This document shows, in pieces, positions 1 through 64,000 of a stretch of 64,000 nucleotides of DNA. The first letter of the stretch is position 1, and each line of letters begins with the position of its first letter. The notes beneath the pieces are model-generated. The model saw only the letters and a list, made by a program, of their open reading frames with translations. It did not search any database and was not told the DNA's origin. Both the position numbers and the translations under genes were made by a program. This stretch comes from Cardiobacteriaceae bacterium. GTDB taxonomy: Bacteria; Pseudomonadota; Gammaproteobacteria; Cardiobacteriales; Cardiobacteriaceae. The DNA lies in assembly GCA_030529365.1 (NCBI GenBank), contig JAUMXB010000001.1, positions 62,001 through 126,000 of the forward strand. Direction: 5' to 3'.

Positions 1-271
1 CAAAAACGCAGCCAACCACGATCCACAACATTGCAACCGGACCATACAGGGCACCGAGAATCGGTCCGAAAATGGGGCCGGTTCCGGCGATGTTGAGCAG
101 CTGGATCAGCCAGATCTTGGTTCTTGACATCGCCACATAATCCACACCGTCGGCACTGACGTGCGCCGGAGTTGGACGCTGCGGCTTGATGCCGAAAACC
201 TTCTCGACGAGAGCTCCATAGACAAAGTATCCCGCAATCAGCAGCGCGACACAGAAAAGAAATACCAACAT
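1..271 (-). CDS. CstA-family carbon starvation/peptide-pyruvate transporter, N-terminal part
   Basis: The first 90 codons of a minus-strand gene that runs off the left edge. The protein starts MLVFLFCVALLIAGYFVYG, a membrane segment, followed by LVEKVFGIKP, a DGVDYV motif and an IAGTGPIFGPILGALYG stretch. These match the N-terminus of the CstA family, multi-helix inner-membrane transporters linked to uptake of peptides or pyruvate. The ATG at 269-271 is the first Met. The subfamily (long CstA or the shorter type) cannot be judged from this fragment. A repeat element and a small opposite-oriented intergenic gap lie upstream. Confidence 0.8.
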   Translation of the reverse strand, partial: MLVFLFCVALLIAGYFVYGALVEKVFGIKPQRPTPAHVSADGVDYVAMSRTKIWLIQLLNIAGTGPIFGPILGALYGPVAMLWIVVGCVF

Positions 272-461
272 AAACTTAACCTTTTGAATTTTTGTTATTC
301 ATGCCTTGAGCCAAGACACGCCATCACTCCTCCGGAGCGGCGCAATTATCATAAAAAAATGGCAATGTGTAAACGAAAAAAACGTTTTGTTTATTGAATT
401 TATGGCATCTTTTTTAGCAAACATGCCCTTCTTGTCGGCAATGATTGTCGGCTCTTTCAAA

Positions 462-543
462 ATAGTATCTTTTTCTCATGTATAAGCGCTTTTCATGAGA
501 AAAATTATTAATTAAAGCGCTTTTTTCCGATAAATTTTCTCAT
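462..543. repeat. AAGCGCTT dyad element 1 (two units)
   Basis: Cores AAGCGCTT at 484-491 and 515-522, 31 bp apart, each inside a CTCAT..ATGAG-type palindrome. The left end is ATAGTATCTTTTTCTCAT. The right end carries CTCAT and includes the TGA stop codon (540-542) of the small minus-strand gene next door. Confidence 0.9.
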
Positions 544-722
544 GCCTCCAGTTTGTCTTCTGTATCTTGCCCGTCTTTTTCACTCTTCTTTTCCAACGGC
601 GGATCATGCTTGATCATCGGCACACAGCGCCGGCAATTGCCCTCGTCCAGTCCGGCTTCCCTGACGAAATCACAGTATTTTTTCCAGCCAGCCTGAAAGC
701 TTTTCCATATTCTCGCGATCAT
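540..722 (-). CDS. small conserved Cys-containing protein, DUF5363-like
   Basis: A 60-residue soluble protein starting MIARIWKSFQAGWKKYCDF with a central GNCRRCVP motif and a charged, probably disordered tail. A small Trp/Tyr-Cys protein ending its conserved core in a CVP motif resembles the DUF5363 family of gammaproteobacteria; that assignment is from memory of the motif and is tentative. The start at 722 is chosen because GGAGAGAAGAA precedes it. Longer in-frame starts lack a ribosome site. Its stop codon lies within the right end of dyad element 1. Function unknown. Confidence 0.55.
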   Translation of the reverse strand: MIARIWKSFQAGWKKYCDFVREAGLDEGNCRRCVPMIKHDPPLEKKSEKDGQDTEDKLEA

Positions 723-785
723 TTCTTCTCTCCAATGGCAGATGTTCAATATAAATTCCAAAACAAAAGCATGAGTTAATGCACA

Positions 786-814
786 TTTCTTTCCCAGTGC
801 GGATTCTTTATAAT
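786..814 (+). promoter_or_regulatory. probable sigma-70 promoter of the ccm operon
   Basis: TTTCTT at 786-791, a 17 bp spacer and a perfect TATAAT at 809-814, 46 bp before the ccmC start. The -35 box is weak, the -10 box is consensus. Confidence 0.55.
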
Positions 815-859
815 GCCGCATTCTTACGCATTATTCATATCAAAAAGAGCTTTTTCATC

Positions 860-1597
860 ATGAGTTTTTGGCAACGCCTAAACAAATGGGGGCACAAATA
901 TGCCAATCCTGCCGGATTTGACCGTCTTTGCGGCCATTTCCTGCCGTGGCTGACGCCGCTTGCCTGGGGGCTTTTCTTCGCGGCGCTTGTCTGGGGACTG
1001 GCTTTTGCCCCTACCGATTACCAGCAGAAAGACAGCTACCGCATCATCTATATCCACGTACCGACCGCAGCGCTCTCCATGTCGATCTATGTGATGATGG
1101 CAATCGCCTCCTTCATCTACTTCGTTTGGCGCGTGGACATTTGCGCCACCTTTGCCCGTGCCGCCGCGCCCTATGGCGCCCTGATGACCGCTCTGGCCCT
1201 GATTACCGGCGCCATCTGGGGAAAACCCACCTGGGGCACATACTGGACCTGGGAACCGCGCCTCACTTCCGAGCTCATTCTCCTCTTTATCTATCTTGCT
1301 TATATCCTGCTGCAAGCCAGTGTTGAAGACCGCCAACAGGCGGATCGCCTTTGTGCGATTCTCGCCATTGTGGGCGTCATCAATATTCCCATCATTCATT
1401 ATTCCGTGGTGTGGTGGAATTCCATCCACCAGGGCGCCACCCTGTTCAAACTTGCCCGGCCTTCCATGCCGCCGAGCATGCTTTGGCCGCTGCTGCTCTC
1501 CTTGCTGGCCTTTTATTTGCTGTTTTTCTCCTACATATTGAAAGCGATGCAGAATCTTATTCTTGAACGCCGCATCCAGCGCGCATTGGCAGGCTGA
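860..1597 (+). CDS. ccmC: heme transporter subunit CcmC
   Basis: Inner-membrane protein of 245 residues with six predicted helices. It carries the family's tryptophan-rich periplasmic motif (WGKPTWGTYWTWEPRLTSE), which together with conserved His residues binds heme and passes it to CcmE. The motif has Glu where most CcmC proteins have Asp (WEPRLTS). The start MSFWQRLNKW at 860 fits family length; an in-frame extension to 779 would run through the promoter. First gene of a tightly packed operon ccmCDEFGHI, in which each following gene overlaps its predecessor or nearly abuts it. Confidence 0.95.
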   Translation: MSFWQRLNKWGHKYANPAGFDRLCGHFLPWLTPLAWGLFFAALVWGLAFAPTDYQQKDSYRIIYIHVPTAALSMSIYVMMAIASFIYFVWRVDICATFARAAAPYGALMTALALITGAIWGKPTWGTYWTWEPRLTSELILLFIYLAYILLQASVEDRQQADRLCAILAIVGVINIPIIHYSVVWWNSIHQGATLFKLARPSMPPSMLWPLLLSLLAFYLLFFSYILKAMQNLILERRIQRALAG

Positions 1598-1599
1598 TC

Positions 1600-1770
1600 A
1601 TGGCATTTTCCTCTTTCGCCGAATTTCTTGCCATGGGCAAGCATGGCGCTTTCGTCTGGAGCGCTTACGCCATCGTCGTCATTGCCATTGTGGCCATGCA
1701 AGTCCTCGTTCGCCAGCGCCAGCGCCGCTTGCGTCAAACCCTGGAAAACCTTAAAAAATCATCCTCATGA
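1600..1770 (+). CDS. ccmD: heme exporter accessory protein CcmD
   Basis: A 56-residue single-span membrane protein. The N-terminal FLAMGKHGAFVWSAYA segment is typical of CcmD, followed by a Val/Ile helix and a basic cytoplasmic tail (RQRQRRLRQ). CcmD helps release holo-CcmE from the CcmABC complex. It begins 2 bp after the ccmC stop, and its ATGA stop overlaps the start of ccmE. Identity rests on size, topology and position as much as sequence. Confidence 0.9.
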   Translation: MAFSSFAEFLAMGKHGAFVWSAYAIVVIAIVAMQVLVRQRQRRLRQTLENLKKSSS

Positions 1771-2234
1771 ATCCCAACCGCAAAAAGCGCCTCACCCTGA
1801 TCGGCATCATTTTCGTCGTCTTTGCCCTGGCTGTTGGCCTGATGCTTTATGCCATGCAAAGCGATCTCAATCATTATTATTCGCTGGACAAGATTGCCAG
1901 TGGCGAAGTGCCCGTCGAGCAGCCGGGCATCCGCGTCGGCGGCATGGTCGAGCAGCAATCGCTGGAGCGCAAGGGCGACAGCCTTGACGTGGTATTCCGC
2001 ATCACCGATTTCCGCAGCCCTCCGCTTACCCTGCATTACAGCGGCATTCTTCCCGACCTTTTCCGCGAAGGCCAGGGCGTGATTGCCCGTGGCACGCTTG
2101 GCAAAGACGGTATTTTCCGTGCCGAAGAAATCCTCGCCAAGCACGATGAAAACTATATGCCGCCGGAAGTTGCCGCCGATCTGGAGAAGGTCAACCATCC
2201 CGGTTACGGCAAACCGCAAAGCGGCCAGCCATGA
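1767..2234 (+). CDS. ccmE: periplasmic heme chaperone CcmE
   Basis: A 155-residue protein with an N-terminal membrane anchor (about residues 9-30) and a periplasmic OB-fold domain. The heme-binding motif LAKHDENY is present, with the covalent-heme His at residue 126 and the conserved Tyr at 130. CcmE takes heme from CcmC and delivers it to the CcmF/H ligase. Overlaps ccmD and ccmF by ATGA junctions, implying translational coupling. Confidence 0.96.
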   Translation: MNPNRKKRLTLIGIIFVVFALAVGLMLYAMQSDLNHYYSLDKIASGEVPVEQPGIRVGGMVEQQSLERKGDSLDVVFRITDFRSPPLTLHYSGILPDLFREGQGVIARGTLGKDGIFRAEEILAKHDENYMPPEVAADLEKVNHPGYGKPQSGQP

Positions 2235-4165
2235 TTGTCGAACTGGGTCATTACAGTCTCCTGCTTGCCGGTGTCGTTGCCCTGCTGCAATGCCTGCTGC
2301 CCTTTTTTGCGGCGGATAACCCGCGCGTGCAGGCCATTGTGATGCGGGCGGCAACCTTGCAGTGCCTCTTGCTGACCGTGAGCTTTTTTGCGCTGGTGCA
2401 CGCGTTTTATCACAACGATTTCAGCCTGCATTATGTCGCCGGACACAGCAACAGCCTGCTGCCCTGGTATTACCGCATTTCCGCGGTATGGGGCGGCCAT
2501 GAAGGCTCGCTGCTGCTGTGGATTTACATTCTTTCGCTGTGGACGTTTGCCGTGGCCGTGCGCAGCAAAACCTTGCCCGGCGGATTCCGCACCCGCGTGC
2601 TCGCGGTGCTGGGATACATTCTTGCCGGTTTCATCAGCTTTATCGTGCTGACTTCCAACCCCTTCCTGCGCCAGCCGGTACTGCCCTTTGACGGCCGCGA
2701 TCTCAACCCTCTTCTCCAGGATCCCGGGCTGATTTTCCATCCGCCTTTGCTTTACGGCGGCTATGTCGGCTTTGCCGTGGCATTCGCCTTTGTGGTTGCC
2801 GGCTTGTGGCAAGGGCGGCTGGACAGCCTGTGGCTCAGGCGTTGCCGACCGTGGACACTGGTGGCCTGGCTCACGCTTACCCTTGGTATCGCGCTGGGCA
2901 GCTACTGGGCCTATTACGAACTGGGCTGGGGCGGCTGGTGGTTCTGGGATCCGGTGGAAAATGCCTCGCTCATGCCGTGGCTGGTAGGCACTGCCCTGAT
3001 TCACACCCTTGCGGTCAGTGAACGGCGCGGCATCTTCATGATCTGGACGGCATTGCTCGCCATTCTGGCCTTTTCCCTGAGCGTAGTTGGCACGTTCCTG
3101 GTGCGATCCGGCATTCTCACGTCCGTGCACGCCTTTGCGAGCGATCCCACACGCGGCATCTACATCCTGGCGCTGCTGGTTGCCATCACCCTGCCCGCGC
3201 TGCTGCTCCTCATTTTCCGTGCCAACACCCTGTCGCGCTCCGCGCCTTATGCCCTGCTGTCGCGCGAAAGCGGCATACTTGCCAACAACTGGCTCTTTTC
3301 CGGTGCCTGTCTTGTGGTCATGCTCGGTACGCTGTATCCATTGGTGGCAGACGTACTCAATCTCGGCAAGATTTCCGTCGGCGCCCCCTATTTCAACCGC
3401 CTGATTGTGCCGCTTGCCCTGCTGAGCCTGCTCATTCTCGGCATCGGCCCCCTGCTCAACTGGCGCAAACATGCGCTTGCCGGTATCCGCCCGTGGCTGC
3501 TCTTCAATCTGGCCTTTGCTGCTCTCTTCGCCATCATCCTCATGGTGACCATCGTGCCGGATGCCAACCTGCTCACCATCTTTGCACTGGCCAGCAGCGG
3601 CTTTGCCTTGTCAGCCATCGTCAGCGACTATCTGATACGCCTCAAAAAACGCGGCATTGCCGGCCTGAAAACGCGCGCCAGCATGACCGGCATGCTGCTT
3701 GCCCACTTGGGCTACGTGGTCATGGCATTGGCGATTACCGCAACTGGCCTCTACAGCAACGAGCAGGACATGCGCATCCGCGAGGGGCAAAGCATCAACA
3801 TGGCGCAATACCGCATTACGCTGCTTGGCCTGCGCGACTATGAAGGTCCCAACTACCAATCCACCCAGGGCCGCTTCCGTCTGGAAAAAGACGGCGATGA
3901 ACAGTTCTTCGCCCTGCTCTTGCCGGCCAAGCGCAGCTATTTCTCCTCGACCATGCCGATGACGGAATCCGCGCGTCTGGTCACGCCCACGCACGATCTC
4001 TACATCGCACTTGCCGAAAATCTCGGCAATGGTGACTGGGCCGTCCGTGTGCAATACAAGCCGTTTATCAGCTGGATCTGGATTGGCGCCCTGCTGATGG
4101 CGCTCGGTGGACTCATCGCCGCCACCGACCGCATTTACCGCCAGCGTTTTGTGGAGCACGCATGA
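2231..4165 (+). CDS. ccmF: cytochrome c heme lyase subunit CcmF
   Basis: A 644-residue multi-span membrane protein, normal length for CcmF. It contains the WWD heme-handling signature (WGGWWFWDPVENASLMPWL) around residues 235-255, preceded by a WGGHEGSLLLW motif and conserved His residues. CcmF is the core of the heme ligation complex that attaches heme to CXXCH motifs of apocytochromes in the periplasm. It overlaps ccmE and ccmG by 4 bp. Cytochrome c4 at 48491 in this window is a likely client. Confidence 0.97.
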   Translation: MIVELGHYSLLLAGVVALLQCLLPFFAADNPRVQAIVMRAATLQCLLLTVSFFALVHAFYHNDFSLHYVAGHSNSLLPWYYRISAVWGGHEGSLLLWIYILSLWTFAVAVRSKTLPGGFRTRVLAVLGYILAGFISFIVLTSNPFLRQPVLPFDGRDLNPLLQDPGLIFHPPLLYGGYVGFAVAFAFVVAGLWQGRLDSLWLRRCRPWTLVAWLTLTLGIALGSYWAYYELGWGGWWFWDPVENASLMPWLVGTALIHTLAVSERRGIFMIWTALLAILAFSLSVVGTFLVRSGILTSVHAFASDPTRGIYILALLVAITLPALLLLIFRANTLSRSAPYALLSRESGILANNWLFSGACLVVMLGTLYPLVADVLNLGKISVGAPYFNRLIVPLALLSLLILGIGPLLNWRKHALAGIRPWLLFNLAFAALFAIILMVTIVPDANLLTIFALASSGFALSAIVSDYLIRLKKRGIAGLKTRASMTGMLLAHLGYVVMALAITATGLYSNEQDMRIREGQSINMAQYRITLLGLRDYEGPNYQSTQGRFRLEKDGDEQFFALLLPAKRSYFSSTMPMTESARLVTPTHDLYIALAENLGNGDWAVRVQYKPFISWIWIGALLMALGGLIAATDRIYRQRFVEHA

Positions 4166-4698
4166 AGAAAACCCTGCCTCTCGCCCTCCTCATCCTCGGC
4201 ATTTTCCTTGCCATAACCGCCTTTTTCGTGGGCGGCCTCGGCAAAAATCCGCGCGAACTGCCTTCCGTCATGACAGGCAAGGCGCTGCCCGCTTTCAATC
4301 TGCCCGCACTCGATGGCAACACGCGCCATCACAACGGCGATCTGCCACAAGGCCCTTTCCTGCTCAACGTCTGGGCGAGCTGGTGCCCGGCTTGCCATAT
4401 CGAGCATCCCTATTTGCTGAAGCTCGGCAAGGAAATTCCCATTGTCGGCCTCAACTGGCCGGCCAATAACGCCAGCGAAGCACAGGATGCCGCCCTCATG
4501 CTCAAGCGCCAGGGCAATCCCTACCGTCTGGTTATCGTGGACAGTGAAGGACGCATGACCACCGATCTCGGCGTCTATGGCGCACCGGAAACCTTCCTCA
4601 TCGCCGCCGACGGCACCATACTGCACCGCCATGCCGGCCCCATGGATGCACGCATCTGGCGCGAAACCTTCCAGCCCCTGCTCGGAGGCAAACCATGA
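4162..4698 (+). CDS. ccmG: thiol-disulfide oxidoreductase CcmG/DsbE
   Basis: A 178-residue protein with an N-terminal membrane anchor and a periplasmic thioredoxin fold. The active site is WASWCPACHIEHP, and the family's acidic/Pro region YGAPETFLI (the cis-Pro loop) follows. It keeps apocytochrome or CcmH cysteines reduced before heme attachment. ATGA overlaps at both ends with ccmF and ccmH. Confidence 0.95.
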   Translation: MKKTLPLALLILGIFLAITAFFVGGLGKNPRELPSVMTGKALPAFNLPALDGNTRHHNGDLPQGPFLLNVWASWCPACHIEHPYLLKLGKEIPIVGLNWPANNASEAQDAALMLKRQGNPYRLVIVDSEGRMTTDLGVYGAPETFLIAADGTILHRHAGPMDARIWRETFQPLLGGKP

Positions 4699-5141
4699 AG
4701 CGCCTGCCTGCCCTGTTTCTTGTGCTCTTTGCGGGCTTGGCCCTTGCCGCCACGCCGCAATTCAGCGATCCGGCACAGGAAGCGCAATATTATGATCTCA
4801 TTCGCGTTATCCGCTGCCCGACCTGCCAGAACCAGAACATCGCCGAATCCGATGCGCCGCTCGCGCGCCAATTGCGCGAACAAATCGAAGCGCAAATCAA
4901 GGAAGGGCGCAGCGACCAGGAAATCAGCGCATATCTGGTCGATCGCTATGGCGATTTCATCACCTATGCGCCGCCTTTTGCCGCGCGCACCTGGCTGCTG
5001 TGGCTGGCGCCCTTTGTTATCATGATTGCCAGTCTGGTGTGGTGGTTCATGCGCCGTCGGCATGGCGCGGAAAAACGCCTGAACAGCCATGAACAGGCCG
5101 AGCTGCGCACCCTGCTCAACCGCTACCGGAAACAGCCATGA
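4695..5141 (+). CDS. ccmH: cytochrome c maturation protein CcmH
   Basis: A 148-residue protein with a signal peptide, the redox motif RCPTCQNQNIAESDAP and a C-terminal membrane helix (WLLWLAPFVIMIASLVWWFM). The LRCxxC-type motif defines CcmH/CycL, which reduces the apocytochrome CXXCH cysteines within the heme ligase complex. This is the short CcmH form; the TPR part is encoded separately by ccmI just downstream, with a 4 bp overlap. Confidence 0.95.
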   Translation: MKRLPALFLVLFAGLALAATPQFSDPAQEAQYYDLIRVIRCPTCQNQNIAESDAPLARQLREQIEAQIKEGRSDQEISAYLVDRYGDFITYAPPFAARTWLLWLAPFVIMIASLVWWFMRRRHGAEKRLNSHEQAELRTLLNRYRKQP

Positions 5142-6316
5142 TACTTGCCGGTTTCATTCTTTTCGGCCTTGCCGTCCTGCTTTACCTGCTCAGCGCGAAA
5201 AGCCGCACATCCGCCGCCGCGCTTCCCCGCGATGCCGATATTGCCGCCCTGATTGCCGAGCATGACGCGCAAACGTTTACCAGCGACGAAGAACGCGAAG
5301 AAAGCGAATATCGCCTGTATCACGCCATCCGCCATATCGAGCGCCACCGCGACAACACGCAACGCCTGCCCCTGGCCCTCTTTGCCATCGCTCCCCTGCT
5401 TCTGCTCGCTGCCAGCTGGCTGTGGTATGCCCAACTGGGTGGCAACTTCGCCCTGCACTGGCAAGCGCTTGCTGCCAAACTGCAACCCGCGCTTACTCGC
5501 AGCCTGCATCTGGGCGAACTGCCACAAGGTCTCGACGACCAGGCCATGCACACCTACTGCCAGGCCCTGCAAAGCCAGATCAGCCGCGACGACAACGAGC
5601 AGCTCGCCATCCTTGGCCAATGCTACAGCCAGTACGGCAACCATGCGGCCGCTTTGCCCGTCTATCGCCATCTTCTGCGCCGCGCGCCCACCGACGACCG
5701 CATCGCCCTGCAATACGCGCAGGCCAGCCTCTTTGCCAACCCCGACCAAGCCATGGGCAGCGACGTCGAAGCCATCCTTACCCGCCTCTACCGCGCCAAC
5801 CCGGATGACACCCTCACCGGCATCCTGCTCGCCACCGCCTATACCCGCGCTGACGACCGCGAACGCGCCCTGCCCGTCTGGCGGCAGCTCAAGGCGCGCA
5901 CGGCCAGCGACCATCCCTTTTACGAACTGATTGCCCGCAGCGAAGCGCAACTCGCAGCACAAAGCGGCGCAGCGCAAGCCTCGCCAGCCAGCGGCATCGC
6001 CGAACGCCCCGCCACCATCGTCATCCCTCCGGCGCTGCTCGCCACCCTTCCCGAAGGCGCACAACTCTTCGTCATGTTGAGCGGTGAGGAAAGCCCCGTG
6101 CCCATCGCCGTGGAAAAGCTCGATCCGCGCGAAATGCAAACCATCCGTTTCACCCGCGAACACAGCATGAGCGGCGGCAGCTTCCTCGATCGCGACGACC
6201 TCGTGCTGCGCGCCTTCCTCTCTGCCGACGGCACCGTCACCGGCGAACGCCTCGGCGAAGTCCGCCAGGATTTCCATCTCGACACCCATCCCATGCTCGA
6301 ATTCCCCGCGCCATGA
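5138..6316 (+). CDS. ccmI: apocytochrome c chaperone CcmI (TPR protein)
   Basis: A 392-residue protein with an N-terminal membrane helix, a second helix near residues 75-95 and a periplasmic TPR region (for example YSQYGNHAAALPVYRHLL). The C-terminal domain, about residues 290-392, is the usual CcmI beta-rich part. CcmI binds the C-terminus of apocytochromes c and presents them to CcmFH. It ends the first ccm transcription block; dyad element 2 starts 9 bp after its stop. Confidence 0.9.
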   Translation: MILAGFILFGLAVLLYLLSAKSRTSAAALPRDADIAALIAEHDAQTFTSDEEREESEYRLYHAIRHIERHRDNTQRLPLALFAIAPLLLLAASWLWYAQLGGNFALHWQALAAKLQPALTRSLHLGELPQGLDDQAMHTYCQALQSQISRDDNEQLAILGQCYSQYGNHAAALPVYRHLLRRAPTDDRIALQYAQASLFANPDQAMGSDVEAILTRLYRANPDDTLTGILLATAYTRADDRERALPVWRQLKARTASDHPFYELIARSEAQLAAQSGAAQASPASGIAERPATIVIPPALLATLPEGAQLFVMLSGEESPVPIAVEKLDPREMQTIRFTREHSMSGGSFLDRDDLVLRAFLSADGTVTGERLGEVRQDFHLDTHPMLEFPAP

Positions 6317-6325
6317 AAAAGATAA

Positions 6326-6407
6326 ATGGTAAATTTTCTCATAGAGAAGCGCTTTTAACGATAAAAAATTACTATAGTAAGCGCTTATTGATGAGAAAAT
6401 TTACCAT
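6326..6407. repeat. AAGCGCTT dyad element 2 (two units)
   Basis: Cores at 6347-6354 and 6379-6386. This is the only two-unit copy with a 32 bp rather than 31 bp core interval. Ends are ATGGTAAATTTTCTCAT and ATGAGAAAATTTACCAT, exact inverted repeats of 17 bp. It sits between ccmI and ccmA. Confidence 0.9.
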
Positions 6408-6425
6408 TACAATTTCTCTGCTACC

Positions 6426-7022
6426 ATGAATACCGAACACCTGCGCGCCAGCAACATCGGCATCCTGCGCAACCACACCCCCATCGTGCGCGGACTCGAT
6501 CTCGCCATCGAAGCCGGCCATGCCTACTATCTGCGCGGCGACAACGGCAGCGGCAAAACCACCCTGCTGCAAGCGCTTGCCGGCCTGCTCGCCATCCAGG
6601 CCGGCAACATCAGCCGCCATGTTCCCCTGCTCTATCTCGGCCATCGCCCCGGCATCAAGGGCGTGCTCACCGTGCGCGAAAACCTCGCCCTCGCCGCCCG
6701 CCTCTATCACGACCATATCCCGGAAAACGCCATTCTGGAACAGGCCATTGCCGCCGTTGGCCTTGTCCGCCAGGCCGACCGGCAGGCCCGCCATCTCTCC
6801 GCAGGCCAGCAGCGCCGCACCCAGCTGGCGCGATTGTGGTTGCCCTGTCCGCCGCTGTGGCTGCTCGACGAACCGCTCACCGCCCTTGATGTCAAGGCCG
6901 CAGCAACCCTTGCCGCGCGCTGCCGCGAACACGTCAAGGCTGGCGGCAGCCTCGTCGTCACCTCGCACCAGCATTTCGATTTCGCCGACCTTCCCCTGCA
7001 AGAATGGAATCTGAGCCCATGA
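6426..7022 (+). CDS. ccmA: heme exporter ABC ATPase CcmA
   Basis: A 198-residue ABC ATPase. Walker A is GDNGSGKTT, the signature is LSAGQQRRTQLARL and Walker B is LWLLDEPLTALD. With CcmB it powers release of holo-CcmE from CcmC. Family length is normal. Unusually it lies after ccmI rather than at the head of the operon, separated from it by dyad element 2, and overlaps ccmB by 4 bp. Confidence 0.95.
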   Translation: MNTEHLRASNIGILRNHTPIVRGLDLAIEAGHAYYLRGDNGSGKTTLLQALAGLLAIQAGNISRHVPLLYLGHRPGIKGVLTVRENLALAARLYHDHIPENAILEQAIAAVGLVRQADRQARHLSAGQQRRTQLARLWLPCPPLWLLDEPLTALDVKAAATLAARCREHVKAGGSLVVTSHQHFDFADLPLQEWNLSP

Positions 7023-7678
7023 TTCGCACCCTGCTTGCCCGCGAATTGCGCGTCACCTGGCGCAACCCGCAGCTCCTCTTCCAGCCCCTGCTCTTTTTCA
7101 TCCTCACCCTCTGCCTCTTTCCCATCGGCCTGGGCACCGACAACGCCACCCTCGCGCGCATCGCCCCGGCCGCCGTCTGGATCGCCCTGCTCCTTGCCGC
7201 ACTGCTGGCTGGCGAACAGCTTTTCGCCGCCGACTACCAGGACGGCACCCTCAGCCAGGATGCCATCCACCTGCCGCTCTGGCTGCTGGTGGCCGTGAAA
7301 ATCCTGGCGGCCTGGCTGCGCTTCGTGCTGCCGCTGCTGATCGCCCTGCCCGTCATCGCCATCATGCTGCACATCCCGGCCGACCGCCTGCCCATCACCG
7401 CCCTGCTCATGACCATCGGCAGCCTGGCCCTGCTCCTCATTGCCGGCATCGGCGCAGCGCTCACTCTCACGCAAAGCCAGGCCACCTTCCTGCGCTATCT
7501 CATCGTGATACCGCTGTATTTGCCGGTGCTGATTATTGGCGTGACCGCCAGCGCCGACCATTTCCTCGGCCTCCCCGTGCTCGGTCATGCCGCGCTGCTT
7601 GCCGCATTCACCCTCTTTTCCCTGCTCGGCATGATTCCCTTCACCGCGCTCGCCATCCGCGCCCAGCCCTTGCCATAG
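7019..7678 (+). CDS. ccmB: heme exporter permease CcmB
   Basis: A 219-residue inner-membrane protein with about six helices, starting MIRTLLARELRVTWRN, the conserved CcmB opening. The ATG at 7019 overlaps the ccmA TGA. An in-frame ATG 15 bp upstream lies inside ccmA and is less likely. CcmB pairs with the CcmA ATPase. Last gene of the ccm set. Confidence 0.95.
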   Translation: MIRTLLARELRVTWRNPQLLFQPLLFFILTLCLFPIGLGTDNATLARIAPAAVWIALLLAALLAGEQLFAADYQDGTLSQDAIHLPLWLLVAVKILAAWLRFVLPLLIALPVIAIMLHIPADRLPITALLMTIGSLALLLIAGIGAALTLTQSQATFLRYLIVIPLYLPVLIIGVTASADHFLGLPVLGHAALLAAFTLFSLLGMIPFTALAIRAQPLP

Positions 7679-7739
7679 ACGATTTCAGTGGCATCGCGCA
7701 AATCATCGTCCGTCTTTTTCCTGCTGAAGGCTTAGGTCA

Positions 7740-7818
7740 ATAGTTTTTTCTCACTATAAAGCGCTTTTATCGAGAAAATTTCTCATAACAAGCGCTTTAT
7801 ATTGAGAAAAATAACCAT
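7740..7818. repeat. AAGCGCTT dyad element 3 (two units)
   Basis: Cores at 7759-7766 and 7790-7797, 31 bp apart. The left end is ATAGTTTTTTCTCA, the right end GAGAAAAATAACCAT. It lies between the convergent ccmB and PII genes. Confidence 0.9.
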
Positions 7819-7845
7819 TACAACCGTTTTGATGAAAAAAGAAAT

Positions 7846-7880
7846 AAAAAAGGGTTGTCCGTTTCCCGGACAACCCCAAA
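7846..7880 (-). terminator. rho-independent terminator of the pyrB-PII operon
   Basis: Perfect 10 bp stem GGGTTGTCCG / CGGACAACCC (7852-7861 and 7867-7876) with a 5-base loop. On the minus strand it is followed by a run of six T, so it ends transcription coming from the PII gene. Confidence 0.85.
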
Positions 7881-7931
7881 ATGGTCTTGCTGATGAACGC
7901 TCTCCGTATTCGCTAGCGGAGAGCAGCGGGA

Positions 7932-8279
<348 letters not shown>

Positions 8280-9320
8280 TTACAGGGTGTAGAACGGCGC
8301 ATCGTTGTCGGACAGGCGCTCGGGGCGATAGATATGGCGCTCCTGGAAGAAGCGCTCAATGCCTTCATCCACGCCCAGCGTGCAGGCAAACATTGCCATG
8401 CGCATGGTCACGCCGTTGTCGGCTTGGCGGAAAATCGCAAGTTGCGGCAGGGTATCGAGGTCAGTGGCGAGATCAAACGCGCCCGGGCGGCTGTCGCGCG
8501 GCAGCGGGTGGAGAATGACCACGTTTTCGGGCGCGAAGTTTTCCACCGCCTTGCGATTGATGCGGAACTGCTCGCCGTAGCCTTCCGGCGCTTCGCCAGC
8601 GATGCGCTCGCGCTGGATACGGGTGGCATAAATCACGTCGGCACCGGCAAATCCCTGCTGGATGCTGTCGAAGAATTTGACGGTATGCCCGCCATCCACC
8701 AGCGTTTGCGCAATTTCCTGCGGAATGCCCAGCGAATCCGGTGCGATAAAGTGGAAGGTGATATTGTTGAAGCGCGACAATAGCTTGGAGAGCGAGTGAA
8801 CCGTGCGGCCATAGCGCAGGTCGCCGACCATCGCGATCGTCATGCCGTCAATTTGCTTGCCGAGGCGCTCGAATTCCTGAGTAATGGTGTAGTAATCGAG
8901 AAGCGCCTGGCTGGGGTGCTCGCCCGCGCCGTCACCGGCATTCAGCACCGGCACGTTGATGCCGGCGGCAAACTGGGCGACCGAGCCTTCTTCGGGATGG
9001 CGCATCACGATGGCATCGGCATAGCCGGCAATGACGCGCGCAGTGTCTTCCAGCGATTCGCCCTTGGAAATGGAAGAAAAGGTAAAGCCGGTGGTATTGT
9101 CCACGCTGCCGCCGAGGCGCGCGAAAGCCGTGTGGAAGCTCATGCGCGTGCGCGTACTGGCTTCGAAAAAGAGGTTGGCGAGCACCGCGCCTTGCAAGAC
9201 GTTGCAGGAAACCTTGCGCTTCGCTACCGGCTCGAGGCGGCGCGCCACCGCCAGCAAATGCTCGAGATCTGCACGAGACAAACCATCAATACCCAAAATA
9301 TGACGACCAATCAATGACAT
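8280..9320 (-). CDS. pyrB: aspartate carbamoyltransferase catalytic chain
   Basis: A 346-residue enzyme of pyrimidine synthesis that makes N-carbamoylaspartate. The carbamoyl-phosphate motif FEASTRTRMSF and the aspartate-site HPLPRDSR motif are present. It is longer than E. coli PyrB (311), with inserts and a C-terminal extension. No pyrI regulatory-chain gene follows; a PII gene does. The ATG at 9320 is preceded by AGGAGGTAACG, a strong ribosome site. Divergent from dtd over a 67 bp spacer. Confidence 0.95.
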   Translation of the reverse strand: MSLIGRHILGIDGLSRADLEHLLAVARRLEPVAKRKVSCNVLQGAVLANLFFEASTRTRMSFHTAFARLGGSVDNTTGFTFSSISKGESLEDTARVIAGYADAIVMRHPEEGSVAQFAAGINVPVLNAGDGAGEHPSQALLDYYTITQEFERLGKQIDGMTIAMVGDLRYGRTVHSLSKLLSRFNNITFHFIAPDSLGIPQEIAQTLVDGGHTVKFFDSIQQGFAGADVIYATRIQRERIAGEAPEGYGEQFRINRKAVENFAPENVVILHPLPRDSRPGAFDLATDLDTLPQLAIFRQADNGVTMRMAMFACTLGVDEGIERFFQERHIYRPERLSDNDAPFYTL

Positions 9321-9387
9321 AAAACGTTACCTCCTGCAAAAAAATCGTGGCATTATACACGCATTTTTTCAACATGGAGAAAAAGAA

Positions 9388-9828
9388 ATGATTGCTTTGC
9401 TGCAAAGGGTCAGCCGCGCCAGCGTCAGCGTTGAGGGCGACGTCATTGGCGAAATCGGCCATGGCATTCTCGCTTTCATTGGCGCGGAGAAGCACGACCA
9501 TTGGCAACAGGCGGAAAAATTGGCGGAAAAAATCCTCAATTACCGCATCTTTCCCGATGGCGAGGGGCGCATGAATTTGAGCCTGCGCGATACGCAGGGC
9601 GGGCTACTGCTCGTCTCGCAGTTCACGCTGGCCGCCAACACGCAGAAAGGCAACCGCCCCGGCTTTGATCCCGCGATGCCGCCCGCGCTCGCCGAGCCGT
9701 TCTTTGCGCGTTTTTGCGAACATCTGCGCCAGCTACATGCGGGAAAAGTGCAAACCGGACGCTTTGCCGCCGATATGCAGGTCGCCCTCGTCAACGACGG
9801 GCCGGTCACTTTTTGGTTACAGGTCTGA
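9388..9828 (+). CDS. dtd: D-aminoacyl-tRNA deacylase
   Basis: A 146-residue protein that hydrolyses D-aminoacyl-tRNAs. Start MIALLQRVSRASVSV, the SQFTLAANTQKGNRPGFDP motif and the C-terminal NDGPVTF (Gly-cisPro region) are all diagnostic of DTD. Length is normal for the family. The ATG is preceded by ATGGAGAAAAAG. Divergent from pyrB. Confidence 0.96.
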   Translation: MIALLQRVSRASVSVEGDVIGEIGHGILAFIGAEKHDHWQQAEKLAEKILNYRIFPDGEGRMNLSLRDTQGGLLLVSQFTLAANTQKGNRPGFDPAMPPALAEPFFARFCEHLRQLHAGKVQTGRFAADMQVALVNDGPVTFWLQV

Positions 9829-9941
9829 GCGCCGCTTATGGCCAGTTGGCGGATTTTTCCGAAAAAGCACTATATTTCCGTGACGTGCGCTGCTATGGTA
9901 TGCGCCGTTTTTTCAAGGACAAGCGCTTGCCCGGATTTTTT

Positions 9942-10562
9942 ATGACCCCACGGATTCACAAAACCCTTTCTCTCTGCGCGGCCGGCCTGCTGGGCGCGTG
10001 CGGCTACGAACCTTCTTTTCTCGGTGACGACATCGCGGATGCTCCCGCTTTTTATGGCAGCAACGCCGCGCTGATTCTCGAATCCGCTGATCCCGACGTG
10101 CTCGTGCTCATCAGCGCGCAACCCCATGAAACGTCGCCCGCCGTTTCCGGCCATGCCCTGCCGCCGCCGGTTGCCATCCATACCCGCCAGGCACCTGCAA
10201 GCGCTGCCAACGAGACGCCCCTTCGCGCGCAGGCGCAGGCTTATCTGCAAGCCCTCTATCGCGGCGACGGCGAAACGGCCTGGCGCTACGCCTTCGTGCC
10301 GTTCAATCCGAAACAAAGCTGGTGGGACAACAATACCGCCAAGGGCGCCCTGTTGATGAAAGCCGGCAGCAGCGAATATTTTGCGGCGGAAAAACAGGGC
10401 GTGCGCCACATCAATATCAGCGAAAGCGCCGCTGCTTCCGGCAACATGGCGGGCAGCAGCATCCCGCTCGTCGCGCAAATTACCTATGGCAACGGCAGCC
10501 GCAGCACCTTGCATCTGCGCATGGTGCACGAAGGCGGACAATGGCTGGTGGCACAGGATTGA
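9942..10562 (+). CDS. putative lipoprotein of unknown function
   Basis: A 206-residue protein with a lipoprotein signal: MTPRIHKTLSLCAAGLLGAC, lipobox LGAC, then GYEPS. A low-complexity Ala/Pro linker leads to a C-terminal domain from about residue 95 (AQAYLQALYRGDGETAWRY) whose helix-then-sheet pattern ending LRMVHEGGQWLVAQD resembles DUF4878/NTF2-like domains. Not recognised beyond that. The 9942 start gives the best signal peptide, but no clear ribosome site precedes it; an ATG at 9900 would add 14 residues. It follows dtd by 113 bp. Confidence 0.6.
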   Translation: MTPRIHKTLSLCAAGLLGACGYEPSFLGDDIADAPAFYGSNAALILESADPDVLVLISAQPHETSPAVSGHALPPPVAIHTRQAPASAANETPLRAQAQAYLQALYRGDGETAWRYAFVPFNPKQSWWDNNTAKGALLMKAGSSEYFAAEKQGVRHINISESAAASGNMAGSSIPLVAQITYGNGSRSTLHLRMVHEGGQWLVAQD

Positions 10563-10572
10563 CACAGACTAA

Positions 10573-10618
10573 TGAACTACCCCGCAGCAAGCTGCGGACT
10601 ATCTATCGCTATTAAAGC
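10573..10618. repeat. CCGCAGC-aa-GCTGCGG hairpin repeat, copy 1
   Basis: Contains the 7 bp palindrome CCGCAGC (10582-10588) aa GCTGCGG (10591-10597), between GAACT and TATCTA. A diverged copy with the same flanks lies at 33720-33764. Confidence 0.7.
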
Positions 10619-10652
10619 CAGAAATCTTCTGTTTTCAAAAAACCAGTCGCGG

Positions 10653-10739
10653 GTAGGTTGGTGGTGAGTGCGCAGCACGAACCCCAACGCAATGATTTAG
10701 TAGATGTTGGGGTTCGCCTACGGCTCACCACCAACCTAC
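10653..10739. repeat. long imperfect palindrome (GTAGGTTGGTGGTGAG)
   Basis: GTAGGTTGGTGGTGAG (10653-10668) is the exact reverse complement of 10724-10739. An inner pair AACCCCAAC (10680-10688) / GTTGGGGTT (10706-10714) extends the stem. A half copy lies at 30376-30410. Probably a small non-coding repeat. Confidence 0.75.
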
Positions 10740-10842
10740 AGTTTCGTTCTGTTTTTTGTTGATTTGGCTATAACCATGCAAAACAGGCCGCGATGGATTG
10801 CGGCAAACCGCCCTGTTGCCCGGTTTTGGCACAAAACCAGAA

Positions 10843-10924
10843 ATGGTAAATTTTCTCATTAAAAAGCGCTTCTGGTGAGAAAACCTCTCACGAGAAGCGC
10901 TTCATGATGGTAAAAAATAACTAT
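10843..10924. repeat. AAGCGCTT dyad element 4 (two units)
   Basis: Cores at 10864-10871 and 10895-10902, 31 bp apart. Left end ATGGTAAATTTTCTCAT, right end TGGTAAAAAATAACTAT. It ends 6 bp before the sufT stop. The rest of 10563-10930 holds the two palindromic repeats listed here and no gene. Confidence 0.9.
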
Positions 10925-10930
10925 TTTTAC

Positions 10931-11281
10931 TCAAATCATGTTGAGTTCTATCTTGGCGCGCATGCTCATCATGTCCATGCGCCACGGCGGATCCCATTCC
11001 ATGATGACTTCGCAGCTGTCAATGCCGTCCACGCGCTCGACGGCTTCTTTCACCCAGTCGGGCATGACGCCGGCAACCGGACAGCCGGGTGCAGTCAGCG
11101 TCATGTGCACGGTGGCTTCGCTGCCGCGGATAACCACGTCATAGATCAGCCCCAGTTCGTAGATATCGACGGGAATTTCCGGGTCGTAAACTTTTTTCAG
11201 CTCGAGAATGATGTCGCGCTCCAAGGGCGCGAGGCCGGGGTCGTCCGGGTCTTTGCGGTAGGGTACGGCGTCGAGTTCCAT
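10931..11281 (-). CDS. sufT: SUF assembly protein SufT (MIP18/DUF59 family)
   Basis: A 116-residue DUF59 protein. The family core VYDPEIPVDIYELGLIYDV and the Cys motif LTAPGCPVAG are present. SufT-type proteins assist maturation of Fe-S proteins. It starts 2 bp after the sufU stop and is the last gene of the suf operon. The ATG at 11281 is chosen because an upstream extension would overlap sufU. Confidence 0.9.
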   Translation of the reverse strand: MELDAVPYRKDPDDPGLAPLERDIILELKKVYDPEIPVDIYELGLIYDVVIRGSEATVHMTLTAPGCPVAGVMPDWVKEAVERVDGIDSCEVIMEWDPPWRMDMMSMRAKIELNMI

Positions 11282-11283
11282 GA

Positions 11284-11724
11284 TTATTCCGTTTTCGCGT
11301 GATCCTGGTTGTGCAGCGCAGCATCCAGCGTATGCCAGGCGAGCGTGGCGCATTTGACGCGCGCCGGGTAGTCGCGCACACCGGCCAAGACCCGCAGTTT
11401 GCCCATCGCTTCGGGGATGGGATCCTGGGTGGTGGCGACGTGGTGGAAGTCGTTGTAAAGGCTTGTGAATTCTTCCAGGGTTTTGCCCTTGGCCATGTCG
11501 GTCATGAGCGAAGCGCTTGCCTTGGAAATGGCGCAACCGTCGCCGACGAAGCTCACGTCAGCGATGCGGTCATTTTCCAGTACGACGAAGATTTTCAGGT
11601 TGTCGCCGCAGAGCGGGTTGTGCCCGGTGGCGCTGTGCGTGCATGGGTCTATCATGCGAAAATTGCGCGGTTTTTTGCTGTGATCGAGGATGACTTCCTG
11701 ATAAAGCGCTTTCAAGTCGTTCAT
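11284..11724 (-). CDS. sufU: SufU, IscU-like SUF protein
   Basis: A 146-residue protein with the three conserved cysteines of the U-type fold: NPLCGD (Cys40), GDGCAIS (Cys64) and VKCATLAW (Cys125). SufU accepts sulfur from SufS, acting as a zinc-dependent sulfurtransferase in Gram-positive bacteria. The GDGCAIS and VKCATLAWHTL contexts are SufU-like rather than IscU-like. Its ATG overlaps the sufS stop by 4 bp. Confidence 0.93.
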   Translation of the reverse strand: MNDLKALYQEVILDHSKKPRNFRMIDPCTHSATGHNPLCGDNLKIFVVLENDRIADVSFVGDGCAISKASASLMTDMAKGKTLEEFTSLYNDFHHVATTQDPIPEAMGKLRVLAGVRDYPARVKCATLAWHTLDAALHNQDHAKTE

Positions 11725-12932
11725 GCGAAGAGTTCCTGGGTGGCGCGGATGGCAGCAACGAGTTGCGCGATGTCTTCGCCGTCGTTGTAGGCGGCAAAAG
11801 AGGCGCGGATGGTAGCGGGCACGCCGAAAAAGCGCATGACCGGCTCGGCACAATGGTGGCCGACGCGCACGGCAACGCCGTACTGGTCGAAAACTGTTCC
11901 CGCATCATGGGGATGGATACCATTGAGCACGAAGGAAATCACGGCGGCTTTCTCCGGCGCGCTGCCGATGATGCGAAGCCCTGGAATGGCGGCAAGCGCC
12001 TGTTCCGCTTCCCGGCGCAGGGCTTCTTCATGCGCGGCCAGGCTGGCAATGCCTGCGCTTTGCACCCAGTCGAGCGCGGCGCCAAGGCCGATGACTTCGA
12101 CGATGGGCGGCGTGCCCGCCTCGAATTTGTGCGGCGCGGGCGCGTATTCGGTTTTCTCGAAAGATACCGAGAGAATCATGTCGCCACCGCCCTGATACGG
12201 CGGCATGGCATTAAGCCAGCGCTTTTTGCCATAGAGCGCGCCGATGCCGGTCGGGCCGTAAATCTTGTGGCCGGAGAAAAGATAGAAGTCGCAACCGAGC
12301 GCCTGCACATCGACCGGCGCGTGGGCAATGGCCTGCGCGCCATCGACGATGGTGACGATATCGCGCGCCTTTGCCCTGGCAATCAGCGCGGCAATGTCGT
12401 TCACCGTGCCCAGCGCATTGGAAACATGGGCGAAGGCAAAGATTTTCACGCCGTCGAGCAGTTCATCGAGCCTCTCCAGGCGCAACACGCCGCGTTCGTC
12501 CATGGGCAGCACCACGAGTTCCGCACCGAAGCGCGCGCACGCCATTTGCCATGGCACGATGTTGGCATGATGTTCCATCGCGGTGATGAGCACGCGGTCG
12601 CCCTTTTGCAGCAACAGGCTGCCGAGCGAGGAAGCGAGCAGGTTGAAGCCGTCGGTGGTGCCCTTGGTGAAGACGATTTCCTCTGCACTTTGCGCGCCGA
12701 CAAAGGCGGCAACCTTGGCGCGCACCGCTTCGTAGCGGCTGGTCAGCTGCTGGGAAAGGCGGTGCACGCCGCGATGGATATTGCTGTATTCGCGGCGATA
12801 ACAGGCATCCATGGCAGCAATGACGCTTTCCGGCTTCTGCGTGCTCGCAGCGCTGTCGAGATAGGCGAGGCGCGCGCCGCCGACATTGGCGGCAAAAATG
12901 GGAAAATCCTTACGCCACGGACTCGTGATCAT
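11721..12932 (-). CDS. sufS: cysteine desulfurase SufS
   Basis: A 403-residue PLP enzyme that releases sulfur from cysteine. The PLP lysine is in FSGHKIYGPTGIG, and the sulfur-carrying Cys is in RVGHHCAEPVMRFF near the C-terminus. EHHANIVPWQ is the conserved His region. It overlaps the end of sufD by 23 bp. Sulfur is expected to pass to the adjacent SufU. Confidence 0.97.
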   Translation of the reverse strand: MITSPWRKDFPIFAANVGGARLAYLDSAASTQKPESVIAAMDACYRREYSNIHRGVHRLSQQLTSRYEAVRAKVAAFVGAQSAEEIVFTKGTTDGFNLLASSLGSLLLQKGDRVLITAMEHHANIVPWQMACARFGAELVVLPMDERGVLRLERLDELLDGVKIFAFAHVSNALGTVNDIAALIARAKARDIVTIVDGAQAIAHAPVDVQALGCDFYLFSGHKIYGPTGIGALYGKKRWLNAMPPYQGGGDMILSVSFEKTEYAPAPHKFEAGTPPIVEVIGLGAALDWVQSAGIASLAAHEEALRREAEQALAAIPGLRIIGSAPEKAAVISFVLNGIHPHDAGTVFDQYGVAVRVGHHCAEPVMRFFGVPATIRASFAAYNDGEDIAQLVAAIRATQELFA

Positions 12933-14043
12933 CGCTCTCTTCCTTCATCCACAGGGCGCTGATCGCGTCATGCAGGGCATCGTGCAGCGCGTCGTGATCG
13001 ACAACCACTGCTTCGTGCAAAAAGCTCAAGGTGAGCATCTTGCGCGCCGCTTCTTCACTCACGCCGCGCGAGCGCAGATAGAAAAGCGCTTCCGGGTCGA
13101 GAAAGCCCACGGTGGAGCCGTGCGCGCATTTCACATCATCGGCGTAGATTTCCAAACGTGGCACGCTGTGCGACGTGGCCTCGTTCGACATCAGCATGTA
13201 GCGGCTGTCCTGCTGCGCATCGGTCAATTGCGCACCGTGCGCCACATAAATGAGGCCGTCGAAAATGCCCTTGGACTGGCCGGCAAGCGCGCCGCGCAGC
13301 ACCTGATGGCTGGTGCCGTTCTCGGTGAGATGGCGCACGACCACATGGCAATCGCCAACTTGCGCGCCCTCCAGCGTTTGCAGGCCGCCAAAGCTGAAAT
13401 CGCCCTGTTCGCCGGTGAGATGCGCTTCGAGATCGAGGCGCGCCAGCGTTCCCCCATGCAGCACGGCATTGAGACGCGCGCGGCTCTCCGTGCCCAGCGT
13501 GCAGAATACATGCGCGAGCTGCGCCGTGCCTTCTTCGCCGCCAAACCACAAGACGCCCTGCAATTCGGCATTGTCCGCAACATCAAGCGTGATTACCGGC
13601 CATTGCGCGGCCTGGCTGCTGCTGCGGAAATCGAACCACAGCGCCGCTTTCGCGCCTTCTTCGACGACGACATGGATGCGCGAGCATTGCAGGGTGCGGC
13701 GCGCGGCATCGATATTGAGGGCGAGCGGCTCTTCCGGCTGCGCGCCTTTGGGAACGGTAAGGGTCAGCGCTTCATCAAGCAGCGCAAAATTGAGCCAGGC
13801 AAAGGGGGCGTCCGCGAGTGCCAGCCAGCGTGCGCGTACGGCTGCATCTTCCTGCAAGCCTTCGTCCACGCTTTCCGGCAAATCGAGCTGGTAGTCGGCA
13901 TGTGCCGCCTTGCGCGCTGCCTTCAAGGCATCGAGCGGCGTCCAGCGCCACGCTTCCACACGCTTCAGGTCACCATAGGCGGCAAAGCGCTCGCCGGCAT
14001 CGTTTTTTTCCTGGCCGAGCAGGTCAAGCAAAGCATGATTCAT
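12910..14043 (-). CDS. sufD: Fe-S assembly scaffold protein SufD
   Basis: A 377-residue protein with the SufBD beta-helix core. Visible features include HGSTVGFLDPEALFYLRSRG, which matches the conserved C-terminal motif where SufD His helps form the SufB-SufD cluster site. It partners SufB and the SufC ATPase. It lies 11 bp after sufC. The N-terminal third is poorly conserved, as usual. Confidence 0.93.
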   Translation of the reverse strand: MNHALLDLLGQEKNDAGERFAAYGDLKRVEAWRWTPLDALKAARKAAHADYQLDLPESVDEGLQEDAAVRARWLALADAPFAWLNFALLDEALTLTVPKGAQPEEPLALNIDAARRTLQCSRIHVVVEEGAKAALWFDFRSSSQAAQWPVITLDVADNAELQGVLWFGGEEGTAQLAHVFCTLGTESRARLNAVLHGGTLARLDLEAHLTGEQGDFSFGGLQTLEGAQVGDCHVVVRHLTENGTSHQVLRGALAGQSKGIFDGLIYVAHGAQLTDAQQDSRYMLMSNEATSHSVPRLEIYADDVKCAHGSTVGFLDPEALFYLRSRGVSEEAARKMLTLSFLHEAVVVDHDALHDALHDAISALWMKEESDDHESVA

Positions 14044-14054
14044 GGTTTGCCGCC

Positions 14055-14822
14055 TTAGCCGCGCGATGCGCCGGCATCGTCACGGAAATCCTGATAGCCG
14101 CGCGCTTCCAGCTCCAGCGCAAGTTCCTTGCCGCCGCTTTGCACGATCTTGCCGTTGACCAGCACATGCACATGATCGGGCACGATATAGTCGAGCAGGC
14201 GCTGGTAGTGGGTAATCACCAGGAAAGAACGCCCGGCATCGCGCAGGGCGTTGACGCCGTCGGCCACCACGCGCAGCGCGTCGATATCAAGGCCGGAGTC
14301 GGTTTCGTCGAGCACGGCGAGCGTCGGCTCAAGCACGGCCATTTGCAGAATCTCGTTGCGCTTTTTCTCGCCGCCGGAAAAGCCGACATTGACCGCGCGC
14401 GACAGGAAAGATTCGTGCATTTTCACGGTCTTCATGCGCGCTTGCAGCAAATCGTAGAATTCCATGGCGTCCATTTCGGGCAACCCCTTGGCAGCGCGCT
14501 TGGCATTCAGGGCCGCTTTCAGGAAATACATATTGCTCACGCCGGGAATTTCCACAGGATACTGGAAGGCGAGGAAAAGCCCGGCACAGGCGCGCTCTTC
14601 CGGCTCCATCTCGAGCAAGTCTTCGCCCATGAAAGTGATGCTGCCTTTTGTGACCACATAGCCCTCGCGCCCGGCAATCACGTTGGCCAGCGTGGATTTG
14701 CCCGAGCCGTTCGGGCCCATGATGGCGTGCACTTCACCGGTGCCGATCGAGAGATCTATGCCCGAGAGGATTTCCTTGCCGCTTTCTTCAATTTCGACGT
14801 GCAGATTCTTGATGTCCAACAT
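14055..14822 (-). CDS. sufC: Fe-S assembly ATPase SufC
   Basis: A 255-residue ABC-type ATPase. Walker A is GPNGSGKST, the signature is [11 protein letters not shown] and Walker B is [12 protein letters not shown], the SufC-specific form. It drives conformational change of the SufBCD complex in the cytoplasm. It sits between sufB and sufD with short gaps. Confidence 0.97.
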
Positions 14823-14860
14823 AATGAAAACTCTTTTTTACTCTTTTTTATTTGACGCAA

Positions 14861-16306
14861 TCAGCCGACGCTGCCTTCCAGTTTGAGCTCGATCAGGCGC
14901 TGCGCCTCTACCGCAAACTCCATCGGCAGTTCGTTGAAGACTTCCTTGCAAAAGCCGTTGACGATGAGGCTCACCGCATCTTCTTCGGAAAGGCCGCGCT
15001 GCATGCAGTAGAAAATCTGGTCTTCGCCGATTTTCGCCGTGGTCGCTTCGTGTTCGACCTGCGCGCCGGGATTCTGGGTGATGAGATAGGGGAAGGTATG
15101 CGCGCCGCAGTCGCTGCCGATCAGAAGCGAATCGCACTGCGAAAAATTGCGGGCGTTGTCGGCCTGCGGCAGGATTTTGACGAGACCGCGATAGGCGTTT
15201 TGCGCAAACCCTAAGGAAATGCCTTTGGAAATGATGGTGGATTTGGTGTTCTTGCCGATGTGGATCATTTTCGAACCGGTATCGGCCTGCTGGTAATCGC
15301 GCGTCAACGCCACCGAATAGAATTCGCCCACCGAATCATCGCCTTTCAGCACGCAACTCGGATATTTCCAGGTAATGGACGAGCCGGTTTCCACCTGCGT
15401 CCAGGAAATCTTGCTGCGCGCGCCGTCGCAAAGGCCGCGCTTGGTCACGAAATTGTAGATGCCGCCCTTGCCTTCCTTGTCGCCGGGATACCAGTTCTGC
15501 ACGGTGGAATATTTCACTTCCGCGTCTTCGTGGGCAAAGATTTCCACGACAGCGGCGTGCAACTGGTTCTCATCGCGCTGCGGCGCGGTGCAGCCTTCAA
15601 GGTAGGAAACATACGCGCCCTTGTCGGCAACGATCAGGGTGCGCTCGAATTGCCCGGTATTGGCGGCATTGATGCGGAAATAGGTGGAAAGCTCCATCGG
15701 GCAACGCACGCCAGGCGGGATATAGCAAAACGAGCCGTCGGTAAACACGGCGGAATTGAGCGCGGCAAAATAGTTGTCGTTCTGGCGCACAACCGTGCCA
15801 AGGTATTTCCTGACAAGCTCGGGATGCTCGCGCACCGCTTCGGAAAACGAGCAGAAGATGATGCCGTCTTTGGCCAGGCGATCCTTGTAGCTGGTTGCGA
15901 CTGACACCGAATCGAAAACGGCATCCACGGCAACGCCTGCAAGCAGTTCGCGCTCCTGCAAGGGAATGCCGAGTTTTTCATAGGTGCGCAGCAATTCGGG
16001 ATCGACTTCATCGAGGCTTTTCGGGCCGTCTTTTTTTGATTTCGGTGCGGAATAATAGGAAATGGCCTGATAATCAATGGGCGCAATGTTCAAATGCCCC
16101 CAGTCCGGCGCTTCCAGCGTTTGCCACAGGCGATAGGCTTCAAGCCGCCATGCGAGCAGCCAGTCCGGCTCGCCCTTCATCTGCGAGATATGGGTAATCA
16201 CGCCTTCGTCCAGCCCCGGCGGCAGCGTATCCTGCTCGATATGGGTTTCAAAGCCGTAGCGGTATTCGCCAGCGGCGATTTCTTTCAGTTCTTCATTGCC
16301 ACTCAT
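14861..16306 (-). CDS. sufB: Fe-S cluster scaffold SufB
   Basis: A 481-residue SufB. It contains the C-terminal [20 protein letters not shown] motif, whose first Cys corresponds to the essential persulfide/cluster Cys405 of E. coli SufB. Length is normal for the family. First structural gene after the rrf2 regulator, with a 30 bp gap. Confidence 0.97.
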
Positions 16307-16336
16307 AAACGTGTTTTATCCGTACCTCATGATATT

Positions 16337-16762
16337 TCAGGATGCGCGTCGCGCCAGGCGTTCGTCCCGCTGCATGTCGAGCAGGGTTTTGCCGGCGAGC
16401 ATGTCGCGGATGTCGTTGTTGATCGATAACCAGAAAGGGCTGATGCGGCAACGCTGGGCGAAGGCACAGTCGCCTCCGCCCTTGACGCAATCCACCAGTT
16501 CCGGCCCGCCTTCCATGGCTTCCACCACTTCCAGCACGCTCACGGCCTGCGGTTCGCGGGTCAGCGTATAGCCACCATAGGCGCCGCGCGTGGAAGTCAA
16601 GATATTATTTTTTACAAGCCTTTTTAAAACCTTGCCCGTCATGGGCGCGGCTATGCCGGTTTGCTCGGCGAGCTTGGTCGCACTTTTGGGCACGTCGTCC
16701 TCGTCGAGCAGGGCGCTCAACAGCAAAAAGGCATATTCGCTTTCTTTGGTGATACGGATCAT
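16337..16762 (-). CDS. Rrf2-family SUF operon regulator
   Basis: A 141-residue winged-helix regulator. The N-terminus MIRITKESEYAFLLLSAL and the wing region LTSTRGAYGGYTL are typical of Rrf2/IscR. Three cysteines (DCVKGGGDCAFAQRC) form a cluster-binding motif, so it likely senses Fe-S status and represses its own operon. The first gene of rrf2-sufBCDSUT. The ATG at 16762 is preferred over an in-frame TTG three codons upstream because it matches the family N-terminus. Confidence 0.93.
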   Translation of the reverse strand: MIRITKESEYAFLLLSALLDEDDVPKSATKLAEQTGIAAPMTGKVLKRLVKNNILTSTRGAYGGYTLTREPQAVSVLEVVEAMEGGPELVDCVKGGGDCAFAQRCRISPFWLSINNDIRDMLAGKTLLDMQRDERLARRAS

Positions 16763-16788
16763 GACGGCCAAATTCGAACAAAGCGCGT

Positions 16789-16817
16789 ACTATATTACCG
16801 CGGCTCCGGTTAATCAA
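16789..16817 (-). promoter_or_regulatory. probable promoter of the rrf2-suf operon
   Basis: On the minus strand TTGATT (16812-16817), a 17 bp spacer and TATAGT (16789-16794), 26 bp before the regulator start. This is the only good sigma-70 match in the 76 bp gap. The Rrf2 protein would be expected to bind over it. Confidence 0.6.
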
Positions 16818-16838
16818 GCAGCCTTGCGGCAAAACCGA

Positions 16839-18821
16839 TTACTTGGCGCGCAAGCGTTTGAAAAAACCTATTGATTGCTCGGCGTTGCCGCGCTCGCGAT
16901 AGCGCACGGCTTCGTAAGCCTGGGCGGCGCGCAGCAGATATTCCCGTTCGCGCCCTTGCCGCTCCTCGGCCATGCGGCGCAGGAACATCGCCACACTTTC
17001 ATGGCTGTAGCGAATGTTTCCCGCACGCTCGAAGCGCTTCAGCATGGCAAGCGCCGCGCGCGCCAGCGCATCCTGGTCTTCGCGCGGACGTTTTTTCCAC
17101 CACCATGCCAGCAGCAAGGTCAGCCCCAGCAAGCCGGCGACAAGCAGCAGCATCAGTCCAGCGCGGCCAAACGATGCCAGGCCCAGCTTGCCCAGCAAAC
17201 TGCCCTGCTGGTCGTTATCAAGATCGATCACCCAGTTGCGCCAGAAAGACTGCGTGGCATCAAGCGCATTGCGCAGCCAGGCCAGCGCTTCGAGCTTTTC
17301 TGCCATGCGCGAGGTAAAGGAACGGCTGTCTTCGCCCGCGCTCAACACATCGGCGGAAAGGCGCGCCTGCTCGACGCGGTTCGGCGCCACTGCTGCTGTG
17401 GGGTCATGGCGCGTCCAGCCGTTTTTTTCATCATAGAGTTCGACCCAGGCATGCGCCAGTTCCTCGCGCACCACCACTTCGCCATTCAGGGGATTCACTT
17501 CGCCTCCCTGGTAGCCGATCACCACGCGCGCAGGAATGCCTACCGTGCGCGCGGCAAGTGTCATAGCGTTGGCGTAGTGTTCGCAAAAACCAATGCGTCC
17601 GCGAAAAAGAAATTCATCAACATCGCCCATCCCGGGAGGCGGTTCCAGCGAATAATAAAATTCTTCCGTATTGAGAAAGCGCATGAATTCACGCGAAAAA
17701 CCGCTTACTTCGCCGCCGCCGTCCGCAAGCATCTGCCGCGCCAGCGCACGCGTGCGCGGCGCATCGAATCCTTCCGGCAAGCGCAAGGCATCTGCATGAT
17801 CGCGTTCATCGAGCGCCAGCAGCCGGTAAGCCGTGGCGGAGGTGAGCGGATAGCGCGCAGCGCCTTTCTGTACTGGCATCCGCACCTGCATCGCATAGCC
17901 GGCGCGCGCTTCCGGCGGCAATTCCGTAACCACATCCAGCGTCAGCAGCCATTGCAGATCGCGCTTTTCCGGCACCACGGCATAGCGCACCAGCGAATCG
18001 CGACGGATTTGCACCATCGCGGGCTTGCGCAAATCATCGCGCGTGCGCTGCTGCCAGTTCTTGCCGTCGTAATGCCAGAGCACCGGGCCGCGCCAGTAAA
18101 GATGCCGCGACGACGGCACCTCGCCCTCAAAGCGCACCCGGAAGGCCACCTCATTGGAAGTCGCGAGTGAAGAGAGATCGCCCATGCTCATTTCTTCCGG
18201 CAAGCCGGTCACCGCATTCTGCTGCTGGTGCGGAATGCCCCAGAGCGGCGGAATGCGCGGGAAAAGGAAAAACAGCAGAACCGCAAACGGCAAGGCCAGC
18301 GCCAGCAGTTTCGCCACATCGCGCAAACGCCCGAAATGCAGGTGCGGCCCGCGTTGCTCGGTTTTCATCAATGCCCACACTGCCGCACCCAAGGCAAACA
18401 GCAGATAGGCGAACATCAGCATCGATTGCGAATGCATGAGAAAAGCCAGCATCAGCATCAGCTCGAGCAGAAAGAGCACCCGGGCATCGCGGGCATTGCG
18501 CGCTTCCAGCATCTTGGCAGTGGCCATCACAGCAAACAGGTTGAGGAAGGAAAGGGTAAACCCCAGGCGCGGAAAAGCCAGATAGACCAGCGCCAACCCG
18601 GCAGGCACCACCACTGCCATGCCCAGCCAGGCAATGGCCATGCGGTTCTGCCAGACCGCCAGCCATTTCATGGCCACGCCGAGCGCGAGCACCCATGCCA
18701 GCGCGCCACCCGTCTGCACGATAAGCGGCAGCAAGGCCACGGAAAAGGCAAAAAATACCGCATACCAAAGCGGCTTCGGCAAGCGCGCCGCATATTCTTT
18801 GGCAGAAATCCACAACAACAT
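16839..18821 (-). CDS. TgpA-like membrane transglutaminase
   Basis: A 660-residue protein: an N-terminal block of six or so membrane helices (about 1-190), a periplasmic transglutaminase-like domain, one more helix near 560 (LMLLLVAGLLGLTLLLAWWW) and a cytoplasmic tail. The catalytic triad is visible: Cys in RGRIGFCEHYANAM, His in EELAHAWVELYD, Asp in RHDPTAAV. The start at 18821 is 14 bp after the DUF58 stop. This moxR-DUF58-TgpA gene order is widely conserved; TgpA is essential in Pseudomonas aeruginosa, substrate unknown. Confidence 0.92.
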   Translation of the reverse strand: MLLWISAKEYAARLPKPLWYAVFFAFSVALLPLIVQTGGALAWVLALGVAMKWLAVWQNRMAIAWLGMAVVVPAGLALVYLAFPRLGFTLSFLNLFAVMATAKMLEARNARDARVLFLLELMLMLAFLMHSQSMLMFAYLLFALGAAVWALMKTEQRGPHLHFGRLRDVAKLLALALPFAVLLFFLFPRIPPLWGIPHQQQNAVTGLPEEMSMGDLSSLATSNEVAFRVRFEGEVPSSRHLYWRGPVLWHYDGKNWQQRTRDDLRKPAMVQIRRDSLVRYAVVPEKRDLQWLLTLDVVTELPPEARAGYAMQVRMPVQKGAARYPLTSATAYRLLALDERDHADALRLPEGFDAPRTRALARQMLADGGGEVSGFSREFMRFLNTEEFYYSLEPPPGMGDVDEFLFRGRIGFCEHYANAMTLAARTVGIPARVVIGYQGGEVNPLNGEVVVREELAHAWVELYDEKNGWTRHDPTAAVAPNRVEQARLSADVLSAGEDSRSFTSRMAEKLEALAWLRNALDATQSFWRNWVIDLDNDQQGSLLGKLGLASFGRAGLMLLLVAGLLGLTLLLAWWWKKRPREDQDALARAALAMLKRFERAGNIRYSHESVAMFLRRMAEERQGREREYLLRAAQAYEAVRYRERGNAEQSIGFFKRLRAK

Positions 18822-18835
18822 AAAAACAGTCCAGA

Positions 18836-19789
18836 TTAAAAAAGCGCCAGCACCTGCAAGCAGCGCTCGCGATGCGCACTGCCGCCATCGAGCGGCAAGG
18901 TCTTGCCCGGCAGATGCAGGGCGTAGACAAGCCCCGCCCTGTCCGCCTCCAGTATCCACTGGCAAAGCTGCGACAGCCGCGTTTCCATATCGCCGTCCAG
19001 CTGCGCATAATCCAGCACCACTTCCGGCGCGCCTTCGCCGCTGAAGCGCTTCACCAGCCATTCGCCGCTGCGGCCGCTGCGCTTCCAGGCCACGCGCGAC
19101 AGGCTGTCGCCCACATGATAGGGCGCAAGGCCAACGAGTTCGTCTTCTCCTGCCGCTTCCGCCGCCAAGGTACCGGCCCGCGCGGTCGGCACCAGCGGCA
19201 AGGGCAAATCTCCGCAAGGCAGCGGATAGACCAGGACCCGCCCCGTCAGGCGCAGCCATTGCCAGCTCAAAAACCAGCCCAAAGGATGGGTGCTGCTGAT
19301 ATCCACGGCCTCGACTTCCTGCCAGCCGCGCACAAGCGCCGTCTCCATTTCCAGCCACACCGTTTCCGTGCCGCCCGCGGCAAGCCCTTCCAGCCGCGCT
19401 TCCCGCCCGGCGCAAACCAGCTTCAGGCCACTGCGCACGCGGCCATCCAGTTCCTCCACCTGCAAGGGAAAGCGCGCCACTTCTCCGGCAAAGACCGGCG
19501 CCGCTTCCGACAGGCGCAAGCGCAGTCCGGCCAGTTGCCCCACCGTCATCGCTGCCGACAGCAGCGCGAGAATGGCGACGAGAAAAGTGAGCGCATAGCC
19601 GAGATTCAATTGATGATTGGCCGACCACACGAACATCACCGCCAGCACCAGCCCGAGGGCAAAGCCGAAACCGGTCGGCACCACCGGCAGGCGCGCCATG
19701 GACGCAAGCACTTTCTCGTCCGTTGCCTGTTGCCGCCGCAGCCAGCGCCGGCGCAGCGCTGCTATCAAACTTTTGCCAAAGCGCTTCAT
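18836..19789 (-). CDS. DUF58 protein
   Basis: A 317-residue protein with two N-terminal membrane helices (about 38-80). The DUF58 motif lies towards the C-terminus: PYHVGDSLSRVAWKRSGRSG followed by EWLVKRFSGEG. Function unproven; always found with MoxR ATPases, possibly as their client. The ATG at 19789 directly abuts the moxR stop at 19790, suggesting coupled translation. Confidence 0.92.
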   Translation of the reverse strand: MKRFGKSLIAALRRRWLRRQQATDEKVLASMARLPVVPTGFGFALGLVLAVMFVWSANHQLNLGYALTFLVAILALLSAAMTVGQLAGLRLRLSEAAPVFAGEVARFPLQVEELDGRVRSGLKLVCAGREARLEGLAAGGTETVWLEMETALVRGWQEVEAVDISSTHPLGWFLSWQWLRLTGRVLVYPLPCGDLPLPLVPTARAGTLAAEAAGEDELVGLAPYHVGDSLSRVAWKRSGRSGEWLVKRFSGEGAPEVVLDYAQLDGDMETRLSQLCQWILEADRAGLVYALHLPGKTLPLDGGSAHRERCLQVLALF

Positions 19790-20731
19790 CTACAGCGGCA
19801 CTTCCACTTGCCCCAGCACCGCACGCACCGCCTGCTCATGCGCCGCCTCATTCTGCATCCGCCCTTGCAGCCTGTGCCACGCCACCGGCACGAACACCGC
19901 CTGCACATGCTCGGGCAGCACCGCGCTTTCGCCACGCAGCAGCGCATAGGCCTGCGCCGCACGAATCAGCCCCAGCCCGGCGCGGGTGGAAAGGCCGTGC
20001 ACAAACGCGCCGCTGCGCGTATGCGCCAGCAGCTTCTGCACATACTGGGCAATGCTTTCCGACACATGCACCGCGCGCACCGCTTTTTGCAAGGCGAGCA
20101 CATCATCGCGGCTCAGCAACGGTCGCACCGCGGCAATCATGTCGCTGCGCGACTCGCCGCGCAGAATCGCCACTTCGCGCGCCGCCGCCGGATAACCCAG
20201 CGACAGACGCATCAAAAAGCGGTCAAGCTGCGATTCCGGCAAGGCATAGGTGCCAATCTGCTCGAGCGGATTTTGCGTGGCCATCACGAAAAACGGCTCG
20301 GCCAGGCGATGCGTCTCGTGCTCCACCGTCACCTGCCGCTCCTCCATCGCCTCCAGCAGCGCGGACTGGCTTTTCGGCGACGCGCGGTTGATCTCGTCGG
20401 CAAGGAGCAGCTGGGTAAATACCGGCCCCTGATGGAAAACGAGCTGCTGCGTTTGCGTGTTCAGGACGGAAAAGCCCACCACGTCCGCCGGCAACAGGTC
20501 AGAGGTAAACTGGATGCGGCGGTATTCCAGCCCGAGCGTGGCGGCAAAGGCCTTGGCGAGCGTCGTCTTGCCCGCGCCCGGCAAATCTTCGAGCAGCACA
20601 TGCCCGCGCGCCAGCAGGCACGCCATCGACAGCGCAATCACCTCGTTCTTGCCCACAATAATCGTCGCCAACTGGGTCAGCGCCTGATTGAGCCGCATGC
20701 GCAAATCGCGCGGCAAGCCATCCTCTGCCAT
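19790..20731 (-). CDS. MoxR-family AAA+ ATPase
   Basis: A 313-residue AAA+ protein. Walker A is LEDLPGAGKTTLAKA, Walker B is LLADEINRASPKSQSALLEAMEE and sensor 1 is FVMATQNPLEQIGTYALPE. MoxR ATPases act as chaperones for cofactor insertion or complex assembly. First gene of a three-gene operon with DUF58 and the transglutaminase. Confidence 0.95.
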   Translation of the reverse strand: MAEDGLPRDLRMRLNQALTQLATIIVGKNEVIALSMACLLARGHVLLEDLPGAGKTTLAKAFAATLGLEYRRIQFTSDLLPADVVGFSVLNTQTQQLVFHQGPVFTQLLLADEINRASPKSQSALLEAMEERQVTVEHETHRLAEPFFVMATQNPLEQIGTYALPESQLDRFLMRLSLGYPAAAREVAILRGESRSDMIAAVRPLLSRDDVLALQKAVRAVHVSESIAQYVQKLLAHTRSGAFVHGLSTRAGLGLIRAAQAYALLRGESAVLPEHVQAVFVPVAWHRLQGRMQNEAAHEQAVRAVLGQVEVPL

Positions 20732-20828
20732 GAAAAATCCCCAAAAAGAAACGCATTGTAAACAAAACGCGCCATCGCGGCGCAGAAAAAGCCCGTCCGC
20801 GCATGATTTTCATAAATTTGATAAAAAT

Positions 20829-20908
20829 ATCGTATTTTTACCGAATATAAGCGCTTATCTTGAGAAAATTTATCGCGATAAGCGCTTTTTGATGAGAAAA
20901 TTTACCAT
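20829..20908. repeat. AAGCGCTT dyad element 5 (two units)
   Basis: Cores at 20849-20856 and 20880-20887, 31 bp apart. Left end ATCGTATTTTTACC, right end ATGAGAAAATTTACCAT. It lies between moxR and the copper chaperone gene; nothing else is seen in 20732-21004. Confidence 0.9.
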
Positions 20909-21004
20909 TTTACTTCCAGCAAAAAGCAACCGCATTCCCGCGCAGAGCGAAAATGCGGTTTGGCAGACGTGCAATGCCGCGCCAGGCGCGGCGTTATCTA
21001 TTCG

Positions 21005-21493
21005 TCAGTGCTTGTGCGTACCGTGATCGCCGGCAGCCTTGGCCGCTTCGATGACTTCTTCCACAGTCTTCACCTGCGCTTCACAGCTGGCCTGGCTGCC
21101 GTCGCTGAAATGCACGGTGATGGTGTGCGTTTCGCCTTTCTTGGGATGCTTGTCTTCAGGAATCTGCATCAGCATGATGTGATCCGAGCCTTTCTTGAAT
21201 ACGCGCTCGCCCTCTTCCACTTTCAGGTTTTCCAGCGGCGACATTTCCATCACGTCGCCTTTCATCACCATCTGGTGGAACTCGACATTCGGCGTTACGC
21301 TCGGGATTTCCCCGCTCTTGATTTCCACGGCCTCGCCCTTGTGCACGAAGGTGAGGAAAGCGCCGGTCATGTTTTTGCCGGGAATCACTTCCTGGATCAC
21401 GCAATCGTGCAGCTCGGTGGCAGCGGCGGCCTTGTCGGCAGCGATCGCATGGCCGGCAGCCAGCGCGGCGGCGATGAACAATACAGGTTTCAT
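21005..21493 (-). CDS. periplasmic copper chaperone PCu(A)C
   Basis: A 162-residue exported protein with signal peptide (MKPVLFIAAALAAGHAIA) and a PCu(A)C domain. The copper motif is visible as His73, Met84, His105 and Met107 (HQM, MEM and HIM segments), close to the family pattern H-X10-M-X21-H-X-M. It delivers Cu(I) for cytochrome oxidase Cu(A) or Cu(B) assembly. The tail ends HGTHKH, another possible metal site. The ATG at 21493 follows GAGAGGTACAACC. It lies downstream of the Sco-thioredoxin fusion in the same direction. Confidence 0.92.
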   Translation of the reverse strand: MKPVLFIAAALAAGHAIAADKAAAATELHDCVIQEVIPGKNMTGAFLTFVHKGEAVEIKSGEIPSVTPNVEFHQMVMKGDVMEMSPLENLKVEEGERVFKKGSDHIMLMQIPEDKHPKKGETHTITVHFSDGSQASCEAQVKTVEEVIEAAKAAGDHGTHKH

Positions 21494-21519
21494 GGTTGTA
21501 CCTCTCAAAGTTGGTTATA

Positions 21520-22575
21520 TCAGGGTTGCTTGAGGCACTGCGCAAAGGCAGCAAGGGAATCGGTTTCGTCTATCACCCCGGTTTTCACCGCCGCCTGTCT
21601 GCCATCGACAAACAGGGCGGTAAAGGGCAAACCGACGGCACCGAATTTTTCAAGGATATCGCCATCTTCCGTGCGCGTGGCCGGTAGTCTGGCGATATTG
21701 AGTTCCTGGAAAAGTCTGGCAATGTCCGCTTCGTCATCGCCGAGATTGAGGGTATGCACGGCAAGGTTTTCCTCTTTGGCAGCAAGCGCATCGAGGAGCG
21801 GCAATTCCTCGCGGCACGGCTTGCACCAGAGCGCCCACAGGTTGAGCACGACCGGCTTGTCGCTGTCTCCCGTCCATTCCGGCAACACGTCCGCGAGCGC
21901 CAGCGCTTTTTCCGCGCGCTTGAATCCCCTGGGCAACGGACAGGCCACTTGCGGAATATCGCCTTCGTCCGCTTTCTGCCCGGCAGATTCCGGTGCTTTC
22001 GCGGGCAATGCCGCATCGCTGAGTACCTTGTCCAGCTCCTGCGTCAGCGCCTTGGCGCCAATCTGGTAATCGAATACGTCCGCAAGCTTGCGCTCCGGCG
22101 AAATCAGGTAAATCACCGAGCTGTGATAGACGGTATAAGGCATGCCGGGTTCGGGATGATCGATTTTCTTGCCGTTCAGGCGGTAACCGAACGTGGCGCC
22201 CAGTTGCCTGGCGAGCGCCTGGATATTTGTCATCTCGCCGGTCAGCCCGACGATACGCGGATGAAAATAGCGGGTATAGGTATTGAGCCGCCCCACTTCA
22301 TCGTTCACCGGATCGATGGTGACGAAGATCGGCTGGATGGCATCGGGATTTTTCACGCTTTTCATCACCTTGCCGAACTCGTAAAGCGTAGTCGGGCAAA
22401 TATCCGGGCAAGAGGTAAAGCCGATGGCGAGCAGCAGGTATTTGCCGGAATAGCTTTCTTCGCTGACCCGCCCTTCCGGGCCTTGCAGATCGAAGCTGAT
22501 GGCACGCGCAAAAACCATGCCGCCGCACAGGGCCAGCAGCAGCCAGCCAGCCTTGAGGAAGTTGCGTGCAAACAT
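21520..22575 (-). CDS. Sco1/SenC-thioredoxin (TlpA-like) fusion protein
   Basis: A 351-residue exported protein with two domains. Residues about 25-185 form a Sco domain with the copper ligands FTSCPDICP (Cys56, Cys60) and His151 (VYHSS). A linker (about 186-215) leads to a TlpA/thioredoxin domain with active site WALWCKPCREE (Cys251, Cys254). Sco proteins load Cu(A) of cytochrome oxidase, and TlpA-type thioredoxins reduce Sco or the oxidase cysteines, so a fusion makes functional sense. The start at 22575 follows CGGGAGGTATTC. It is followed 26 bp later by the PCu(A)C gene. Confidence 0.93.
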   Translation of the reverse strand: MFARNFLKAGWLLLALCGGMVFARAISFDLQGPEGRVSEESYSGKYLLLAIGFTSCPDICPTTLYEFGKVMKSVKNPDAIQPIFVTIDPVNDEVGRLNTYTRYFHPRIVGLTGEMTNIQALARQLGATFGYRLNGKKIDHPEPGMPYTVYHSSVIYLISPERKLADVFDYQIGAKALTQELDKVLSDAALPAKAPESAGQKADEGDIPQVACPLPRGFKRAEKALALADVLPEWTGDSDKPVVLNLWALWCKPCREELPLLDALAAKEENLAVHTLNLGDDEADIARLFQELNIARLPATRTEDGDILEKFGAVGLPFTALFVDGRQAAVKTGVIDETDSLAAFAQCLKQP

Positions 22576-22683
22576 GAATACCTCCCGGACGAAAATTTTC
22601 GCGATTATAGCAAGGACGGCGATGCCGCCTGCTTTGACAAATATCAACCGCTTTTATGAATGTTTTTATTTTACAGCAATTTT

Positions 22684-22764
22684 TAATTACTTTTTCTCAT
22701 AAGCAAGCGCTTATGATGAGAAAAATTTGCATAACAAGCGCTTGTTGATGAGAAAAAATACCAT
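22684..22764. repeat. AAGCGCTT dyad element 6 (two units)
   Basis: Cores at 22705-22712 and 22736-22743, 31 bp apart. CTCAT/ATGAG arms flank the first core. It ends 14 bp from the glnE stop. Confidence 0.9.
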
Positions 22765-22778
22765 CCAGACAAAAGCAT

Positions 22779-25481
22779 TCAAGCAAAAACCTGCGCCCAG
22801 ATATCGCGCACCTTGCCGCGCATTTCCGCCCACGGGGCAGCTGCGACGATGCCGCTCTGGCCATTGAGATAGCAGCGGTGCGCTTCGATACGCAGGCGGC
22901 GGTAGGCGTCGCGCAGGGTGGCGGCATCGACGGAAGCAATGAGTCCCGTCGCTTCCAGCGCAGCGAGCTGGCGGATGTTGTCGCTCATGCGCACGATCAC
23001 CGGCTCGACATGTGCATGTTTCAGCAACAGATATTGCACCATGAACTCGATATCGACGAGGCCGCCCGCGCCATGCTTGAGATCGAACTGCCCGTCTTCC
23101 GTTTTCGGCGCATGCGCACGCATTTTTTCGCGCATGTCCAGCACCTTGTCGCGCAAATCGGCAGGCGGCGGCGTGCACAGCACTTCATGGCGGATGCGGG
23201 AGAACTCTGCGCCGAGATCGGCGTCGCCCACCACGAAACGCGAACGCGCCAATGCCTGGTGCTCCCACGTCCATGCCGATTCGTGCTGATATTTTTCGAA
23301 GGCCTGCACGCTGGACACCATCAGCCCGGAACGCCCGCCCGGGCGCAGTTGCGTATCGAGTTCGTAGAGCACGCCGCTGGTCGAGGGCGCGGAGAGGAAA
23401 TGGGTCAGGCGCTGCACCAAGCGGGTGAAGAACACGGAATTGTCGAGCGCTTTTCCGCCATCGGTCATGCCGTTTTCCTCGCCCTGGTCGAACAGGAAAA
23501 CCACATCGAGATCCGAACCATAACCGAGCTCCAGTCCGCCCAGCTTGCCGAAGCCGATGATGGCAAAGCGCGCGCGGCTGCCGTCGGCCATGCGCGGTTC
23601 GCCGTATTTTTCCGCAAGCAGCCGATAGGCGCGGCGATAGGCGCGATCGAGCACCAGAGTGGCCACCCAGCTCAGATAATCGCTCACTTTCATCAGCGGC
23701 AAACGCCCGTGCACATCGCCCCAGGCAATTTTGAAAACTTGCGCATGCTTGAAATCGCGCAGGGCGTGCAGCCAGGTTTCATCATCGGCAACGCCATCAA
23801 GACGCGCATCGAGATCGGCGGCAAGGTGGGCAATTTCCTCCGCGGCATTGCGCTCGCTCAACACTTCATCGAGCACCAGCGGATGCTCGCAAATGAAATC
23901 CATCAGCCATTTGGAGCTGGCGGCAATGGCAAGCAAATGCGCGAGCAGCGTCTGCTGCTCGGCGAGCATGCCGACATAGACTTCGCGGCGGCTCACCGCT
24001 TCGATAAGCCGCGCCACCCCGGCAAAGCCCTGCGCATAGTGCGGATGCCCGCCAATGAGCGTCAACATTTGCGGCACCAGGTTTTCGATGCGCCGCGCGG
24101 TGCGATCGGAGAGACGTGCCCACGGCAGGCGTTCGGCAAAGGCGGCAATCTCGCCGCCCAGCATGGCGGCCGTCTGCGCTTCCATGCCCTGCGCCAGCAG
24201 CAATGTTTCGAGCGCCTGCGCATCCTGGTTGCGCCAGTCGAGGCGGGTCAGCGCTTCATTGACGGCCACGCTGTCCTCACCGGCAAAGACGTTATCGAAC
24301 CAGCGCTGCACGCGGCGGCGCGCCGCCTGCAAATCATCGCGCAGCACGGCGGCATCGGCATGGCGGCAGGCGGCAGCAAGCGCTTGCCAAGCGTCGATAT
24401 CTTCGCTGTCTGGCAGGGTATGCACCTGTTTGTCTTCCTGAAATTGCAGGGCGTTTTCCACCGTGCGCAGCAGCAGATAATCCGCGCGCAACTGCGCCAC
24501 CGCCTCTTCCGGCCAGAAGCCGAGCGCGCCGAGGCTCTCCAGCACGGCAAAGAACGACGGCGTCTGCAAACGCGGATATTGCCCGCCGTAAATCATCTGC
24601 ATCGCCTGCACGGAAAATTCCGCCTCGCGAATGCCGCCCGCGCCGAGCTTGATGTGGTTCTCCATGCCTGCCGTACGGATCTGGCGGTTGATGCTTTGCT
24701 TCATCTCGGTAATCGAACCCAGCGCCGCATAATCAAGATAACGCCGGTACATGAAGGGCTTGAGCGCTTCGAGCAGGGCAAAACCGCCCGCAATATCGCC
24801 CGCCACCGGCCGCGCCTTCATCATCGCGTAGCGCTCCCAGTCGCGGCCATGCATCTGGTAATACTGCTCCATCGCGTCATGATTGAGGGCGAGCGGCCCG
24901 GTCTGCCCGAAAGGACGCAGGCGCATGTCCACGCGATAGCAAAAGCCGTCGGCCGTGACGGCATCAAGGCTGTGAATCAGCTTCTGCGCCAGCTTGCGGA
25001 AAAACACCTCATGCGCTTCCACCTTCGGCCCCGACGTTTCCCCGCCGTGGGCATAGACGAAAATCAGATCCACATCGGAAGAAAAATTCAGCTCGCGCCC
25101 GCCGAGCTTGCCCATGCCGAGCACGGTGAGGCGCATCACCCGCCCGTCGGCATAACAAGGATAGCCATAGCGCGTGGCCAGCGCATGAAAATGCCAGTCC
25201 AGCGCGGCATCAATGAGAGCGGCAGCCAACGCGGACAGCGCTTCGACGAACACGCGCTCGTCCATCTCGCCGCGCAACCGCGCCGCCACCAGCGCGCAGG
25301 CATGGCGATGGCGGAAAAGGCGCAAATCGCGCAAGAGCGCATCCTCGTGCGCTTCCGCGCCCTCGCGCATCGTGCGCCACGCACCGGCAAAGTCGTAGAG
25401 CGGCCAGTCATGCCGCCCTTGCACAAAATCCTGCCATTCAGGATGCGCCGCCAGCTGCCTGGCCAAATACGGACTGCCCAT
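22779..25481 (-). CDS. glnE: glutamine synthetase adenylyltransferase/deadenylase
   Basis: A 900-residue bifunctional enzyme that adenylylates and deadenylylates glutamine synthetase under PII control. Two nucleotidyltransferase domains are visible: GMGKLGGRELNFSSDVDLIF near the N-terminus and GFGKLGGLELGYGSDLDVVF in the second half. It is about 45 residues shorter at the N-terminus than E. coli GlnE. The ATG at 25481 is used; the adjacent in-frame GTG is an alternative. A PII gene is at 7932. Confidence 0.95.
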   Translation of the reverse strand: MGSPYLARQLAAHPEWQDFVQGRHDWPLYDFAGAWRTMREGAEAHEDALLRDLRLFRHRHACALVAARLRGEMDERVFVEALSALAAALIDAALDWHFHALATRYGYPCYADGRVMRLTVLGMGKLGGRELNFSSDVDLIFVYAHGGETSGPKVEAHEVFFRKLAQKLIHSLDAVTADGFCYRVDMRLRPFGQTGPLALNHDAMEQYYQMHGRDWERYAMMKARPVAGDIAGGFALLEALKPFMYRRYLDYAALGSITEMKQSINRQIRTAGMENHIKLGAGGIREAEFSVQAMQMIYGGQYPRLQTPSFFAVLESLGALGFWPEEAVAQLRADYLLLRTVENALQFQEDKQVHTLPDSEDIDAWQALAAACRHADAAVLRDDLQAARRRVQRWFDNVFAGEDSVAVNEALTRLDWRNQDAQALETLLLAQGMEAQTAAMLGGEIAAFAERLPWARLSDRTARRIENLVPQMLTLIGGHPHYAQGFAGVARLIEAVSRREVYVGMLAEQQTLLAHLLAIAASSKWLMDFICEHPLVLDEVLSERNAAEEIAHLAADLDARLDGVADDETWLHALRDFKHAQVFKIAWGDVHGRLPLMKVSDYLSWVATLVLDRAYRRAYRLLAEKYGEPRMADGSRARFAIIGFGKLGGLELGYGSDLDVVFLFDQGEENGMTDGGKALDNSVFFTRLVQRLTHFLSAPSTSGVLYELDTQLRPGGRSGLMVSSVQAFEKYQHESAWTWEHQALARSRFVVGDADLGAEFSRIRHEVLCTPPPADLRDKVLDMREKMRAHAPKTEDGQFDLKHGAGGLVDIEFMVQYLLLKHAHVEPVIVRMSDNIRQLAALEATGLIASVDAATLRDAYRRLRIEAHRCYLNGQSGIVAAAPWAEMRGKVRDIWAQVFA

Positions 25482-25694
25482 CACCCTGCCCCTTCAAAGC
25501 TGCAAAAGCCTCGCATCATATAGCGGAAGGCGCAGCGGGAAAACCTGCACGAGCGGAAAACGAAAAAGCGGCCGCTGATGGCGTTTTGCGCTGAAATCCT
25601 GCCGCACGGGAATCTTTTCACAGCAAAGGCAAAAGGCGTTTTGCCCACGGTAACGACCCCGCCCACCCAATCCTTTTCCATTAAAACCAAAAAT

Positions 25695-25777
25695 ATAGTC
25701 GTTTTTTATCATCTTTAAGCGCTTATCATGAGAAAATTTCTCACCATAAGCGCTTTATGGTGGTAAAAAATCACTAT
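25695..25777. repeat. AAGCGCTT dyad element 7 (two units)
   Basis: Cores at 25717-25724 and 25748-25755, 31 bp apart. The ends ATAGTCGTTTTTTATCA and TGGTAAAAAATCACTAT are near-exact inverted repeats. Between glnE and the MscS gene; 25482-25694 shows no gene. Confidence 0.92.
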
Positions 25778-25794
25778 CCTTTGCAGCGCACCAC

Positions 25795-28293
25795 TTACTC
25801 GGGAAAGCGCGCCGCACCGTGCGTATCCACCTTGGCTTCCGGGCTGGCCGTGAAATCGCCTTTTTCCGCTTTTTCCTGTGCTGTGTTGTCGTGCTTGTTG
25901 GCGGGTTCCGCGCTGTCTGGCGTTGCCGATGAAGGAGAATGCTCTCCGTCGCCGGTTTCCACACTGGCATCATCAATTTTGAGGTGCATGGGCGGTGCGC
26001 TGCCGTCCTTGTTCTGGCCGAAATAGACTTGCATGTGCGGGAACGGCATTTCGATGTCCGCCGCGTCGAAATACATTTTCACCAGGCGGTTGTAGGCGCG
26101 CCCCACGATCCATTGGTCGCCCGGCGTGGTTTTGATGGAGATGCGGATCATCACCGCGCTGTCGGCAAGCTGGGTTACGCCGTGCACGTTGATGGGTTCG
26201 AGGATGTAGTGCTTGAGGTCGCCTTTCATGAGTTCATCAAAGGCGGCACGCAGCTGGGTGATGGCGTCGTCGATGTTCTCGCGGTAGGCGATGCCGTATT
26301 CGGCGATATGGTTGGCGTAGCCGCGCATGTAGTTGGATACGCGGGTCACGTTGGAAAAAGGAATGAGATGGTAGGTGCCGGAGCTGTCGCGCACGCCTAC
26401 CGAGCGGATGGAAATGTGCTCGGCAGTGCCGGTGATGCCGTCCACAGTGACGACGTCGCCGCGGTTCATGGCGTTCTCGATCTGGAAGAAGATGCCGGTA
26501 ATGATGTCCTGCACCAGCTTCTGCGCACCGAAACCGATGGCAAGACCGAGCACCCCGGCACCAGCGATCAGCGGGCCGATGTTGATGCCGATTTCCGAGA
26601 GCACCATCATGCCGGCAATCGAGAAAATCACTACGGTAAAAGCGCTTCGGAACAGCGACAGCAATGTTTGCGCGCGGGCGCTGGCGCGATTGCCCTGCCC
26701 GGCCTGCAGGCGATGCTCGATGATGCTGCTGAAAACGAGCCAGATCAGCGCCGTCATCACCACGATCAGGAACACGCCGCCCCATTTGTCGATAAAGGCC
26801 TGGCCTTTTTGCGATGCCGCCCAGCCGCGCATGTCCACCACGCCCCAGGATGACAGCACCCCGAAAACCACCAGCCACAGCAGAACGATGCGCAGCAGGC
26901 GCAGGATATTGGGCACAATGGTGTTCAGGCGCTTGTCCAAACCGGGCACGCGCTGCTTCCATTCCGGGGAGAAGTTGAAGCGGTGGCCGATGAACTGCCC
27001 CATGAGCGCCGAGAGCAGCAAACCGCCGCCGACGATGAGCAGGGTATTCAAGGTGCCGTGCATCACGAAGGGCAAGGCCTTGTCGGCGCGCAACACCGTC
27101 ACCACCAGCAGCATCACGAAATAGGCCAGCGCCAGCCAGTGCCAGGTGCGGGCCAGAAGGCGCAGGGTGACGACAAGCAGCGTGCTCTTGGCGGTTTTGC
27201 TTTTCGCGAGCAGCGCATTGCGCACTTCGTGGCGCTTGCGCATCATCATGGTGACGCCGTAGATAAAGGCGGTGAAGGCCAAAGTGGCCGAAAACACGCG
27301 CGCGACCGACCACGAGAGATTGATATTGATCAGCGGCAGAATCACCATGTAGCCATAGCCGAGCAGATTGATGAGCGTCACGAACACGCGATGCCAATAA
27401 TGGGCGACGGCATCGCTGGCCGGCAGCAGGCGCAGGCCGGGATAGCGCGGGAAAAGCAGGGCGCGGATCGCCGTTTTCAGCAATTCGATCACGATATAGG
27501 CCTGGAAGAACAGGGTAAATTGCGTGGCAAGCGGCCCCTGCTCCACATTTTCACCCAGCACGGTGGCAGCGATAATGCCAGATACCAATACCGAAGCCAT
27601 CAGCAGCAGCACATCCAGCCCCGATACCAGCGCGGTGCCCAGGAAACGGCGCACCAGCGGCTTGTAGCGCTTGCCGGCAATGCTCCAGTGTTGCAGGCGC
27701 TTGCGCAGGCGATGCGAAAGCGCGCGCACGCCCTGGTAGATGAAAAGCGTAATCCCCATCACCACTGCCAGCTTGAAAAGCCGCACGAGCAGCGCGTTCA
27801 TGTCGATATTGCGCAGCACCACGTCGCGCCCGGTAAAGACGCCAACCAGCGCATCCCAGCTTTGGCTGATGTTGTCGCCCACTTCCAGGGCAATCACCTT
27901 GCCGGATTCGACGAGCTTTTTCGGCAGGCTGGCGACTGTGGTCACGGCTGCCTTGGCATTCTCGGTCACCGCCTTGATCGCTTCGGCTTCATCCGGCTTG
28001 TCCGCCTTGCCTGCTTCCGGCGTTTCCGCTTTGGGTCTGTCGTCGGCAGCGGTACTACCTGACGCGGTTTCGGGCGTGCTGCCTTCCGGGGAAGACGTCG
28101 ATGGCGCGGCGCTTTCCGCACTGATGCGGCGCAGTTCGCTGATCAGGCGCTCGCGTTGCACCGGGTTTTCCAGCACATCGGCGAGCGCGCGCATCGCCGC
28201 CCTGTCATCCTGCGTTACTTCTTTGGTTTGCGGATGGTTCTGCGCATAGAGCGGCAGCATCCAGATCAACAGCAAGCACAAGAACTTGCGCAT
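25795..28293 (-). CDS. large MscS-family mechanosensitive channel
   Basis: An 832-residue protein. Order: signal peptide (MRKFLCLLLIWMLPLYA), a periplasmic Ser/Pro/Ala-rich region to about residue 130, some ten membrane helices, then the MscS core. The pore helix and beta domain are visible (IGPLIAGAGVLGLAIGFGAQ, then LVQDIITGIFF and GDVVTVDGITGTAEHISIRS). It ends in a charged, Ala/Asp/Ser-rich tail of about 60 residues. It releases solutes on osmotic downshock. The start at 28293 follows CGAGGAGAATGT. Confidence 0.92.
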   Translation of the reverse strand: MRKFLCLLLIWMLPLYAQNHPQTKEVTQDDRAAMRALADVLENPVQRERLISELRRISAESAAPSTSSPEGSTPETASGSTAADDRPKAETPEAGKADKPDEAEAIKAVTENAKAAVTTVASLPKKLVESGKVIALEVGDNISQSWDALVGVFTGRDVVLRNIDMNALLVRLFKLAVVMGITLFIYQGVRALSHRLRKRLQHWSIAGKRYKPLVRRFLGTALVSGLDVLLLMASVLVSGIIAATVLGENVEQGPLATQFTLFFQAYIVIELLKTAIRALLFPRYPGLRLLPASDAVAHYWHRVFVTLINLLGYGYMVILPLININLSWSVARVFSATLAFTAFIYGVTMMMRKRHEVRNALLAKSKTAKSTLLVVTLRLLARTWHWLALAYFVMLLVVTVLRADKALPFVMHGTLNTLLIVGGGLLLSALMGQFIGHRFNFSPEWKQRVPGLDKRLNTIVPNILRLLRIVLLWLVVFGVLSSWGVVDMRGWAASQKGQAFIDKWGGVFLIVVMTALIWLVFSSIIEHRLQAGQGNRASARAQTLLSLFRSAFTVVIFSIAGMMVLSEIGINIGPLIAGAGVLGLAIGFGAQKLVQDIITGIFFQIENAMNRGDVVTVDGITGTAEHISIRSVGVRDSSGTYHLIPFSNVTRVSNYMRGYANHIAEYGIAYRENIDDAITQLRAAFDELMKGDLKHYILEPINVHGVTQLADSAVMIRISIKTTPGDQWIVGRAYNRLVKMYFDAADIEMPFPHMQVYFGQNKDGSAPPMHLKIDDASVETGDGEHSPSSATPDSAEPANKHDNTAQEKAEKGDFTASPEAKVDTHGAARFPE

Positions 28294-28439
28294 ACATTCT
28301 CCTCGTTCCACTTCCGGTTGGATATGGCAATATTTGTACGGCACCCCGCAGGTTATGCATCAGCGCATCACAGGCAGCCAACAAGCTGAGCCTCGCCGCA
28401 ACGCAAAAAACCTGATGATTATATAAAGCATCATCGAAA

Positions 28440-28518
28440 ATAGTATTTTTTTACCATCAACAAGCGCTTGGCATGATAAAAAAAGATTGTTTAATAATTT
28501 ATTTTGAGAAAATACTAT
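28440..28518. repeat. AAGCGCTT dyad element 8 (second unit decayed)
   Basis: Intact core at 28462-28469. Where the second core is expected (31 bp on) the sequence is A+T-rich with no AAGCGCTT, yet the terminal ATACTAT survives. The left end is ATAGTATTTTTTTACCA. The purE stop codon (28515-28517) lies inside the right end. Confidence 0.8.
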
Positions 28519-29030
28519 CCCTGATAATCACAGGGAAATTCCCCGCGCATCTTTTCCGCCTTGGCCAGCACCACATCGCGCATGTCTTCCTGATAACGCT
28601 GCATTTTTTCGCGAAGCGCCGCATCGCTCGCGGCGAGAATGCGCACGGCGAGCAGCCCGGCATTTTTCGCGCCATCGAGAGCAACGGTTGCCACCGGCAC
28701 GCCGCCCGGCATTTGCAAAATGGAAAGCACGCTGTCCCAGCCGTCGATGGAATTGCTGGAAAGAATCGGCACGCCGATCACCGGCAAAGGCGTGAGCGAT
28801 GCCAGCATCCCCGGCAAATGCGCCGCGCCGCCAGCACCGGCAACAATCACCTGCAAACCGCGTTCATGCGCCGTGCGCCCGTAATCAAGCAAGCGCTCCG
28901 GCGTGCGATGCGCAGAAACGACTGTCACCTCAAACCCCACGCCAAACGCGCGGCACACCTCCGCCGCCTCGCGCATCACGCGCAAATCGCTGTCGCTGCC
29001 CATGACGATGCCGACCTGTACCTTATCCAT
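28515..29030 (-). CDS. purE: N5-carboxyaminoimidazole ribonucleotide mutase PurE
   Basis: A 171-residue class I PurE that converts N5-CAIR to CAIR in purine synthesis. The GSDSDLRVM motif, [10 protein letters not shown] and the [11 protein letters not shown] loop are present. It overlaps the end of purK by 8 bp. Its TAG stop falls inside dyad element 8, so the last bases of the gene derive from or coincide with the repeat. Confidence 0.97.
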
Positions 29031-30147
29031 GACTCACCACCTTGAGTTTTCCCTGTACCAATACCATTTTTTGCGCAAGTTCGTCGGCGCTTGCCGCGAG
29101 TATCGTGACATGCCCCATCTTGCGCCCGGGGCGGGTTTCCGTCTTGCCGTACCAGTGCACATGCACATCGGGCACCGCCATCACCTCTTCGGCACCGAGC
29201 AACAGCGGCTTGCCGCTATGGCCGGGCGCGCCGATCACGTTGAACATCGCGGCATGGCGGTGCTGCGCGGTATCGCCCAAGGGTAGCCCGGCGAGCACGC
29301 GCCACATCTGGTCGAACTGCGAACTGGCATGCGCCTCGATGGTGAGATGGGCGCTGTTGTGCACGCGCGGCGCGGTTTCGTTCACCCACACCTCGCCCGT
29401 ATCGGTCACAAACATTTCCACCGCAAACAATCCCGCGCTGCCCAAGGCCGCCACCAGTTGCCGCGCCATGCTTTCCGCCTTTTCGGCAATCTTTTCATCG
29501 ATCTGCGCGGGTGAACGCACGGCATCGACCAGATTGAGCGCCGGATCAAACACCATTTCAAACACCGGATAGCTGCGCACATCGCCCGCGCCATCGCTCA
29601 CCACGAACACGGCAATTTCACAGGCAATCGGGCAAAGCGCCTCGATGACGGATGGCACATCCCAAAGCTTGGCCAGATCCGCTTCGTCGCGGATGACCTG
29701 CACACCTTTGCCGTCGTAACCGCCAGTGCGCGTCTTCTGCACGAAAGGCAGGGGAATTTTTTGCAAATCAATATCTTTCTTGCTGTCAGCGAGATAATAC
29801 GGCGCAGTCGCCAAACCCGCTTGCGCATAGAAATCCTTCTGCAAGCCCTTGTCCTGAATCAGCGCCAGCACATCCGGCGTGGGTACCACGCGCTTGCCCT
29901 GCGCGGCGAGATCGCGCAGCGCCGCCACATTCACATGCTCGATCTCGATGCCGACCACATCGGCATCATGGGCAAAATGCATCACCGTGCCGTAATCGGC
30001 GAAATCGCCCTGCACCACCTGCGCGCCCATACCGGCACACGGCGGCACACCCTGCGGATCGAGAATCTTGATGTCGGCCGGATAATTGGTTGCCGCCTGC
30101 ATGAACATCCGCCCCAATTGTCCGCCACCCAGCATGGCTACTTTCAT
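29023..30147 (-). CDS. purK: N5-carboxyaminoimidazole ribonucleotide synthase PurK
   Basis: A 374-residue ATP-grasp enzyme that carboxylates AIR to N5-CAIR. Start [19 protein letters not shown] is the typical PurK nucleotide loop; [11 protein letters not shown] and [18 protein letters not shown] are further family motifs. Located directly upstream of purE, giving the usual two-step pair in the order purK-purE. Confidence 0.97.
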
Positions 30148-30185
30148 AAAAACTCCAAAAATCGTTGCTTTTTATCTGTTTGGAA

Positions 30186-30206
30186 GGACGCAACCTGCTA
30201 CGTCCC
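30186..30206. repeat. GGGACGT-type hairpin repeat, copy a (imperfect)
   Basis: GGACGCAACCTGCTACGTCCC: a degenerate copy of the hairpin found perfectly at 33788-33817 and 55810-55831. It lies 64 bp from dyad element 9. Confidence 0.6.
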
Positions 30207-30269
30207 TCAAATGCCGTCACCGTGTGTCATTCATTATGAAACACGATTGTTTTCATAAAAAATCAAAAA

Positions 30270-30352
30270 ATAATTATTTTTTACCATAATTAAGCGCTTA
30301 TCATGAGAAAATTTCTCATCGAAAGCGCTTAATGGTGATAAAATTTCTCACC
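30270..30352. repeat. AAGCGCTT dyad element 9 (two units)
   Basis: Cores at 30292-30299 and 30323-30330, 31 bp apart. Left end ATAATTATTTTTTACCA, right end GATAAAATTTCTCAC. In the 30148-30428 gap between purK and tsaC, along with two other repeats. Confidence 0.9.
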
Positions 30353-30375
30353 CCATCAACATGTTCGCATTTTTC

Positions 30376-30410
30376 GTTGGGGTTTGTGCTGGCGCATTCA
30401 CCACCAACCT
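30376..30410. repeat. half copy of the GTAGGTTGGTGGTGAG palindrome
   Basis: GTTGGGGTT followed by CACCACCAACCT matches the right arm of the palindrome at 10653-10739; the left arm is missing. Confidence 0.6.
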
Positions 30411-30428
30411 GCGCCTCTGCCCTTTGCC

Positions 30429-31007
30429 TCAATCGCGAATCACCACCCCGCTCGCCCAATCGACAATGCGGCTCGGCTTTTCCTCGCCGCCCAGCGCACC
30501 ATCGAGCACGCAAAGCGCGGGAAAATCGTGCTCGGGAAAATATTGCAAGACTTCCTCTGCGCTCCGCGCCGGCGGCAAGCCATGCGGATTGGCAGAAGTG
30601 GAAAACAGCGGCGCGCCCACGGCATTGCTCACCGCTGCAAGCAAGGGATGGTGCGTCAGGCGCAGCGCCACCTTGCCGTCCACAATCGCACCTTTGGCCA
30701 CTTTGTCGCCCGCCGGCAGCAAAAACGTGGTTGCGCGCATCTTTTGCGCTTCTGCCATCGCCTGCCAGTCGCGCTTGGAGATGCCCGCAACATAGCCTTG
30801 CGCCACTTCCGCACTGCCCGCCACCAGCAACACGCCCTGCGCAGCCGCGCGTCCCTGCTTCAAATCGAGAATGGCCTGCAAGGCATCCGCCCGTCCAGCA
30901 TGGCCGCTCAGGCCGAATACCGCTTCCGTCGGGCAGGCGAAAACGCGCCCCGCATGAATATGCCCAAGCAACAGCGCCGCGTCCTGCGGCCAGGTCAGAA
31001 CGGGCAT
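30429..31007 (-). CDS. tsaC: threonylcarbamoyl-AMP synthase TsaC (YrdC/Sua5 family)
   Basis: A 192-residue YrdC-domain protein that makes threonylcarbamoyl-adenylate for the t6A37 modification of ANN-decoding tRNAs. Conserved segments: ACPTEAVFGLSG, ILDLKQGR, VALRLTHHPLL and FSTSANPHG. The short, TsaC-type form with no Sua5 domain. Its start overlaps the end of the transglycosylase gene by 13 bp. Two tRNA-Lys(UUU), natural t6A substrates, are encoded in this window. Confidence 0.92.
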   Translation of the reverse strand: MPVLTWPQDAALLLGHIHAGRVFACPTEAVFGLSGHAGRADALQAILDLKQGRAAAQGVLLVAGSAEVAQGYVAGISKRDWQAMAEAQKMRATTFLLPAGDKVAKGAIVDGKVALRLTHHPLLAAVSNAVGAPLFSTSANPHGLPPARSAEEVLQYFPEHDFPALCVLDGALGGEEKPSRIVDWASGVVIRD

Positions 31008-31612
31008 TCCAGCAGTTGTCCCTTGTAATACATGGCGCGATCAACCACCTTGTCGCTGATCGTGAGCAGCCACGGCTTCGCCATGAACGATCCCATTTCA
31101 AAGCCGCCCAGCCCTTCGTGATAGGCGAGATACTGGCTGCGCACATCGTGCAGCTCCACGCCGTTGCGCGCCACATTCTGGTGCGCGTACCAGCCAATGA
31201 AATCGGTAGCATCATCGAAGCGCTCGCGCGAGACATTGCTGCGCCCGCGTTTCAGCATGTACCAGTCCCAGGTTGGCGCTTTCACCTGCGCATAGCCATA
31301 GGCATCCGAGGTGCTGAGCGCTTTCGGGTTGAAACTCGATTCCTGGTGCATGAAAGCAAGCACGTACCACGGCGGAATCTGCCATTCGCGATTCGTCGCT
31401 GCGAGCGCCTCGCGCCAGTGCGGCCGCGCATCGAGAAGCGCGCAGGCATCGTCGCGCAGGGCAACATCCGGCTGAGATTCATTATGAAAACGCGGATCGC
31501 GCGGGCGGCTGTCAAAATCATTGCCTGGCCGCAACGGCGCCTGCCCGCCGCCTGAACATGCCGCCAGCGCCAAAGCCACGCCCGCTCCCATCATCAGCTG
31601 CCGCAAACGCAT
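30995..31612 (-). CDS. lytic transglycosylase-like lipoprotein
   Basis: A 205-residue lipoprotein with signal and lipobox (GVALALAACSGGG) and an SLT-like domain from about residue 70. The catalytic Glu is in AFMHQESSFNPKA, followed by DAYGYAQVKAPTWDWY and QYLAYHEG. Such enzymes cleave peptidoglycan glycan strands. The start at 31612 follows GCGGGAGTAACG; an upstream in-frame extension lacks a ribosome site. It precedes tsaC with overlap. Divergent from glnS. Confidence 0.88.
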   Translation of the reverse strand: MRLRQLMMGAGVALALAACSGGGQAPLRPGNDFDSRPRDPRFHNESQPDVALRDDACALLDARPHWREALAATNREWQIPPWYVLAFMHQESSFNPKALSTSDAYGYAQVKAPTWDWYMLKRGRSNVSRERFDDATDFIGWYAHQNVARNGVELHDVRSQYLAYHEGLGGFEMGSFMAKPWLLTISDKVVDRAMYYKGQLLECPF

Positions 31613-31683
31613 CGTTACTCCCGCCAATCTGCTAAAATGCCGCATTTTATCACTCTCCCTCACGAATAGCAGACGGAATCACC

Positions 31684-33333
<1,650 letters not shown>

Positions 33334-33388
33334 GCCGCCCTTCCGCAAGGATGCGAGCACACTGCATTTTTGCGGAAATTTATAAAAA

Positions 33389-33470
33389 ATAGCGTCTTTT
33401 TATCATCAAGAAGCGCTTATCGTGAGAAAAATTCTCATAATGAGCGCTTGTTGGTGAGAAATTTTATCAT
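33389..33470. repeat. AAGCGCTT dyad element 10 (two units)
   Basis: Cores AAGCGCTT (33411-33418) and a variant GAGCGCTT (33442-33449), 31 bp apart. It lies 55 bp after glnS. Confidence 0.88.
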
Positions 33471-33629
33471 CCTCGAATTTTACGGATACCAGCAGCGATA
33501 TGCCGGGTTCACTTATCACGGACGCAGCTCGGGCACGAAGTGCCCGACAGCAAACATCCGTCAGCCATAAATGGCCAGCCTGCGAAAGCAGGCTTCGTCA
33601 ATATTATGACTTCCATAAAACAATAAAAA

Positions 33630-33712
33630 ATAGTAATTATTTACCACAAACAAGCGCTTCTTGTGAGAAAATTTATCATGATAAGCGCTTTTTTATGGTA
33701 AAAAATCACTAT
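33630..33712. repeat. AAGCGCTT dyad element 11 (two units)
   Basis: Cores at 33652-33659 and 33683-33690, 31 bp apart. Ends ATAGTAATTATTTACCA and TGGTAAAAAATCACTAT. In the 584 bp gap 33334-33917, which holds only repeats: elements 10 and 11 and three small hairpins. Confidence 0.92.
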
Positions 33713-33719
33713 GACTATT

Positions 33720-33764
33720 GAACTGACCTGCGGCAAGCTGCGGAGTATCTACAGCCATTCAGCC
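33720..33764. repeat. CTGCGGCAAGCTGCGG hairpin repeat, copy 2
   Basis: GAACTGACCTGCGGCAAGCTGCGG followed by a TATCTA segment: a diverged copy of 10573-10618. It begins 7 bp after dyad element 11. Confidence 0.65.
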
Positions 33765-33787
33765 TGCCCCTGCGTAAATGGCGCAAA

Positions 33788-33817
33788 TGCAGGGACGTAG
33801 CCTGCTACGTCCCTGCA
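33788..33817. repeat. GGGACGT-type hairpin repeat, copy b (perfect 14 bp stem)
   Basis: TGCAGGGACGTAGC (33788-33801), loop CT, GCTACGTCCCTGCA (33804-33817). No T-run follows, so it is not a standard terminator. Confidence 0.8.
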
Positions 33818-33839
33818 TGACCAAACATATGCACCAAGC

Positions 33840-33862
33840 ACGTTGCAGGCAACGTCCCTGCA
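33840..33862. repeat. GGGACGT-type hairpin repeat, copy c (partial)
   Basis: ACGTTGC, loop AG, GCAACGT, then CCCTGCA, 22 bp after copy b. The left GGG arm is missing. Confidence 0.65.
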
Positions 33863-33917
33863 TCCCATCATCCGCGTCATCTGTTTATCAGAGAGTTATG
33901 CGCAGGTTTCACAACCA

Positions 33918-35627
33918 TCACGACGCTTCGCCGTCCCTCGTCCCGTCATCGATTTCCAGCAGCTTGCGGCGCAAAATCTTGCCCACGTTGGATTTGGGCA
34001 GTTCGCGGCAGAACTGGTAAGCCTTCGGGCATTTGTAGGCAGTCAGATGCTGGCGGGCATAGGCTTTCAGCTCTTCCACGCTGGTTTCGCGGCCTTCGCG
34101 TACCACGATATAGGCTTTTACCACTTCACCGCTGTCCTTGGAGGGCGCGCCGCAGCATCCCACTTCCAGCACGGCAGGATGTCCCGCCAATACGGCTTCC
34201 ACTTCATTGGGATAGACATTGAAGCCGGAGACGAGAACCATGTCTTTCTTGCGATCGACAATGCGGAATTGTCCGTCGCCGTACATGCGCGCGATGTCGC
34301 CGGTCTTGAACCAGCCATCAGCAAGGGCATGGGCATTTTCCCCTTCCTGCCGCCAATAGCCCTGCATCACCTGCGGCCCGCGTACCCACAATTCCCCTTC
34401 CTCGCCAGGCGCGACCTCGCGGCCATCATCATCGCGCAGGGAAATGTCGGTGGATGGCAGCGGATAGCCGATATTGCCGCTGTACCCCTTGCCATACAGG
34501 GCATTGACGCACACCACGGGCGAGGTTTCCGTCAGCCCGTAGCCTTCGATGATGACGTTGCCGGTGATGCTTCGCCACTGTTCGGAAACGTTTTTTTCCA
34601 GTGGCATGCCGCCGGCCACGGCGAAACGCAGGCGCGAAAAATCCAGGCTTTTGAAGCCGCGCTGCTGCAACAGCCCCTTGAACAGCGTGCTGACGCCAGT
34701 GATGACAGCAAACGGATATTTGCGCAGGATTTTCACGAAAGCAGGCATGTCGCGCGGATTGGTGACCAGAATGGAATGCAGCCCGCGGCCAGGAAAACAC
34801 AGGGCATTCACCGTGCAGCAAAAAATATGGTAGAGCGGCAAGGCGGTAATCAGCACTTCGCCGGGCTTGTCCAGCTCCGCGCCGATCCAGAAATCCACCT
34901 GCTGCACATTGGCGAGAATATTGCCGTGACTCAGAATCGCACCCTTGGCAAGGCCGGTGGTGCCGCCGGTGTACTGGAGCATGGCGATGCTGTCCGCATC
35001 AAGCGCAGGTGGCGCAAATGCCAGCTTGCGCCCTTCGCGGATGATGCGGCAATAGGGAATGATGTTGTAAAGATCATGATGCGGCACCAGTTTTTTCACA
35101 TATCTGACGATGCCGTTTACCGCCTTGCCTTTCAGCGCGCCCAGCTCGTCGCCGAAACGGGTGAGAATCACATGCTCGATGGACGGCAGGCTGCCGTGGA
35201 TTTCCGACAGCGTGCGCGCGAAATTCTCCGCAATGACAATACCCTTCACCTCGGCATCCATGAGCTGGTGCCTGAGTTCGTGCGCGGTGTAGAGCGGGTT
35301 GACGTTGACCACCACAATCCCCGCACGCAGGCAGCCATAAAACACGACAGGGAACTGCAAGATGTTCGGCATCATCAGCGCCAGCCTGTCCCCCGGCCGG
35401 TAGCCCAGCACCCGCTGCAAATAGGCGGCAAAGGCGCGTGAACGCTCCTCCACGTCGGCGAAAGAGAGCGTGGTGCCGAAATTGGTAAAGCCGCGCGCGC
35501 TGCCAAAACGGGCAAACATGTCTTCCAGATAATCACCGAGATGGGCAAACCGCCGCTCCGGCAATTGCGCCGGCACATGAGGGGGGTAATGGGCAAGCCA
35601 GGGCTTGCTGTCAAGGTGCGCCGTCAT
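33918..35627 (-). CDS. fadD: long-chain fatty acid-CoA ligase
   Basis: A 569-residue AMP-forming acyl-CoA synthetase. The P-loop-like AMP motif is LQYTGGTTGLAKGA; further conserved segments are GYGLTETSPVV, GWFKTGDIA and the C-terminal PKSNVGKILRRKL with the catalytic Lys. Length fits FadD rather than shorter acetyl-CoA synthetases. The start at 35627 follows ACAAGGAGAGAGT. Divergent from the flavin reductase gene. A beta-ketoacyl-CoA thiolase lies at the window's right edge but not adjacent. Confidence 0.93.
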   Translation of the reverse strand: MTAHLDSKPWLAHYPPHVPAQLPERRFAHLGDYLEDMFARFGSARGFTNFGTTLSFADVEERSRAFAAYLQRVLGYRPGDRLALMMPNILQFPVVFYGCLRAGIVVVNVNPLYTAHELRHQLMDAEVKGIVIAENFARTLSEIHGSLPSIEHVILTRFGDELGALKGKAVNGIVRYVKKLVPHHDLYNIIPYCRIIREGRKLAFAPPALDADSIAMLQYTGGTTGLAKGAILSHGNILANVQQVDFWIGAELDKPGEVLITALPLYHIFCCTVNALCFPGRGLHSILVTNPRDMPAFVKILRKYPFAVITGVSTLFKGLLQQRGFKSLDFSRLRFAVAGGMPLEKNVSEQWRSITGNVIIEGYGLTETSPVVCVNALYGKGYSGNIGYPLPSTDISLRDDDGREVAPGEEGELWVRGPQVMQGYWRQEGENAHALADGWFKTGDIARMYGDGQFRIVDRKKDMVLVSGFNVYPNEVEAVLAGHPAVLEVGCCGAPSKDSGEVVKAYIVVREGRETSVEELKAYARQHLTAYKCPKAYQFCRELPKSNVGKILRRKLLEIDDGTRDGEAS

Positions 35628-35745
35628 ACTCTCTCCTTGTGATGGACGCGCCATCATAGCGCAACACCCGCCCGCCAACCTACAGGCCTGCGGGCAAATC
35701 TTGTATCATGCGCGCTTTTCCCGACCACAATCTCCAGAACTTTCC

Positions 35746-36213
35746 ATGTTAAGCCCTTCCGAATTCAAAGCCTCCATGGCGCTTTTTGCCAGCGGCATCA
35801 CCGTCATCACCTGGAATGAAAACGACAACATCCAGGGCATTACCGTCAGCGCCTTCAGCTCGCTGTCGCTCAATCCACCGCTCGTCCTCTTCTGCATCGA
35901 CAAGAGCGCCTATGTGCACGACATGATGTGCGCGCAAAGCCATCTTGCCGTCAACATCCTCGCGAGCAGCCAGACCGAACTCGCCTGGCGTTTCGCCGGC
36001 GCCGACCGCAGCAATCTCGAAGAACATATCTGCCGCAACAACGCCAACCATCTGCCTTTCCTGAAAGACGCCCTCTGCAACCTCAATGTCGCCGTGCGCG
36101 ATATCCTGCCGGGCGGCGACCACAGCATCTTTGTCGCCGAAGTGCTGGAAAGCGTGCGCCATCCCGAGCGCAAACCCCTGCTTTATCACAACAGCACCAT
36201 CTTCTCCGCATGA
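35746..36213 (+). CDS. flavin reductase-like (HpaC/DIM6) protein
   Basis: A 155-residue FMN-binding split-barrel protein. The start MLSPSEFKASMALFASGITVI and the motif GITVSAFSSLSLNPPLVLFCI are hallmarks of the NADH:flavin reductase component family. Such proteins supply reduced flavin to two-component monooxygenases; no partner oxygenase is visible here. Its TGA overlaps the start of the Nudix gene, so the two are probably coexpressed. Confidence 0.88.
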   Translation: MLSPSEFKASMALFASGITVITWNENDNIQGITVSAFSSLSLNPPLVLFCIDKSAYVHDMMCAQSHLAVNILASSQTELAWRFAGADRSNLEEHICRNNANHLPFLKDALCNLNVAVRDILPGGDHSIFVAEVLESVRHPERKPLLYHNSTIFSA

Positions 36214-37088
36214 GCTTTCTCGACCGCATCCGCGAAGCCAACAACGCCAATCTCACCGAGTACCTGCCGCTTTATGTGCAGGGTGAACAAGTCGGCCTCA
36301 TCTGGCAGCCGCAGCTCGATGCCATCCGCGATGGCGGCCTTGCCCTGCATCTCGACGGCAAGCGCTGCCATTGGCAGACGCCGGGCGGGTTTGAAGAAAA
36401 CAGCGCCCTGCTGGCCGATTGCGCGGCAAAATGGCTCGCGAGCGGACTAGTCAGCGGCTGGCGCGATGAAAACTACGCCATTGCCGCCGGTTTCCACGAT
36501 GCGCCCTGCGCCGTCATCGAACGCGCCGCCATGCCCGTGCTCGGCGCTTGCGGCTATGGCGTGCACGTCAACGGCCTCACCATGCGCAACGGCAAACCGC
36601 ACATGTGGCTTGGCCGCCGCGCCCCCGACAAAAGCACCGATCCCGACAAACTCGACCAAATCGCCGCCGGCGGCATCCCGCACGGCATCGGCATCTTCGC
36701 CAACATGCAGAAAGAATGCGAGGAAGAAGCGGCATTGCCGGCAGAACTCACGGCCAGCGCACGCGCCGTCAGCATGACCAGCTACCTGCGCCAGACGGAA
36801 AACGGCATCCGCGCCGACGTGCTGTTCAACTACGACCTTTGGCTGCCACCCGATTTCATCCCGGAAAACCGCGATGGCGAAGTGGCTGAATTCCTCTGCC
36901 TGCCGGTGGAAGAAATCGCTGATATCGTTGCCGAAAGCGATGCCGTCAAATTCAACTCCGCCATCGTCATCATCGACTTCCTCATCCGCCACGGCTACCT
37001 CACACCCGAACACCGCGACTACGCCGCCATTGCCAGCCGCCTCAACCCGCGCGAACTTCTCCTGAAAATCTGGTCGCAACAGCCATAA
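36210..37088 (+). CDS. Nudix hydrolase with N-terminal DUF4743 domain
   Basis: A 292-residue protein: a DUF4743 N-terminal domain (about 1-115) followed by a Nudix domain. The Nudix box is degenerate but recognisable: AAGGIPHGIGIFANMQKECEEEAAL, split here at residues around 150-175, with the metal-binding ECEEE. This architecture is shared with the Tnr3 C-terminal part and plant Nudix20/24, which remove phosphate from damaged thiamin diphosphates. A role in thiamin repair is inferred from that family. ATGA overlap with the upstream flavin reductase. Confidence 0.85.
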   Translation: MSFLDRIREANNANLTEYLPLYVQGEQVGLIWQPQLDAIRDGGLALHLDGKRCHWQTPGGFEENSALLADCAAKWLASGLVSGWRDENYAIAAGFHDAPCAVIERAAMPVLGACGYGVHVNGLTMRNGKPHMWLGRRAPDKSTDPDKLDQIAAGGIPHGIGIFANMQKECEEEAALPAELTASARAVSMTSYLRQTENGIRADVLFNYDLWLPPDFIPENRDGEVAEFLCLPVEEIADIVAESDAVKFNSAIVIIDFLIRHGYLTPEHRDYAAIASRLNPRELLLKIWSQQP

Positions 37089-37132
37089 AAAGCAGAAAAA
37101 CGGCGAACTTGCAAAAAAAGCGCAAAAACTGC

Positions 37133-37160
37133 TTGCATCAGCATCTGAAGCCATTATAAT
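37133..37160 (+). promoter_or_regulatory. tRNA-Lys promoter
   Basis: TTGCAT (37133-37138), 16 bp spacer, consensus TATAAT (37155-37160), then a GCGCGCC discriminator typical of stringently controlled stable-RNA promoters, 20 bp before the tRNA. Confidence 0.75.
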
Positions 37161-37179
37161 GCGCGCCTTCAAGACGCTT

Positions 37180-37254
37180 GGGTCGTTAGCTCAGTGGTAG
37201 AGCAGTTGGCTTTTAACCAATTGGTCGAAGGTTCGAATCCTTCACGACCCACCA
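37180..37254 (+). tRNA. tRNA-Lys (UUU), copy 1
   Basis: A 75-nt cloverleaf with acceptor GGGTCGT/ACGACCC, D-arm GCTC..GAGC, anticodon loop CTTTTAA (anticodon TTT), T-loop TTCGAAT and encoded CCA. Identical in sequence to copy 2, which starts 58 bp downstream. Confidence 0.98.
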
Positions 37255-37312
37255 TCTTCACCATGGCAAACAGCGTTTCTCACGGCAATCGCCGCATCTT
37301 GAACATCACAAC

Positions 37313-37387
37313 GGGTCGTTAGCTCAGTGGTAGAGCAGTTGGCTTTTAACCAATTGGTCGAAGGTTCGAATCCTTCACGACCCACCA
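37313..37387 (+). tRNA. tRNA-Lys (UUU), copy 2
   Basis: Exact repeat of copy 1 including CCA. No promoter is seen between the two, so they are probably cotranscribed. The one-unit dyad element 12 starts 14 bp after it. Confidence 0.98.
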
Positions 37388-37401
37388 TCAATTTCCCTAA
37401 A

Positions 37402-37448
37402 ATCATCATTTTTTACCGAAACAAGCGCTTCTCCATGAGAAAAAGCAT
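37402..37448. repeat. AAGCGCTT dyad element 12 (one unit)
   Basis: Single core at 37423-37430 with left end ATCATCATTTTTTACC and right arm ATGAGAAAAA. It lies between tRNA-Lys and the scpA fragment. Confidence 0.82.
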
Positions 37449-37488
37449 GCATATTTATCGTTTTTCTGTTGCGTATGAATTCTCTCCG

Positions 37489-37631
37489 CCTGCCGCTATA
37501 ATGCGCCGCTTTTCCCGCTCTGTTCAGGTATGGAACAACTGGTACTCGTCTTCGGCGAACCGCTGAAGAAAATGCCCAAGGATCTCTACATCCCGCCGGA
37601 TGCGTTGCGGGTGATGCTGGCCGTGTTCGAA
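37489..37631. repeat. 143 bp direct repeat of the scpA 5' region, left copy
   Basis: Matches 41112-41254 base for base at a constant offset of 3623 bp, with two mismatches that I can see (in TGCGTTGCGG versus TGCGCTGCGG, and CCGTGTTC versus CCGTTTTC). It contains the TATAAT box (37497-37502), the scpA ATG and about 34 codons. A weaker similarity extends some 30 bp upstream. Confidence 0.92.
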
Positions 37632-37643
37632 AGCACAGCCTGA
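37530..37643 (+). pseudogene. truncated 5' fragment of scpA
   Basis: An open frame of 37 codons. Residues 1-34 equal the start of the intact ScpA at 41153 (MEQLVLVFGEPLKK and so on), then the frame runs into foreign sequence and stops after EST A. It is the leftover of the duplicated scpA start at the left edge of the mcrBC island. It keeps a promoter-like TATAAT and start codon, so it may be transcribed into mcrB, 39 bp downstream. Confidence 0.88.
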
Positions 37644-37682
37644 ATAACAATACAGCTTGAATAAATAGAGGAGATAAAGAAT

Positions 37683-39890
37683 ATGAATTCAAAACCTGAA
37701 GGAGCCGGAGCCCGGGCCTGTTGGTTTGTCGGAGCCACATACGGCGGAACTGATGATCAGACCCCCCGCTTTCTACAGGAAGGCATTTGGGAAAATGGAT
37801 ATCAGGACAAATACCTTGACGCAGTGAAGTCTATCCAGGTGGGGGACCGTATTGCGATTAAGTCGTCCTATACGCGAAAGCACGATCTCCCCTTTGATAA
37901 CCGAGGCCAAACCGTTTCCGTCATGGCGATCAAAGCCATTGGCACGGTAAAAGAGAACCTCGGCGACGGCCGCATCTTGAAAGTTGACTGGACACCTTTC
38001 GATCCTCCGCGTGAGTGGTACTTCTACACCAATCGAAGCACGGTCTGGCGGGTCTTGCCTGGGGACTGGACTACAGATGCGTTGATCGGATTCACCTTCG
38101 AGGAAAAGGTACAAGACATCAACCGGTTCCGCAATGCTCCTTACTGGCGTGAACGCTTCGGTGATAGTGCTGTCGACAAGCGCCGTTTCAACTGGACCCG
38201 CTTTTACGAAGCGGTAGCAGACAAGCTCCTGACCTTTCGGAATAGGCGGGATGAGCTGATTGCCGGAATCCACGTTATTGCATCGAAGGTGGATGGCCTC
38301 TCTAATCTACAGGATCAATTTGCGGATGGTTCTTCTGGTCCCCTGAAGGACATCTGCCCATTTACGGCCATGGGCATATTCAACAGGGGGATCACCGATG
38401 CAAATCGCAAAGCTATTGCAAGCGAGCTTGCCAGTCTGCTTGGAGTATCTGAGCCGGTTCCGGATTCCTTTGAGGGGATTCCTATTCTCAACAACCAGAA
38501 GTCATGGTTTTTCGGGTTCGACAACAAACGCCAACCAGACGACATTGACATCCTCTGGGAGGCCTTCGCCCAGGCAATTGCTTTTGCGGAAGCGGATGAC
38601 GCGGAGGCGCGGTCGGCATTTGTCTCAGCCTACGACAACGCGACGCAGCGCTATGGTGTAGGGTGGAATCTTACTATGGGGCTGTACTGGATTCGTCCCT
38701 GGAATTTCCCGACCCTTGATGGTCAGTCCCAGCGTTACATCAGCAAGAAGCTCAACATTCAGATTGGCATGAACGGTCCCAAGGGCCGCTGCAACGCCAC
38801 TGATTATCTGGCGGTGCTGGACACCCTTGAGGCTCGTTTTCAGGAGGATGTGTATCCCGTCCACTCATTCCCGGAGCTGTCGCTTGCCGCCTGGCTTTTC
38901 AAGGATAGTGGGACATCTGCCCACCCGAATGCCACAGATCCTGATGCGCAGGATGACGAATCCGATGCTACATCCGAGGCAGAGCTCACGGTGGCACCCA
39001 TCGAACCGTACTCCATCGATGACATTGTGAAAGACGGATGTTTCATCCCACGGGAAAAACTCAAAAAAATTCTTGGACGCCTTCGGACCAAGAAAAACCT
39101 GATCCTCCAAGGCCCACCGGGCACCGGAAAGACCTGGCTGGCCAAGCGATTGGCTTTCGCTTGGATAGGGCAACGCGACGACAGCAAAGTTCGAGCAGTG
39201 CAGTTTCATCCGAACCTTTCCTACGAGGATTTCATTCGCGGATGGCGGCCGGTGGGAGACGGAAAGCTCACGCTGGTGGATGGGCCTTTTGTGGAAATGA
39301 TAAATGCCGCTGCGAAAAATCCAATGTCAAGATATGTAGTCGTCATCGAAGAGATCAATCGCGGCAATCCTGCACAGATTTTCGGCGAGATGCTGACACT
39401 TCTCGAGGCTGACAAGAGAACGCCAAATGAGGCTTTGGAGCTTTCCTACAAACGTTCAGATGGCGAGCGTGTTTTCATTCCGGATAACCTCTATGTCATC
39501 GGCACCATGAATATTGCCGACCGCTCCCTCGCTCTGGTCGATCTGGCGTTGCGTCGCCGCTTTGCCTTCATCAATTTGGAGCCCACGCTCGGCAAGCCCT
39601 GGCACGATTGGGTTCAGTCCCAGTGCGGCATTGATTCGGAAATCCTTGTTGAAATCGAGAAGCGTCTCATCACTTTGAACAATGAAATTTCAGCAGACGC
39701 CGGTCTCGGGCCTCAGTTTCAAGTAGGGCACAGCTATGTCACACCGCCGTTCGGTATTCCCATCAGTGATGCCCAAGAATGGTTCCGTCAGGTAGTTGAT
39801 ACCGAGATCGGTCCGTTGCTCGATGAATACTGGTTCGATGCGCTCGAGAAATCCCGGAAGGCGAGAGAACGCTTGTTGGAAGGATTCTGA
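37683..39890 (+). CDS. mcrB: McrB-type AAA+ GTPase of an McrBC restriction system
   Basis: A 735-residue protein. The N-terminal ~110 residues (ACWFVGATYGGTDD start) look like an EVE/PUA-like modified-base reader. A middle region (about 120-430) follows, then the McrB motor: Walker A LQGPPGTGKTWLAK (~476), Walker B VVVIEEINRGNP (~552) and the McrB signature GTMNIADRSL (~607). McrB binds modified DNA and translocates with GTP, activating the McrC nuclease. GAGGAGATAAAG precedes the start. Base composition and codon use are clearly less G+C-rich than neighbouring genes. mcrC follows after 2 bp. Confidence 0.93.
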   Translation: MNSKPEGAGARACWFVGATYGGTDDQTPRFLQEGIWENGYQDKYLDAVKSIQVGDRIAIKSSYTRKHDLPFDNRGQTVSVMAIKAIGTVKENLGDGRILKVDWTPFDPPREWYFYTNRSTVWRVLPGDWTTDALIGFTFEEKVQDINRFRNAPYWRERFGDSAVDKRRFNWTRFYEAVADKLLTFRNRRDELIAGIHVIASKVDGLSNLQDQFADGSSGPLKDICPFTAMGIFNRGITDANRKAIASELASLLGVSEPVPDSFEGIPILNNQKSWFFGFDNKRQPDDIDILWEAFAQAIAFAEADDAEARSAFVSAYDNATQRYGVGWNLTMGLYWIRPWNFPTLDGQSQRYISKKLNIQIGMNGPKGRCNATDYLAVLDTLEARFQEDVYPVHSFPELSLAAWLFKDSGTSAHPNATDPDAQDDESDATSEAELTVAPIEPYSIDDIVKDGCFIPREKLKKILGRLRTKKNLILQGPPGTGKTWLAKRLAFAWIGQRDDSKVRAVQFHPNLSYEDFIRGWRPVGDGKLTLVDGPFVEMINAAAKNPMSRYVVVIEEINRGNPAQIFGEMLTLLEADKRTPNEALELSYKRSDGERVFIPDNLYVIGTMNIADRSLALVDLALRRRFAFINLEPTLGKPWHDWVQSQCGIDSEILVEIEKRLITLNNEISADAGLGPQFQVGHSYVTPPFGIPISDAQEWFRQVVDTEIGPLLDEYWFDALEKSRKARERLLEGF

Positions 39891-39892
39891 TC

Positions 39893-41017
39893 GTGACGCT
39901 TGTCACAGCCAACTTGATCTCAGACGCTCACGAAGGAATTGGTCGTATCGGGCGCATCCCGGTGCGCAACCTTTGGCTGCTCATGCTGTATGCATCAGAT
40001 TTGTTCAGGGAACTCGAAAAAGCAAAAGTTGCTGTAGAGGACAACCCTGATGACATCCCAGATCTGGTCGCAGAAATGCTTTGCCGTCGCGTCGAACGTC
40101 GTATTCGGCGCAACTTGAGTTATGGATACCAATCGCGAGAGGCTGTTCTCAGCCGAGTGCGTGGCCGCATTGATCTGCTGAACACGGAGAGACATCAATT
40201 ACTGGATCGCGGAAAAGTGGCTTGCCGATTCCATGAGTTAACCATCGATACTGCCCGAAATCGCTATGTAAGGGTGGCCTTGGAGGAAATATCCAAAATC
40301 GTTCGCCAGGAGGCGTTGGCACACCGATGCCGGTCGCTAGCGGCAAGCTTGAGGCACATGGGCGTAACCGGAAGATGTCCGAATCGCAGTGAAGTTTCCA
40401 TTGACCGCTTCGGGATGCATGATAGAGATGATCAACCTATGGTTGCTGCGGCCCATTTGGCCTTTAACCTTGCTCTACCTACAGAGGCCACTGGCACAAA
40501 GCAATTGTCGTTGCCGGATAGAGAAATTACCTGGATTCGGAAGCTCTACGAGAAAGGAATCGCTGGTTTCTATGATGTCGTGCTTTCAAAAAACGGATGG
40601 CGTGTCGATGCGGGCAAAACTATTGGCTGGCAGATTGCAAGCAAGAGTCTGGGTATAGAAAAAATACTACCCTCGATGCGAACCGATATCATCCTCGACC
40701 ACTCCGAAGCAGGACGCCGTATCGTCATTGACACGAAATTCAACTCCGTTGTAACACGAGGCTGGTATCGGGAAGAAACACTGCGCAGCGGATATGTTTA
40801 TCAGATATATGCCTATTTGAGATCCCAGGAAGGTAATGGTGATCGCCTCGCTGAAAATGCTTCGGGCCTGCTCCTTCATCCTTCGGTGGACGATATAGTG
40901 AACGAGTCCGTCGTAATCCAGAACCATGAAATTCGATTTGCTACTGTTGATCTGGGAGCAACGGCAAAGGAAATCCGCGAACAACTCTTACAGGTTCTGG
41001 GAGTTAATCATGCTTAG
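39893..41017 (+). CDS. mcrC: McrC-type PD-(D/E)XK endonuclease subunit
   Basis: A 374-residue protein. The start RIPVRNLWLLMLYASDLF resembles the McrC N-terminus. The nuclease core is near residues 262-285: MRTDIILD then RRIVIDTKF, giving the Asp and D-X-K residues. It cleaves DNA when recruited by McrB. It begins 2 bp after mcrB and shares its lower G+C. The next 94 bp to the right repeat show nothing recognisable. Confidence 0.92.
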   Translation: MTLVTANLISDAHEGIGRIGRIPVRNLWLLMLYASDLFRELEKAKVAVEDNPDDIPDLVAEMLCRRVERRIRRNLSYGYQSREAVLSRVRGRIDLLNTERHQLLDRGKVACRFHELTIDTARNRYVRVALEEISKIVRQEALAHRCRSLAASLRHMGVTGRCPNRSEVSIDRFGMHDRDDQPMVAAAHLAFNLALPTEATGTKQLSLPDREITWIRKLYEKGIAGFYDVVLSKNGWRVDAGKTIGWQIASKSLGIEKILPSMRTDIILDHSEAGRRIVIDTKFNSVVTRGWYREETLRSGYVYQIYAYLRSQEGNGDRLAENASGLLLHPSVDDIVNESVVIQNHEIRFATVDLGATAKEIREQLLQVLGVNHA

Positions 41018-41111
41018 GGGCTGTAAAAGGCAATAACATTTGATCCAAAAATATCATGTGACAAAAAGCTTTTGCCTTTTTCATTTCTCTGTTTCTTATG
41101 AATTTCCTGCA

Positions 41112-41254
41112 CCTGCCGCTATAATGCGCCGCTTTTCCCGCTCTGTTCAGGTATGGAACAACTGGTACTCGTCTTCGGCGAACCGCTGAAGAAAATGCCC
41201 AAGGATCTCTACATCCCGCCGGATGCGCTGCGGGTGATGCTGGCCGTTTTCGAA
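41112..41254. repeat. 143 bp direct repeat of the scpA 5' region, right copy
   Basis: Right partner of 37489-37631. It supplies TATAAT (41120-41125), the ATG (41153) and the first codons of the intact scpA. Confidence 0.92.
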
Positions 41255-41947
41255 GGGCCGCTTGATCTGCTGCTCTATCTCATCCGCAAGCACAACATCG
41301 CCATTCACGATATTCCCGTGGCGATGATTACCGAGCAATATCTTCTCTATATCCGCGCCATGCGCGAGATGGACATGACGCTTGCCGCCGAATACCTGCT
41401 GATGGCGGCCACGCTTGCCGACATCAAGGCGCGTATGCTCCTGCCGCAGCCGGAAATCTCGGACGAAGACGAGGAGGACGACCCGCGTTCGGCGCTGGTG
41501 GATCGCCTCATCCGCTATGCGCAAACTGCCGCCGCCGCGCAGATGCTCGCCAGCATGGCGCGGGTGGACGCGGGTATTGCCCTTTCCGCGCACACGCCGC
41601 CGCCTGCCATTGTGCCGCGCATCAAGCCGACGGCCGACGTTGCCCGCCTCGCGCAATCCATTCGCCATTTGTGGCACCAGCACGGCCTGCGCCGCGCCCA
41701 TGCGGTGGAAGCAGAATCCTTCTCGCTGGCGGAACGCATCGAGCGCATCGAAGCGCGTCTTGCCCGTCAGCACGGCTGGCAGGAGCTTTCCCGCTGCTAC
41801 GAAGCAGAAGAAGGCCGCGCCGGGCTTACGGTCAGCCTCATGGCCATGCTCGAGCTGGATCGCATGGCGCGCATCGAATGGCAGCAGGCAGAAGCCTTCG
41901 CGCCGGTCTATCTGCGCGCGCGGCAAGATGAAAAGATTTCTCACTGA
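41153..41947 (+). CDS. scpA: segregation and condensation protein ScpA
   Basis: A 264-residue kleisin. VFEGPLDLLLYLIRKHNIAI is the diagnostic ScpA N-terminal motif, and the winged-helix C-terminal region ends near residue 255. ScpA bridges SMC heads with ScpB during chromosome organisation; scpB is not in this window. The gene is intact although its 5' end is duplicated on the far side of mcrBC. Its last codons (DEKISH) and TGA lie inside dyad element 13. Confidence 0.95.
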   Translation: MEQLVLVFGEPLKKMPKDLYIPPDALRVMLAVFEGPLDLLLYLIRKHNIAIHDIPVAMITEQYLLYIRAMREMDMTLAAEYLLMAATLADIKARMLLPQPEISDEDEEDDPRSALVDRLIRYAQTAAAAQMLASMARVDAGIALSAHTPPPAIVPRIKPTADVARLAQSIRHLWHQHGLRRAHAVEAESFSLAERIERIEARLARQHGWQELSRCYEAEEGRAGLTVSLMAMLELDRMARIEWQQAEAFAPVYLRARQDEKISH

Positions 41948-41976
41948 CAAGCGCTTGTGTTGAGAAACTTTCCCAT
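41928..41976. repeat. AAGCGCTT dyad element 13 (one unit)
   Basis: Single core at 41949-41956. The left arm GATTTCTCA overlaps the end of scpA and includes its stop codon. Right arm TGAGAAACTTTCCCAT. Confidence 0.82.
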
Positions 41977-42006
41977 TATTCAAACAAAAAAGGAAACAAA
42001 ATAACC

Positions 42007-43080
42007 ATGCGCGCAATGTGGTGGGTGCCGTGGAGCATGTTGATGGCGATGGCGCCCGTGGCGCTGTACGCCATCTGGCAGGTATGCGGCAGGCGCTGGC
42101 GCTTGTCCGTTTTCATGCTGGCGGGCGTGCTGCTGTTGCAGGTGCTGTTCGCGCTTGCCCTGTGGCGCGGCTTTGGCGATGTGATGGCGTGGCTGGCGCT
42201 TCTCCTCGTGCTTTGCTGGTATCTGATGCTGACAGGGTTGCCCGCGCTGGTTATCGGCTGGCGTTATCGTCGCCAGGGATGGCCGCTGTGGCTGCGCGTG
42301 GCGACGGCGGGCGCTTTTTTCGCGCTCATCGGCGTATCGCTTTTCAATGCCTATGCGCCGGTGGTGCGCCATGCGCATATCCGGCTCGACAAGCCCTTGG
42401 AAAAACCCTTGCGCCTGCTGCTCGCTGCCGACCTGCATCTTTACTGGCTGTTCGGCAACCGCCAGCTCGACTGGCTGGCGCACACGGCGCAACGCGAAAA
42501 AGCCGATATGGTGCTGATGCCGGGCGACATCATCAACGATCACCTGCGCCCCTATGCCGCGCACGGCATGGCGCCGCATCTCGCCAGCGTGCGCGCGCCG
42601 TTCGGCGTGTTCGCCACCCTCGGCAACCATGAATTCTATGGCGACGCGCTCGCCAACGCCCAGGCCCTGCGCGATGCCGGTATCCGCGTGCTGCGCGACG
42701 AAGCGCTGGTCGTGGATGGCCGCCTCATCATCGCTGGTCGTGATGACGACATGCAACGCGGTCGCAAAAGCCTGAAAGCCATACTGGCCGGCATGGATAC
42801 CACGCTGCCGGTGCTGGTGCTCGATCACCGCCCTACCCATATTGCGGAAAACGCGGCCGCCGGTGCGGATATCCAGTTTTCCGGCCATACGCATGGCGGG
42901 CAGATCTTTCCGGTGAACTGGATCGTGCGCAAAATGTATCCCCTGCACCACGGCCATGCCCGCATGGATGGCATGGACGTCATCGTCACCTCTGGCTACG
43001 GCTTTTGGGGTCTGCCCTTCCGTCTTGCGACGCGCTCGGAAGTATGGTTGATAACGATTTCAGGAAAAGCAGAAAAATAA
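42007..43080 (+). CDS. membrane-anchored calcineurin-like metallophosphoesterase
   Basis: A 357-residue protein with four or so N-terminal helices (to about residue 115) and a phosphoesterase domain. Metal motifs are AADLHLYW, MPGDIIND, LGNHEFYGD and FSGHTHGGQIF. It resembles the YkuE/YaeI group, whose physiological substrates are mostly unknown (some act on UDP-sugars or lipids). Its TAA stop is within the left end of dyad element 14. Confidence 0.9.
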   Translation: MRAMWWVPWSMLMAMAPVALYAIWQVCGRRWRLSVFMLAGVLLLQVLFALALWRGFGDVMAWLALLLVLCWYLMLTGLPALVIGWRYRRQGWPLWLRVATAGAFFALIGVSLFNAYAPVVRHAHIRLDKPLEKPLRLLLAADLHLYWLFGNRQLDWLAHTAQREKADMVLMPGDIINDHLRPYAAHGMAPHLASVRAPFGVFATLGNHEFYGDALANAQALRDAGIRVLRDEALVVDGRLIIAGRDDDMQRGRKSLKAILAGMDTTLPVLVLDHRPTHIAENAAAGADIQFSGHTHGGQIFPVNWIVRKMYPLHHGHARMDGMDVIVTSGYGFWGLPFRLATRSEVWLITISGKAEK

Positions 43081-43127
43081 CCGTTTTTTACCACCATGAA
43101 GCGCTTTGTGCGGTAAAAAATCATTAT
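43077..43127. repeat. AAGCGCTT dyad element 14 (one unit)
   Basis: Single core at 43099-43106. The ends ATAACCGTTTTTTACCA and CGGTAAAAAATCATTAT are inverted repeats. The left end overlaps the phosphoesterase stop codon. Confidence 0.88.
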
Positions 43128-43251
43128 AAATTGCTACAAAACAAGAAAAAATACCGGGATTATTTCCGCATGGCTGCCATGCACCGCACGGCAGCAGCGC
43201 CGCCGGCCGGGGAATGGTATAAAATCGCGACTTTTTCAACCCTTGCACACT

Positions 43252-44568
43252 ATGGACTGGACTTCCCTGCTTTCCACCTATCGTCTCGGCCAGGCGGCCA
43301 CGCCCGAGCCTTCCGTGCGCTCCGATTTCCAGCGCGATGGCGACCGCCTCATGTTCTCCGCCGCCTTTCGCCGCATGCAGGATAAAACGCAAGTCTTCCC
43401 GCTGGAAAAGAACGACTACGTCCGCACCCGTCTCACCCATTCGCTGGAAGTCTCCTGCGTGGGCAGAAGCCTTGGCAACAGCGTCGGCGCGCAACTCATC
43501 GAACGCTATCCCGGGCTGCGCCGCCAGGGCATCGAAGCCGCGCACATTGGCGATATCGTCGCCGCCGCCTGTCTGGCCCACGACATCGGCAACCCGCCCT
43601 TCGGCCATTTCGGCGAACAGGCCATGTGCGACTATTTCGCGAGCGGCGCAGGCAGCGCCATTCTCGACCATCTTGCGAACGAACAGGAACGCGAAGACCT
43701 GCGCCACATCGAAGGCAACGCCCAGGGCTTTCGCATCGTCAACCGCCTGGAAAGCCCGGACAACCGCGGCGGCCTGCGCCTCACCGCCGCCACCATCGCC
43801 TCCTCCAGCAAATATCCGTCGCTCGCAGGCTCCCACAGCTACAGCAAAAACGGCTGTTACCTCGACGACTGGCAGGACTTCTGCACCATCTTCGCCACCC
43901 TCGGCCTGAAGCGCCTGCATGACACGCGCTGGCAGCGCCATCCGCTCTCCTTCCTCATGGAAGCCGCCGACGACATCTGCTACCTCATCGTCGATATCGA
44001 AGACGCCTACCAGGTCGGGCAAATCGACTACGACATCGCCCGCGACAAGCTCAATGCCCTCGCTGGCGGCCTCATCGACGAAACCCGCTTCACCGCCATG
44101 CAAAGCCGCTCCGACCAGCTTGCCTATTTGCGCGCCAAAGCCATCGGCCAACTGGTGCACGAAGCGGTCGATGTCTTCTGGCAAGTGGAAAGCGGCCTGC
44201 TCGACGGCAGCCACACCGATCCCCTGTTGAAAAGCATCCCTTCCGCGCCAGCGCTGGAAGCGCTGCGCCACTTCGCACAGCGAAACATCTACATCTCGCG
44301 CCCTGTCATCGAAGTACAAATCGCCGGCCACCGCGTGCTCACCGGCCTGATGGACATCTTCTGCCAGTCGCTTTTGAACGAACAGCAAAAGCGCAGCAGC
44401 CGCCGCGACCGCATGATCCTCGCCCTCCTGCCCGCGCGCTACCTGCGCTACAACCAAAGCCTGTATCAGCGCCTGCTCGGCGTCTGCGACTACATCTCCG
44501 GCATGACCGACTCCTATGCCGTGTCGCTTTACAAAAAACTCACCGGCATCTCGCTGCCCGTCAACTAA
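43252..44568 (+). CDS. dgt: deoxyguanosinetriphosphate triphosphohydrolase
   Basis: A 438-residue HD-domain enzyme that hydrolyses dGTP to deoxyguanosine and triphosphate. The HD metal motif is RTRLTHSLEV ... CLAHDIGNPPFGHFGE, and the DDICYLIVDIEDAY segment gives the final Asp. An extended -10 (TGGTATAAAAT) lies about 25 bp upstream. The ATG at 43252 is chosen over an in-frame TTG three codons before. Followed closely by nadR. Confidence 0.93.
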   Translation: MDWTSLLSTYRLGQAATPEPSVRSDFQRDGDRLMFSAAFRRMQDKTQVFPLEKNDYVRTRLTHSLEVSCVGRSLGNSVGAQLIERYPGLRRQGIEAAHIGDIVAAACLAHDIGNPPFGHFGEQAMCDYFASGAGSAILDHLANEQEREDLRHIEGNAQGFRIVNRLESPDNRGGLRLTAATIASSSKYPSLAGSHSYSKNGCYLDDWQDFCTIFATLGLKRLHDTRWQRHPLSFLMEAADDICYLIVDIEDAYQVGQIDYDIARDKLNALAGGLIDETRFTAMQSRSDQLAYLRAKAIGQLVHEAVDVFWQVESGLLDGSHTDPLLKSIPSAPALEALRHFAQRNIYISRPVIEVQIAGHRVLTGLMDIFCQSLLNEQQKRSSRRDRMILALLPARYLRYNQSLYQRLLGVCDYISGMTDSYAVSLYKKLTGISLPVN

Positions 44569-44581
44569 AAAAGGAAACCCC

Positions 44582-45589
44582 ATGCCCAAAGCCACCATCG
44601 GCTGGATGATCGGCCACTTCGAACCCCTGCACCAGGGCCATATCCGCATCATCCAGCACGCCATCGGTCTAGTCGAGCAACTGCACATCGTCATCCTCGA
44701 GCATCCTGATCCCAATCCCGACTACTCCGTCACCCTCGCCGACAAAGTGCGCTGGATGCAGCGCGCCTTCAGTTTCTTCCCCTTCATCCAGATCCACAGC
44801 CACGCCGCGCCCAACCCCAACGCCAGCCAGGCCGACGCCCAAGCCATGCTGTACCAGATCCGCAACGCCTGCGGCATTAGCGACAAAGCCGTCCTCATCA
44901 GCGACGAATCCCACCTCTGGCAGCTGCACCTGCCGCCCGAGCGCATCATCGCCCTGCCCCTGCACGACGCCTACCCGAGCGACGCCATCCATCGCGACCC
45001 CGTGCGCTACTGGTCGCTCATCCATCCCACCGCGCGCCGCGACTACACCCGCACCATCGCCGTCGTCGGCGGAGAAAGCTCGGGCAAAACCACCCTCGTG
45101 CACAAACTCGCCAACTATTTCCTGACCGATTACGTGCTGGAACAAGGCCGCCTCTACGTGGACTACGACCTCGGCGGCAGCGAACTCGCCCTGCAATACT
45201 CCGACTACCAGCGCATCGCCATCGACCATGCCAAAGCCGTCAACCTCGCCATGGAAGCGCCGAAAGCGCCCGTGATGGTCATCGACACCGATTTCGTCAC
45301 CACCCAGGCCTTCTGCCTCACCTACGAAGGCCAGCGCGATCCCGTCGTCGATACCTTCATCGACCAGATGCGCTTCGACCACACCCTGCTCCTTGCCAAC
45401 AACACCGTCTGGGTCGATGACGGCCTGCGCTCGCTCGGCACCGACCGCGCCCGCGAAGCCTTCCAGAACACCCTGCGCGGCCTCTACCAGGAATTCTCCA
45501 TCCCCGTGCATGAAATCAGCGAACGCTCCTACCAGGCGCGCTACGAACAGGCCGTGCACTACATCAACACGAAAATCTACGGGAAATAA
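44582..45589 (+). CDS. nadR: bifunctional NMN adenylyltransferase/nicotinamide riboside kinase NadR
   Basis: A 335-residue two-domain enzyme. The N-terminal nucleotidyltransferase has GHFEPLHQGHIRI and the C-terminal kinase has the P-loop VVGGESSGKTTLVHK (about residue 160). It makes NAD from nicotinamide riboside via NMN. The N-terminal helix-turn-helix repressor domain of enteric NadR is absent, as in Haemophilus, so it is probably purely enzymatic. It lies 13 bp after dgt with a good AAAAAGGAAACCCC ribosome site. Confidence 0.93.
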   Translation: MPKATIGWMIGHFEPLHQGHIRIIQHAIGLVEQLHIVILEHPDPNPDYSVTLADKVRWMQRAFSFFPFIQIHSHAAPNPNASQADAQAMLYQIRNACGISDKAVLISDESHLWQLHLPPERIIALPLHDAYPSDAIHRDPVRYWSLIHPTARRDYTRTIAVVGGESSGKTTLVHKLANYFLTDYVLEQGRLYVDYDLGGSELALQYSDYQRIAIDHAKAVNLAMEAPKAPVMVIDTDFVTTQAFCLTYEGQRDPVVDTFIDQMRFDHTLLLANNTVWVDDGLRSLGTDRAREAFQNTLRGLYQEFSIPVHEISERSYQARYEQAVHYINTKIYGK

Positions 45590-45649
45590 CAGCTTGCTGT
45601 CGGGCACATCCTGGCGCGCCCAACAAACCCTTTCATAAATATCTTCAAA

Positions 45650-45732
45650 ATGATGATTTTTTCTCGTCAATAAGCGCTTATAATGAGAAAATTTCTCACA
45701 GTAAGCGCTTTATAATGAGAAAAAATTACTAT
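45650..45732. repeat. AAGCGCTT dyad element 15 (two units)
   Basis: Cores at 45672-45679 and 45703-45710, 31 bp apart, with linker ATGAGAAAATTTCTCA between them. Right end GAGAAAAAATTACTAT. The rest of 45590-45889 holds A+T-rich upstream sequence of the ankyrin gene and no gene. Confidence 0.92.
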
Positions 45733-45889
45733 CGCCATTTTATTTCATTGCTGAATTCATCATCTCGCAAAGAAGCAAAAACCTCTCATCCCTGTCAACA
45801 GTCAGCCTAAAAAACACCTAACTTTTTATTATCTCGTTTTTTGATATTCTCCAGTCAGTTTTCCCGTGAACTGTGCAAAGGAGACTCTC

Positions 45890-46612
45890 ATGAAAAACCA
45901 CGCCTTTTTCGCTCTTGCCCTGTGTGCAGGCATTGCCACAATCCAGGCAGCCGAAGTCGATTTATCCGCCTTCCGCTATTCCCCGGAAGAAATGCACGAC
46001 ATCGCCAACCCCGACAAGCTCAAATTCCGCATTTTCTATGCCGCACCCTCCACCGGCGCGGATGCCGCATGGTTCGATGCAGTGAAGCAGGGCAATCTCG
46101 ACAAAATCAAGGAAATGGTTGCCGCCGGCCAGAATATCGAAGCCAGGGACGAAGCCAGCCTCGGGCAAACCGCCCTGGGATGGGCCGCGTTTATCGGTTA
46201 TGAAGACATCGTGGACTATCTCATCGAACAGGGAGCGGATCTGCGCGCCACGGATCGCGGCGACGTCTATAACACCCTGAAATCGGCGGCACTCGGTAAA
46301 AATACCGCCATCGTCAGGAAAATCCACGAAAAGCTGAAAGACGAAACCAATCTCAACGACCAGACCGTGGAAAGCGACGGCGAAACCCTGCTGATGGTTG
46401 CCGCCAGCAACAACCGCCTGGAAACCGTCAAATACCTGCTCGAGCAGGGCGCGGATCCCAATCTCGTCACCACGCAAACCAACAAGGAAGCTTTTTCCTA
46501 CGATCAGAGCGCGCTCTCCTATGCGTGCGTGCGCGGTTATGAAGACATGCAGAAACTGCTGATCGGGCACGGCGCTATCAACCACCGCACCGGCAAGGCA
46601 AGCTGCGAATAA
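45890..46612 (+). CDS. exported ankyrin-repeat protein
   Basis: A 240-residue protein with a signal peptide (MKNHAFFALALCAGIATIQA) and ankyrin repeats from about residue 65: TALGWAAFIGYEDIVDYLIE, ETLLMVAASNNRLETVKYLL and SALSYACVRGYEDMQKLLIG. It is probably periplasmic and binds a protein partner; the partner is unknown. The start follows CAAAGGAGACTCTC. It stands alone between dyad elements, with its own terminator 24 bp after the stop. Confidence 0.85.
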   Translation: MKNHAFFALALCAGIATIQAAEVDLSAFRYSPEEMHDIANPDKLKFRIFYAAPSTGADAAWFDAVKQGNLDKIKEMVAAGQNIEARDEASLGQTALGWAAFIGYEDIVDYLIEQGADLRATDRGDVYNTLKSAALGKNTAIVRKIHEKLKDETNLNDQTVESDGETLLMVAASNNRLETVKYLLEQGADPNLVTTQTNKEAFSYDQSALSYACVRGYEDMQKLLIGHGAINHRTGKASCE

Positions 46613-46635
46613 GGCACTTCTTTTTCTCTTTGCGG

Positions 46636-46658
46636 ATGGCGCCTGATGGCGCCATTTT
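46636..46658 (+). terminator. rho-independent terminator of the ankyrin gene
   Basis: Stem ATGGCGCC (46636-46643), loop TGAT, GGCGCCAT (46648-46655), then TTTT. Within 46613-46956 I see no gene otherwise. Confidence 0.7.
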
Positions 46659-46956
46659 GCTGTCCGCAAATGGCGTATCACCCGGTTTCGCCCTTTGCGC
46701 AGGCAAAATTCCAATGCCATGCCAATCGGGCAATTGGCCTTTGCTTTGAGTTTCGTCGATATTTAAGCTCTAGAGGTTGTTGGCAATTGATGTCTCGATG
46801 CCATGAACGCCAAAGAAAACAGCGAATGAAAGCCCCTCTCCATCGAGGGACTCGTCAGAACTCGTGAAGCGGGATTGGGGAAAGGGGATAAAAGAAAGCA
46901 GTGTCCACGCCGTCTGTTTGCTGAAGATTGCGAGCAAGTTTTTACGCCGAATGGTA

Positions 46957-47040
46957 ATAGTAGTTTTTTTCTCACCAATAAGCGCTTATTATGATAAATT
47001 TTCTCACAACAAGCGCTTAATCATGGTAAAAAATTACTAT
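46957..47040. repeat. AAGCGCTT dyad element 16 (two units)
   Basis: Cores at 46980-46987 and 47011-47018, 31 bp apart. Ends ATAGTAGTTTTTTTCTCA and TGGTAAAAAATTACTAT. The right end directly abuts the stop codon of the TSUP gene at 47041. Confidence 0.92.
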
Positions 47041-47799
47041 TTAAAGCCAATATCTGTAAACCAGCACCAGACTCATGATGATAGACATGGCAATCACCAT
47101 CGGGCGAATGATCTGGCTGCCCCGCGTCATCACCACGCCGGAAGCGAGTTTCGCGCCGAGAATCTGTCCGCCGCCCATGGAAAGCCCGGCAATCCAGTGA
47201 ATATGCCCGCCAAGCATGAAAACGAACAGGGAAACGAGATTGCTGGTGGCGTTATAGACTTTCGCTTCCATCGTCGCGAGCGTCAGCGTTTTGCCGCGCA
47301 TGGCAATGAGTGCCAGAATGAAAAAACTGCCGGTGCCAGGGCCGAGAAAGCCGTCGTAAAAGCCGATAGGCAAGGCCGCGCCAAGCGCAAAGGCCGACAG
47401 GGAATGGCGCGCTTCCTGGCTCACGCTGCCAATTGCCGGCATTTTCAGGAAAATCAGCGCCACGATAATGAGCAGCACGGGAATGCCCTTTTGCAGCCAG
47501 ACATTGGGAATCATGGTGAGCAGGAAAACGCCGAGCGCCGCGCCAATCGCCGTGGTCGCAATCGCCGCCAGCATCGGGCGCAGCAGGATTTTCCCCTTGC
47601 GCCAGAAATAGAAAGCCGCCGATGTGGTGCCGAAGCTGGCCTGCAACTTGTTGGTGGCCAACGCTGCTTCCGGCGGCAAACCGCTCATGAAAAGCGCCGG
47701 AATGGTCAGCATGCCGCCGCCGCCCGCGATGGTATCGATAAATCCCGCGAAAACGCCGACGGCAAAGAGCGCCAGCAAGACTTCGATGGCGATTTCCAT
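47041..47799 (-). CDS. TSUP family permease (TauE/SafE)
   Basis: A 252-residue membrane protein with about seven or eight helices. FAGFIDTIAGGGGMLTIPAL and its internal partner IGFYDGFLGPGTGSFF are the repeated TSUP motifs. The family exports or imports organosulfur anions such as sulfite or sulfoacetate; the substrate here is not known. It follows engB by 1 bp. Confidence 0.92.
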   Translation of the reverse strand: MEIAIEVLLALFAVGVFAGFIDTIAGGGGMLTIPALFMSGLPPEAALATNKLQASFGTTSAAFYFWRKGKILLRPMLAAIATTAIGAALGVFLLTMIPNVWLQKGIPVLLIIVALIFLKMPAIGSVSQEARHSLSAFALGAALPIGFYDGFLGPGTGSFFILALIAMRGKTLTLATMEAKVYNATSNLVSLFVFMLGGHIHWIAGLSMGGGQILGAKLASGVVMTRGSQIIRPMVIAMSIIMSLVLVYRYWL

Positions 47800-47800
47800 G

Positions 47801-48412
47801 TCAGTCCCCCGCTGACACGCCGAGCCACTGGTCTAGCCGGTGGCAAAGGGTTTCGATTCCCTGCTGCTTCAGGCTGGAAAAGGTCTGCAAGGTGACCGGC
47901 GAGGGAAAATCGGCAAGCTCGCGCGCCACGGCATGCAACTGCTGCTGTTGCGCGCCTTTTTTCAACTTGTCGGCCTTGGTGAGCAGAATATGCACCGGCA
48001 GCCCGCGCGCGGCGCAGCATTCCAGCATGGTGATATCGAGATCTTTCAGGGGATGGCGGATATCCATCATCAGCACCACGCCGCGCAAAGGCTCTCGCGT
48101 CATCAGATAATTGCCGAGCAGCTTTTCCCAGTGCGCGCGAATGTCCGGCGGCACCGCCGCGTAGCCGTATCCCGGCAAATCCACCAGATAATTTCCTGGT
48201 TCAGGCAGGGAAAAATAATTGATAAGCTGGGTGCGCCCCGGCGTTTTCGAGACGCGAGCGAGATTTTTCTGCCGCGTCAGGGTATTGAGGGCGCTGGACT
48301 TTCCGGCATTGGATCGCCCGGCAAAGGCTACTTCGCACTCGGCATCGTCAGGGAGCTGCTTCGCACTGTTTGCCGAAAAAGCGAAGATTGCCTGCTGGTA
48401 ACGGTTAAGCAT
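47801..48412 (-). CDS. engB: ribosome biogenesis GTPase EngB (YihA/YsxC)
   Basis: A 203-residue GTPase. G1 is GRSNAGKSSALN, G3 is DLPGYGYAAV and G4 is LLTKADKL. It aids large ribosomal subunit assembly. The start MLNRYQQAIF at 48412 fits the family; a longer frame to 48472 would cover the intergenic promoter region. Divergent from the cytochrome c4 gene, a common arrangement in gammaproteobacteria. Confidence 0.95.
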   Translation of the reverse strand: MLNRYQQAIFAFSANSAKQLPDDAECEVAFAGRSNAGKSSALNTLTRQKNLARVSKTPGRTQLINYFSLPEPGNYLVDLPGYGYAAVPPDIRAHWEKLLGNYLMTREPLRGVVLMMDIRHPLKDLDITMLECCAARGLPVHILLTKADKLKKGAQQQQLHAVARELADFPSPVTLQTFSSLKQQGIETLCHRLDQWLGVSAGD

Positions 48413-48490
48413 TTTTAGTAAAATATTTGAGATAAATTCCCGATCATTATATATCGGATGAGATAACAACATATCCTATCGGAGCAATAC

Positions 48491-49156
48491 ATGAAAAAAG
48501 GCATTGTGGCATTGGCACTGGCGGGCATGATTTCCTCTGCGCAGGCAGCCAACCTTGAAGCGGCAAAGGAAAAGGCAGTGGTTTGTGCGGCCTGTCACGG
48601 ACAGGAAGGTATCAGTATCTCCGGCGCAGTCGGCCCCAACCTTGCCGGGCAAGGACAAAAATATCTTCTCAAGCAGTTGCGCGATTTCAAGAGCGGCGCG
48701 CGTGCTGATGTCGTCATGGCCGCACAGGTCATGGCACTGACTGACGAAGACATGGTCAACCTTGCCGCCTATTTTGCCTCTTTCCCCCCGCCGCCCGCGA
48801 GCACCACCGGCGCCGGTGACGAGCCTGAAGAAATGCTCATGCTCGGCCAGGCGCTTTATCGCGGCGGCGACATGGCAAACGGTATTCCCGCCTGCGCGGC
48901 CTGCCACGGCCCCGCTGGCGCCGGTATCGAGCCTGCGGCTTTCCCGCAGCTTTCCGGGCAGCACTGGGATTACACCCGTTCGCAGCTGCAAAAATTCCAT
49001 GCTGCCGCCACGCTGCAAGACCAGCCTTCCGACGTGGACAAGGCCACTATCATCACGCGCGCCAACGATCCCAACCAGATGATGCAGGACATCGTCAAGA
49101 AAATGACGCCGAAGCAAATCGAAGCCGTTTCCCGCTATATCCAGGGCCTGAACTGA
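48491..49156 (+). CDS. diheme cytochrome c4
   Basis: A 221-residue periplasmic protein: signal peptide MKKGIVALALAGMISSAQA and two homologous halves, each with a CAACH heme motif (Cys32-His36 and Cys135-His139). It carries electrons to terminal oxidases and is a likely substrate of the ccm system at 860-7678. CGGAGCAATAC precedes the ATG. Followed at once by ycgN. Confidence 0.95.
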   Translation: MKKGIVALALAGMISSAQAANLEAAKEKAVVCAACHGQEGISISGAVGPNLAGQGQKYLLKQLRDFKSGARADVVMAAQVMALTDEDMVNLAAYFASFPPPPASTTGAGDEPEEMLMLGQALYRGGDMANGIPACAACHGPAGAGIEPAAFPQLSGQHWDYTRSQLQKFHAAATLQDQPSDVDKATIITRANDPNQMMQDIVKKMTPKQIEAVSRYIQGLN

Positions 49157-49599
49157 TTGGCCTGGTGGCACAAGCCGCTGGATGATCTCACCAGCGCCGA
49201 ATGGGAAGCCCTTTGCGACGGTTGCGGGCTTTGCTGCCTGAACAAGATGGAAGATATCGATACGGGAGAAGTTTACTTCTCCCGTGTTGCTTGCACCCTG
49301 ATGGATGTTGAAGCAGCACGCTGTAGCGATTATCCTAACCGCCAGCAAAAAATCGAAGATTGCATCAATCTGCGCGATTTGCCGCGCGACCAGTTTGGCT
49401 GGTTGCCGGAAAGCTGCGCCTATCGTCTGCGCCATGAGGGCAAGCCTCTGCCCCGTTGGCACTATCTCGAAAGCGGCGACAGGCAGACTGTGCACCGCTG
49501 CGGACGCAGTGTTTGCCATTTTGCATTGAGCGAGCGCGATGGTCACGCCGTTGATGACTATTTGCTGTTTCGCCTTGAAGACATATTGGGAAAAAGGTA

Positions 49600-49600
<1 letters not shown>
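49157..49600 (+). CDS. UPF0260/YcgN-family Cys-cluster protein
   Basis: A 147-residue protein of the YcgN/YkgJ type. The N-terminal CDGCGLCCLNKMEDIDTGE and later Cys residues (VACTLMD, CSDYPN, CAYRL) suggest Fe-S or zinc binding. Role unproven. The frame opens with TTG immediately after the cytochrome c4 TGA, which gives the best match to the family N-terminus. Its TAA overlaps the zipA ATG. Confidence 0.88.
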
Positions 49601-52364
<2,764 letters not shown>

Positions 52365-52375
52365 ACCTATATCGA

Positions 52376-52455
52376 ATGAGAAATTTTCTTATCAATAAGC
52401 GCTTATTATGTAAAAATTTCTCATACCAAGCGCTTATTGATGGTAAAAACAATAC
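52376..52455. repeat. AAGCGCTT dyad element 17 (two units)
   Basis: Cores at 52397-52404 and 52428-52435, 31 bp apart. Left end ATGAGAAATTTTCTTATCA. It begins 11 bp after the ligA stop. Confidence 0.9.
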
Positions 52456-52470
52456 ATAAATTGCCTTTTT

Positions 52471-53370
52471 ATGAAAAACACCCCTGAACAGGCATCTACT
52501 GGCGGCGATGCCTTGCCGATTGCCGGTCTGGTCATCGGTTGCGTGCTGTTCGGTCTTGGCAGCCTGATCATCGTTTTCGTGCCGCTTGGCAGCTTTGCCA
52601 TGAGCTTCTGGCGCTTGCTCGTCGGCACTGCCGTCTTTGCCAGTCTTGCCCTGTGGCAGCGCCCCGCGTTTCCCAAGGGGCGGCGCACCTGGCTTTTCGC
52701 CGCGCTGGCCGGCGTGTTTCTCAATGTGGATCTGGCGCTTTGGCATGAAAGCATTCGCGCCGTCGGCCCCGGCATCTCCACTCTGCTGAACAGTCTGCAA
52801 ATTTTCTTTCTTGCTGCCATCGGCTGGTTCTTCTTCGCCGAGCGCCTGAACCGTTGGCAGAACCTCTCGCTGCTGCTTGCCATCAGCGGCGTGGCCCTGA
52901 TCGGCAGCCCGGAGTTCGGGCACAATCATCACGCCCTGTGGGGCTTTGCCAGCGGCATCATCTCCGGCGGCATGCTCGCGGCAAGCATGACCAGCATCCG
53001 CAAAACCCATGAACAGGAAGCCATTTCCCTCATTGCCCTCATGCTGATCCTGAATGGCGCGGGCGCGCTCTCTGCCCTGCCCGTGGCTCTCGTCGCCGGA
53101 GAAACCGTCTGGCCACGCGGCCTTGCCGACGTCGGCCTGATTATGGTTTATGGTCTGGTGATGCAATGCCTCGCCTGGAGCCTGATTGCCTTTGCCATTC
53201 CGCGCCTGTCCCTCGCGCTGACCGGCCTGATTTTGCTCACCGAGCCGGTCGCCGCCCTGCTGATAGACGCCTTCTGGCTGGGCAAACCCATCACTGCCCT
53301 GCAATGGAGCGGCGCGCTGCTGACGCTCTTTGCCATTTATCTCGGCTCCGTCAAGCGTCGCGCAACCTGA
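52471..53370 (+). CDS. DMT-superfamily permease (EamA type)
   Basis: A 299-residue protein with ten predicted helices in two EamA repeats. Typical segments are SFWRLLVGTAVF in the first and LALTGLILLTEPVAALLIDAFWLGKPIT in the second. Such proteins export metabolites; the substrate is not predictable. It stands between dyad element 17 and the amidase operon. Confidence 0.9.
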   Translation: MKNTPEQASTGGDALPIAGLVIGCVLFGLGSLIIVFVPLGSFAMSFWRLLVGTAVFASLALWQRPAFPKGRRTWLFAALAGVFLNVDLALWHESIRAVGPGISTLLNSLQIFFLAAIGWFFFAERLNRWQNLSLLLAISGVALIGSPEFGHNHHALWGFASGIISGGMLAASMTSIRKTHEQEAISLIALMLILNGAGALSALPVALVAGETVWPRGLADVGLIMVYGLVMQCLAWSLIAFAIPRLSLALTGLILLTEPVAALLIDAFWLGKPITALQWSGALLTLFAIYLGSVKRRAT

Positions 53371-53400
53371 TACCAGCTTGCCCAAAGCAGCATTGCAGAT

Positions 53401-53425
53401 TGCTATCCCGATTGCGGGGATAGCA
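53401..53425. repeat. inverted repeat between the DMT permease and amidase genes
   Basis: TGCTATCCC (53401-53409) / GGGATAGCA (53417-53425). It is followed by six A on the plus strand, so it has no T-run in either 3' direction. Possible operator or weak structure upstream of the amidase. Confidence 0.5.
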
Positions 53426-53527
53426 AAAAACACTCGTTGGCAAGCAAGTTATTGAAGGAAAGAATTTTCTATCTGGCTTTCACGGATGGGCGCCGATATA
53501 CTGGCCGAAAGCCCGAAGGAGATTGTC

Positions 53528-54877
53528 ATGAATCTGCCCCCGCTGCTTACCATCGCCCGACTCAATCATGCCCTCGCGCATGATGCTCTGGATATCCCCA
53601 CGCTGACCGATGCCGCGCTTGCCCGCGCAAGAGCAAGTGAACATATTTTCTGTGCCCTCACCGAAGCGCGCGCACGCCGTCTCGCCGCGCAATGGGCGCA
53701 AGCGCCGCGCGCCCACCCGCTCACCGGCATTCCCGTCTCATGGAAAGATTTGTATGACCAAAGCGGCGAAGTCACCCGTGCCGCCAGCCTCACTACGGCT
53801 TTTGATGACGCCCGTGCGCATGATGCCGTCTCCGTGGCGCTGCTGGAAAGTCTTGGCGCCATTTCCATCGGCCGCACCAACATGACCGAATTCGCGCTTT
53901 CCGGACTGGGGCTGAACCCGCACTTCGGCACGCCTGCCAACGTCTGGTCGCGCGACGTGCCGCTGGCGCCCGGCGGTTCTTCCAGCGGTGCTGCTGTTTC
54001 CGTCGCTTCCGGTATCGTGGCCTATGCCATGGGTACGGATACTTCCGGCTCCATCCGCATTCCTGCCGCCCTGAACGGCCTTGCCGGCTTCCGCCCCACC
54101 TCTTCTCGCCTCTCGCGCATCGGTGTATGGACGCTCGCGCCCACGCTCGACAGCATCGGCCCGCTCGCCCATACCGCGGAAGACATCTGCACCATCATGC
54201 GCGCCTTCGCCATCGATGCCAATAGCGCACGGGATGCGCCCCTGCACTTCGTCGTTCCGCAGGGGCGGCTCACGGAAAACGTCTCTCCCGATATTGCCGC
54301 CGATTTTGCCGGCACGCTTGCCCGCCTGCGTGAAGCAAACCTGCCCATCACGCCGCTGGAAATTCCGGAACTCACTGCACCACTCGCGCTTTTCAAGGAA
54401 TACGGCACTCTCATCGCCCTTGAAGCCTGGCACATGCACCGCGATGCCCTTGCCCATGCCGGCATGATGGACGCTCGCGTGGTTGACCGCCTGCAAAGCC
54501 ATGCCCACTATCCCGCCTCGCATATCGGCTATCTCCTCACCCAACGCGCCGCATGGCAGCAAACCCTTGCCGCGCGCCTCGGCGATGCCCTGGTGCTCCT
54601 GCCCACCACAGCCATCGACGCGCCCCCCATTGCCGAACTGGAAGCGGACAATGCCTTTTTTGACACGCAAAACCGCAAAATGCTGCGCAACACCATGATG
54701 GGCAGCTTTTTCGACATGCCCGCCATTACCATCCCCACCGGCATCAAGGCCAACGGCCTGCCCGGCGCGCTGATGATAGCGGGCGCAAGTGGCCGCGACG
54801 AAGCGGTACTGCATGCAGGGCGGCAGCTTGCCAGCCTGCTTACGGGCGATATACCCCTGAACGAACGGCGCTTCTGA
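53528..54877 (+). CDS. amidase-signature enzyme
   Basis: A 449-residue amidase-signature hydrolase. The Ser-cisSer-Lys triad is visible: Lys73 in PVSWKDLYD, cis-Ser in PGGSSSGAAVS (about 151-152) and Ser175 in GTDTSGSIRIP. Sequence resembles the AtzF/AtzE and allophanate-hydrolase amidase group, so a small amide is likely. It heads an apparent operon with an imidase/PgdA-like deacetylase, a mini-protein and a COG0523 GTPase. In that setting it could be the half-amidase acting after ring opening (inference). CGAAGGAGATTGTC precedes the start. Confidence 0.88.
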   Translation: MNLPPLLTIARLNHALAHDALDIPTLTDAALARARASEHIFCALTEARARRLAAQWAQAPRAHPLTGIPVSWKDLYDQSGEVTRAASLTTAFDDARAHDAVSVALLESLGAISIGRTNMTEFALSGLGLNPHFGTPANVWSRDVPLAPGGSSSGAAVSVASGIVAYAMGTDTSGSIRIPAALNGLAGFRPTSSRLSRIGVWTLAPTLDSIGPLAHTAEDICTIMRAFAIDANSARDAPLHFVVPQGRLTENVSPDIAADFAGTLARLREANLPITPLEIPELTAPLALFKEYGTLIALEAWHMHRDALAHAGMMDARVVDRLQSHAHYPASHIGYLLTQRAAWQQTLAARLGDALVLLPTTAIDAPPIAELEADNAFFDTQNRKMLRNTMMGSFFDMPAITIPTGIKANGLPGALMIAGASGRDEAVLHAGRQLASLLTGDIPLNERRF

Positions 54878-54913
54878 TATGAGCCCGGATATCGGGCGCC
54901 AAGAGAGGTCTGT

Positions 54914-55795
54914 ATGTCCAAGAAAATACTGGTAGCTTATGGTGTGGATGTAGATGCCGTGGCGGGCTGGCTTGGCTCCTACGGCGGGGAAGACAGTCCC
55001 GACGACATCTCGCGCGGCATGTTCGCCGGAGAAGTCGGCTCCATCCGTCTCCTCAACCTTTTCGACAAATACCAGCTGAAAACCACCTGGTTCATTCCGG
55101 GGCATTCCATCGAAACCTTCCCCGAGCAAATGGGCGAAGTGGCGCGGCGTGGTCATGAAATCGGCATTCACGGCTACAGCCACGAAAACCCCATCGCCAT
55201 GACCCGCAGGCAGGAAACTGCCGTGCTTGAACGCTCCATCGAGCTGATCACCGATCTCACCGGCAGACGCCCGACCGGCTATGTCGCGCCATGGTGGGAA
55301 TTCAGCAACATCACCAACGAACTGTTGCTCTCGCACGGCATCAAGTACGATCACTCGCTGATGCACAACGATTTCCATCCCTACTACGTCCGCGTCGGCG
55401 ACAGCTGGACGAAAATCGATTACAGCCAGGATGCCGAATACTGGATGAAGCCGCTGGTACGCGGTCGGGAAACGCCGCTTGTAGAGATTCCGGCCAACTG
55501 GTATCTCGACGACTTGCCGCCGATGATGTTCATCAAGAAATCGCCGAACAGCCATGGCTTCGTCAACCCGCGCGACATCGAACAAATGTGGCGCGACCAG
55601 TTCGACTGGGTTTACCGTGAAAACGACTACGCCGTCTTCACCATGACCATCCACCCTGACGTATCCGGCAGACCGCAAGTGCTGCTCATGCACGAGCGCC
55701 TCATCGAATACATCAACAGCCATCCGGGCGTGGAGTGGTGCACCTTCGACGAAATCGCCGACGATTTCATCGCAAGGCAACCCTTCCGGCCCTGA
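54914..55795 (+). CDS. polysaccharide deacetylase-fold hydrolase (HpPgdA/imidase-like)
   Basis: A 293-residue NodB-fold protein very like Helicobacter pylori PgdA. The opening [20 protein letters not shown] and the metal ligands Asp14, His86 and His90 (IHGYSHENP) are at the same positions as in that enzyme. The same subgroup also includes cyclic imidases and PuuE-type allantoinases. Next to an amidase, ring opening of an imide is at least as likely as peptidoglycan deacetylation; no signal peptide is present, which favours a cytoplasmic small-molecule substrate. A small CCCG..CGGG inverted repeat lies in the 36 bp gap to the amidase. Confidence 0.87.
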
Positions 55796-55809
55796 TTTCT
55801 CCCACCACA

Positions 55810-55831
55810 GGGACGTTGCTCGCAACGTCCC
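55810..55831. repeat. GGGACGT-type hairpin repeat, copy d (perfect 10 bp stem)
   Basis: GGGACGTTGC, loop TC, GCAACGTCCC. It lies 14 bp after the deacetylase stop and 15 bp before dyad element 18. Confidence 0.8.
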
Positions 55832-55846
55832 AAATACAAACCGAAA

Positions 55847-55897
55847 ATAGTCATTTTTTACCGCAACAAGCGCTTTATCATGGTAAAAAATAACTAT
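55847..55897. repeat. AAGCGCTT dyad element 18 (one unit)
   Basis: Single core at 55868-55875 within ends ATAGTCATTTTTTACC and TGGTAAAAAATAACTAT. It is the clearest one-unit copy, 51 bp and near-perfectly palindromic. It ends 13 bp before the start of the MCGLCG gene. Confidence 0.92.
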
Positions 55898-55910
55898 AAT
55901 GGAGCAAAAC

Positions 55911-56201
55911 ATGTGCGGATTATGCGGCATCTTCGGCGAAAGCGCCCACTGGAGCACGCGGCTGGAAAGCAACGGACAAAGCAGCGAGCCCAGCCAGCGC
56001 CGCCTGTTGCGGCAACGGCGCATCGCCGCCATCAACCGCATGCTTGCCGCCAGCCATATCCGCGTCAGCGACTGGCAGGGCTGCCAATACCAGATTACCA
56101 GCGCCACCGGCCAGATTCTCCTCGCGGAAACCCTGAGTCACCTGTGGCAGGCCGTTGCCAGTATCCGTCCTTTTGACCCGCTTCGTCTGCCGCCGTCATG
56201 A
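55911..56201 (+). CDS. MCGLCG mini-protein, CobW-associated
   Basis: A 96-residue protein starting MCGLCGIFGESAHW. The N-terminal Cys2 context resembles the nucleophile end of class II glutamine amidotransferases (MCGI/LCG), but the rest of that domain is missing. Cys2, Cys5, His13 and Cys58 could form a metal site. I recall similar short proteins beside CobW-type GTPases, without a known role. GGAGCAAAAC precedes the ATG. It overlaps the GTPase start by 4 bp, so a joint function is likely. Confidence 0.75.
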   Translation: MCGLCGIFGESAHWSTRLESNGQSSEPSQRRLLRQRRIAAINRMLAASHIRVSDWQGCQYQITSATGQILLAETLSHLWQAVASIRPFDPLRLPPS

Positions 56202-57160
56202 AAATTCCCGTTCTGATCCTCACCGGCTTTCTCGGCGCCGGCAAAACCACCGTCCTCAAAAAAATCCTTGCCGCCGAATCCTATGGCGACAGCGCCGTAC
56301 TCATCAACGAATTCGGCGAAGTCGGCATCGACCAGCAACTCGTCGAACCTGTATCGCCCAACGTCGTCCTTCTCGATTCCGGCTGCATCTGCTGCCAGAT
56401 TCGCGGCGAACTCAAGGAAACCCTGGCAAGCCTTCTCGACCGCCGTGCCCAAGGGCTGCTGCCGCCCTTCCGCCGCATCATCATCGAAACCACCGGCCTT
56501 GCCGAACCCACCCCCATCATTGCCACCCTGCAAGCCGACCCCATGCTCTGCCACCAGCTTGCCGCCGAACGCACAGTGACCGTTGTCGATGCCGTGAATG
56601 GCGATGCCATGCGCGGCAACCCTGTCTGGTTGCAGCAAGTCAGCGCAGCCGACATCATCCTCATCAGCAAGAGCGACCTTGCGCCAGCGCGGGCTGAAGC
56701 GCTTGCCGCCAGCTTGCGGGCGCTATTGCCCGGCATCACCATTCTTCGCCACGGCCTTGATGATTCCCTGCCCGACTTTTCCGCCCTGCCCGTGCCGGCT
56801 TTCCGCGCAAAATCCGCAGCCCCGCAAGGTGTGATGCCCGACGTGCATTCCCTCGCGCTGACGCTCGACGAACCGCTGGACTGGATTGCCTTCAGCGTCT
56901 GGCTATCCGCCCTGCTGCATGTTCACGGCACGGCCATCCTCCGCATCAAGGGCATCCTCGACATCGGCGAGGACTATCCCGTGCTCATCAACGGCGTCCA
57001 GCACATGATCTATCCGCCGCAGCATCTTGGCGAATGGCCGGCGGGAAAACGGCAATCGCAGCTTGTCATCATCAGTCAGGGCATAGCCGCCGACACCATG
57101 GAAAAATCTTTTCGCTATCATGTTGTTGGCGCAGCACCCGACGGCCGGCCTGCTGAATGA
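56198..57160 (+). CDS. COG0523 (CobW-like) GTPase, putative metallochaperone
   Basis: A 320-residue G3E-family GTPase. The P-loop is GFLGAGKTT (10-18), the metal-binding CXCC is GCICCQ (Cys63, Cys65, Cys66), and ETTGLAEP and SKSDLA follow. The CobW C-terminal domain is present but no His-rich tail. COG0523 proteins insert metals, often zinc, into target enzymes. Its operon partner at 54914 has a metal site, making it the obvious client candidate. It is not linked to cobalamin genes here. Confidence 0.9.
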   Translation: MKIPVLILTGFLGAGKTTVLKKILAAESYGDSAVLINEFGEVGIDQQLVEPVSPNVVLLDSGCICCQIRGELKETLASLLDRRAQGLLPPFRRIIIETTGLAEPTPIIATLQADPMLCHQLAAERTVTVVDAVNGDAMRGNPVWLQQVSAADIILISKSDLAPARAEALAASLRALLPGITILRHGLDDSLPDFSALPVPAFRAKSAAPQGVMPDVHSLALTLDEPLDWIAFSVWLSALLHVHGTAILRIKGILDIGEDYPVLINGVQHMIYPPQHLGEWPAGKRQSQLVIISQGIAADTMEKSFRYHVVGAAPDGRPAE

Positions 57161-57451
57161 GGCCTTTTCATGAACCAGCCGACAGCAAGCCGGGAATGCC
57201 AATGGATCAGCCCGTTTCTGATTTACCCGGTGACAGGATTTGCCAGGGCAAAGGATGGGAAGAGTGGCCTTGAATCCTGTTCGTATTTGAGCCAGAAACG
57301 CCCAGGCGCATCATGGTTTCTTTGGCAAACGCTATTGCACAATGGAAGGCACGCAGTCTGCCTGAGAGCCCAATTTCCCGCTGCTTGCAGCATGGCAAAG
57401 CCCAACAGCCCCCGAAAGGCATTGCGAGAGAAGTGCGGGCAACGGCGTCCA

Positions 57452-57480
57452 CAAAACCCGCCTTTGAGGCGGAAGTTTTT
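57452..57480. terminator. bidirectional terminator between the GTPase and HI_0552-family genes
   Basis: AAAAC, stem CCGCCT (57458-57463), loop TTG, AGGCGG (57467-57472), then GTTTTT; the A- and T-runs serve both strands. The remainder of the 318 bp gap 57161-57478 holds no gene that I can support. Confidence 0.55.
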
Positions 57481-58102
57481 ATTCCGGATGGCAAGCCTCG
57501 TAAAGCGGCAGCAGGCGTTGTACGCTTTCCACCAGCCAGGCATGAACATCCTGCCCTTCCAGCGCATCCCGCTCCAGATGCCTGCCAATGCAATAAAAAT
57601 CCTGCGCGGAGTCGAGGCGGACATGCGCACTCGCTTTCGCCACCGTGTCGTAATCGGCATATTCGTCATCCGCGCCGTGCCACAGCTCGAAATCCCCGTA
57701 ATCCTCTGCATGAAGCGCTTCCAGCCAACGGTTGTACTGCGCAAGCGTAGTCGTGGAAATGCCGGCCTTGTAACAATGCCAGTCCAGACTCACGGTCAGG
57801 CGGCGGCGGTTGAGCAGCACGGAAAGAATCGCCGCGCTTTCCTGCCAATGGCGATACTTGAAATACGCGAAAAAATGCGCCCGCACCTGCCAACCATTGC
57901 ACCAGCGCTCGATATGCGGCGGCGCAAAAGGCTCGCCGAGATCCGCCGCCACTTGCAGAATCAGCGCCCGCCAGTTTTCCCACGCCGCCTTGTAATCGGC
58001 CTTGATTTGCGGAATGGCTTCCGGCGCGTAGCGGCGCAGCTGCGCGAACTGGAAACAAGGCAGATTGAAAAGATCGCAGCTTTGCGCAGTCAGTCGGGGC
58101 AT
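57479..58102 (-). CDS. HI_0552-family protein of unknown function
   Basis: A 207-residue soluble protein starting MPRLTAQSCDLFNLPCFQFA. The Trp/Tyr-rich core (WCNGWQVRAHFFAYFKYRHW and LSVLLNRRRLTVSLDWHCYK, given separately) matches my recollection of the Haemophilus HI_0552 family. No catalytic motif is evident. The start at 58102 follows AATGGAGTTTCAGCC. The gene is alone, convergent with the COG0523 GTPase, with dyad element 19 upstream. Confidence 0.75.
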   Translation of the reverse strand: MPRLTAQSCDLFNLPCFQFAQLRRYAPEAIPQIKADYKAAWENWRALILQVAADLGEPFAPPHIERWCNGWQVRAHFFAYFKYRHWQESAAILSVLLNRRRLTVSLDWHCYKAGISTTTLAQYNRWLEALHAEDYGDFELWHGADDEYADYDTVAKASAHVRLDSAQDFYCIGRHLERDALEGQDVHAWLVESVQRLLPLYEACHPE

Positions 58103-58129
58103 GGCTGAAACTCCATTGCAAGACATTGC

Positions 58130-58211
58130 ATGAGAAATTTTCTCATTCATAAGCGCTTATCGTGCAAAAAATTCTCACAAGAAGCGCTTATTGGTGGTAA
58201 AAAATGACTAT
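58130..58211. repeat. AAGCGCTT dyad element 19 (two units)
   Basis: Cores at 58151-58158 and 58182-58189, 31 bp apart. Left end ATGAGAAATTTTCTCAT, right end TGGTAAAAAATGACTAT. It lies 27 bp upstream of the HI_0552-family start and 58 bp from the rseP stop. Confidence 0.92.
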
Positions 58212-58269
58212 TTTTGATGATTTTATGTTTCATCCGGCAAATGCTTTTCGTCCGGGCCAGTTGCCGGTT

Positions 58270-59619
58270 TCAGAACACATAGCGATAAAAATCATTGAAG
58301 AGCACAAAACCGATAAAGACGAAAAGCACGAACTGCCCCACACGGTACGCCCATTTCATCGCCATTTCGGAGAGCGGCTTGCCGCGCAGCGTTTCCACCG
58401 CGTAAAACAGCATATGCCCGCCATCGAGCATGGGCACGGGCAGCAGATTCAGCGCCGCCAGGGACAAACTCACCACGCCAAGGAAATTGAGGAACACGTC
58501 CCAGCCGAATTGCAGCGTCTTGCCCGCAGTATCGCCGATGGTGATCGGGCCGCCGAGATTGTCGAGCGATACTTCGCCCTTGATCATGCGCCCGAACATG
58601 GCAAACGTCAGCCGCACGTAATACGCCGTCTTTTCCATGCCGCGATAGAGCGAATCCAGCATGCCGTAGCGCTCCACCGTGCGGTAGGCGGAAAGATCGG
58701 CAAGCTTCCATTGCACGCCGAGATAGCCGATGGTCTTGCCCGACTTGCTCTCGCGCTCGCCGGTTTTCCCGCTCATCTCGATGACCTGCCCGTCGCGCAG
58801 CACGCGAAAATGCACGTCGGCATGAGCGTGCGCAGCCACATATTCGCCGATGCGGATCAGATCGTTTTCCTCGCCGTTCAGGGCCAGGATGCGGTCGCCC
58901 GCCCTGAGACCCATGTATTCTGCGGGCGTATCTTCCACCACTTTTTCAATATCGGCAGGCAGCCACTCATCGACGAGGAATACGCCGAGCGCCTTGCCCA
59001 TCTTCAGTTCATCGCCCGCCTTGAGGCCGGAAAGATCCATGCCGGTTTCGCGCTTGCCGCCATCGCGCTCGTATTCCACGCGGATTTTCTCGCGCGGCGC
59101 GCCCACCCAGGCCACATGCGCATCCATGGCAAGGCGCACCGTTTTGCCGTCCACGCTGACAATGCGGTCGCCCGCCTGCAATCCGGCGCGGTCGGCAATC
59201 GAGCCTTCGCGTACCAGCGCCACCTGCGGCTCCATGCCCTGCACGCCAGTGAAAAACAGCAGCGCGAACGCCAAAACCGCAAACACCAGATTGACGGCCG
59301 GCCCGGCAAACGCAATCAGGAAACGTTGCCATGCCGGCTTGGCGTAAAAGGTTTTTTCCCGCTCCGCGGACGAAAGCGCTTCATCCTCCTGCTCGCCATA
59401 CATCTGCACGAAGCCGCCGAGCGGAATGGGCGACAGCGTATATTTCGTCCCTTCCTTCTTGCCCGTCCAGGAGAGAATCGGCTTGCCGAACCCCAGGGAA
59501 AACCGGATGATTTTCACCCCGAAGCGGCGCGCCATCCAGAAATGGCCATATTCATGAATGGTGACCAGCAAACCGATGGTCAACAGGAAACCGGCCACGC
59601 CCCACAAAAAATCCCACAT
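58270..59619 (-). CDS. rseP: RseP site-2 protease
   Basis: A 449-residue intramembrane metalloprotease. The zinc motif is HEYGH (His22-His26), two PDZ domains lie in the middle (GLQAGDRIVSVDGK and GLRAGDRILALNGE), and the third metal ligand is in the LDGGH segment near the C-terminus. It cleaves anti-sigma factors such as RseA. The ATG at 59619 with AAGG upstream is preferred over a TTG abutting cdsA. dxr and bamA, often neighbours, are not here. Confidence 0.94.
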   Translation of the reverse strand: MWDFLWGVAGFLLTIGLLVTIHEYGHFWMARRFGVKIIRFSLGFGKPILSWTGKKEGTKYTLSPIPLGGFVQMYGEQEDEALSSAEREKTFYAKPAWQRFLIAFAGPAVNLVFAVLAFALLFFTGVQGMEPQVALVREGSIADRAGLQAGDRIVSVDGKTVRLAMDAHVAWVGAPREKIRVEYERDGGKRETGMDLSGLKAGDELKMGKALGVFLVDEWLPADIEKVVEDTPAEYMGLRAGDRILALNGEENDLIRIGEYVAAHAHADVHFRVLRDGQVIEMSGKTGERESKSGKTIGYLGVQWKLADLSAYRTVERYGMLDSLYRGMEKTAYYVRLTFAMFGRMIKGEVSLDNLGGPITIGDTAGKTLQFGWDVFLNFLGVVSLSLAALNLLPVPMLDGGHMLFYAVETLRGKPLSEMAMKWAYRVGQFVLFVFIGFVLFNDFYRYVF

Positions 59620-59637
59620 ATCGACAAAACCTTGCAA

Positions 59638-60465
59638 TCAGACGAACCAGGAAAACGCCAGCGCCCAGAACAGCAGGGACGGCAGCCAGCTGTCGATGCG
59701 GTCGAACATGCCACCGTGTCCGGGCAGGCAGCGCCCGCTATCCTTCACGTCCACCGCACGCTTCAGCACGCTTTCCCACAAATCTCCCACCGCAGCAAAG
59801 GCCACAATCCCCGCACTCAACGGAATGAAAAGCCAGCCCGGCATGGGAATCTCGAAAATCATCACATACACCAGCGCAGCAAGCATCGCCGTCACGCATC
59901 CGCCGACAAAGCCCTCGCGCGTTTTCTTCGGGCTGATCTTCGGCGCCAGCGGTCGCTTGCCGAACAGGCGTCCTGCCGTATAAGCCCCCGTATCGGCCGC
60001 CCAGATGATGACCAAAAGCCCGAGCAGCGCCGCCGGACCGAGTTTCACGTAAAGAAACGCGCCAGCCAGCACGAAGGCATCGAATACCAGAATATGCGCC
60101 CACGGCCAGAGCAAGGACGATACATCCAAATGACCATCCTCACCATAGCGCGAGAGCTGACGCGGCACCACGCGCCACCAGAAATACAGCGCCGGCAGGC
60201 CCACCAGCCAGAGAAACGCCTGTCCCCAGCCCGGCGCGGCATACATGAAGGCGGCAAGCGCCAGCAAGCGCCACGCCATTTCCACCATACCCACCGTGGT
60301 ATCGCCGCGATCCTGAGTGTGGCGGGTCAGCTTCATCCATTCGTATGCGGCAATCAGCGTCAGCCCCGTCCAGCCAGCGATGAAAAACACCTTGCCACCA
60401 AAAAGAACCAGCACAAAGAGCGGGATGGCAACCAAAGCCGTCAAAATCCGGGTTTTCAGCATCAT
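59638..60465 (-). CDS. cdsA: CDP-diglyceride synthase CdsA
   Basis: A 275-residue membrane protein with about eight helices that makes CDP-diacylglycerol from phosphatidate and CTP. The signature KDSGRCLPGHGGMFDRIDS is complete near the C-terminus, and PKKTREGFVGG is a second family motif. It precedes rseP by 18 bp. Confidence 0.95.
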   Translation of the reverse strand: MMLKTRILTALVAIPLFVLVLFGGKVFFIAGWTGLTLIAAYEWMKLTRHTQDRGDTTVGMVEMAWRLLALAAFMYAAPGWGQAFLWLVGLPALYFWWRVVPRQLSRYGEDGHLDVSSLLWPWAHILVFDAFVLAGAFLYVKLGPAALLGLLVIIWAADTGAYTAGRLFGKRPLAPKISPKKTREGFVGGCVTAMLAALVYVMIFEIPMPGWLFIPLSAGIVAFAAVGDLWESVLKRAVDVKDSGRCLPGHGGMFDRIDSWLPSLLFWALAFSWFV

Positions 60466-60495
60466 TCAATTCCTTGAAAACATGTTTAGCAAAAA

Positions 60496-60545
60496 ATCGC
60501 GAAATTTTATCACGAGAAGCGCTTACCGATGAGAAAATTTACCAT
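60496..60545. repeat. AAGCGCTT dyad element 20 (one unit)
   Basis: Single core at 60517-60524 with right end ATGAGAAAATTTACCAT and a diverged left end. It lies between cdsA and the retropepsin-like gene, 17 bp from the latter's stop. Confidence 0.85.
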
Positions 60546-60562
60546 TTTTCTCACCACAACAA

Positions 60563-61039
60563 TTACTTGGGTGACAACTGCAATTCGCCGTTTTTCTGCT
60601 GCCAGTTGAAATGGCGCAAAAAGGCCATGCCCAGCAGCACATCATCATCCATATTGGGCAGAATCGCCGCCGGAATGCGCGCCATGCCAACATCGCCAAT
60701 CGTGATATCGTCAATCACCGTCAGCCATTGCTCCGTCGGGCCATTGGCCGTCATCCCCTCGCTTTTTGCACCAAAACGCAGACCGATCTTGCGCGCCAGC
60801 CCCTCGGAAAGCGCCACCGACGTCGCCCCCGTATCCACCATGAAGCGCACCGGATGGCCGTTGATGCTGCCATCCGCGTAAAAATGGCCGTCGCGCGATT
60901 CGCGCAGCACCAGCGTGCCGCTCTCGAGCAACTGCGCGCCGCTGTCAAAATAGTCATCTACATACAGATAAAACAGAACCGCGAACAAAAACAACGTCAG
61001 CAACGCAAAAAACGTTCCCGAAGACCTGCCCGAATGCAT
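60563..61039 (-). CDS. retropepsin-like aspartic protease, membrane anchored
   Basis: A 158-residue protein with one N-terminal helix (about 9-26) and a periplasmic retropepsin fold. The catalytic motif is FMVDTGATSVALS (Asp69), and LLGMAFLRHFNW is the second conserved loop. It belongs to the clan AA single-domain proteases (TIGR02281 type) common in proteobacteria; substrate unknown. The start at 61039 follows AAAAAGGAAAGCATCTG. Divergent from the DUF533 gene. Confidence 0.88.
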   Translation of the reverse strand: MHSGRSSGTFFALLTLFLFAVLFYLYVDDYFDSGAQLLESGTLVLRESRDGHFYADGSINGHPVRFMVDTGATSVALSEGLARKIGLRFGAKSEGMTANGPTEQWLTVIDDITIGDVGMARIPAAILPNMDDDVLLGMAFLRHFNWQQKNGELQLSPK

Positions 61040-61128
61040 CAGATGCTTTCCTTTTTCCAAATGGGATGTTATGTTCGCCCCCTGCATCAGCAAGCCCTTT
61101 CGCACTTCCACGCAACCAGGAGAACGAG

Positions 61129-61794
61129 ATGAATCTTAGCAATATTCTGAACCAGCTGCTAAGCGCCGGACAAAAACTCGGCCAGAACGCCGGCAGCAAC
61201 CAGCTTGGCGACGCCCTGCGCAACAAGGACACCCTGCTCAAAGTCGGCGGCGGCGTTGCCGCAGGCAGCCTGCTGTCCATGCTGCTTGGCAAGAAAGGCG
61301 GCAGTGCGATGGCCAGGGCCGGTTCCCTTGCCGCCGTGGGCGCCATTGCCTACCGCGCCTACCAGAACTGGCAGCAAAGCCAGGGCAACCAGTCAGCCCA
61401 ACCCGTACCGGCGCTCGAAGCGCCTCCGCATGAACGCGGCGGCCAGGCCGGCGAAGACGCCAGCCGCGTCATCCTGCGCACCATGATTGCCGCTGCCGCT
61501 GCCGATGGCAACATCGACCCGGGCGAACAGCAAATCCTGCTCGGCGAAATTGGCCAGAACGACCCGGAAGTGCAGCAATGGCTTTCCCAGCAGATCGCGC
61601 ATCCGGCAAGCCCGGAAGAACTCGCGCGCGACATCGGCAACGATACCGCCCTCGCATCCGAAGCCTATCTGGCAGCCCGCATCATCTGCGGCGATCTCGA
61701 GCGCAAGGAAATCGCCTTCCTTTCCCGCTTCTCCGATGCGCTCAAGCTCGATGACACCCTGATCGACCGTCTGGAGCGCCAGGCCGGATTCTGA
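61129..61794 (+). CDS. DUF533 (YebE-like) TerB-fold protein
   Basis: A 221-residue protein. The N-terminal Gly/Leu-rich part (VGGGVAAGSLLSMLLGKKGG, a possible membrane-interacting helix) is followed by a Pro/Gln linker and a C-terminal TerB-like helical domain from about residue 115 (MIAAAAADGNIDPGEQQILL). The DGNID segment is the family's acidic motif. Envelope-stress association is known for YebE in E. coli; function unproven. CCAGGAGAACGAG precedes the ATG. Confidence 0.88.
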   Translation: MNLSNILNQLLSAGQKLGQNAGSNQLGDALRNKDTLLKVGGGVAAGSLLSMLLGKKGGSAMARAGSLAAVGAIAYRAYQNWQQSQGNQSAQPVPALEAPPHERGGQAGEDASRVILRTMIAAAAADGNIDPGEQQILLGEIGQNDPEVQQWLSQQIAHPASPEELARDIGNDTALASEAYLAARIICGDLERKEIAFLSRFSDALKLDDTLIDRLERQAGF

Positions 61795-61803
61795 TTGCCG
61801 CAG

Positions 61804-61831
61804 TTGCCAAGACGTGCGGATATGATAGAAT
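61804..61831 (+). promoter_or_regulatory. tRNA-Arg promoter
   Basis: TTGCCA (61804-61809), 16 bp spacer, TAGAAT (61826-61831), then CGCGCGCC discriminator just before the tRNA. Confidence 0.6.
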
Positions 61832-61841
61832 CGCGCGCCTT

Positions 61842-61918
61842 GCGCCCGTAGCTCAGCTGGATAGAGCGTTGCCCTCCGGAGGCAAAGGTCAGGGGTTCGA
61901 ATCCCTTCGGGCGCGCCA
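61842..61918 (+). tRNA. tRNA-Arg (CCG)
   Basis: A 77-nt cloverleaf with acceptor GCGCCCG/CGGGCGC, anticodon loop CTCCGGA (anticodon CCG), T-loop TTCGAAT and encoded CCA. A terminator follows. Confidence 0.97.
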
Positions 61919-61928
61919 AGAACTGCAA

Positions 61929-61957
61929 ACGCCACCTTTCCGGTGGCGTTTTTTTAT
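61929..61957 (+). terminator. rho-independent terminator of tRNA-Arg
   Basis: Stem ACGCCACC (61929-61936), five-base loop, GGTGGCGT (61942-61949), then a run of T. Confidence 0.88.
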
Positions 61958-62032
61958 GCCCGGATTTTGGCGCCGCCTCTGCGCAAGCCAGTTACAAGCA
62001 TAAAATTATAATTTCGATAGAAATAGTAATTT

Positions 62033-62104
62033 TTTATCAATATAAAGCGCTTATAATGATAAAATTTATCACCTAAAGCGCTTATAGTCGGGAAATTTTC
62101 TCAT
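62033..62104. repeat. AAGCGCTT dyad element 21 (two units)
   Basis: Cores at 62045-62052 and 62076-62083, 31 bp apart. Left end ATAGTAATTTTTTATCA, right end GGGAAATTTTCTCAT. Confidence 0.9.
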
Positions 62105-62120
62105 CGCACCCTAAAATGCA

Positions 62121-62146
62121 AAAAAGCCGTCTTGCGACGGCTTTTT
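62121..62146. terminator. bidirectional terminator after the FKBP gene
   Basis: AAAAAGCCGTC (62121-62131), loop TTGC, GACGGCTTTTT (62136-62146): a perfect 11 bp stem with A- and T-runs, serving the minus-strand FKBP gene. Confidence 0.88.
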
Positions 62147-62167
62147 CTTTGCACTCCACCAGAGGGA

Positions 62168-62641
62168 TCAGTGCGGCAGGATGATTTTCGGTTCGTGATC
62201 ATGATGATGGTCATGGGCATCATGCACCACATCAATATCCACCGAGAAATGCAGGGTTTCGCCGGCAAGCGGATGGTTGCCGTCGATGACCACGCTGTCG
62301 TCGGTGATGTCGGCAACGAATACGGTAATCGTGCCTTCCGGCGTCTGCGCCTGTAACGGCATGCCGATCTGCAATTCGGGGATGCCCTCGAACTGCGCCT
62401 TGGGCACAGCCTGCACCGCTTCGGCAATACGCTCGCCATAGGCATCTTTCGGCGCGATGGTCACGTCCACGTGATCCCCCTGCGACTTGCCCATCAGCGC
62501 GGCCTCGAGGCCAGGAATGATTTCGCCTGCGCCGGCGGTAAAACCGAGTGCGCCGCGGCCTTCGGAGCTGTCGAGCACTTCGCCCGCATCGTTTTTCAGC
62601 ACGTAATGGATATGGACGTGTTTGCCCGCTTCTACTTTCAT
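62168..62641 (-). CDS. FKBP-type peptidyl-prolyl isomerase, SlyD-like
   Basis: A 157-residue two-domain FKBP. The FKBP part (VLDSSEGRGALGFTAGAGEIIPGLE, split around residues 22-46) brackets an IF chaperone insert (about 70-125). The tail is His/Asp-rich (HDAHDHHHDHEP), like the metal-binding tail of SlyD, so it may bind nickel or zinc. It is cytoplasmic, with no signal peptide. The start at 62641 follows AAAAGGAAAAACC. Confidence 0.93.
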   Translation of the reverse strand: MKVEAGKHVHIHYVLKNDAGEVLDSSEGRGALGFTAGAGEIIPGLEAALMGKSQGDHVDVTIAPKDAYGERIAEAVQAVPKAQFEGIPELQIGMPLQAQTPEGTITVFVADITDDSVVIDGNHPLAGETLHFSVDIDVVHDAHDHHHDHEPKIILPH

Positions 62642-62745
62642 GGTTTTTCCTTTTGCAATAAAGGGGCGCACCTTATCACACTTGCCGAATCCGCTCGTAC
62701 AAATCTTCCCGCAATTTAAAATCGCGTCCTTCGAAAACTCATTCA

Positions 62746-62780
62746 AACAAGCTCACTTCGACAGGCTCAGTGAGCTTGTT
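62746..62780. repeat. inverted repeat AACAAGCTCAC / GTGAGCTTGTT
   Basis: Perfect 11 bp stem (62746-62756 and 62770-62780) with a 13-base loop containing TTCGACAGGCTCA. A similar TTCGACAGGCTCA palindrome is common in many bacterial genomes. No T-run. Between the thiolase and FKBP genes. Confidence 0.7.
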
Positions 62781-62849
62781 GAACTGGCCTGCCGAAACGG
62801 GTTTATCGCATGTTTTTTTGCCATTTGGCGAAATGCGATCCCTTGAGAT

Positions 62850-64000
62850 TCACACTGCTTCAATGGCAAGCGCAATGCCCTGCCCCACGCCGATACACAT
62901 GGTAATCAGCGCTTTGGCGCCGGGTTTGCCGGCGATGTCGAGCAAGGCGCTGCCGGCGATACGCGTACCGGAGGCGCCGAGCGGATGACCAAGCGCAATC
63001 GCGCCGCCATTGGGGTTCAGGCGCGGATCATCGGGCTTGATGCCGAAATGGCGGATGATGGCAAGGCTTTGGCTAGCGAAGGCTTCGTTGAGCTCGATGA
63101 TGGCGAAATCGTCCATCTTGAGGCCGGTTTTTTTGAGAAGCCTTTCCACGGCGGCAATGGGGCCGATGCCCATGATGCGCGGCTCCACGCCGGCGCTTGC
63201 GCCTGCAATGATGCGCGCTTTCGGGGCAAGGCCGTGTTCGCGGCAGGCTTTTTCGGAGGCAAGCAACAAGGCCGCCGCGCCGTCATTGACGCCGGAAGCG
63301 TTACCCGCGGTGACCGTGCCGTCTTTGAAAAGGGGTTTCAGCTTGGCGAGCGTTTCCAGCGTGGTATCCGGGCGCGGATGTTCGTCGGTATCCACGGTGA
63401 CGCTGCCCTTGCGCCCTTCGATGATCACGGGCACGATTTCCTGCGCGAGACGCGCGCCTGCGCGGGCGGTTTTCTGCTGGGAAAGCAGGGCAAAGGCATC
63501 CTGGTCCTCGCGCGAAATCTTGAAATCTTTGGCAACGTTTTCCGCGGTTTCCGGCATGGTGTCGCTGCTGTACATTGCATGCAGGCGCGGGTTGGTAAAG
63601 CGCCAGCCGATGGTGGTGTCGTAAACGGCATTGCTGCGCGAGTAGGCGCTTTCCGCCTTGGGCATCACGAACGGCGCGCGGCTCATCGATTCGGTGCCGC
63701 CCGCGATCATGAGATCGGCTTCGCCTGCCTTGATGCTGCGCGCGGCAAGGGTGATGGCATCGAGTCCCGAGCCGCACAGGCGGTTCAACGTAGTGCCGGG
63801 CACGTCCACCGGATAACCCGCCAAGAGGAGCGACATGCGCGCCACGTTGCGGTTATCCTCGCCCGCCTGGTTGGCGCAGCCGAAAAGGCAATCGTCAATC
63901 AATGCCGGATCGAAATCATGGCGCTCGCGGATGGCCTTGAGGACGATCGCGCCGAGATCATCCGGGCGCACCGGGGCGAGCGCGCCGCCATAGCGGCCAA
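62850..64000 (-). CDS. 3-oxoadipyl-CoA / acetyl-CoA acyltransferase (thiolase), N-terminus outside window
   Basis: The C-terminal 383 or so codons of a thiolase; the frame is open to the window edge (GRYGGALAPV at the break). The acylated Cys is in LNRLCGSGLDAI, and the C-terminal catalytic His and Cys are in NPNGGAIALGHPLGASG and TMCIGVGQG. The GCANQAGEDNRNVARM motif favours the PcaF/PaaJ (beta-ketoadipyl-CoA thiolase) group over FadA. Neighbouring pathway genes are outside the window, so the substrate remains open. Only a few dozen N-terminal residues are probably missing. Confidence 0.92.
   Translation of the reverse strand, partial: GRYGGALAPVRPDDLGAIVLKAIRERHDFDPALIDDCLFGCANQAGEDNRNVARMSLLLAGYPVDVPGTTLNRLCGSGLDAITLAARSIKAGEADLMIAGGTESMSRAPFVMPKAESAYSRSNAVYDTTIGWRFTNPRLHAMYSSDTMPETAENVAKDFKISREDQDAFALLSQQKTARAGARLAQEIVPVIIEGRKGSVTVDTDEHPRPDTTLETLAKLKPLFKDGTVTAGNASGVNDGAAALLLASEKACREHGLAPKARIIAGASAGVEPRIMGIGPIAAVERLLKKTGLKMDDFAIIELNEAFASQSLAIIRHFGIKPDDPRLNPNGGAIALGHPLGASGTRIAGSALLDIAGKPGAKALITMCIGVGQGIALAIEAV

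Follow-up and report, generated by a model that had tools for sequence, protein, structure and literature searches.

A conserved cysteine mini-protein encoded with an imidase-type hydrolase and a COG0523 GTPase in proteobacteria: a candidate partner in metal delivery

The gene at 55911-56201 of the window, the 64,000-nucleotide stretch of a Cardiobacteriaceae genome analysed here, encodes a 96-residue protein with the N-terminus MCGLCGIFGESAHW. It is a genuine protein-coding gene rather than a chance open reading frame, and its product, here called MCG, represents a conserved, undescribed protein family for which neither Pfam nor NCBIfam has a model. The case is somewhat better than even that MCG is a dedicated partner of the COG0523 GTPase encoded directly downstream, and that the two proteins together metalate the imidase encoded beside them in operons of cyclic-imide catabolism. 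For most COG0523 GTPases, neither a client nor a partner is known (PMC9164220); the three-gene unit suggests both for one such GTPase, the client being an imidase-type metalloenzyme and the partner an undescribed cysteine mini-protein. The unit occurs in numerous proteobacteria and also on plasmids of Klebsiella. In the window, the genes and signals of interest are as follows:

52471-53370, + strand: candidate operon transporter, an EamA/DMT-like integral membrane protein (open reading frame with hydrophobic sequence, assigned by eye)
53528-54877, + strand: amidase of the amidase-signature family (PF01425, 8.5e-63; alternative ATG at 53486)
54914-55795, + strand: imidase-type (HP0310/HxnM-like) CE4-fold metal hydrolase, 293 residues (assigned by identity to HP0310)
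55911-56201, + strand: MCG mini-protein gene, N-terminal MCGLCG (translation; family of 120 distinct members)
56198-56201, + strand: ATGA stop/start overlap of the MCG and GTPase genes (sequence)
56198-57160, + strand: COG0523 G3E GTPase, YjiA-like, 320 residues (PF02492, 5.6e-44; PF07683, 1.2e-18)

The MCG gene and its family

The ATG of the MCG gene has a GGAG 6 nt upstream, and an alternative in-frame ATG lies 5' of it at 55899. In all 120 distinct relatives the codon immediately 5' of the first cysteine is a start codon (118 ATG, 2 GTG), so that cysteine is residue 2 throughout the family. Both the length of 96 residues and the 4-bp overlap with the COG0523 gene agree with the original prediction, which was made from this DNA alone. 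The 115-bp spacer between the imidase and MCG genes (55796-55910) is A+T-rich, with 40% GC vs 58% for the window, and contains a TATAAT string just 5' of the MCG start; sigma-70 promoter calling on this spacer returned none.

A family search for short proteins of this type, proposed with the original prediction, yielded 318 confirmed loci when GTDB genomes, one per species, were scanned with a single N-terminal motif. An alignment of 120 distinct members from alpha-, beta- and gammaproteobacteria, all of 92-117 residues, showed Cys2, Cys5, Trp14, Gly67, Trp79 and Asp89 to be invariant (120/120) and His13 to be kept in 114. The importance that had been attached to Cys2 and Cys5 was thus borne out, with no loss of cysteine conservation seen, and His13, named with them as part of a possible metal-transfer site, is almost invariant. 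The median dN/dS was about 0.11 over 456 pairs, and MCG is therefore under purifying selection as a protein. Pfam and NCBIfam searches gave no match for the window protein and no credible match for ten of its relatives, so the description "uncharacterised" stands. MCG motif strings were not found in the literature, where an earlier mention in the COG0523 review PMC8360895 is possible.

The family is broadly but sporadically distributed. Searches by tblastn with MCG gave best E values of 3e-12 in plasmids and about 5e-19 in genomes, and placed the gene on 58 plasmids. Carriers include Rhizobium, Agrobacterium, Ensifer, Shinella, Mesorhizobium, Reyranella, Leisingera, Thioclava, Skermanella, Acidiphilium, Paraburkholderia, Halomonas and Pantoea, as well as plasmids of Klebsiella pneumoniae. 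Only one of 12 genomes of the window's own family carries it (this genome), as do 9 among 398 from the phylum in a single-sequence search. A phage or viral origin was rejected, as searches of phages and IMG/VR found no relative. Both cysteines persist in divergent members, with N-termini MCGFCA, MCAFCA, MCSSCGFPAAPGHW or MCANCGFPAAPGHW. Two such branches, one of the MCGFCA type and one of the MCxxCGFPAAPGHW type (loci L134, L135, L142, L161, L167 and L168), keep the cysteines while the remainder of the protein differs, and the imidases that accompany them may act on a different range of substrates.

AlphaFold2 was used to model the window protein and one Rhizobium member, with a 50-sequence alignment drawn from loci other than those of the plasmids and the genome search. 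Mean pLDDT was about 73; a core of helix, three strands and helix is predicted with confidence, and confidence is low over roughly residues 1-24. The models suggest that the cysteine segment is probably flexible, or ordered only by a metal or a partner. Foldseek and VIA searches of the PDB with the model found nothing convincing, an absence that proves little given a moderate model with a poor N-terminus.

The imidase-type enzyme, the GTPase and their operons

The gene directly 5' of MCG, absent from the original prediction, would carry the annotation "polysaccharide deacetylase". Its product is 79% identical to Helicobacter pylori HP0310 (HpPgdA; PDB 3qbu) over 291 residues without a gap and retains all five metal and active-site residues (Asp12, Asp14, His86, His90 and His247), whose equivalents bind or surround the metal in the HP0310 structure (PMC3084791). 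HP0310 has no signal peptide and no polysaccharide groove and was inactive on the tested polysaccharide substrates and on allantoin, and a small substrate was argued for (PMC3084791); a later study reported acetyl esterase and acetylxylan esterase activity (PMC3688963). HP0310 is also the closest structural relative of HxnM, a fungal cyclic-imide hydrolase of nicotinate breakdown that is 64% identical to the cyclic-imide hydrolase of P. putida (PMC9304392, PMC8478523). By sequence, the window enzyme belongs to the imidase (cyclic-imide hydrolase) family, its putative hydrolytic activity being read across from the P. putida imidase and HxnM. An assignment as allantoinase (PuuE) was rejected: the sequence is far nearer to HP0310/HxnM, HP0310 does not act on allantoin, and the metal-binding residues of HP0310 are kept, whereas PuuE binds no metal (PMC3084791).

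In the fungal pathway, HxnW, a dehydrogenase, forms the imide, whose ring is opened by HxnM before the amidase HxnN frees ammonia (PMC9304392, PMC8478523). MCG operons follow a similar imide-pathway logic of dehydrogenase, imidase and amidase, but the papers on the fungal pathway mention neither an MCG nor a COG0523 partner (PMC9304392, PMC8478523). Across 111 MCG loci, some of which are the same record fetched twice, an imidase lies within the locus in 110, SDR dehydrogenases in 92 and an amidase or asparaginase in 87. Transporters vary among the relatives (ABC, MFS or NCS1), and one locus (L123) has a dihydropyrimidinase. In the window, the amidase at 53528-54877 probably hydrolyses the ring-opened half-amide, and the membrane protein at 52471-53370 is, from its position, a possible transporter of the operon.

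The GTPase has a CobW nucleotide-binding domain (PF02492, 150 bits) and a CobW_C domain (PF07683, 67 bits), both above cut-off, with a P-loop at residue 9 and the CxCC motif as CICC at residue 63; CxCC was present in all 104 related GTPases that had the scanned P-loop. Its nearest solved relative is YjiA, and it scores under the NCBIfam cut-offs of all named equivalogs. The predicted coupling of MCG to this GTPase held in the neighbourhood comparison, the GTPase being the next tracked gene after MCG in 110/111 loci, as constant a companion as the imidase. The distance from the MCG stop to the P-loop codon is at most 40 nt in 89 of 104 loci. A short terminator-like stem and T-run at the end of the GTPase gene (57147-57164) may be due to chance, since a scan gave fewer such sites than shuffled sequences.

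The two exceptions fall at different loci. L021 has no local imidase; the same contig carries one at a distance of about 208 kb. L143 is the sole locus with no GTPase adjacent to MCG; a divergently oriented imidase adjoins it, asparaginase-like and molybdenum-hydroxylase-like genes were recognised nearby by sequence inspection, and the same genome holds a second, complete imidase-MCG-GTPase set (L144). In a plasmid of Acidiphilium multivorum (L172), the PLSDB gene table enters no gene between imidase and GTPase, despite an MCG gene there at about 7889-8205 (E 7.8e-31).

Imidases of at least 66% identity occur in the same 10 of 398 sampled genomes as MCG, four of which belong to one genus, so that independent events are fewer. 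Imidase loci that lack MCG were found in Rhodococcus (72%), Rouxiella (71%), Variovorax (64%) and Natrononativus (50%) and in three paralogs near 35%, and these likewise have no adjoining GTPase; in the four plasmid records with a lone imidase, neither an MCG nor a CobW_C gene was found anywhere in the record. It follows that GTPase and MCG are gained or lost jointly, while the imidase is able to stand alone. Partial distance correlations were highest for MCG and GTPase (0.54) and lower for MCG and imidase (0.45), values that are a hint only because operon mates share ancestry. On the Rouxiella badensis plasmid NZ_CP060593.1 (W02), a second imidase at 13294-14165 is split in two frames and is apparently a broken copy.

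Metal delivery and alternative roles of MCG

COG0523 proteins have a metal-binding site at CxCC and serve metalloenzymes. In the HypA/HypB and UreE/UreG pairs of nickel enzymes, metal is exchanged between the small protein, HypA or UreE, and a related GTPase, HypB or UreG (PMC9164220). By analogy, MCG may be a counterpart of UreE and HypA, a small carrier or adaptor, with the imidase as client; we infer here metal binding by MCG, the metal involved, the direction of its transfer, the direct contacts and the imidase substrate. Met1 would be removed, as expected from the small size of Cys2, exposing the cysteine as the N-terminal residue. The flexible N-terminus could then offer a metal site made up of the cysteine amine, Cys2, Cys5 and, in most members, His13, while the helix-three strands-helix core would dock onto either the GTPase or its client. 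Metal transfer between the CxCC of the GTPase and the MCG site would be driven by GTP turnover, and the metal would then pass on to the Asp/His/His site of the imidase. Imidases do not all need the pair, since those of Rhodococcus, Rouxiella, Variovorax and haloarchaeal plasmids occur without it; for the same reason, it may matter under metal scarcity or in selecting a particular metal.

HypA/HypB and UreE/UreG are similar in that the genes for a small protein, a G3E-family GTPase and the metalloenzyme occur together, but no sequence relationship of these proteins to MCG was detected, and the GTPase partner of MCG is a COG0523 protein with a putative imidase as client. HypA has metal-ligand residues near its N-terminus, where the conserved cysteines of MCG also lie. 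However, HypA starts with Met-His and has two CxxC zinc pairs, while all MCG members start with MC and have a single N-terminal CxxC, whose cysteines are the only conserved ones. Nha3, CobW, ZigA/ZagA and YjiA resemble the neighbouring GTPase in their CobW_N and CobW_C domains, P-loop and CxCC, but a dedicated cysteine mini-protein is not described for those systems in the literature consulted. Nha3, the nitrile hydratase activator, serves a hydrolytic, nitrogen-releasing metalloenzyme (PMC9164220).

It is rather unlikely that MCG instead serves the imidase (or the amidase) as a small subunit, stabiliser or redox regulator, its CxxC being a thiol switch or a structural knot around a metal, with the GTPase acting on MCG rather than with it. 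The near-constant imidase neighbour would fit such a role, as would the MCG-imidase distance correlation and the matched copy numbers in two genomes (G844 and G946, each with two MCG genes and two imidases). However, close imidases of 64-72% identity occur without MCG, and HP0310 crystallised alone as a homotetramer (PMC3084791). The GTPase is missing whenever MCG is missing, which indicates that MCG goes with the GTPase.

That link could also mean that MCG regulates the GTPase, as an exchange factor or activator with structural cysteines and no metal-carrying role. The strict pairing and translational coupling of the two genes are consistent with regulation, and the compact core that AlphaFold2 predicts with confidence does not include the cysteines. 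This role is nonetheless improbable, as cysteines 2 and 5 are fixed in every aligned member at a flexible N-terminus, a pattern suggestive of a functional site and not of one in a structural core.

The original prediction had also called the N-terminus amidotransferase-like. Class-II (Ntn) glutamine amidotransferases have the N-terminal signature MCGIxG and a domain of roughly 200 residues or more. The likeness of the short MCGxCG string stands, with a cysteine right after Met1 in both and an MCGxxG pattern; homology finds no support, as single-sequence and profile searches of Pfam, NCBIfam and PDB sequences gave no amidotransferase match. MCG proteins are at most half the length of these enzymes, and their models show helix, three strands and helix; no PDB fold matched convincingly, in a weak search that excludes nothing. 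By sequence, the homologues are not amidotransferase fragments, and that reading was rejected. A degenerate or miniature class-II enzyme with an N-terminal cysteine nucleophile, although in keeping with an operon that handles amides, is hardly credible, given a second invariant cysteine at residue 5 that is foreign to the class-II signature and the amidase or asparaginase already present in most loci.

The Helicobacter pylori locus and a possible carrier class

In H. pylori, HP0309 (annotated as N-carbamoyl-D-amino-acid amidohydrolase), HP0311 (hypothetical) and HP0312 (ATP-binding; a COG0523 member) lie near HP0310 by locus number (PMC3866246, PMC2770081), and the structure paper on HP0310 anchored this gene context a second time with HP0312 (PMC3084791). 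Because this locus order matches imidase-MCG-GTPase, HP0311 is predicted to belong to the MCG family. On the bolder reading set out below, HP0310, the H. pylori "peptidoglycan deacetylase", would be an imidase of the cytoplasm, with HP0311 and HP0312 as its maturation proteins. The three-gene unit bears on a disputed function, as HP0310 has long been named a peptidoglycan deacetylase and the purified enzyme is inactive on the usual deacetylase substrates (PMC3084791).

Nickel superoxide dismutase has an N-terminal hook in which a glycine and two cysteines lie close to the processed end, with the backbone amine as a ligand. MCG likewise has two cysteines and a glycine near its N-terminus, and its amine could be a ligand, but the spacing differs and there is neither a proline nor an N-terminal histidine. 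A bolder proposal, put forward tentatively, is that MCG proteins, HP0311 included, make up a third class of small metal carriers for a G3E GTPase that evolved independently, in which a nickel-SOD-type hook, formed by a processed N-terminal Cys-x-x-Cys(-His), would bring a specific metal to imidases. The whole imidase-MCG-GTPase catabolic operon is also present on a conjugative Klebsiella pneumoniae plasmid from cerebrospinal fluid (L122).
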